Below, in pieces: positions 1-32,042 of a stretch of 32,042 nucleotides of DNA. A model generated the notes under the pieces. The model saw nothing but the letters and a program-made list of their open reading frames with translations. It searched no databases and was not told the DNA's origin. Location of the stretch: assembly GCA_903864935.1 (NCBI GenBank), contig CAIPHT010000007.1, forward strand, positions 80,293-112,334, read 5' to 3'. Position 1 is the first letter of the stretch; each line of letters begins with the position of its first letter. Position numbers and translations under genes: made by a program. The DNA comes from Candidatus Vogelbacteria bacterium. GTDB lineage: Bacteria; Patescibacteriota; Minisyncoccia; Phycocordibacterales; XYD1-FULL-46-19.

Positions 1-1
1 T

Positions 2-973
2 TGCCAGGAGCGAGCGCTTAAACTTTTTAAATTAAAAAAGGCTGAGTGGGCCGTTAATGTTCAGGCTCTGTCTGGTTCGCCGGCCAATCTCGCTGTTTAT
101 CTTGGTCTAGTAGAAAAAGGCGGAAAGATAATGGGGATGGCCCTCTCTTCTGGTGGCCACTTAACTCATGGGCACAAAGTTTCTGTCACCGGGAAATTCT
201 GGCAACAAATTCCTTATGGTGTTGATAAGGAGACCGAAGAATTAGACTACGAAGTTATTAAAAGAATTGCGGTGAAAGAAAAACCCGATATTATTGTGGC
301 TGGCTTTACCGCTTATCCGAGAAAGATTGATTGGGCGAAGTTCCGAGAAATTGCGGATAGTTGCGGAGCAATATTAATGGTTGATATGTCTCACATCGCT
401 GGTTTAGCGGCGGGTGGCGCTCATCCATCACCTTTTCCCTTTGCTGATATTGTCACGACCACGACCCATAAGACCTTGCGCGGTCCTCGAGCCGGTTTGA
501 TTTTTTCACGAATTGATAATCGTGAACTGAATAAGAAAATTGATAAAGCCGTTTTCCCTGGTCTCCAGGGTGGACCACACCTTAATCAGATAGCGGCGGT
601 AGCTGTAGCTTTAGATGAGGCAATGAAGCCAGAATTTAAAATCTATGCCAAGCAGGTCATCAAGAATGCCAAAACTCTGGCGGGAGAATTAAAGAAAAAA
701 GGCTGGCGCCTTGTCTCGGGTGGGACAGATAATCACTTATTATTGATAGATGTTGCCAGCTCAACGGATAATAAAATTACGGGGAAGATGGCTGGGGAAC
801 GACTTGAAAAAGAGGGGATTATCGTTAATAAAAACACTATTCCTTTTGATACTCGCACCCCCGTTGATCCGTCAGGGATTCGCCTAGGAACGGCCGCTGA
901 GACAACGCGCGGTAAGAAAGAAAAAGATATGATTAAAATTGCCGAGAGGATTGATAAAATTTTAAGAAAATAA
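2..973 (+). CDS. glyA: Serine hydroxymethyltransferase, 5'-truncated by window edge
   Basis: The frame stays open upstream of the listed ATG: CQERALKLFKLKKAEWAVNVQALSGSPANLAVYLGLVEKGGKIMG. PLP-lysine region TTTTHKTLRGPRAG. Confidence 0.95.
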   Translation, partial: CQERALKLFKLKKAEWAVNVQALSGSPANLAVYLGLVEKGGKIMGMALSSGGHLTHGHKVSVTGKFWQQIPYGVDKETEELDYEVIKRIAVKEKPDIIVAGFTAYPRKIDWAKFREIADSCGAILMVDMSHIAGLAAGGAHPSPFPFADIVTTTTHKTLRGPRAGLIFSRIDNRELNKKIDKAVFPGLQGGPHLNQIAAVAVALDEAMKPEFKIYAKQVIKNAKTLAGELKKKGWRLVSGGTDNHLLLIDVASSTDNKITGKMAGERLEKEGIIVNKNTIPFDTRTPVDPSGIRLGTAAETTRGKKEKDMIKIAERIDKILRK

Positions 974-974
974 T

Positions 975-1391
975 ATGAAAATAAAAATTAAGAAGCTTGT
1001 ACCAGAAGCGATAATTCCTAATTATGCCCGACCCGGAGATGCTGGTATGGATATTTGTGCTGTCAGTAAAAATGAGACAGAAAATTATGTTGAGTATGGT
1101 ACAGGACTATCCTTCGAGATGCCCGATGGCTATGCGATGCTTATCTTTGGGCGAAGTAGTGTCACTAATACCAATTTAATGGTGGCCAATGCTGTGGGAG
1201 TTTTGGATTCTGGTTATCGAGGCGAACTTAAAATGCGTTTTAGAAAAAATGGACCGATTGATTATGTTGTGGGGGATAGGATTGGGCAGATCTTAATTGT
1301 TCCTTTTCCTAATATCGAATTTGAAGAGACCGACGAACTCTCTTCTTCTGCTAGAGGAGACGGAGGTTTTGGTAGTACGGGCAAGAGCTAA
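975..1391 (+). CDS. dut: dUTP diphosphatase (dUTPase)
   Basis: Motifs PGDAGMDI, GRSS, GVLDSGYRGE and C-terminal RGDGGFGSTG. Confidence 0.93.
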   Translation: MKIKIKKLVPEAIIPNYARPGDAGMDICAVSKNETENYVEYGTGLSFEMPDGYAMLIFGRSSVTNTNLMVANAVGVLDSGYRGELKMRFRKNGPIDYVVGDRIGQILIVPFPNIEFEETDELSSSARGDGGFGSTGKS

Positions 1392-1436
1392 ATAGACAAC
1401 ACTTGGCTAAATAGCCAAAAATGCTAACATAGTTAA

Positions 1437-3215
1437 ATGGCTAATAATTGGTTAATCGAAGAAATTACTAAGGCGACTAAGTCGCTCGGTTTAGATTTGT
1501 CCGAGGGAGAGATTAAGCTTGATCACCCTACAGACTTAGTTTTGGGTGATTTTTCTACTAATGTCGCCATGTCTTTAGCTAAAAAGGCTGGCAAGAATCC
1601 TAAAGACTTAGCTGAAGAAATTAAGACTAAAATTCTTGAACAGGCCAACCCTAATATCAAAGATATCCAAGTGGCTGGTCCGGGGTTTATTAATTTTTAT
1701 TTAAGCGACGAGTTTTTTGCCAAGACTCTTCAAGAAATTTTAACTAAGCCTGAAACTTTTGGAGAGACTAAGGTCTTGTCGGGACAGAAAGTGATGGTTG
1801 AATTTACTGACCCGAACCCGTTTAAAGAATTTCATATTGGTCATTTGATGAGCAACACTGTTGGAGAGTCTATCTCGCGTTTAATTGAAAAAAATGGTGC
1901 GGAGACCAAGCGTGCTTGTTATCAGGGTGATGTGGGTATGCATGTGGCGATGACGATGTGGGGGATGCTTAAACTTGAGGCCGATCTGCCTAAAGAGGAG
2001 GCGACAGTTAGAGAGAAAGTAAAATTCTTAGGTCAGGCTTACGCTTTTGGTGCGACTGAATATAAAGAGGGAAGCGATAATGCTAAAGAAGGGATAACGA
2101 TTATAAATAAAAAGTTATACAAACGAGCCGACCCTAAGGTAAATGATCTCTATGACCTTGGTCGCCAGTGGAGCCTAGATTATTTTGAGACTATTTATGC
2201 CAAGCTTGGGACGAAGTTTGATTATTATTTCTTTGAGAGTGACACGGCCGAAGTGGGGCAGAAGTTGGTGGAAGAAGGTTTGGTTAAAAATATTTTTGAG
2301 AAAAGTGATGGGGCCGTTGTCTTTCATGGTGAAGCTTTTGACCCTAAGCTCCACACCCGCGTCTTCTTAAATGCTGAAGGTCTTCCAACTTATGAGGCTA
2401 AAGAGCTTGGCTTGGCCAAGATCAAGGCGGGTAAATATGCCGCCGATGTCTCCATCTCTATCACCGGTAATGAGATTAATGATTATTTCAAAGTTGTCTT
2501 GCGGGCAATGCAAGAATTGATGCCCGAGATTGCGGAGAAGATTAAACATCTTTCTCATGGCATGCTCAGGTTGCCAACTGGCAAGATGTCCTCTCGTACG
2601 GGGCAAGTTATTACCGCTGAATCGTTGATTGATGAGGTTAAAGAAAAAGTTTTAGAAAAAATTAAAGACCGTGATTTTAGCGATGAAGAGAAAAATGATA
2701 TTGCGGAGAAGGTGGCCGTGGGTGCGCTTAAGTATTCGATCTTGAAGCAGGGGATAGGCAAGGACATTATTTTTGATTTCGATAAGTCACTTTCTTTTGA
2801 GGGCGACTCGGGTCCCTATCTTCAATATGCTTACACCCGGGCGTTGTCGGTTCTCAAAAAAGCCGAAAACTTGGAGGCTAAGCCTCTAAGCGAGGCTGAC
2901 GCAATTTCGAAGTTGGACTTCGATGTGCCCGAAGTCCAACTTCAGAAATTGCCAGCCTCGACTTCGATTGCGACTCTTGAATCCCTGCTCTACCGCCTCC
3001 CCGAAGTCACCGAATCCGCTTATCAAGAACTCGCTCCCCAACAAGTCTCCACCTACCTGATTGAGGTTGCCGGTGCCTTCAATAGCTTCTATGCTCAGAA
3101 CCAAATTATTGGCAGTGACAACGAAGTCTATTTCTTGGCCCTCACTCGTGCCACTTCAATTGTTCTCAAAAATGGTTTAGGCCTTTTGGCAATTCCAGTT
3201 TTGGAGAGGATGTGA
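1437..3215 (+). CDS. argS: Arginyl-tRNA synthetase
   Basis: N-terminal Add-1-like domain, HIGH motif in FTDPNPFKEFHIGHLMSN, GKMSSRTG, C-terminal DALR-like region. Confidence 0.95.
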   Translation: MANNWLIEEITKATKSLGLDLSEGEIKLDHPTDLVLGDFSTNVAMSLAKKAGKNPKDLAEEIKTKILEQANPNIKDIQVAGPGFINFYLSDEFFAKTLQEILTKPETFGETKVLSGQKVMVEFTDPNPFKEFHIGHLMSNTVGESISRLIEKNGAETKRACYQGDVGMHVAMTMWGMLKLEADLPKEEATVREKVKFLGQAYAFGATEYKEGSDNAKEGITIINKKLYKRADPKVNDLYDLGRQWSLDYFETIYAKLGTKFDYYFFESDTAEVGQKLVEEGLVKNIFEKSDGAVVFHGEAFDPKLHTRVFLNAEGLPTYEAKELGLAKIKAGKYAADVSISITGNEINDYFKVVLRAMQELMPEIAEKIKHLSHGMLRLPTGKMSSRTGQVITAESLIDEVKEKVLEKIKDRDFSDEEKNDIAEKVAVGALKYSILKQGIGKDIIFDFDKSLSFEGDSGPYLQYAYTRALSVLKKAENLEAKPLSEADAISKLDFDVPEVQLQKLPASTSIATLESLLYRLPEVTESAYQELAPQQVSTYLIEVAGAFNSFYAQNQIIGSDNEVYFLALTRATSIVLKNGLGLLAIPVLERM

Positions 3216-3238
3216 TTTTTATCGCAGATAAAAATCAC
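3212..3238. repeat. Perfect AT-rich inverted repeat overlapping the argS stop codon
   Basis: GTGATTTTTATC-GCA-GATAAAAATCAC, 12-bp arms. Confidence 0.85.
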
Positions 3239-3271
3239 TCCGAGCGAAGCGAGGAGTAAATAAGTAGCAAA

Positions 3272-3294
3272 TCATCCCGAGCTTGTCGAAGGAT
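3272..3294 (+). repeat. REP-like motif TCATCCCGAGCTTGTCGAAGGAT
   Basis: Sequence resembles the widespread CCCGAGCTTGTCGAAGG short interspersed repeat; recognised from memory only. Confidence 0.5.
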
Positions 3295-3305
3295 AAAACA
3301 AATCT

Positions 3306-3335
3306 CGCCCGGGTACGCATGTGCGTACCCGGGCG
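3306..3335. terminator. Perfect GC-rich palindrome, probable terminator of the minus-strand small gene
   Basis: CGCCCGGGTACGCA-TG-TGCGTACCCGGGCG, 14-bp arms, immediately 3' of the 3353-3565 minus ORF. The minus-strand 3' flank is only moderately T-rich (GAGATTTGTTTT). Confidence 0.65.
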
Positions 3336-3352
3336 GGGCTGGATGGAAGGGC

Positions 3353-3565
3353 TCACTTGACTCCTTGGTCGTCGAGAAGGGTCTTGAAGTGATCAAAAAG
3401 CGTCTTGTCCTCCTTTTCGTTGATTTGGACTCTGGTTTGCCCATTTCCCGCTGACCAGGCCGTAATGCTTATTCCCTCCGGTGTGCAGGCGATGGTTACT
3501 GTCTTTCCACCACTTGTTGGTCCGAAGTTGACCTCGTTGGTCCTTCGCTGAATGTATAGGCTCAT
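3353..3565 (-). CDS. Orphan 70-aa small protein
   Basis: MSLYIQRRTNEVNFGPTSGGKTVTIACTPEGISITAW... with AAAGGAG-type RBS upstream of the ATG and a palindrome downstream. No overlap with known genes. Confidence 0.65.
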   Translation of the reverse strand: MSLYIQRRTNEVNFGPTSGGKTVTIACTPEGISITAWSAGNGQTRVQINEKEDKTLFDHFKTLLDDQGVK

Positions 3566-3649
3566 GGCATGCTCCTTTCTTTTCTACCCCCATTAGTATC
3601 AAATATCCACGATATTGTAAATATCCTTATTTTACGGTAAATTAGAAGA

Positions 3650-6600
3650 ATGTCTGACGAAAAGCCAGAAGTCTTAAAATCTGATATTGCCAAGCGGGAG
3701 GAGGAGATCCTGAAGTTTTGGCAGGATAATAAAATTTTCGAGAAGACTTTTGAGAAGGAGTCACCTCAAGGTGAATTCGTCTTTTATGATGGGCCACCAT
3801 TTGCAACAGGCACCCCTCACTATGGTCACTTAATTGCTGGGACGATTAAGGACGTTATCCCTCGTTACAAGACGATGAAGGGTTATCACGTGCGTCGCCG
3901 TTGGGGTTGGGATTGTCATGGTCTACCAGTAGAGAACATTGTTGAGAAAGAATTGGATCTCAAGTCTAAGAAAGATATTCTTGATTATGGTATTGAGAAT
4001 TTTAATGATAAGGCGCGGGCTGTTGTCATGCGTTATGCCAATGAATGGAAGAAGGTGGTGCCACGTTTGGGTCGCTTCGTTGATATGGAGGATGATTATC
4101 GCACCATGGACGCCTCTTACTCCGAGACGACATGGTGGATCTTCAAACAACTTTTTGATAAAGGCTTAATCTATGAAGGTTATAAGTCAATGCATATTTG
4201 TCCTCGTTGTGAGACGACACTCTCGAACTTCGAGGTAACTCAAGGTTATAAAGATATTACGGACATCTCGGTCACGGTTAAATTTGAATTAGTAGGCGAG
4301 CCGGGGACTTTTGTGCTCGCCTGGACAACCACTCCTTGGACTCTGCCCGGCAACGTGGCTTTGGCTGTTAACTCGGAGATTGATTATGCTGAAGTCGAGA
4401 TTGAAGGAGACGACAATAAATATATTTTAGCTAAATCAAGAATCGAGGCAGCCTTAAAAAATAATTTTAAAATAATCAGAGAATTTAAGGGCGCCGATTT
4501 AATTGGCAAAAAGTACAAACCAGTTTTTGATTATTACGTTGACGATGCAAAATTAGAACACCGTGAGAATGGCTGGCAAATTTATGGCGCTGATTTTGTT
4601 ACAACCGAAGATGGTACCGGTGTGGTTCATATTGCGGCCTTTGGTGAGGATGACATGAATTTGATTCGCGAGAAGAATTTGCCTTTTATCCAGAATGTTG
4701 AGATGAACGGAGCTTTCAAACCGGAGGTTAAGGATTGGGCTGGTCTCAAAGTAAAACCAAAAGAGAATCCTCAATCAACAGACATTGAGGTTCTTAAGTC
4801 TCTAGCCGGGAAGGGAACACTTTTTGCCAAAGAGAAATTTACTCACTCCTATCCTCACTGTTGGCGTTGCGATACTCCACTTCTTAATTATGCCACCTCC
4901 TCTTGGTTTATTAAGGTGAGCTCTTTTCGAGATAAATTAGTTGAGGCAAATCAGAAGGTAAATTGGGTCCCGGATCATGTGCGTGATGGCCGTTTTGGCA
5001 AATGGCTCGAGGGGGCACGTGACTGGGCAATCTCGCGAACTCGTTTTTGGGGGGCGCCATTGCCCGTTTGGCGTTGTACCGACTGCGGGGCAATAAAAGT
5101 TTTTGGCTCTGTTGATGAGTTAGTTTCAGCCCTGCCTCAATCTAAAAATAAATATTGGGTAATGCGCCATGGTGAAGCCACATCTAACCTCCACGATTCT
5201 ATTAGTTCTAATCCAAGTGAAGAGAATCATTTGACCGAGAAGGGGAGAGAAGAGATTGTGGCGAGCGCTGAGAGCTTGAAGGAGAATAAAATTGATTTAA
5301 TTATTTCTTCGAATTTTATTCGAACAAGAGAGACGGCAGAGCTTGTGGCGAAGACCTTGGGACTTTTGCCAGAGCAAATTGTGATTGACGAGCGCTTGGG
5401 GGAAATTCAGCCAGGGGACTTCGCTGGGGGTTCTTGGCGTGAATATAACCTAGCCTTTGGCTCGCGCCTAAATCGACTCCATAATCATCTGCCAACCGGG
5501 GGTGAGAATTATAATGATGTTCGTCGTCGAATTATGTCGGCTATTTATGATATTAACGAGAAACACCAAGACAAGAATATCTTGGTTGTTAGTCATGGCC
5601 TGCCTTTATTTATGGCGCAAGCCAGCGTTTCTCGTTGGACGGATAAAGAGATTATTGATGCGCCTCATCGAGGCAAAGATTTTGCCAATGCCGAAGTTCG
5701 ACCTCTAAACTTTGTTCCGCTTCCTCACAACCGTAATTATGAATTAGATTTGCATCGCCCGTTTATTGATGAGGTTTCTTTCCCTTGTGCTTGTGGCCAG
5801 AGCTTCAAACGAGTGCCTGATGTCTTCGATTGTTGGTATGAGTCCGGCTCAATGCCTTATGCCGAAGATCATTATCCTTTTGGAGAAAATAGCCCGATTG
5901 ACCCAACGAAAGGGCTAGGCTTTCCAGCTGATTTTATCTCTGAAGGTCTTGATCAGACTCGTGGTTGGTTTTATAGCCTTATCGTTCTTGGGGTCGCCTT
6001 GTTTGATAAGAGCCCCTATCAGAATGTCGTGACCAATGGTCTGGTTTTGGCCGAAGATGGCCAGAAGATGTCCAAACATCTCAAGAATTATCCTGATCCA
6101 ATGGATGTTGCCAATCGCTTAGGAGCGGATGCTTTGCGCTTGTATCTAATGTCTAGCCCCGCTGTGCGTGGTGAGGACCTCCTCTTTTCTGAGAAAGGGG
6201 TGGTAGAGATTGGCCGACGCATAATCTCACGTCTACTTAACGTCTTATCTTTTTATCAGTTGTATACAGAAGAGGCGGTGGGCATCGAGGAGAGGCCTGC
6301 CCGTCCGGCAGGCGGGCCTCGGGCTCACTTGAGGACTCACCTCGGCATCAATCTTGATGAAGCTAAAAACGTTCTAGATCTTTGGATTCTCGCTCGTCTC
6401 GATGAGACAATTAAGCAAGTCACTAATTCTTTGGATCGTTATGAGATCGATCGTTCCATTCGCCCCATTGATGATTTTGTTGAAGACCTTTCTACTTGGT
6501 ATTTGCGTCGTTCACGAGATCGCTTTAAGGAAGATGGCCCCGACAAGGACATGGCCATTACGGTGACCAGTTTTGTGTTGCAAGAAATTGCTAAAGTCTT

Positions 6601-7222
6601 GGCCCCGCTCACCCCGTTTGTCTCAGAGATGATTTATCAAGAGCTTAAGACCGAACAGGACGAACTTTCTGTCCATCTTATCTCTTGGCCCAACTTCGAG
6701 CTTAAAGAAAAGGTTGCTGGTGAGAAAGAGCGCGCTATCTCTTTAATGGCTGAGACTCGACGTGTCGTATCCTTAGGGCTAGAATTTCGTCAGATACTCA
6801 AGGTTAAAGTGCGTCAGCCCTTGGCTGAGCTCAAGGTTAAGGCCGGAGTCTTGGCTGGACAGAATGATTATATTCAATTGATTGGTGATGAACTAAATGT
6901 TAAAGAAGTTACTTTTAACCAACCAATTGAAGATGAGGTTTGGCTTGATGGGGAAGTGGGGCCTGAGTTGATGGCTGAGGGCACGGTGCGTGAATTGGTG
7001 CGTCAGATTCAGGAGCGACGCAAGACTCTCGGTTTCAATCCGAACCAGAAAATCGAATTAATTATTGAAGCTGACAATTCGGGACGAGAAATTTTGCGCA
7101 AATATGAGAAGGAGTTAAAATCGGGGACAAATACCGAGAAACTCGATTATGCCATTGTCTCTGACGGGGAGGCCTTTGAGGCGAATGAAATACCTTTCAA
7201 AATAAAGATTATTAAACTTTAG
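3650..7222 (+). CDS. ileS: Isoleucyl-tRNA synthetase (eukaryote-like type) with internal histidine-phosphatase domain
   Basis: PPFATGTPHYGHLIAGT, WGWDCHGLPVE, GQKMSKHLKNYPDP, DVFDCWYESGSMPYAE. Internal WVMRHGEATSN...IRTRETAE...VVSHG. Confidence 0.96.
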   Translation: MSDEKPEVLKSDIAKREEEILKFWQDNKIFEKTFEKESPQGEFVFYDGPPFATGTPHYGHLIAGTIKDVIPRYKTMKGYHVRRRWGWDCHGLPVENIVEKELDLKSKKDILDYGIENFNDKARAVVMRYANEWKKVVPRLGRFVDMEDDYRTMDASYSETTWWIFKQLFDKGLIYEGYKSMHICPRCETTLSNFEVTQGYKDITDISVTVKFELVGEPGTFVLAWTTTPWTLPGNVALAVNSEIDYAEVEIEGDDNKYILAKSRIEAALKNNFKIIREFKGADLIGKKYKPVFDYYVDDAKLEHRENGWQIYGADFVTTEDGTGVVHIAAFGEDDMNLIREKNLPFIQNVEMNGAFKPEVKDWAGLKVKPKENPQSTDIEVLKSLAGKGTLFAKEKFTHSYPHCWRCDTPLLNYATSSWFIKVSSFRDKLVEANQKVNWVPDHVRDGRFGKWLEGARDWAISRTRFWGAPLPVWRCTDCGAIKVFGSVDELVSALPQSKNKYWVMRHGEATSNLHDSISSNPSEENHLTEKGREEIVASAESLKENKIDLIISSNFIRTRETAELVAKTLGLLPEQIVIDERLGEIQPGDFAGGSWREYNLAFGSRLNRLHNHLPTGGENYNDVRRRIMSAIYDINEKHQDKNILVVSHGLPLFMAQASVSRWTDKEIIDAPHRGKDFANAEVRPLNFVPLPHNRNYELDLHRPFIDEVSFPCACGQSFKRVPDVFDCWYESGSMPYAEDHYPFGENSPIDPTKGLGFPADFISEGLDQTRGWFYSLIVLGVALFDKSPYQNVVTNGLVLAEDGQKMSKHLKNYPDPMDVANRLGADALRLYLMSSPAVRGEDLLFSEKGVVEIGRRIISRLLNVLSFYQLYTEEAVGIEERPARPAGGPRAHLRTHLGINLDEAKNVLDLWILARLDETIKQVTNSLDRYEIDRSIRPIDDFVEDLSTWYLRRSRDRFKEDGPDKDMAITVTSFVLQEIAKVLAPLTPFVSEMIYQELKTEQDELSVHLISWPNFELKEKVAGEKERAISLMAETRRVVSLGLEFRQILKVKVRQPLAELKVKAGVLAGQNDYIQLIGDELNVKEVTFNQPIEDEVWLDGEVGPELMAEGTVRELVRQIQERRKTLGFNPNQKIELIIEADNSGREILRKYEKELKSGTNTEKLDYAIVSDGEAFEANEIPFKIKIIKL
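6296..6343 (+). repeat. Palindromic repeat element embedded in frame within ileS
   Basis: CCTGCC-CGTCC-GGCAGG followed by CCTCGGGCTCACTTGAGG, which is identical to the reverse complement of the core of the intergenic palindrome at 23835-23870. Encodes RPARPAGGPRAHLRTHL. Confidence 0.75.
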
Positions 7223-7225
7223 ACT

Positions 7226-7804
7226 ATGGCCTATCGCCATTACGAAACTCTCGGTTTGGTCTTGAGCTATAGTTCTCAGGGCGAAGCTAATCGGCTGTAT
7301 AAGGTCTTGACCCCTGATTTTGGCTTGATCCTTGTCTTAGCTCAAGGTGTACGATTAGAGAAATCTAAGCTTCGTTATAATCTGCAAAATTACCACTTGG
7401 TTAAACTTAACCTGGTGAGAGGTAAGGAGTATTGGCGTTTGACTGGTGCTGAGAAAGAGATTGCGGCAAATAAGGACCAAGTCGCTTTTCTTCATAAAAT
7501 TAGTCTCATTCTCTTGCGCCTGATCCATGGCGAAGAGGCGAGTGGGGTTATTTTTTCTGATTTGAAGCAGGCGTGGGATTTGTTAGCTCAAGAGGCAAAG
7601 CCTGCGCCTAGTAAGTTAGAAGACCTAGAGATTTTTGTCATTGTGAGACTTCTCTTCAGCCTTGGTTATTTAGCCACCGGAGATTTGACCGAACCGATAA
7701 TTAAGACCCTGATTTTTAATTGGGTTGATATTGATTTTGTCGCTGACCAGCGATTAGCTTTAATTAATATTATCAACAGCTCTCTTGCTCAGAGCGGGCT
7801 GTAA
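7226..7804 (+). CDS. recO: DNA repair protein RecO
   Basis: N-terminal OB-like YETLGLVLSYSSQGEANRLYKVLTPDFGLILVLAQGVRLEKSKLRYNLQNY. Confidence 0.85.
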   Translation: MAYRHYETLGLVLSYSSQGEANRLYKVLTPDFGLILVLAQGVRLEKSKLRYNLQNYHLVKLNLVRGKEYWRLTGAEKEIAANKDQVAFLHKISLILLRLIHGEEASGVIFSDLKQAWDLLAQEAKPAPSKLEDLEIFVIVRLLFSLGYLATGDLTEPIIKTLIFNWVDIDFVADQRLALINIINSSLAQSGL

Positions 7805-7834
7805 GGAGGACTCTTTTGTGTTATTATTTTAGTT

Positions 7835-9754
7835 ATGGATAAACTCGATTCGTTTGATGAAGAAGAGAGTCTCGACCGTTTTAAGCGTCGTCTCGAACGC
7901 AATATTCCCGCTTCTTTAAATTTGCGTCCAACTCGTCTCCCACGAGCCGACTTTAATGTCCGACGCAATTGGGATGATGAAGGAACTGAACTATTCGACC
8001 CCGCTTTGAAGAAGGCTAAGACGGGGGGTGGCTGGCTTAATAAATTTTTTCTTGGGGCCTTGATCTTCTTTTTGGCAACCCTGGCGGTTGCTGTCTACGT
8101 ATTATTTTATAGTACCAATATTGTCTCAGCCAGCAATATTGATCTTGAGGTTAAGGGCCCGAACCAATTGCGCTCAGGCGATGAGCTTAATTTAGAAACA
8201 ACTATCCGCAATCGCAACAAGGTGACCTTGCGCGATGTGAGCATAACTATCACTTATCCGGCGGGGACCGTTGATTCACTTGAGACAGCTAAAGATCTTC
8301 CTCTCTGGCGACAGACAGTGGCCGATCTTAACCCGGGACAAAGTGCTATGGTTGGCAGTCGGGCGGTAATTTATGGCGCGCAGAATAGTAGCCAGAAGAT
8401 TGTTCTGAAGATTGAGTACCACATCCCTGACTCCAACGCCATTTTTACCAAAGAGACCGAGTACCAAGTTCTAATTGGCTCGGGAACGATCGATCTAAGC
8501 TATGACTTGCCGGCGGAGATTAACTCGGGCAAAACCTTTACTTCTGATCTGAAGATCACTTCTAATTCTAAGTCAGTTCTCCGTCAGGTGGCACTCAAGA
8601 TTGAGTATCCGCTTGGCTTCGATTTCCTGTCAGCCGATCCTTCTCCCACGACAGGCGAGCAAATTTGGTATCTCGGGGACCTTGCGCCCGGAGTTAGTCG
8701 GGATATTAAAATTACAGGGAGTCTCTCGGGAGCAAGCGAGGAATTAAAATCTTTTAAGGTGACCATTGGTCTTGATAAAACGGGGGGCACTGGTGATATC
8801 AGTTCAGAATACGGCTCTTTATTTAAGACGGTTAATCTGAAGAAGGATTTTGTGAGTGCGACGATTGATCTTCGTGGTAAGACCTCGCTGGCTCCGGGCG
8901 ACCGCCTCGAGGGGGGTATCAATTGGACGAATAATTTGCCCGACAAAGTAATTAATGGTTCACTCGAATTGTTCTTGTCTGGGAGTCTTATCGATAAACG
9001 AACGGTTGATAGTCGGGACGGCTTTTATAATTCTTTAACCAATTCTATTATCTGGGACAAGACAACAATTGCGAGTCTTGGCCTCCTTACCCCGGGAGAT
9101 ATTGGTCAATCGAATTTTAGTTTTACCACTTTGCCTCTGAGCGCCGTCCCTGGGGGAGTAGCTTCTCCGATTAATTTGCGATTAGTCTTTAAGGGGACGC
9201 GAGTTACGAGTGATGAGTTTAGTGAGGATGTGGCGACCGAAGTTGTTAAAAGTTTGAAGATAGGGACCTTGGTTAAGTTTGCCTCAGGTGGATCATACTT
9301 TGTCGGACCTTTCAAAAATACTGGTCCTTTGCCACCTAAAGTGGGGGAGGAGACTACTTATACAATAACTTGGTCGGTGACGAATCCGACGAATCCGGTC
9401 AAATTGGCTAAGGTGACAGCCAAACTCCCGTTGTATGTTAAATGGTTGTCAGCTATCGCCCCCCTTGATGAAAAGGTTATTTATGATAAAAATAATAATG
9501 AGGTGACTTGGAATTTGGGTCAGGTTGAGCCGAGCGCTTCTGGCGATTTGCCTACCCGTCAGGCCTCCTTCCAGCTATCGATTACCCCAAGCTTGAGTCA
9601 ATTGGGGGAGGCAGTGGAGCTCTTGAAGAGTATCAATTTTGAGGGTGAAGATGCCGTGACTGGGGAGAAAATCAACCTCTCTGCTCCAGTTATCGACACT
9701 AGATTATCGGCTGACCCTAGCTTTAGCGCTGGGCAAGAAAAGGTGGTAGAATAA
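7835..9754 (+). CDS. Membrane-anchored protein with repeated DUF11/CARDB-like beta-sandwich domains
   Basis: One TM helix (FFLGALIFFLATLAVAVYVLFY) then repeated extracellular segments such as LEVKGPNQLRSGDELNLETTIRN and TYTITWSVTNPTNPVKLAKVTAKLP. Confidence 0.7.
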   Translation: MDKLDSFDEEESLDRFKRRLERNIPASLNLRPTRLPRADFNVRRNWDDEGTELFDPALKKAKTGGGWLNKFFLGALIFFLATLAVAVYVLFYSTNIVSASNIDLEVKGPNQLRSGDELNLETTIRNRNKVTLRDVSITITYPAGTVDSLETAKDLPLWRQTVADLNPGQSAMVGSRAVIYGAQNSSQKIVLKIEYHIPDSNAIFTKETEYQVLIGSGTIDLSYDLPAEINSGKTFTSDLKITSNSKSVLRQVALKIEYPLGFDFLSADPSPTTGEQIWYLGDLAPGVSRDIKITGSLSGASEELKSFKVTIGLDKTGGTGDISSEYGSLFKTVNLKKDFVSATIDLRGKTSLAPGDRLEGGINWTNNLPDKVINGSLELFLSGSLIDKRTVDSRDGFYNSLTNSIIWDKTTIASLGLLTPGDIGQSNFSFTTLPLSAVPGGVASPINLRLVFKGTRVTSDEFSEDVATEVVKSLKIGTLVKFASGGSYFVGPFKNTGPLPPKVGEETTYTITWSVTNPTNPVKLAKVTAKLPLYVKWLSAIAPLDEKVIYDKNNNEVTWNLGQVEPSASGDLPTRQASFQLSITPSLSQLGEAVELLKSINFEGEDAVTGEKINLSAPVIDTRLSADPSFSAGQEKVVE

Positions 9755-9758
9755 AAAA

Positions 9759-11081
9759 ATGACAAATAAAAAGGAGGATAATTTAATGGAGAAAATCGTG
9801 TCGCTTGCCAAGCGTCGCGGTTTTGTTTTTCAAGGCTCGGAGATTTATGGGGGCTTGGCGGGGACTTGGGATTATGGCCCTCTCGGTTTAGCGCTTAAAA
9901 ATAATATCAAGAATCTTTGGTGGCAGAAATTTGTTCTTGACCGTGAAGATATGTATGGCTTGGATGCCGCTATTATTATGGCCGGTCGCGCTTGGGAGGC
10001 ATCAGGTCATGTTGCGGGTTTTGCCGATCCGATGGTGGAGTGTGAGAAATGTCACAAGCGTTTTCGTGAGGATCAGACCGATGGGAAGTGTCCAGAATGT
10101 GCTGGCAATTTAAGCCAAGCGCGACAATTCAACATGATGTTCAAGACTCAGATTGGCGCGGTGGAGGATTCTTCAGCGACAGTTTACCTTCGCCCTGAGA
10201 CCGCTCAAGGTATTTTCGTAAACTTCAAGAATGTTTTAGATGCTTATCATCCCAAATTACCTTTTGGTATCGCGCAGATTGGCAAAGCCTTTCGTAATGA
10301 GATTACCCCTCGTGACTTCGTCTTCCGCACTCGTGAGTTTGAGCAAATGGAGATAGAGTATTTTACCAAAGAAGAAAATTGGCAAGATAATTTTACCGCA
10401 CTACACAAAGAAATGCGCTCTTATATAGAATCGCTGGGTATCCCGAGTGATAAAGTCTATGACCTAGAAGTTCCCGAAGAAGACCGAGCCTTTTATTCCA
10501 AGCGCACAATTGATTTAGAATTTGATTATCCCTTTGGTCGCAAAGAGCTTTGTGGTCTCGCTTACCGCACCAATTATGATCTCTCTCAGCACGCCGAGTT
10601 TAGTGGTAAAGATCAGAATTATTTTGACGAACAAACCGGCGAGAAATTTATTCCCCATGTTATTGAACCTTCTTTTGGTGTTGACCGCTTGGTCTTGGCC
10701 GTCCTCACGAGCGCTTACACAGAGGACGAATTGGGGGGAGAGCCTCGGTCTTACTTAAAATTGAATTATAATGTGGCCCCAATTAAAGCCGCCATCTTTC
10801 CTCTGCTTAAAAATAAGCCCGAACTAGTAGACAAAGCTCGTGAATTGTACCGGATGCTTAAGAGGGAAGTAGGCCAAGTTGCCTTCGACGACAATGGCAA
10901 TATTGGCAAGCGCTATCGCCGACAGGATGAGATTGGCACACCTTATTGTATTACGGTTGATTTTGACACTCTGGGCGAGAAGCCAGAGCTCTTAGACACT
11001 GTCACTGTTCGTGATCGCGATACTGGCGACCAACAACGTCTCAAAATCTCCGAACTTGTGGAGTTTCTCAAGTCTAAATAA
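9759..11081 (+). CDS. glyS: Glycyl-tRNA synthetase (single-chain, class II dimeric type)
   Basis: RRGFVFQGSEIYGGLAGTWDYGPLG, YLRPETAQGIFVNFKN, HVIEPSFGVDRLVLAVL, anticodon-binding C-terminus. Confidence 0.95.
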   Translation: MTNKKEDNLMEKIVSLAKRRGFVFQGSEIYGGLAGTWDYGPLGLALKNNIKNLWWQKFVLDREDMYGLDAAIIMAGRAWEASGHVAGFADPMVECEKCHKRFREDQTDGKCPECAGNLSQARQFNMMFKTQIGAVEDSSATVYLRPETAQGIFVNFKNVLDAYHPKLPFGIAQIGKAFRNEITPRDFVFRTREFEQMEIEYFTKEENWQDNFTALHKEMRSYIESLGIPSDKVYDLEVPEEDRAFYSKRTIDLEFDYPFGRKELCGLAYRTNYDLSQHAEFSGKDQNYFDEQTGEKFIPHVIEPSFGVDRLVLAVLTSAYTEDELGGEPRSYLKLNYNVAPIKAAIFPLLKNKPELVDKARELYRMLKREVGQVAFDDNGNIGKRYRRQDEIGTPYCITVDFDTLGEKPELLDTVTVRDRDTGDQQRLKISELVEFLKSK

Positions 11082-11131
11082 CCTTATAGAATAAGGCCAA
11101 ATGGAGGTCTCGCCTCCACAAGCCGTAGCCC

Positions 11132-11161
11132 TTGACAAGATGGGTTATTTGGGTGTATAAT
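11132..11161 (+). promoter_or_regulatory. Sigma70-type promoter of the orphan gene
   Basis: TTGACA (11132-11137), N18, TATAAT (11156-11161). Confidence 0.75.
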
Positions 11162-11194
11162 ATGGGAGTATTTGAACATTGAGAAAACTTGCGA

Positions 11195-11246
11195 TTTGCC
11201 ATGGCAGAAAGGGCCTTAAGTTTAGGGTTTTTTCTGCTGTGGCAAA
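11195..11246 (+). promoter_or_regulatory. Long 5'-UTR hairpin
   Basis: TTTGCCATGGCAGAAA (11195-11210) pairs with TTTCTGCTGTGGCAAA (11231-11246), 14 of 16 positions. Confidence 0.6.
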
Positions 11247-11302
11247 ACTAATCTTTCCGCATTTGGGCGGTTATGACCAACAACTACAGCAAGGAGCATA
11301 AG

Positions 11303-11932
11303 ATGAAACTTGGACAGGCGATGCAGTTTGTTGGGATGTTGCTCACGAATGTTGCGTGGGGAAACATCAAACGGGACATTCAGCCCCTTCTGATGGGTGA
11401 TGAGCCTGGACGAATTGCGCAGGAGTTCGCGCGGTTCGTCGAGAATGGCTGTCGCCTTATTGTTGGGGAGCCGAAAGTTCTCCGACTGGACTCGAGCCAT
11501 AACTTTGACCCCGCCGAATTCATCGGCCAGGGTTGGACGGTCTGGCGGGGTCCGAAGGATGGTAACGGCCTCGAGGGCGAAGAAGAGCTCGACGTCAAGG
11601 AAAGCAACTTGGCCGAGATTGACTTCGGCCAAGTTCTCTTCGAAACCTGTCTCAGGGAGGGTGAAACCTCCATCAAGGGCGAAGAGAAACTCCAGCGGAT
11701 GATTGCTTTTGGCAACATCCGTCTCGGTGGGAAGGCCTTCCTTGACCTGTGGCTTGATTGGCAGGCCAACAAGGAGAATTCCGTCTTGGAGTGGTTGCAT
11801 CGGAATCGTCAGATCACCTACCTGGATTTCTTCGGGTTGGTTCTGCGGAGTCCGAGCGGCAACCGGTACGTGCTCTATCTGTACCGTGATGACGATGGCC
11901 AGCTCGGAGGGCGGGGTTCAACCTCACCTTAG
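11303..11932 (+). CDS. Orphan hypothetical protein
   Basis: Internal start MKLGQAMQFVGM preceded by AAGGAG. Ends in ITYLDFFGLVLRSPSGNRYVLYLYRDDDGQLGG. Own promoter and more GC-rich codon use than neighbours. Confidence 0.75.
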   Translation: MKLGQAMQFVGMLLTNVAWGNIKRDIQPLLMGDEPGRIAQEFARFVENGCRLIVGEPKVLRLDSSHNFDPAEFIGQGWTVWRGPKDGNGLEGEEELDVKESNLAEIDFGQVLFETCLREGETSIKGEEKLQRMIAFGNIRLGGKAFLDLWLDWQANKENSVLEWLHRNRQITYLDFFGLVLRSPSGNRYVLYLYRDDDGQLGGRGSTSP

Positions 11933-11974
11933 GGTATAGATGTGTTCTGGTGCGAGAGGGGGGTCTTTTTGAAC

Positions 11975-12004
11975 TTGACATCCTGTAGCACAAATTGCTA
12001 CAAT
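11975..12004 (+). promoter_or_regulatory. Toxin-antitoxin promoter with overlapping operator palindrome
   Basis: TTGACA (11975-11980), N18, TACAAT (11999-12004). Perfect palindrome TGTAGCA-N5-TGCTACA at 11984-12002. Confidence 0.75.
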
Positions 12005-12010
12005 AGGGGT

Positions 12011-12226
12011 ATGAGAACAACCTTAAACATTTCGATGCCGGTGGCGATGAAGAAGAACGTGGACCTAGCGGTTAAGGAGGGCAATTATGCTTCAGTTAGC
12101 GAGTTCCTTCGTGATGCTATCCGGGCGCTAGAAGAAAACAAATTATTTAAAGATATTATGGAGAGCGAGCGAGAATTTGCCGCTGGTAAGGGTAAGAAAC
12201 TCCGTTCTTTGAGAGACCTTATGTAA
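12011..12226 (+). CDS. Ribbon-helix-helix antitoxin (CopG/ParD-like)
   Basis: MRTTLNISMPVAMKKNVDLAVKEGNYASVSEFLRDAIRALEE; internal ATG of the listed ORF chosen from the promoter position. Confidence 0.85.
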   Translation: MRTTLNISMPVAMKKNVDLAVKEGNYASVSEFLRDAIRALEENKLFKDIMESEREFAAGKGKKLRSLRDLM

Positions 12227-12230
12227 ACCC

Positions 12231-12488
12231 ATGGAGATCGAATATTCTCCAAAATTTATGAGGCAATTCAAGAAATTGCCGAAGGAAGCAAAAGAGTCCG
12301 CCCTGAAGTGTGAGAAATTATTTAGAAAAGATCCTTTTGACCCCAAATTAAAAACACACAAATTGCACGGGGTACTGAGAGAATACTGGGCTTTTTCTAT
12401 TTTTTATGATTGCCGTATTTGCTTCGCGTTTATGGAGAGTAATTTTGTAAGATTTCATACTATTGGCAATCACGATATTTACAATTAA
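12231..12488 (+). CDS. RelE/ParE/YafQ-superfamily toxin
   Basis: MEIEYSPKFMRQFKKLPKEAKESALKCEKLFRKDPFDPKLKTHKLHGVLREYWAFSIFYDCRICFAF; coupled to the RHH antitoxin. Confidence 0.88.
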   Translation: MEIEYSPKFMRQFKKLPKEAKESALKCEKLFRKDPFDPKLKTHKLHGVLREYWAFSIFYDCRICFAFMESNFVRFHTIGNHDIYN

Positions 12489-12547
12489 TTTTATAAAAAT
12501 CGTTGGCCTAGCGGGGGAGGGGAAATTGATGTATAATAGCCATACTT

Positions 12548-13591
12548 ATGGAGGAGATTAAGAATGTTCGATTAAATATCCACACTGGTACGGTCATTAA
12601 GATTTTACTCGTTTTGGCGGTGGCTTGGGCTGTTTACCTGTTGAAGGATTTGGTTTTGGTTTTATTGACGGCGGTGGTTATTGCTTCGGCGGTGAATCCG
12701 GCGGCCAATTGGTTTGGGCGTCATCGGGTTCCTCGAGTTTTGGCCGTCTTAATTGTCTACGTTTTAGCCTTTAGTATTATTCTGGGCACTTTCTTCTTCT
12801 TCTTGCCGCCCCTCTTTGAGGATTTCTCAGGGATTGCTTTTAAAATTCCGTCACAAATCAATAGTCTGGTTTCTACTAATCCCTCATGGAATACCGTTAT
12901 AAATCTGTTCGGCAATTTCTCTACCAAGATGTCGGCCCAAGATGTGGTAAGTCAGGGGGTAATGAATTCACCTTTACCGAGCAACGTCTTCGAATTAACC
13001 CGAGCCATTTTCTCTGGTCTATTGAGTTTTGTCTTGATTGTTGTTATTTCCTTCTATCTTGCTGTGCAGAAAAATGGGGTAGAGAATTTCTTGCGCGTTG
13101 TTATTCCTAATCGTCGCGAAGAATATATTATCGATCTTTGGCGCCGCACGGAGATTAAGATTGGTCGCTGGATGCAAGGTCAACTTATCTTGGCGGCGGT
13201 GATTGGTCCGTTGGTCTTTCTTGGGCTAACACTCTTCCAGATTAAGTATGCTCTAACTCTGGCCATTGTGGCTTCGGTCTTCGAGATTATCCCAATTTTT
13301 GGACCAATTCTCTCTTCGGTACCGGCTGTTCTCTTGGGTTTTGGCGACAGCGTCACCCTTGGTTTGATTATGGTTGGCTTCTATTTGATTGTTCATCAAT
13401 TCGAGAATCATCTACTCTATCCTTTGGTGGTGAAAAAAATTATCGGAGTTAATCCTTTGATTGTAATTTTGTCACTCTTGGTGGGTTATGAGCTCTTCGG
13501 TTTCTTGGGCATCATTCTTTCTGTCCCGATGGCCACCTTGTTGATGGAGTTTGTTGGTGACATCGAGAGGAACAAACACACCAATGTCTAA
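12548..13591 (+). CDS. AI-2E family transporter/permease
   Basis: Multiple TM helices, GQLILAAVIGPLVFLGLTLFQIKYALTLAIVASVFEIIPIFGPILSSVPAVLLG, HQFENHLLYPLVVKKIIGVNPL. Confidence 0.88.
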   Translation: MEEIKNVRLNIHTGTVIKILLVLAVAWAVYLLKDLVLVLLTAVVIASAVNPAANWFGRHRVPRVLAVLIVYVLAFSIILGTFFFFLPPLFEDFSGIAFKIPSQINSLVSTNPSWNTVINLFGNFSTKMSAQDVVSQGVMNSPLPSNVFELTRAIFSGLLSFVLIVVISFYLAVQKNGVENFLRVVIPNRREEYIIDLWRRTEIKIGRWMQGQLILAAVIGPLVFLGLTLFQIKYALTLAIVASVFEIIPIFGPILSSVPAVLLGFGDSVTLGLIMVGFYLIVHQFENHLLYPLVVKKIIGVNPLIVILSLLVGYELFGFLGIILSVPMATLLMEFVGDIERNKHTNV

Positions 13592-15047
13592 GCCTTTTTA
13601 TATCACCACAACCTTGCCTTATGTTAATGCTCCTCTCCATATGGGGCATGCTCTAGAGTTTGTTCGAGCCGATGCCATCGCTCGTTACAAGAAGTTGATT
13701 GGCGAGGATGTTTATTTCAACACGGGGACCGACGAACACGGTCTGAAGATTTTTGAGAAGGCGAAGGAGCAGGGACTCTCTGTCCAAGAATTTGTCGACC
13801 GAGGCTTCGCCATTTTTCAAGAACAACTTAAGATGTTTGGGGTGAGCGAAGACATCCACTTTATGAGGACGACCAACCCGAGCCACGTGAAGGCGGTGCA
13901 AGAATTCTGGCGACGAGTGGCAAGTAACGGTTATATTTATAAAAAGAATTACGAAGCTAAATACTGCTCAGGTTGTGAGAGTGAGAAGACTGATTCAGAA
14001 TTGGTAAATGGTGAATGCCCGCTCCACCCTGGTTTGCCTATCACCCTTATCAACGAAGAGAATTATTTTTTCAAATACTCTGCTTTTACTGATAAGCTCT
14101 TAGAGTTTTATAAAAAAAATCCTAAGTTTGTTGTGCCCGATTTCCGCTTTGGTGAGATTCGTAATTTTGTCGAGACTGGCTTGCAGGATTTTTCTATTTC
14201 TCGTTTGAAGTCTAAGATGCCCTGGGGGATAGAGGTACCGGAGGACCCTGAGCAGGTTATCTATGTTTGGTTTGATGCGTTAGTGAATTACATCTCCACA
14301 TTAGGTTGGCCTTGCCTCGCAGAAGCCTCTGGCGAAGGTGGGCCTGATTTATTTGAAAAATATTGGGTGGGAGGCACACCGACACAATACTGTGGCAAAG
14401 ACAATCTCCGCTTCCAGTCCGCGATGTGGCAAGCCATGTTGATGGCTGCTGACCTTCCCAATTCGCACCAGATTGTTATTGACGGCTTCATTACTGGCGA
14501 GGGGGGAGTCAGAATGTCTAAGACAATTGGGAATGTGGTTGATCCACGCGATGTGGTAGATGAGTATGGTACAGATGCTTTGCGATACTTCTTGTTGCGA
14601 GAAATCAATAGTTTCGAAGATAGCCCTTTTACCATCGAGCGCTTCAAAGAAGCTTATAATTCTGGTCTAGCTAATGGTTTAGGAAATCTCTCTTCTCGCA
14701 TCTTAACCCTCTCCGAGAAATATCTGGATAAGTGCCCTGATATTCCGACATCATCAATTCCCCCTGAGTATTTTAAGTTTTACGAAGAATTCGATATCAA
14801 GAAAGCGATGGATTATATCTGGGACAAGATTCAAGTTCTTGATCGTAGAATTCAAGAAGAAGAGCCCTTCAAAGTTATAAAAGTTGATGACGCGAAGGGG
14901 AAGGAGATGATTAAGAATTTAGTCCTTGATCTTTATGACATTGCGCGAATGCTTAACCCGGTGATGCCCGAGACCAATATTAAACTTAAGAAACTTATCA
15001 AAGACAACAAGAAGCCTGAAGTCCCGCTCTTCTTGCGCAAAGACTAA
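13584..15047 (+). CDS. metG: Methionyl-tRNA synthetase
   Basis: MSKPFYITTTLPYVNAPLHMGHALEF, zinc-knuckle-like CSGCESEKTDSELVNGECPLHP, VRMSKTIGN. Confidence 0.95.
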   Translation: MSKPFYITTTLPYVNAPLHMGHALEFVRADAIARYKKLIGEDVYFNTGTDEHGLKIFEKAKEQGLSVQEFVDRGFAIFQEQLKMFGVSEDIHFMRTTNPSHVKAVQEFWRRVASNGYIYKKNYEAKYCSGCESEKTDSELVNGECPLHPGLPITLINEENYFFKYSAFTDKLLEFYKKNPKFVVPDFRFGEIRNFVETGLQDFSISRLKSKMPWGIEVPEDPEQVIYVWFDALVNYISTLGWPCLAEASGEGGPDLFEKYWVGGTPTQYCGKDNLRFQSAMWQAMLMAADLPNSHQIVIDGFITGEGGVRMSKTIGNVVDPRDVVDEYGTDALRYFLLREINSFEDSPFTIERFKEAYNSGLANGLGNLSSRILTLSEKYLDKCPDIPTSSIPPEYFKFYEEFDIKKAMDYIWDKIQVLDRRIQEEEPFKVIKVDDAKGKEMIKNLVLDLYDIARMLNPVMPETNIKLKKLIKDNKKPEVPLFLRKD

Positions 15048-15048
15048 G

Positions 15049-15906
15049 ATGAAGCCGAAATTTTTTGACGCGCATACCCATCTTAATATGCTCGATGATT
15101 ATCTTCGTCGGCCAGAGGAAGTGGTGTCGAGTTGGCAAGCGGTGGGGGACAAGGCTATAAAGGAAGGCGTTAATTTTGTAAATATTGGGGCAGACTTGCC
15201 TTCGTCTCGCTTGGCCATTGAGCAAGCCGAATATTTTGGTACTAAGGGCTTGGCCACTGTCGGCCTGCACCCGACGGAGAGTGACGCCAACGACTTTGAC
15301 ACGATTGCTAAATTGGCCGAAAGTGAGAAGGTAGTGGCCATCGGCGAATGTGGGCTTGAGTATTATCGAATTGACGATGAGGACGTGAAGGCCAAGCAGT
15401 GTGAACTTTTTATCAAACATATCGAACTGGCGCTTAGATTGGGTAAACCCTTGATGATCCATTGTCGAGCGACCGAGAATAATACCAAACAAAATCATGG
15501 CTCTCCTCTGGTCATAGACGCTCACGAAGATTTGCTTGAGATACTGGCCGGCTATAGAAGTGAGGTGGGAGATAGACTTAAGTTTAATATGCATTTTTTT
15601 ACTGGGACCTGGGAGGTGGCGAAGAAATTTATCGAGCTCGGAGGCTATTTCTCCTTCAACGGGGTCATTACTTTCACCAGCCAATATGACGAGGTGGTGA
15701 AGAATCTGCCAATCAACCGAATAATGTCCGAGACGGATGCCCCCTTGGTTGCCCCTGTCCCACACCGGGGAGAGCGCAATGAGCCGGCCTATGTTCAATA
15801 TGTGGCCGAACATATTGCCAAGCTCCGCTCGGAGCCCCGCGAGGAGGTCTTGGCGGCCTTGGTCCAGAATGCCCTTAAATTCTTTGACATTAGCCCTAAG
15901 AACTGA
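15049..15906 (+). CDS. tatD: TatD-family metal-dependent hydrolase
   Basis: FFDAHTHLNML, VGLHPTE, AIGECGLEYYRID, MIHCRAT, MSETDAPLVAPVPHRGERNEPAYV. Confidence 0.9.
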   Translation: MKPKFFDAHTHLNMLDDYLRRPEEVVSSWQAVGDKAIKEGVNFVNIGADLPSSRLAIEQAEYFGTKGLATVGLHPTESDANDFDTIAKLAESEKVVAIGECGLEYYRIDDEDVKAKQCELFIKHIELALRLGKPLMIHCRATENNTKQNHGSPLVIDAHEDLLEILAGYRSEVGDRLKFNMHFFTGTWEVAKKFIELGGYFSFNGVITFTSQYDEVVKNLPINRIMSETDAPLVAPVPHRGERNEPAYVQYVAEHIAKLRSEPREEVLAALVQNALKFFDISPKN

Positions 15907-15921
15907 TAATATAAGCCCCGT

Positions 15922-16416
15922 ATGGCGAACGCCGAAGAAATGAAGATTTATGAAATTGGGTACCTCTTGGTGCCTTATTTGCCAGCTGAAGAAGTGGGCA
16001 AAGCGGTAGAGAAATCCATTAAGGCTAAGATTTTGGCCTCTGGTGGAGAGATAACTAGCGAGATGGATCCTGTTATGACCCGTTTGGCTTATGTTATTAC
16101 TATGGTTATCAACAACAAGCACACCAAATTCTCTGATGGCTATTTTGGCGCCTTGCGCTTCAAGGCCCTTCCCGCCTTTGCTAACACCTTTGAGGCTGAG
16201 CTCGCTAAAGATGATATGGTTATTCGTTCCATTACTATCGCTCTTCCTAAGGGCTCAGAAAATATTGTTACCCCTAAGAGAGTCCCTACCCCTCGTCGTG
16301 AGGAGAAGGTTTTTGAAATTGAGCGCATTATTCCTGACAAGGAAGAAGAGAAAGTGGCTCTCTCCGTTGAAGATTTAGATAAAGAAATCGACAAACTCGT
16401 CGAACCAGCTGAGTAA
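15922..16416 (+). CDS. rpsF: Ribosomal protein bS6
   Basis: YEIGYLLVPYLPAEEV... and YFGALRFKALPAFANTFEAELAKDDMVIRSITIAL; sits upstream of ssb-rpsR. Confidence 0.85.
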   Translation: MANAEEMKIYEIGYLLVPYLPAEEVGKAVEKSIKAKILASGGEITSEMDPVMTRLAYVITMVINNKHTKFSDGYFGALRFKALPAFANTFEAELAKDDMVIRSITIALPKGSENIVTPKRVPTPRREEKVFEIERIIPDKEEEKVALSVEDLDKEIDKLVEPAE

Positions 16417-16425
16417 ATTAAAACT

Positions 16426-16893
16426 ATGTATCTCAACAAAGTTTTTATCTTAGGTAATCTCACTCGCGATCCAGAGAAGCGTTCTCTTCCTTCTGGTGCC
16501 GCTGTCGCCAGTTTTGCTCTCGCCACCACTCGAGTTTATAAAGATAAGAACGGTGCCAAACAAGAGGATACTCAATATCACAATGTTGTTGCTTTTGGTC
16601 CGCAAGCTGAGACCATTGCTCAGTATATGAAGAAGGGGAGTTCGATTCTTGTCGAAGGCCGCTTGCAGACCCGTAGTTGGGATGCCCCAGATGGTACCAA
16701 GAAGTATCGCACCGAGATTATCGTTGACGCCTTCCAATTTGGCCCTAAGCGTGACGGTGTTGCTAGTGCTTATCAAGCTCCAGCTGAAGGAGGAAGTGCT
16801 CCTAAGTCTGGTCAGCCTGCCCAATCCGCTCCTGAGCTTGAGACTATCCAGTATCCCACCGAAGAAATAAACGTCGATGATATCCCGTTCTAG
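16426..16893 (+). CDS. ssb: Single-stranded DNA-binding protein
   Basis: MYLNKVFILGNLTRDPEKRSLPSGAAVASFALATTRVYKD; acidic tail INVDDIPF. Confidence 0.95.
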   Translation: MYLNKVFILGNLTRDPEKRSLPSGAAVASFALATTRVYKDKNGAKQEDTQYHNVVAFGPQAETIAQYMKKGSSILVEGRLQTRSWDAPDGTKKYRTEIIVDAFQFGPKRDGVASAYQAPAEGGSAPKSGQPAQSAPELETIQYPTEEINVDDIPF

Positions 16894-16934
16894 ATTTAAA
16901 AATTAGGTCAATTAGAAATTAGAAATTTAAGAAA

Positions 16935-17159
16935 ATGATGATAAAGAAACAAACAATCAGTCGCCAGTGCTCATTTTGCACTAATAATGTCAAAGATATC
17001 GATTATAAGGATATCGAGACCTTGAAGACCTGTGTCGACACCCACATGCGCATCAGCAAGCATCGCAAGACCGGTGTCTGTGCTAAGCACCAGAGAAGCC
17101 TTGCTTTGGCTATCAAGCGTGCCCGTTTTATGGCTCTTCTTCCTTATTTGGCTGGCTAG
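16935..17159 (+). CDS. rpsR: Ribosomal protein bS18
   Basis: DIDYKDIETLKTCVDTHMRISKHRKTGVCAKHQRSLALAIKRARFMALLPY; rpsF-ssb-rpsR order. Confidence 0.93.
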   Translation: MMIKKQTISRQCSFCTNNVKDIDYKDIETLKTCVDTHMRISKHRKTGVCAKHQRSLALAIKRARFMALLPYLAG

Positions 17160-17220
17160 AGGCGCTCGACTTAACTCACCAAAACAACACAGAAAACCCC
17201 TCCAGCGAGGGGTTTTCTTA
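17157..17220 (+). repeat. Left arm of ~64-bp inverted repeat, starting at the rpsR stop codon
   Basis: TAGAGGCGCTCGACTTAACTCACCAAAACAACACAGAAAACCCCTCCAGCGAGGGGTTTTCTTA; 4 mismatches and 1 indel versus the reverse complement of 18295-18357. Confidence 0.95.
17193..17220 (+). terminator. Intrinsic terminator of rpsR operon
   Basis: AAAACCCCTC-cagc-GAGGGGTTTT. Confidence 0.9.
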
Positions 17221-17381
17221 CGTTTCGTCATGGCCATTTTGCCATCGTTCTTCGCCTTGCTCAGAACATGAGTAATGGCAAAAACCGGCTGGCCGTGCTT
17301 TGCGACTGTGTCCGCCAAAACTTCAGTGTCGGCGGGGGTTGTTTTAGTGAATTAAGTCTCGCTTTGTTGTTGAAGTGTCTG

Positions 17382-17435
17382 TTATCCACAGGAACCCCTT
17401 GACCGGGGTTTTTGTTTTGGTAGAATGTAATCAGA
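17382..17435 (+). repeat. 54-bp promoter repeat, copy 1
   Basis: TTATCCACAGGAACCCCTTGACCGGGGTTTTTGTTTTGGTAGAATGTAATCAGA: TTATCCACA-N8-TTGACC-N16-TAGAAT. One mismatch to copy 2. Confidence 0.92.
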
Positions 17436-17690
17436 TTAGTTTGCGCCGTTGTGTTGACAAAGCCAGATGGTTCGCTACAGGACTCAGCCTGTGGCAAGAA
17501 AGTTTGCCCGTGCTATCCGACCGCTAAGCACGCACAGTTAACCCTTAAGCAAGGTTGCGCATCGCTCTTGGCAATAGAGCAAAACCATCACCTTCGTTGC
17601 CGCTCCCGAAGGGACCTGAGATACGCCGTGGCTTTTCGACACTTTTTGATGCCGCCCTTACACCTTCGTGTGCGGGGCGGCTCTTTCTTT
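17433..17690 (+). ncRNA. Candidate structured RNA unit 1
   Basis: Lies between promoter repeat copy 1 and terminator GCCGCCC...GGGCGGC (17651-17681) with CTCTTTCTTT. Internal stems ACAGG/CCTGT and GTGCT/AGCAC. No convincing CDS. Confidence 0.55.
17651..17690 (+). terminator. Intrinsic terminator of unit 1
   Basis: GCCGCCC-(inner ACAC/GTGT stem)-GGGCGGC followed by a T-rich tract. Confidence 0.75.
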
Positions 17691-17706
17691 GTATTAAAAA
17701 ACTTCC

Positions 17707-17736
17707 TTGTCATTGTTAGTAAGGGAATGCTATTAT
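17707..17736 (+). promoter_or_regulatory. Extra upstream promoter for unit 2, overlapping a DnaA-box 9-mer
   Basis: TTGTCA (17707-17712), N18 ending in extended -10 TGC, TATTAT (17731-17736). Confidence 0.55.
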
Positions 17737-17786
17737 CCACAGGAACCCCTTGACCGGGGTTTTTGTTTTGCTAGAATGTAATCAGA
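17733..17786 (+). repeat. 54-bp promoter repeat, copy 2
   Basis: TTATCCACAGGAACCCCTTGACCGGGGTTTTTGTTTTGCTAGAATGTAATCAGA; one substitution versus copy 1. Confidence 0.92.
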
Positions 17787-18065
17787 CCTGTTCACATTTG
17801 TTATTGGTAAGCTCGTTCCACCCCGGCGCGTGATTTGGTGGAAAAACTTCTCAATACTCATGTGATGGCCTCCGCATCTCGACGTTGTGTGGCCAAGCTC
17901 TTTTCTCAGACAAAGATCGTCTGACCATCCGCATGTTGCCTCCAAGTGCAACAAACGATCTGGACATTCATGCTCATGCTGTATGTCCGCTGCCTGACAT
18001 CGCCCAGAGCGTGTCACACCCAGACCGCCCAAAGCTTCGGCTAAGGGCGGTCTACTATTTTTATA
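17784..18065 (+). ncRNA. Candidate structured RNA unit 2
   Basis: Stems TTCCACC/GGTGGAA, TCAGAC/GTCTGA, GTTGC/GCAAC, GGACAT/ATGTCC, then terminator AGACCGCCC/GGGCGGTCT plus T-rich tail. Confidence 0.6.
18022..18065 (+). terminator. Intrinsic terminator of unit 2
   Basis: AGACCGCCC (18022-18030), GGGCGGTCT (18045-18053), then ACTATTTTTATA. Confidence 0.8.
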
Positions 18066-18091
18066 AAACTTTGCTATTCTTCTTTTCTTTC

Positions 18092-18136
18092 CCGCCAGAC
18101 CTTGAGAGGCCGCCCAAAGGTCTGGCGGTGTTTTTA
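18092..18136 (+). repeat. Dispersed CCGCCAGACC-type palindrome, terminator-like
   Basis: CCGCCAGACCTT (18092-18103) / AAGGTCTGGCGG (18117-18128) followed by TGTTTTTAT. Confidence 0.75.
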
Positions 18137-18141
18137 TATTC

Positions 18142-18171
18142 TTGCCCTTTGTAGTAGGGGAATGCTAAACT
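18142..18171 (+). promoter_or_regulatory. Promoter of unit 3
   Basis: TTGCCC, N18 ending in extended -10 TGC, TAAACT. Shares GGGAATGCTA with the 17707-17736 promoter. Confidence 0.5.
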
Positions 18172-18177
18172 GAAATG

Positions 18178-18291
18178 ACAGGAACTGATGACGTGGCAAA
18201 ATCGTCGTACGTTCCTGGGATATTGTTCTTTTTAGAATTGTCCTGCTCAAAAAATTACCACCCTCGGCCTCCGGCCTCGAGGGTGTTTTTC
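18178..18291 (+). ncRNA. Candidate short structured RNA unit 3
   Basis: Hairpin CAGGAAC (18179-18185)/GTTCCTG (18211-18217) with inner GACG/CGTC, then terminator ACCCTCG/CGAGGGT with GTTTTTC tail. A 15-codon ORF with AGGA before its ATG is also present. Confidence 0.55.
18260..18291 (+). terminator. Intrinsic terminator of unit 3
   Basis: ACCCTCG (18260-18266) ... CGAGGGT (18278-18284) GTTTTTC. Confidence 0.85.
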
Positions 18292-18294
18292 TTT

Positions 18295-18357
18295 TAAGAA
18301 AACCCCTCGCTGGAGGGGTTTTCTGTGTTGTTTGGTTGGTTAAGCCGAGTGCCTCTA
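18295..18357 (-). repeat. Right arm of inverted repeat, containing the efp terminator
   Basis: Reverse complement TAGAGGCACTCGGCTTAACCAACCAAACAACACAGAAAACCCCTCCAGCGAGGGGTTTTCTTA; starts at the efp TAG stop. Confidence 0.95.
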
Positions 18358-18918
18358 ATTGACGCGCTCTACGTACTCACCAGAGTCGGTATTGATACGA
18401 AGCACGTCGCCTTCATTGATGAACATTGGCACATTGACGGTGAAGCCAGTTTCGAGTTTGACCTGTTTGAGACCACCTTGCACAGTGTTACCTTTAACAG
18501 CAGGGGCGGCTTCGATGACCTTGAGTTCAACCTTAATCGGCACTTCAACTCCCAAGACCTTGTCATCGAAGGAGATAAGTTCTACTAGGGTATTTTGCTT
18601 CACAAAGTGGATTTGTTCGCCCACCTGATCAGCATCAAGCTCGAAGCGCTTGCTAGGGTCTTTCTCTTCGCAGAACCAATATTTACCCTTGGCCTCATAG
18701 AGATACTTAACCTTGCGACGATCTACCTCAGCTTCTTCAGCTTTCTCGCTCTGATGGAAGGAGACCTCCATCACCTTACCGGTGAGAAGATTCTTCATTT
18801 TAACAGCATTAACCGGCTTCCTCTGTTGTTTGCGGAAGACGTGGGAGGTGAGGATCTCAAAAGGGGCCCCTTCGTAGAGGATAACCTTGCGCTCTTTGAT
18901 TTCATTATATTCCAACAT
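18355..18918 (-). CDS. efp: Translation elongation factor P with non-canonical tip loop
   Basis: MLEYNEIKERKVILYEGAPFEILTSHVFRKQQRKPVNAVKMKNLLTGKVMEVSFHQSEKAEEAEVDRRKVKYLYEAKG; three-domain EF-P. Confidence 0.93.
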   Translation of the reverse strand: MLEYNEIKERKVILYEGAPFEILTSHVFRKQQRKPVNAVKMKNLLTGKVMEVSFHQSEKAEEAEVDRRKVKYLYEAKGKYWFCEEKDPSKRFELDADQVGEQIHFVKQNTLVELISFDDKVLGVEVPIKVELKVIEAAPAVKGNTVQGGLKQVKLETGFTVNVPMFINEGDVLRINTDSGEYVERVN

Positions 18919-18979
18919 AGTAATAGGATATTAACTGAAAAATACTTAATTTTCAAGGGCTTCACCCCGCCAGACCAAT

Positions 18980-19017
18980 CTTCTAAAAAGTCCTCGGATC
19001 TCCTCAATCTACGATTT
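18980..19017 (+). repeat. 38-bp exact direct repeat, copy 1
   Basis: CTTCTAAAAAGTCCTCGGATCTCCTCAATCTACGATTT; identical at 23785-23822. Lies between CCCCGCCAGAC (18965-18975) and GTCTGGCGGGG (19041-19051). Confidence 0.95.
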
Positions 19018-19076
19018 CGGCCAGACATTTTTATCAGATTGTCTGGCGGGGAGAGCCTGTTCTGGTTGGCTGGTTT

Positions 19077-20126
19077 TTACTCTTCATCATCAGAAGACCC
19101 ACCGCCAATCTCTCCCGAGAGTAGGGGTTTGATCTTCTCAACAAGTTCCTCCTGAATTTCCGGGTTCTCCCTTAAGAAGAGGCGAGCGGATTCATAACCT
19201 CGGCCTAATTTAATTTCTGATTTGCCAGTGCCGTAGCTGTAGCTTGAGCCGGATTTATGGAGAACATTATACTTCTCGCCAAGAGCCAAGACCTCACCCT
19301 CGGGGGAGATACCCTCATTGTAGAGGAGATCGAATTCAGCTTGTCTGAAGGGAGCCGCCACCTTGTTCTTCACAACCTTCACGCGGATACGGCCACCAAT
19401 AATTTCCTCACCTTTCTTGATTTGGGCGATACGGCGCACGTCCATACGGACGGAGGCATAGAACTTAAGCGCCTTGCCACCCGGCGTGGTCTCAGGGTTG
19501 CCAAACATGACTCCGATTTGCATACGAATTTGGTTGATGAAGATAACGACGGTCTTACTCTTATCGACAATGGAGGTCATCTTGCGGAGAGCCTGCGACA
19601 TTAAGCGGGCTTGTTTGCCGACATGGTAATCGCCGACATCACCCTCAATCTCGTCCTTGGGGGTTAGGGCGGCCACGGAGTCGATAACCACGACGTCAAT
19701 TTTGCCTGAGCGGATAAGGCTCTCGGCAATTTCTAAGGCCTGTTCGCCATAATCTGGCTGAGAGATAAGTAATTCGTCGGTTTTTACTCCTAAGCGAGCC
19801 GAATATTCTGGATCCATGGCGTGCTCGGCATCGATGAAGGCGCAGATGCCACCATTCTTCTGGGCCTCGGCCACAATATGGAGAGCCAGTGTCGTTTTAC
19901 CTGATGATTCTGGTCCATAAATTTCGATAATACGACCGCGGGGGACACCGCCAATGCCAAGAGCGGCATCAAGAGCCAACGATCCTGTTCCGATCGAGTC
20001 CACGCCAACCTTCGGCTTGTCACCTAATTTCATAATAGACTCATCACCAAACTTGCTCTGAATCGCGCGAATGGTCTCAGCGATACTCGCTCCGGACTCC
20101 TTACTTGCTTTTTGTTTCTTTGCCAT
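19077..20126 (-). CDS. recA: Recombinase A
   Basis: [13 protein letters not shown] Walker [56 protein letters not shown]. Confidence 0.97.
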
Positions 20127-20170
20127 ATTTTTTGCTTGCCCTGTGATTCGCGTCAGCGAATTTTACGGGG

Positions 20171-20533
20171 TTATTTATTAAATACTAATTGAACCTTTTT
20201 TTCTATTTTTCGGCCGAACTTATCTTGAGCCATAATCTCTAACTGATTATAACCGCTGGCCAGGAGATATGGTTCGTTGAAGTTGCCGTCTTCGTCGGTA
20301 AATATCTTTCTCCCGTTGATAAAAATTTGGCTAATTCTCTCGGCCTTACCCTTCACATTCACCAAGTCGCTCTGGCAATTTGTCCCGTCAGCGGGGGAGG
20401 AGAGGATAATCTCGGGACCAACAGCAAGGTTCTTAATCTTGAGAGCTGAATAGCCAACAACAAGCAAGACAACGGCCACTATCACTAGGGGTTTAACTAA
20501 GAGCCGACAATCTTTTTTGGGGTTATAATTCAT
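20171..20533 (-). CDS. Single-pass membrane protein with Ig-like (glucodextranase-B-like) domain
   Basis: Likely start MNYNPKKDCRLL, overlapping the ftsK stop. TM helix plus ILSSPADGTNCQSDLVNVKGKAERISQIFINGRKIFTDEDGNFNEPYLLASGYNQLEI. Confidence 0.7.
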   Translation of the reverse strand: MNYNPKKDCRLLVKPLVIVAVVLLVVGYSALKIKNLAVGPEIILSSPADGTNCQSDLVNVKGKAERISQIFINGRKIFTDEDGNFNEPYLLASGYNQLEIMAQDKFGRKIEKKVQLVFNK

Positions 20534-22769
20534 CACTGCTTTCTTCGGTTGGGATACCAATTGCTTCACTACCATAAACTTCGCGGGCCTTAGCTCCAGA
20601 GCCGGCCCCAATCACGCCTCGTTCCTCAAGCATGTCGAGGAGGCGAGCGGCCCGAGCATAACCGACTTTAAGCTTACGCTGGAGATAAGAGGCCGAGGCT
20701 TTGCCGGCTTCCATTACGGCCATGCGGGCATCTTCGTAGAGGTCATCATCACTGTCGCTACCAAATTCATCAGTAAAGATGCTCTTGCCGCCCGCGCCAC
20801 TGGCCCCATTTCCCGAGAGAGCTTCCTCGGCTGAGAGGTTGAGATCGCTAGGGAGAGCATCGGTATATTGCTCAGCGAGATAGGTAACCACTTTCTTAAC
20901 CTCCTCCTCGGTAATATAGGCAGACTGAATACGAGCCGGCTTAGACATTTCACCTGAGATATAGAGCATGTCGCCAGCGCCTAAGAGTTTCTCAGCACCG
21001 GCGGAGTCTAAGATGGTGCGGGAGTCAATTTGCGAAGCTACCTGAAGAGCAATACGAGAAGGAATGTTCGCCTTGATCAAACCAGTAATAACCTCAACGG
21101 ATGGGCGCTGGGTCGAGAGGATGAGGTGGATACCGACGGCGCGTGACATCTGAGCGAGACGTACAATCGCTGCTTCAAGTTCTCTTGGATAACTGGTCAT
21201 AATATCAGCCAACTCATCGATAATAACAACGATATAAGGCATGCGCTCTACTTCATCTTGCCCTTCGTCACCTTTCTTGATGGGTTTGTTGAGAATATTT
21301 TTGTGATAAGACTGAATATCGCGCACGGCCTCCGCTTCTAAGATGTCATAACGACGATCCATTTCTTTGGCCAACCAGCGAAGAGCAGCAATGGCCTTCT
21401 TGGGCTCAGTGATAACTGGTGTGAGGAGATGAGGGATCTTATTATAGAGAGTGAGTTCGACACGCTTAGGGTCAATCATGACGAAGCGCATTTGTTCTGG
21501 TGGATTGCGATAGAGGAGGGAGGTGATAATGGCGTGGATGGTGACCGACTTACCCGAACCGGTGGCCCCGGCAATTAACATGTGGGGAGCCTTAGCGATA
21601 TTAGAGTAGCGAGGCGCGCCGGAGATATCGCGACCCAAGGCGACATAGAGTGGGTGGTTAGATTCAGTGAAGTCGGGGGTGGAGAGGAGAGAGGGGAGGC
21701 GAATGATCGCCTTGGTCTTGTTGGGAATCTCGATACCGACAAGAGACTTGCCAGGGATAGGGGCCTCGATACGTAGAGGGTGAGCAGCGAGCGACAAGGA
21801 GAGGTCGTTTTGGAGGGCGACAATGCGCGAGAGCTTGACCCCTTCGGCTGGCTTCAGGGCATAACGAGTAACGGTTGGTCCAATTGAGACCTCGTCCATC
21901 TCAACAGTGATGCCGAAGTTGCCGAGGGTGCGCTTGATGATGTTCGCGTTCGCTTTAATATCGCCGGCGTTTGGTTTGCCACTATCTTGTTCAAGCAGGG
22001 AGAGGGGTGGGGGAGAGAAGTCGCCTGCTGAGGCGCGTCGGCCTAAGAAGGAGAGCCCGCCGAAGAGGCCGGCTTCACCCCCCTTCACCTTGAGGTCGGT
22101 ATTTTGTTTGTCATCTTTTTTGTCACCAGTCTTTGCTTCTTCCTCTGTTGCCTTGGTGACGGCCTTGTTGTCGTCTTCACTCTCACCGTTAACCTTCAAG
22201 TTCTGTTGTTCGTCTTCGACAATCTCCGTTTTGCGTCCGAATAATTTCTTCCAGAGAGCGAGACCTAAGATTTGCGGTGTGTCGAGGGCGACAAGCAGAG
22301 AGACAAGAACGACAGCGCCTAAGAAAACGAGACTGGCATAAGTATCAAAATAATTTAAAAGAGGGGAGGCGACATGTGAGCCGATAATCCCACCGGTCTC
22401 AGGTTTATTGATAATGCTCAAGCCACCCAAGACAGCGACTAAGAAGAGGGCTCCACTGATCGCCTTAGTAGTGACCAAGCCAACCTTAATTGAGCGAAGG
22501 AGAATAACGCCAAAACAAAGTAATAAGAAGGGTACGAGGTAGAAGCCCCAACCAAAGAGTTTGTCTAATAATTGGTAGCTCAATTGTCCAGCTCGGCCAC
22601 CAATATTGAAGCGCGCTAGGACAAAGAAAATGGAGGCCGCGAAGGCAAAGACGGCAATAATGGCGCGCTTGGTCTCGCTCTTCAGGAGCTTAACTTTTTC
22701 TTTGGTCTCATCCTCTTTTTGTCCTCGAAGTTCTTTCTTTTGTTTTTTGCTAACTTTCATTTGTTTCAT
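20523..22769 (-). CDS. ftsK: DNA translocase FtsK/SpoIIIE
   Basis: N-terminal TM helices, MLIAGATGSGKSVTIHAIITSLLYRNPPEQMRFVMIDPKRVELTLYN, C-terminal gamma winged-helix SYLQRKLKVGYARAARLLDMLEERGVIG. Confidence 0.96.
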   Translation of the reverse strand: MKQMKVSKKQKKELRGQKEDETKEKVKLLKSETKRAIIAVFAFAASIFFVLARFNIGGRAGQLSYQLLDKLFGWGFYLVPFLLLCFGVILLRSIKVGLVTTKAISGALFLVAVLGGLSIINKPETGGIIGSHVASPLLNYFDTYASLVFLGAVVLVSLLVALDTPQILGLALWKKLFGRKTEIVEDEQQNLKVNGESEDDNKAVTKATEEEAKTGDKKDDKQNTDLKVKGGEAGLFGGLSFLGRRASAGDFSPPPLSLLEQDSGKPNAGDIKANANIIKRTLGNFGITVEMDEVSIGPTVTRYALKPAEGVKLSRIVALQNDLSLSLAAHPLRIEAPIPGKSLVGIEIPNKTKAIIRLPSLLSTPDFTESNHPLYVALGRDISGAPRYSNIAKAPHMLIAGATGSGKSVTIHAIITSLLYRNPPEQMRFVMIDPKRVELTLYNKIPHLLTPVITEPKKAIAALRWLAKEMDRRYDILEAEAVRDIQSYHKNILNKPIKKGDEGQDEVERMPYIVVIIDELADIMTSYPRELEAAIVRLAQMSRAVGIHLILSTQRPSVEVITGLIKANIPSRIALQVASQIDSRTILDSAGAEKLLGAGDMLYISGEMSKPARIQSAYITEEEVKKVVTYLAEQYTDALPSDLNLSAEEALSGNGASGAGGKSIFTDEFGSDSDDDLYEDARMAVMEAGKASASYLQRKLKVGYARAARLLDMLEERGVIGAGSGAKAREVYGSEAIGIPTEESSDEL

Positions 22770-22819
22770 TCTTTAGATTATAACAATTTTTAGTTATCCC
22801 CACCACACTTTTTCCTTTC

Positions 22820-22855
22820 CCCGCCAGGCCTCGGACTCATTTGAGGCCTGGCGGG
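22820..22855. repeat. Dispersed palindrome with 13-10-13 geometry
   Basis: CCCGCCAGGCCTC-ggactcattt-GAGGCCTGGCGGG, perfect arms. Confidence 0.9.
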
Positions 22856-22870
22856 AAGAAAAATTGATTA

Positions 22871-22900
22871 TTGGACAAACGAAAATGAACGGTGTATAAT
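22871..22900 (+). promoter_or_regulatory. Promoter of winged-helix gene
   Basis: TTGGAC, N18, TATAAT. GGACA motifs at 22873, 22904 and 22930. Confidence 0.65.
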
Positions 22901-22955
22901 AAAGGACAATATAAAGGCCAGTTAATTAAGGACAAAAGACAGTAAAAAGACCTAT

Positions 22956-23762
22956 ATGGATAACCAAAAAGACAATCACAAGTGGTCCCATTATGTGTCC
23001 CTTAAGGGTCATAAATTAACCCAAGCTGTTTACCTGGTTACTTCTTTGTTGCCAGACAGCGAACCTCTCAAGTGGCGATTAAGAGACATCGCTCTCGATG
23101 TCTTATCGGACGTCTCTGTTTTGGATCCAGGCTTTGACCATTCCTCCGGCCTCTCTTCAACCGGGAGCAATAGCCAGCTCTCACCACTCTTCAAGGTTCC
23201 TGTCCTTGAGTCAGCTAGTACCAAAGTTGGTCAGCTTATTTCTTGGTTCGAGGTGGCTCTGGCGGGCAACTTCTCGGCTGATCTCAACTTGGTTCTTGTG
23301 CGTAATGAATACCAAGAATTCAATAAACTTTTGCAGGAGAGAATCAAGTCGACCGGGCTTAATAAACTTGTCCACTTGAGTACCGATGATTTGCTTTTGC
23401 CGGCATCGGCTCCCGCCACAATTTCTCCCGCTGAAGAAAATAAAAAAACTTTGAGCAACATGTCTCATAGTTTGTCCCATAAACAAGAGTCTCATCCTAT
23501 GGGACACAAAGAGGTGGGGGAGAGCCCTTATCAGAAACTTAGTCGCTTGCCTCATAAGAGTCGCGATGTCGCTAAGGACTCTCGTCGCTCTTTAATTATA
23601 AGCTTTTTGAAGGGAAAAGACTGGACATCAATAAAGGACATTACCGAAGCAATTAGCGGTTGTAGCGCCAAGACAATCCAGCGCGAGCTCTCCGACCTTG
23701 TCCATCAGGGTGTCCTTAAGAAAAAAGGGGACCGTCGCTGGAGTCGTTACCTGTTATCTTAA
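22956..23762 (+). CDS. Winged-helix (DeoR/HTH-like) putative regulator
   Basis: C-terminal RRSLIISFLKGKDWTSIKDITEAISGCSAKTIQRELSDLVHQGVLKKKGDRRWSRYLL is a clear winged helix. N-terminal region unassigned. Confidence 0.7.
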   Translation: MDNQKDNHKWSHYVSLKGHKLTQAVYLVTSLLPDSEPLKWRLRDIALDVLSDVSVLDPGFDHSSGLSSTGSNSQLSPLFKVPVLESASTKVGQLISWFEVALAGNFSADLNLVLVRNEYQEFNKLLQERIKSTGLNKLVHLSTDDLLLPASAPATISPAEENKKTLSNMSHSLSHKQESHPMGHKEVGESPYQKLSRLPHKSRDVAKDSRRSLIISFLKGKDWTSIKDITEAISGCSAKTIQRELSDLVHQGVLKKKGDRRWSRYLLS

Positions 23763-23784
23763 AAAATCCCGCCATCAGAACATG

Positions 23785-23822
23785 CTTCTAAAAAGTCCTC
23801 GGATCTCCTCAATCTACGATTT
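23785..23822 (+). repeat. 38-bp exact direct repeat, copy 2
   Basis: Identical to 18980-19017; flanked by CCCGCC on the left and the palindrome at 23835. Confidence 0.95.
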
Positions 23823-23834
23823 CCTTTTCCCTTC

Positions 23835-23870
23835 CCCGCCAGACCTCAAGTGAGCCCGAGGTGTGGCGGG
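23835..23870. repeat. Dispersed palindrome with 13-10-13 geometry
   Basis: CCCGCCAGACCTC-aagtgagccc-GAGGTGTGGCGGG, 1 arm mismatch. Confidence 0.88.
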
Positions 23871-23978
23871 TGTAGCCCTCCCTTGGTTGCTAAAAATAGC
23901 ATTTTAGTGTAGTATATTAAGGTCTGTTTTGGACCTAAAAGTATGGCGTTCCCGTATATGTTATCAGCTTAGCTATAG

Positions 23979-24024
23979 TTATCCACAAACAGTTTTTGCT
24001 TCCGCTTGTAGCGGGCTGTATAAT
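23979..24024 (+). promoter_or_regulatory. S-layer-like gene promoter with upstream DnaA-box 9-mer
   Basis: TTATCCACA (23979-23987), N8, TTGCTT (23996-24001), N17, TATAAT (24019-24024). Confidence 0.75.
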
Positions 24025-24030
24025 AGTAGG

Positions 24031-24291
24031 CAAGGGTCATTGACAACCGAATCTTCGTTTTAGTTGTCTTTAAAAAAGTGTCGTTTTTGCTTTGCTCGGT
24101 CGCCCGTCAATTGACGGAAAGCAAGGCTCCAGGTTCGTCAATTTCGTCCCCAACTAATAGCCTAAAAGTTCTTAGCTAAAAGCTATAACCTTCAAGCTAA
24201 AACCTTTCTGTCTGCTAGTTGGTGTCGAGGTGTACGAGCCAACAAATTATTAGGGATTATAAGTTTAGTTATTATAAGTAAATTATAAATC
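24031..24291 (+). promoter_or_regulatory. Long structured 5' leader
   Basis: TTGCTTT (24087-24093)/AAAGCAA (24118-24124) around CCGTCAATTGACGG (24104-24117). GTTGG (24218-24222) can pair with CCAAC at 24150 or 24239. Confidence 0.55.
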
Positions 24292-26199
24292 ATGAAAAAA
24301 ATTGCTTTAGTTCTCGGTCTCGTGTTGGCTTTCTCCATGGTGAGTGTTGCCAGCGCTGCCACCGTTGCTGAATTGCAAGCTCAGCTCGCTGCCCTTACAG
24401 CTCAAATCGCTGCTATGGGTGGTAGCACTGCTTCTGTCAGCTCCGCTCCTTCTATTACCAAGTCCTTGACTATCGGTTCCAAGGGTGATGAGGTCACCGC
24501 TCTCCAGAAGTATTTGGAGGACGAAGGTCTTCTCGTTATGCCTGCTGGTGTTGATTACGGCTACTTCGGTGCTCTTACCAAGAAGTCTGTTATCGCTTGG
24601 CAGAAAGCTAACGATGTTAGCCCAGCCTCCGGTTACTTTGGTCCTCTCTCACGAGCTAAGTTAGCTGGTTTGGTTACTACTGCTCCTGTTGGCGGTGTCA
24701 CTACTCCTGTTGTTGGCTTGGATCAAAAGGATGGCTCTGTTACTGTCGCCATTAACACTTCTCCTGCCAATGCTACTGTTGTCAAGAAGGGTGAGACTAA
24801 GGATGTCATTTCTTATAACTTCAAGGCTACTGCCGGAAATGTTTCCGTTAGTCGTATTGATTTTCGTTTTGACACCCGAGCTTGGCTTTACTTCAACAAA
24901 GCTGATTTAGTTGATGGTTCCGGCAATGTTGTTGCAACAAAGAACCTTACTTCCTCTGATTTTACGGAGATTACTGCAAACACTTCGTACATGATGAGAA
25001 TGGAAAATGTTAACTTTGTTGTTGTTCCAGGTGCAGACAAAGACTTAACCTTAAGACTTACAGCTGCTCCTTCTAGTGACAGAACTGCTACCACCATCAC
25101 TGTTACTTCTCCTGCTGGTTCTATTAGAACTATCAATGGGAAGGGCTTTACTGATTCTTTGGGTGATGTCACCTTGTCACGTACAATTAGCTACCAAGCT
25201 GCTTCTACTGGTAACTTGATTATCTCTTTGGATTCAACAACTCCAACTGCTGGGATTGTTGGCGTAAGCCAAAGCTCTGAGACCGTTGCTCCTTTAGCTG
25301 TTATTAGTGTTAGAGCTGAGAACAACGATGTTACTCTAAATAGCTTGGCTGTTAAGTTGACCGCTACTGCTAATTTGGTCACTGCCTTGGATCTCTATAA
25401 GGGCGATGTCAAAATTGCTTCGGCTGATCAAGTTACTGGTACCTCTACCTTTAGTGACTTGAATCTTACCGTTACCCCTGGCACTCAGAACATTGCTAAG
25501 TTAGTAGTTAAGGCTCGTCTTGCTGGACAAGGAACTTCTCCTATCTATGCTGACGGCGCCACTGCTTACATTACTGTAGACCCAGACGGTGTTGGTACCG
25601 TCCCTACAAATTCAAGTGTTTCTGCTACTGATGCTTTGTTCAACACCGCTACTGTCTCTGGTTCAACCTTTAACAGTTATGTCCAGACTGTTTACTACAA
25701 GTCTGTTGGTTTTGCCAAGCTCTCAGTTAACGGTCTTACTGCTCTAAGAAATTCCACGACCCAGGCTTTGACAACTTACAATGATCCAACTAAGGATTAT
25801 GTAACATTTAGAGTCACTGCTGGTGATTATGACACCTATTTGTTGAAGGGTGGTATTGCTACCACTTCAGCTACTGCTGCTACTTCTACTCCTAACTATG
25901 GTGTTATCTTCTCCACAAATGCTACTACCACTACTAGTGTAGTAGTTGACCACTTGGCTGGTTCAACTTACAATTCGTCTGAGGATGGCACTTATACCTA
26001 TAAGGTACCAGCTGGCCAATCTCGTGACTTTATTGCTAAGATTGGTATGAACACTTCTGGTCTCGCTGCTGCTACTGCTGCTAATGTTACTGGTCAGGTT
26101 ATCGGTTTTGGTTGGGCTTTGTCAGATACCATCAGTGGTACCTTGTATAGCTCCAATATGACTGATTACAAGTTCCAGTCTAGCGCCTTCGCTTACTAA
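24292..26199 (+). CDS. Exported surface-layer-like protein with peptidoglycan-binding domain
   Basis: Signal peptide MKKIALVLGLVLAFSMVSVASAA, PG_binding_1-like GSKGDEVTALQKYLEDEGL...YFGALTKKSVIAWQKAN...GYFGPLSRAKL, then beta-rich Thr/Ser/Val-rich repeats and strong codon bias. Confidence 0.85.
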   Translation: MKKIALVLGLVLAFSMVSVASAATVAELQAQLAALTAQIAAMGGSTASVSSAPSITKSLTIGSKGDEVTALQKYLEDEGLLVMPAGVDYGYFGALTKKSVIAWQKANDVSPASGYFGPLSRAKLAGLVTTAPVGGVTTPVVGLDQKDGSVTVAINTSPANATVVKKGETKDVISYNFKATAGNVSVSRIDFRFDTRAWLYFNKADLVDGSGNVVATKNLTSSDFTEITANTSYMMRMENVNFVVVPGADKDLTLRLTAAPSSDRTATTITVTSPAGSIRTINGKGFTDSLGDVTLSRTISYQAASTGNLIISLDSTTPTAGIVGVSQSSETVAPLAVISVRAENNDVTLNSLAVKLTATANLVTALDLYKGDVKIASADQVTGTSTFSDLNLTVTPGTQNIAKLVVKARLAGQGTSPIYADGATAYITVDPDGVGTVPTNSSVSATDALFNTATVSGSTFNSYVQTVYYKSVGFAKLSVNGLTALRNSTTQALTTYNDPTKDYVTFRVTAGDYDTYLLKGGIATTSATAATSTPNYGVIFSTNATTTTSVVVDHLAGSTYNSSEDGTYTYKVPAGQSRDFIAKIGMNTSGLAAATAANVTGQVIGFGWALSDTISGTLYSSNMTDYKFQSSAFAY

Positions 26200-26249
26200 A
26201 TTTAACCTCTTGTGCTTCAGTTAACTTAGGTTAGCTGGTGGGTTATCAA

Positions 26250-26276
26250 AAAACCGCCCCGAAGGGCGGTTTTTTG
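26250..26276 (+). terminator. Intrinsic terminator of the S-layer-like gene
   Basis: AAAAAACCGCCCcgaaGGGCGGTTTTTT. Confidence 0.9.
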
Positions 26277-26296
26277 GTGCAGATTAATGGATTAAT

Positions 26297-27025
26297 GGGG
26301 TCAGTCACCATTTTCTTATTCTTCTTTTCTTTATATAATATATCTAATGCCTAGATTAGAAAGAATTGATGTTGGTAATAATGTCTATCACATTCTCAAT
26401 CGAGCCAATGCCCGAGCCCAAATTTTCTATAATGATAATGACTACAAACTTTTTGAAAGTATTTTAGAAGAAGCGGTTGAGAAGTTTAAGATGCGTTTGT
26501 TGGCATATTGCCTAATGCCCAATCATTGGCACCTCGTTCTCTATCCAAGGAATGATGGTGACCTAGCTCTTTTTATAAGTTGGTTGACCAACACTCACAC
26601 CCGACGCTGGCACACCGAGAAGGGAACGGTGGGTGAGGGGCATCTCTATCAAGGACGATATAAGTCTTTTCTTTGTCAGGATGATGGCCATTTCTTAACC
26701 CTTGTTCGTTATGTGGAGAGAAACGCTAAGAAAGCTAAACTAGTTTTGAAGTCCGTGGATTGGCCGTGGTCTAGCGTCTGGCGTCGAGAAAAAGGGACAG
26801 ATAAACAGAAGAAAATTTTGGCCCCTTGGCCAGTGCCTCGACCAGAAAATTATCTTCTTTGGTTAGATCAATCACAGTCTGAGGAAGAAGAGGGGACGAT
26901 AGAAATGTCTGTACTTAAGAGTAGCCCTTTTGGTTCCCTGGATTGGATGGAGGATGCTGTGAAAAAATTTAACTTAGAACAAACCCTGCGAAGAGTGGGG
27001 AGACCAAGAAAAGGGGGCTGACCCC
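26297..27025 (+). mobile_element. RAYT-type unit: Y1 transposase bounded by GGGGTCAG/CTGACCCC
   Basis: GGGGTCAG at 26297-26304 and CTGACCCC at 27018-27025; the latter overlaps the ORF stop codon. Confidence 0.65.
26347..27021 (+). CDS. IS200-like Y1/REP-associated tyrosine transposase (RAYT)
   Basis: VYHILNRANARAQIFYNDNDYKLF, LLAYCLMPNHWHLVLYP (HUH-type), GHLYQGRYKSFLCQDDGHFLTLVRYVERNAKKAKLV, WPWSSVWRR. Confidence 0.92.
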   Translation: MPRLERIDVGNNVYHILNRANARAQIFYNDNDYKLFESILEEAVEKFKMRLLAYCLMPNHWHLVLYPRNDGDLALFISWLTNTHTRRWHTEKGTVGEGHLYQGRYKSFLCQDDGHFLTLVRYVERNAKKAKLVLKSVDWPWSSVWRREKGTDKQKKILAPWPVPRPENYLLWLDQSQSEEEEGTIEMSVLKSSPFGSLDWMEDAVKKFNLEQTLRRVGRPRKGG

Positions 27026-27042
27026 ATTTTCATTTTATCCAT

Positions 27043-27071
27043 TTTACTTACTGTCGCTTATTTCTTATAAT
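27043..27071 (+). promoter_or_regulatory. Putative promoter with downstream DnaA-box 9-mer
   Basis: TTTACT, N17, TATAAT; TTATCCACA follows at 27095-27103. Confidence 0.5.
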
Positions 27072-27120
27072 TAGAGTAATAAAAAGTCTATGTTTTATCC
27101 ACAATTAAATTTCTAACGGG

Positions 27121-28104
27121 ATGGCAGATGCACCAAGTAGTGATGGGGGAGGCGCGGGCGCCTTTTGGCTTATCTTTATTATTCTTATTTTGTTCGTGAT
27201 GTGGATCCAGGGTGGGGGTCCTTCACGAGGCAAGCATGAGAGTCTCTTTACCCTGTCCACTTCTTCAGAGAATTCTTCTCTTTCACAATCTTCTTCTGGC
27301 GGTAGTGCTGGTAATGACGAGGGATCAGTGGCGAACCCTAGTCCTTATAAGGGTCAAATTAGTATAGAGACCGGTACAGCCGCTTCGACTGACCAGCCAA
27401 ATCAAGAGTATATTGTTTTGCGCGCTGGTGGTAGCAATTCGACTTCGATTAATATCGGTGGCTGGACCTTAAGTAATGGTCGCAGCGAAAAAACTTTTGA
27501 CATCAATGGCAATGCCGTCTCGGGCCAATCGGTTTACGTTCTGATACCCAAGAAGGGGATTGCCCTCTATAATCCCTATCAGCCGGCGAGCAATATTTTG
27601 GTTCCCATTACTCTTAAGCCTGGGGAGAGTGCAGTCATTACGACAGGGCAACTTCCTTCAACGGGGTCTGTTACTATTCGAGACAATTTCAAGGTTAATC
27701 GTTGTTTAGGTTATGTGGCCGATAATACAACTTATCAATTTGTTCCTGATCTTAATTATCGCTGCCCCGATGTCAGCGAAATGGTTGGCCTCAGTGACCT
27801 AAGTGATATCTGTTTTGATTTTGCTCAGAGTATCAGCGCTTGTCATGAACCGAAGTATTCCTATGTTGAAGATCAAGGCGATTGTCTTGAGGGTAATTGT
27901 AGCCTGAATAGTTACTGTCAAGGTGTAATTAAGAATAATTTGAATCCCCAAGCCTGCTTTAAAGAATTTTCTAAAGATAAAGATTTTGTTGGTCCAGAGT
28001 GGAGGGTCTTCCTCAAGCGAAGTCTGGAACTTTGGTCTGAACGTCGCGAGACCATCTCGCTCTACGATGCCGCTGGTCGTCTTGTTGACCAAGCGACCTA
28101 TTAA
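27121..28104 (+). CDS. Membrane-anchored protein with lamin-tail-like domain
   Basis: TM helix near N-terminus, then QEYIVLRAGGSNSTSINIGGWTLSNGRSEKTFDI...PGESAVITTGQ. Cys-containing C-terminal half. Confidence 0.65.
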   Translation: MADAPSSDGGGAGAFWLIFIILILFVMWIQGGGPSRGKHESLFTLSTSSENSSLSQSSSGGSAGNDEGSVANPSPYKGQISIETGTAASTDQPNQEYIVLRAGGSNSTSINIGGWTLSNGRSEKTFDINGNAVSGQSVYVLIPKKGIALYNPYQPASNILVPITLKPGESAVITTGQLPSTGSVTIRDNFKVNRCLGYVADNTTYQFVPDLNYRCPDVSEMVGLSDLSDICFDFAQSISACHEPKYSYVEDQGDCLEGNCSLNSYCQGVIKNNLNPQACFKEFSKDKDFVGPEWRVFLKRSLELWSERRETISLYDAAGRLVDQATY

Positions 28105-28169
28105 TTAAGGGGCTGTGGATAAGTGGGGTGGCAGAAGAGGTGGGTTTTCTATATTATTAAAAATAATTT

Positions 28170-28670
28170 ATGGACAAAGTGGGGAGAAAATGGCGAAGTG
28201 GTAAATTGATCTCTTTAGGATCAGTTATTTTTGTCCTTATCGTGGTTGTCGTCGTTTTGCAGACCAAACTTATCCCACGACTTATTCAACATTATAATGA
28301 ACAAAAAGTTTTGTCTCAGATTGAGAATCTGAAGCAAGCTTATCGCAACGATACCCTCGGGGGCGCAACACCCGAAGAAACTTTGAAAATGTTTGTCACG
28401 GCCTTCAAAGCGGGGGACCTGGAGCTCGCCAGCAAATACTTCATCCCCGAGAAGCAGTCCGAATATCTGGCCAAGATGCAAAATTGGGTGAAGTTGGGCA
28501 AGAAGGAGGAGATTTTAAGGTCGCTAGAAAATTCGAAAATGTTTGGACAGTTGAAACCTGATAGTTTCCAAGCTGATATGGGGGAAGTTGATAAAAATAA
28601 TAGAGCTGTAAGTTTTGTTGAATTTATAAAAAATAAGTTCACTGACAAATGGAACATAAGCGGCATGTAA
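28170..28670 (+). CDS. Small membrane-anchored protein of unknown function
   Basis: One TM helix (LISLGSVIFVLIVVVVVLQTKLI) then a soluble domain with TPEETLKMFVTAFKAGDLELASKYFIPE. Confidence 0.6.
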   Translation: MDKVGRKWRSGKLISLGSVIFVLIVVVVVLQTKLIPRLIQHYNEQKVLSQIENLKQAYRNDTLGGATPEETLKMFVTAFKAGDLELASKYFIPEKQSEYLAKMQNWVKLGKKEEILRSLENSKMFGQLKPDSFQADMGEVDKNNRAVSFVEFIKNKFTDKWNISGM

Positions 28671-31051
28671 AGATAATCCTAATTCTAGCGTTGGCGCTCT
28701 CGCCTGCGCTAGTTTTTGGTTACGATAATACCAAGACTCACCCCATGCTTACGAGTGAAGCAATTAAACTTAGTGAGGCGAGCGGACAAAGCAATTTTAA
28801 TGAGAGTGAGAAGGAGCGCATAATTCAAGGCTCAATCGACGAGGATAATGTGCCCCGTTGGCTGGAGCACTTCTATGACCCGATTAATAATCGGGGACTA
28901 AATAGTGGGCAATTCAACACTTCGAAGGCTTGGGCCCATGGCCGAGCCCTTGTGCCCAATGATTATACTTGGGACAATTCTATCTATGACTATGCTTATG
29001 GTGATAAGAATCAGGGTCTCTATGCCTTGGGTCATGTCATCCATTTAGTGCAAGATGCGACCGTACCCGATCATACTCGCGATGATCCACATCCGATTGT
29101 TAAGACTTATGAGACTTACTCTTACGACCAGAATTCGGTGGCCAAGAGTAGCCCAATTTATTTGAATACTATTGATGCTTATTTTGATTCGGCCGCTAAT
29201 TTTGCCAATGGCAATTTCTTTAGTGATGACACTATACTTAAATATTATGCGAATCCGAAGATCATGAATGAGAAATGGGAAAGAGATTCGACTGGTGTTG
29301 ATGTGGATTTTGGAATTGGTAACTACGGCAGAATAGTTCTTATAAAAAGGCTCAGGGATAATTTCGGCGTCTTAAGAACAGAATACTCCCTCAAAGATAC
29401 AGACAACAAAGTCATGTCCGATTATTGGAATACTTTGGCGCCGAAGGCTGTGGGGTATAGCGCGGGGATAATTAAATTATTCTTGGCTGAAGTTGAGAAG
29501 GAGAAAATGAGCGGGGCGCTCAAAGAGGCTCGCACGCCGTGGTGGGAGAAGCTCTTGAATCTGGCCAAAGTTAGAGTGGATCAAGTGCTGGCCTCGGTTA
29601 ATCTCTCGATAAGTGAAGGGGCGAAGAGTGGCCCGGCTGGGACAATCCCACCTCCTTCAACTAATGGCGAAACAGCGACGGGGGATTCGGGGGAGACAAG
29701 CTCGGCTCAAACGGATCAGGATAAATTAATTGAGACGCGAGATAAATTGCAAAAATTGCGCTCGGATCTTGATAACCTGACCGGCCAAGGTGAGACAGCT
29801 ATCCTACCAGTTATTCATTCGGTCAATTCGGCCTTGGCTCTTGCTGGAGCGCCAACGCTTGATACTGACAAACCAACCACGACTGAGCCTAAACCTGAGG
29901 CGGTTATTATCCTCCCACCTATTATCACAAGCCCCGCCGATTTTGCCCAAACTTTTGCCACCAGTTCCATCACCTTTTCTGGTACGGCTTCATCCGGCTT
30001 GGCTATCCTTAACAGTTTTAATAATGAGCGAGCGACGACCAGTGAAGCTGGTGAGTGGACCATGGTTCTTAATGATTTACCTCAAGGCACCAGCACGATT
30101 AAATTCTGGGCGAGTGATAGCGATGGTAATATTTCTTCAACAACTGATGTTGCTATAAATATTGACTCCATTCCTTTAGAAATTAATCTAACAATTAGTA
30201 ATTGTGCGAGTTCCTTGGCCAACAATTTTTGTTTGCTTAAACCGACAAGCACCCTTAATTTTTCTTGGTCGGCCACTAAGCCGGGAGATTATAAATATGA
30301 TTTAATAAAAAGCGAGTATGATTGGGGCGAGGATTGGTATGAGCCGGAGATTGCCCTTGCTTCTGTTACAGAGACGAGTGGCTTGGCAAATCTAAACTTC
30401 GGTTCTAAAGATTTGTTCCGAGAATTCAAATGGCAAGTGGTCGCCCGCGATGCTAATTCGGGCGAGGTGGTGGCTTCGAGTAGCGAAGTTCACACCGTCT
30501 TCCATCCTCGCCCCGTGGTGATTAATGAGATTGGTTGGGCCGGGACCGTGAACTCTAATTTGGACGAATGGCTTGAGTTGAGAAATTATCTCACGAAGCA
30601 GGCCGTTGATCTAACTGGTTATTATCTAGCCGACAGCGCTAAAACTTGGACTATTAATTTATCTGGCGAGATACCGGTTAAAGGCTATTATCTGATTGAG
30701 CGAGGGAATGACGATGTCATTAGTAATCGTTCGGCGCAGCTTATCGATAATTTTGTTTCTGACCCGAGCCTTAAGGCTTTGGGGCCGGCGAATCTCAGTT
30801 TAAAATTGTGGCGCAAAACGTCGGTGGGCGACGAACTTGTTGACGAGACTCCGCTTTGGGACAAGACAGGGGCGGAGCCTGGTTCGCTCGAACGAACTTT
30901 CGAAAATGCGATTTCTACCAATCTCTCCGCTTGGAGCGATAACAGTGGGTGTCGCGCCTCAGATGGTTCTTGTGCCCTTGATCGAAATGCGACAACGACT
31001 TTTGGGACACCTGGTGTCATCAACTTCGCGAGCATCCCGCGTCGGTGGTAA
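28649..31051 (+). CDS. Exported zinc-dependent phospholipase C/P1-nuclease-like protein with C-terminal lamin-tail domain
   Basis: Signal peptide, THPMLTSEAIKL, LGHVIHLVQDATVPDHTRDDPH. C-terminal VVINEIGWAGTVNSNLDEWLELRN...GYYLADSAKTWTINL. Confidence 0.65.
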   Translation: MEHKRHVKIILILALALSPALVFGYDNTKTHPMLTSEAIKLSEASGQSNFNESEKERIIQGSIDEDNVPRWLEHFYDPINNRGLNSGQFNTSKAWAHGRALVPNDYTWDNSIYDYAYGDKNQGLYALGHVIHLVQDATVPDHTRDDPHPIVKTYETYSYDQNSVAKSSPIYLNTIDAYFDSAANFANGNFFSDDTILKYYANPKIMNEKWERDSTGVDVDFGIGNYGRIVLIKRLRDNFGVLRTEYSLKDTDNKVMSDYWNTLAPKAVGYSAGIIKLFLAEVEKEKMSGALKEARTPWWEKLLNLAKVRVDQVLASVNLSISEGAKSGPAGTIPPPSTNGETATGDSGETSSAQTDQDKLIETRDKLQKLRSDLDNLTGQGETAILPVIHSVNSALALAGAPTLDTDKPTTTEPKPEAVIILPPIITSPADFAQTFATSSITFSGTASSGLAILNSFNNERATTSEAGEWTMVLNDLPQGTSTIKFWASDSDGNISSTTDVAINIDSIPLEINLTISNCASSLANNFCLLKPTSTLNFSWSATKPGDYKYDLIKSEYDWGEDWYEPEIALASVTETSGLANLNFGSKDLFREFKWQVVARDANSGEVVASSSEVHTVFHPRPVVINEIGWAGTVNSNLDEWLELRNYLTKQAVDLTGYYLADSAKTWTINLSGEIPVKGYYLIERGNDDVISNRSAQLIDNFVSDPSLKALGPANLSLKLWRKTSVGDELVDETPLWDKTGAEPGSLERTFENAISTNLSAWSDNSGCRASDGSCALDRNATTTFGTPGVINFASIPRRW

Positions 31052-31081
31052 AAAGTTTTTTATAAATTTAAAATAAATAAA

Positions 31082-32041
31082 ATGAAAAAAATTATTCTCG
31101 TTTTTCTTTTTGCCCTGTTCTTGTTTCCTGTATTAACTTGGGCAATATCGGTTAATATTAATACTGCCGGCTTGAGCGAGCTTGATAATATTACCGGCGT
31201 TGGACCGGCTATCGCTCAGAAGATTATTGATTACCGCATCGCCAATGGATCGTTCAAAACCATTGAAGAAATAAAGAATGTTAGTGGTATTGGCGATGCC
31301 ACTTTTTTAAAAATGAAAGATCAAATTACTGTTGGCGGGGAATCTGGGACAGGGGGTGGAGCGGAAGTAAAAAATGCCACAGACCAAACCGTAACATCTG
31401 ATGACGGCACGACGGATGAACCATCCGTTAATACTAATCAGGCGAACCCAACTAATTATAGCCAGGAGACTTTCAAAATCGGGGCTGGGCGCGAGAGACT
31501 GGCCACGGTGCGAACACCAATTCTATTTTTTGCCACACAAAGTAAAAAGGGCAAAGACACAAATGCTTTTACTTGGAGCTTTGGTGACGGGACAAGTGCC
31601 ACGGGAGCAAAAGTTTACCATATTTATCAATTCCCGGGAGTTTATAATGTTGTCTTGAATGGGGCCATAGATAAAAATGAGGAAGCTGTGGCAAGAACAA
31701 AAGTTACTGTCTCTGAACCTAAAATTAAAATAACGGACGTTAATCCTGAACTTGGTTTTGTCGAGATAATGAATAGTAGTGACAAAGAACAGAACCTGAA
31801 TAACTGGATTTTATCATCCTTGGAGAAGAAATATGTTTTCCCAACTGACACAATTATTAGCCCCAAGACTTCACTCAAAATTCCACTCGACCTCCTTGGG
31901 TTTAATCGTAAATTATTGGATAACCTTAACCTTGCCTATCCAGACGGGGGAGTGGTGAGTGTTGCCAATTCGCAAAACGGTAGTAGTTCTGGGCAATTGT
32001 CTGAACTTAAAAAGAAGTTGGCAAAAATCAAATTGAAATAA
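31082..32041 (+). CDS. Exported ComEA-type helix-hairpin-helix protein with PKD and lamin-tail-like domains
   Basis: VNINTAGLSELDNITGVGPAIAQKIIDYRIANGSFKTIEEIKNVSGIGDATFLKMKDQI; PKD-like FTWSFGDGTSATGAKVYHIYQFPGVYNVVL; LGFVEIMNSSDKEQNLNNWIL. Confidence 0.85.
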   Translation: MKKIILVFLFALFLFPVLTWAISVNINTAGLSELDNITGVGPAIAQKIIDYRIANGSFKTIEEIKNVSGIGDATFLKMKDQITVGGESGTGGGAEVKNATDQTVTSDDGTTDEPSVNTNQANPTNYSQETFKIGAGRERLATVRTPILFFATQSKKGKDTNAFTWSFGDGTSATGAKVYHIYQFPGVYNVVLNGAIDKNEEAVARTKVTVSEPKIKITDVNPELGFVEIMNSSDKEQNLNNWILSSLEKKYVFPTDTIISPKTSLKIPLDLLGFNRKLLDNLNLAYPDGGVVSVANSQNGSSSGQLSELKKKLAKIKLK

Positions 32042-32042
32042 A

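Follow-up and report, generated by a model that had tools for sequence, protein, structure and literature searches.

Stable structured RNAs such as tmRNA, RNase P RNA, SRP RNA, and 6S RNA are expected in every or most bacteria. Other systems close to the locus described here are bacterial trans-acting small RNAs (sRNAs) from intergenic regions, such as the many lineage-specific sRNA families in Rfam, and REP sequences, which REP-associated tyrosine transposases mobilize. For Patescibacteria, a limited search of the open-access literature returned no study of small RNAs. We analyzed a stretch of 32,042 nucleotides, hereafter the window, which corresponds to positions 80293–112334 of contig C7 in a Candidatus Vogelbacteria genome (825 kb in 20 contigs); unless a contig is named, coordinates refer to the window. 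The gap between the rpsR and efp genes of this window contains a segment, termed unit 3, that resembles trans-acting intergenic sRNAs in being a short free-standing unit with a predicted sigma-70-type promoter, a conserved single-stranded loop, hairpins, and an intrinsic terminator. Unlike the lineage-specific sRNA families, unit 3 has no Rfam family match, and it is found in two species. The surroundings of unit 3 recall REP systems in combining dispersed intergenic palindromes (18091–18128 and 17161–17365) with a Y1 transposase related to NF047646. Unlike in REP systems, the window transposase falls below the family cut-off, and its relation to the palindromes is known here as co-occurrence. 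This transposase (26347–27021) carries PF01797 and matched NF047646 with an E value of 2e-17, and the genome is rich in dispersed palindromes.

The gap begins after rpsR (S18; 16935–17159, plus strand) and ends at efp (EF-P; 18355–18918, minus strand), which is followed by recA. It spans approximately 1.1 kb in the window genome, compared with approximately 160 bp for the whole rpsR–efp gap in Ca. Vogelbacteria bin-1675 (CAIKBK010000045.1; hereafter the sister species), the only congeneric genome compared. The initial annotation had described positions 17221–18294 as lacking a convincing CDS and as resembling an array of three sRNA genes built by promoter duplication. The absence of coding potential was borne out: none of the open reading frames (ORFs) in the gap matched Pfam, even at E ≤ 10, and their codon-usage scores fell among those of out-of-frame control ORFs, the true genes of the window scoring 0.07 to 0.47. 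No Rfam family matched the gap at the gathering score, and at E ≤ 10 the matches were weak and mostly terminator look-alikes; tmRNA, RNase P RNA, SRP RNA, and 6S RNA gave no match there even at this threshold. Two of these RNAs were located elsewhere in the genome (tmRNA at C8:2074 and an RNase P RNA match at C1:4626), so that the initial annotation had been right not to recognize them here, and we rejected either identity for the units of the gap. The gap is thus real and non-coding, but its parts form a mosaic, as opposed to an array of three equivalent RNA genes. In the interpretation that we prefer, with a probability of roughly 0.72, unit 3 is the selected sRNA gene of this mosaic, and the remainder is derived within the lineage, units 1 and 2 showing no evidence of selection.

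Unit 3 is a candidate small RNA gene at approximately 18178–18294 (plus strand), supported by conservation, folding, and compensatory changes. Its predicted promoter, TTGCCC-18-TAAACT with an extended -10 TG, lies at 18142–18171 on the plus strand. The sister species has TTGCCT-18-TAAAAT, again with the extended -10 TG, and the sequence match gives a layout common to both species, TTGCCY-18-TAAAnT; unit 3 is accordingly predicted to have a promoter of its own. Downstream, on the same strand, are hairpin P1 (18180–18216), hairpin P2 with a two-U bulge (18218–18243), and an intrinsic terminator predicted in both species, with a strong GC stem and a T-tract (18259–18294). The loop of P1, TGGCAAAAT, occupies 18194–18202 within an invariant block at 18190–18209; in the RNA, these correspond to a 9-nt loop UGGCAAAAU and a 20-nt block GACGUGGCAAAAUCGUCGUA. 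With the terminator stem excluded, the body of unit 3 folded far better than its shuffles, with a z score of -4.52, below every one of 34 control windows (mean z -0.45, sd 1.37, minimum -3.88).

We then compared unit 3 with its counterpart in the sister species, which was recovered in a DNA search of the family with an E value of 1.6e-10 and 73% identity over approximately 117 nt, including a 20-nt identical block. The counterpart is syntenic, lying directly after rpsR and before efp. Four-fold degenerate sites of rpsR, efp, recA, and ftsK were merely 43–55% identical between the two genomes, and because non-coding conservation in unit 3 is high while the four-fold sites of neighboring genes are far diverged, these findings point to selection on unit 3. 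Both sequences adopt one common predicted fold of two hairpins and a terminator (z -5.2 and -5.3). Among the pairs that changed, 10 of 11 were standard in the sister species, compared with 4.4 expected under random substitutions (P = 0.0008), for a pair list aligned by hand from two sequences, so that the covariation amounts to one comparison. Four pairs had changed on both sides, two of them in P2 and two in the terminator stem. Two changed pairs in the lower stem of P1 were absent from the window's own sequence, which indicates that P1 is not constant throughout. The reading frame through the conserved block is interrupted by stops in the sister species, and since the codon signal is absent as well, unit 3 is not a peptide gene. 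Sister-species conservation, compensatory changes, and the conserved promoter together make an RNA gene at unit 3 well supported at the sequence level.

The distribution of unit 3 was narrow. A covariance model of P1 matched solely the window's own genome and the sister species in the family search. Across 299 genomes of the order, it recovered the own genome and one weak match (E = 0.0018, in genome G060) that we judged on inspection to be an unrelated palindrome, and no genome of this set from outside the genus yielded unit 3. It was likewise absent from the stretch following rpsR in the other family genomes where this stretch was read. Among genome contigs, the exact 20-mer of unit 3 occurred in the sister species and in Deefgea; the latter was judged to be a chance match because its flanks do not extend the similarity. 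Two matches to a 17-mer of unit 3 in viral contigs were dismissed, their flanks again not extending. Unit 3 is therefore best described as one new sRNA candidate, apparently confined to the genus.

The rest of the gap, which we regard as genome-specific debris, has a different composition. Positions 17161–17365 (plus strand), directly after the rpsR stop, are one copy of a palindromic repeat element that is dispersed in the genome, and this copy includes the terminator hairpin of rpsR. The same genome has at least five more copies, at 74–89% identity, and six further family genomes contain partial matches. This element, which had been missed, accounts for the first ~145 bp of the interval delimited by the initial annotation (17221 to ~17365). 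A second dispersed palindrome, CCGCCAGACCTT...AAGGTCTGGCGG, lies at 18091–18128; we found several copies of it in the own genome and a single one in the sister species. Dispersed repeats are also seen beyond the gap: a 57-bp dispersed repeat (88% identity) occurs at 18962–19018 and 23767–23823, has the core CTTCTAAAAAGTCCTCGGATCTCCTCAATCTACGATTTC, and adjoins CCGCCAGACC palindromes. In addition, the RNase P RNA match is preceded at a distance of approximately 80 bp by a fragment of the dispersed element (C1:4499–4547).

Between the dispersed element and unit 3, we examined the promoters proposed for units 1 and 2. The near-identical repeats noted before these units form a 57-bp direct repeat, 96% identical, at 17379–17435 and 17730–17786 (plus strand). 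Each copy is a cassette in which a short terminator hairpin (ACCCC-TTGACC-GGGG followed by a T-tract; fold computed on copy 2) is fused to a predicted promoter, TTGACC-16-TAGAAT with an extended -10 TG, located at 17399–17426 in copy 1 and 17750–17777 in copy 2. The 9-nt word TTATCCACA is found near the start of each (17382–17390 and 17733–17741). A second predicted promoter upstream of unit 2, TTGTCA-18-TATTAT with an extended -10 (17707–17736, plus strand), and the promoter of unit 3 are diverged copies: positions 17706–17732 and 18141–18167 agree at 22 of 27 sites, compared with a maximum of 21 in 200 Markov shuffles, and ACAGGAAC follows both, which bears out the earlier remark on promoter sequence common to unit 3 and the region of unit 2. 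Under strict settings, five promoters, two of them from the duplicated cassette, were counted in comparison with 1.9 ± 1.4 in shuffles, only a mild excess over chance. Judging from these alignments, promoter duplication took place. The mosaic would then have grown between rpsR and efp in the lineage of the window genome, with the dispersed palindromic element landing after rpsR and promoter duplication giving rise to units 1 and 2.

The transcripts delimited by these promoters are putative. Unit 1 (17434–17690, plus strand) ends in a GC-rich terminator at 17651–17681, and unit 2 (17785–18060, plus strand) in a GC-rich stem at 18022–18053; as the initial annotation had it, a GC stem and a T-rich tail close each of the three units at the places given. 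Its description of hairpin-rich bodies holds clearly for unit 3 only. With the terminator stem removed, the body of unit 1 folded no better than chance (z -0.46), and that of unit 2 folded modestly (z -2.04), its reverse strand doing better (z -3.61). Both units are orphans: no relatives of their bodies were found in the sister species, in 16 family genomes, in 299 order genomes, or among phages and plasmids. Short DNA matches in order genomes turned out on inspection to reflect chance words or the generic resemblance of terminators and T-tracts, and a phage or plasmid origin was rejected, neither source giving a match.

These results bear on the possibility that all three units are functional sRNA genes, forming a lineage-specific array that expanded by promoter duplication and whose bodies evolve too fast, or are too young, to have recognizable relatives. 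Such an array would be in keeping with the duplicated promoter cassettes, the terminator at the end of each unit, the missing coding signal, the excess length of the gap over that of the congener, and the folding of unit 2, which was somewhat above chance (z -2.0 to -3.8). Against it stand the body of unit 1, which folds like its shuffles, the reverse strand of unit 2, which outperforms the sense strand, and the absence of relatives of either unit from the 299 order genomes and the congener. We consider this array a possible but rather unlikely account. What survives of the array originally proposed is the duplication and unit 3, whereas units 1 and 2 have neither relatives nor, beyond their terminators, convincing structure and the interval is partly dispersed repeat. 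Units 1 and 2 could be RNA genes of recent origin, or they could have arisen without selection as by-products when terminator–promoter cassettes were duplicated; the data, with one congener available for comparison, favor by-products. They may be transcribed, and selection on their products is unsupported.

Another explanation concerns unit 3 itself, which could belong to the rpsR operon as its structured 3′ UTR and terminator, with inserted repeats having moved it away from rpsR in the window genome. The arrangement in the sister species fits this proposal, since unit 3 there starts no more than 30 nt after the rpsR stop and its promoter overlaps the end of rpsR. However, the promoter layout is retained even though the surrounding sequence differs, lying within the end of rpsR in the sister species and free-standing in the window, and in the window, rpsR ends in a terminator of its own 1 kb before unit 3, yet unit 3 has been kept. 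A 3′ UTR origin of this kind therefore appears unlikely, and a free-standing gene remains our preferred interpretation of unit 3.

The word TTATCCACA in the cassettes, the consensus DnaA box, occurs exactly five times in the window compared with 0.2 expected, and 31 times in the genome compared with 10 for the reversed word, an approximately threefold excess. The five window sites (17382, 17733, 23979, 27095, and 28114) are spread over 11 kb and all lie outside called genes. At 17382, 17733, and 23979, the word precedes a -10-like hexamer by approximately 30 bp. The cassette promoters may be under the control of DnaA. A lineage-specific array in which three trans-acting RNA genes of this ultra-small bacterium multiplied through the copying of promoter cassettes with DnaA boxes would imply that expression of the RNAs follows the replication cycle; we regard it as very unlikely. 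Still more improbable is that the gap serves as a DnaA-binding region or replication origin. The perfect boxes in the 57-bp repeats and the excess of TTATCCACA in window and genome would suit such a role, but the gap holds only two boxes, both within the duplicated cassette, and the other window sites are single. Moreover, the cumulative GC-skew minimum of contig C7 coincides with dnaA (C7:35476), approximately 62 kb from the gap; because the two coincide, the likely origin is near 35 kb of C7, and we rejected the gap as the origin on this ground.

Finally, the gap is bracketed by 44-nt inverted arms that are 95% complementary. The left arm (17177–17220, plus strand) is the rpsR terminator hairpin with its flanks, and the right arm (18295–18338, minus strand) is the efp terminator hairpin, an inverted copy of the left. 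That these arms on either side are the ends of a 1.1-kb invertible or mobile cassette is extremely improbable, since identical 37–39 nt copies of the hairpin occur singly at several unrelated loci in the own genome, which marks both arms as members of a dispersed terminator family, a similar terminator follows rpsR in G003, and the search for another copy of the cassette gave none. In G003, which belongs to another genus, the nearly identical terminator hairpin CACAGAAAACCCCTCCAGCGAGGGGTTTTC stands right after rpsR (locus L040).

In the mosaic interpretation, unit 3 would be a free-standing small RNA gene of approximately 115 nt and the one demonstrably selected component of the gap. Transcription would start near 18178 from the extended -10 promoter and end at the intrinsic terminator near 18290, giving an RNA that runs from P1 through P2, with its two-U bulge, to the terminator. 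A leader or riboswitch role is unlikely because the next gene, efp, converges on unit 3. The RNA would most likely act in trans and make contact through the invariant loop of P1, and we infer that base-pairing with an mRNA is a more likely mode of contact than protein binding. A duplex scan of the start regions on contig C7 yielded no clear target; a high-ranking match in the window, at 16974, was an ORF antisense to rpsR. G003, a relative without unit 3, contains the loop complement ATTTTGCCA at a similar frequency, and we therefore rejected targeting of this word in the dispersed element. Unit 3 is a compact, testable candidate that would open a first way into RNA-based regulation in Vogelbacteria. 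The gap as a whole also serves as a warning that, where gaps of such genomes are rich in repeats, promoter- and terminator-like units are not necessarily RNA genes.

Two further features were observed elsewhere in the window. An ORF for an isoleucyl-type tRNA synthetase (3650–7222) carries a histidine phosphatase domain (PF00300; residues 503–664, E = 2e-31) inserted between synthetase segments. At 11942–12488, weak family matches suggest a probable pair of a ParD-like antitoxin and a YafQ/RelE-like toxin.
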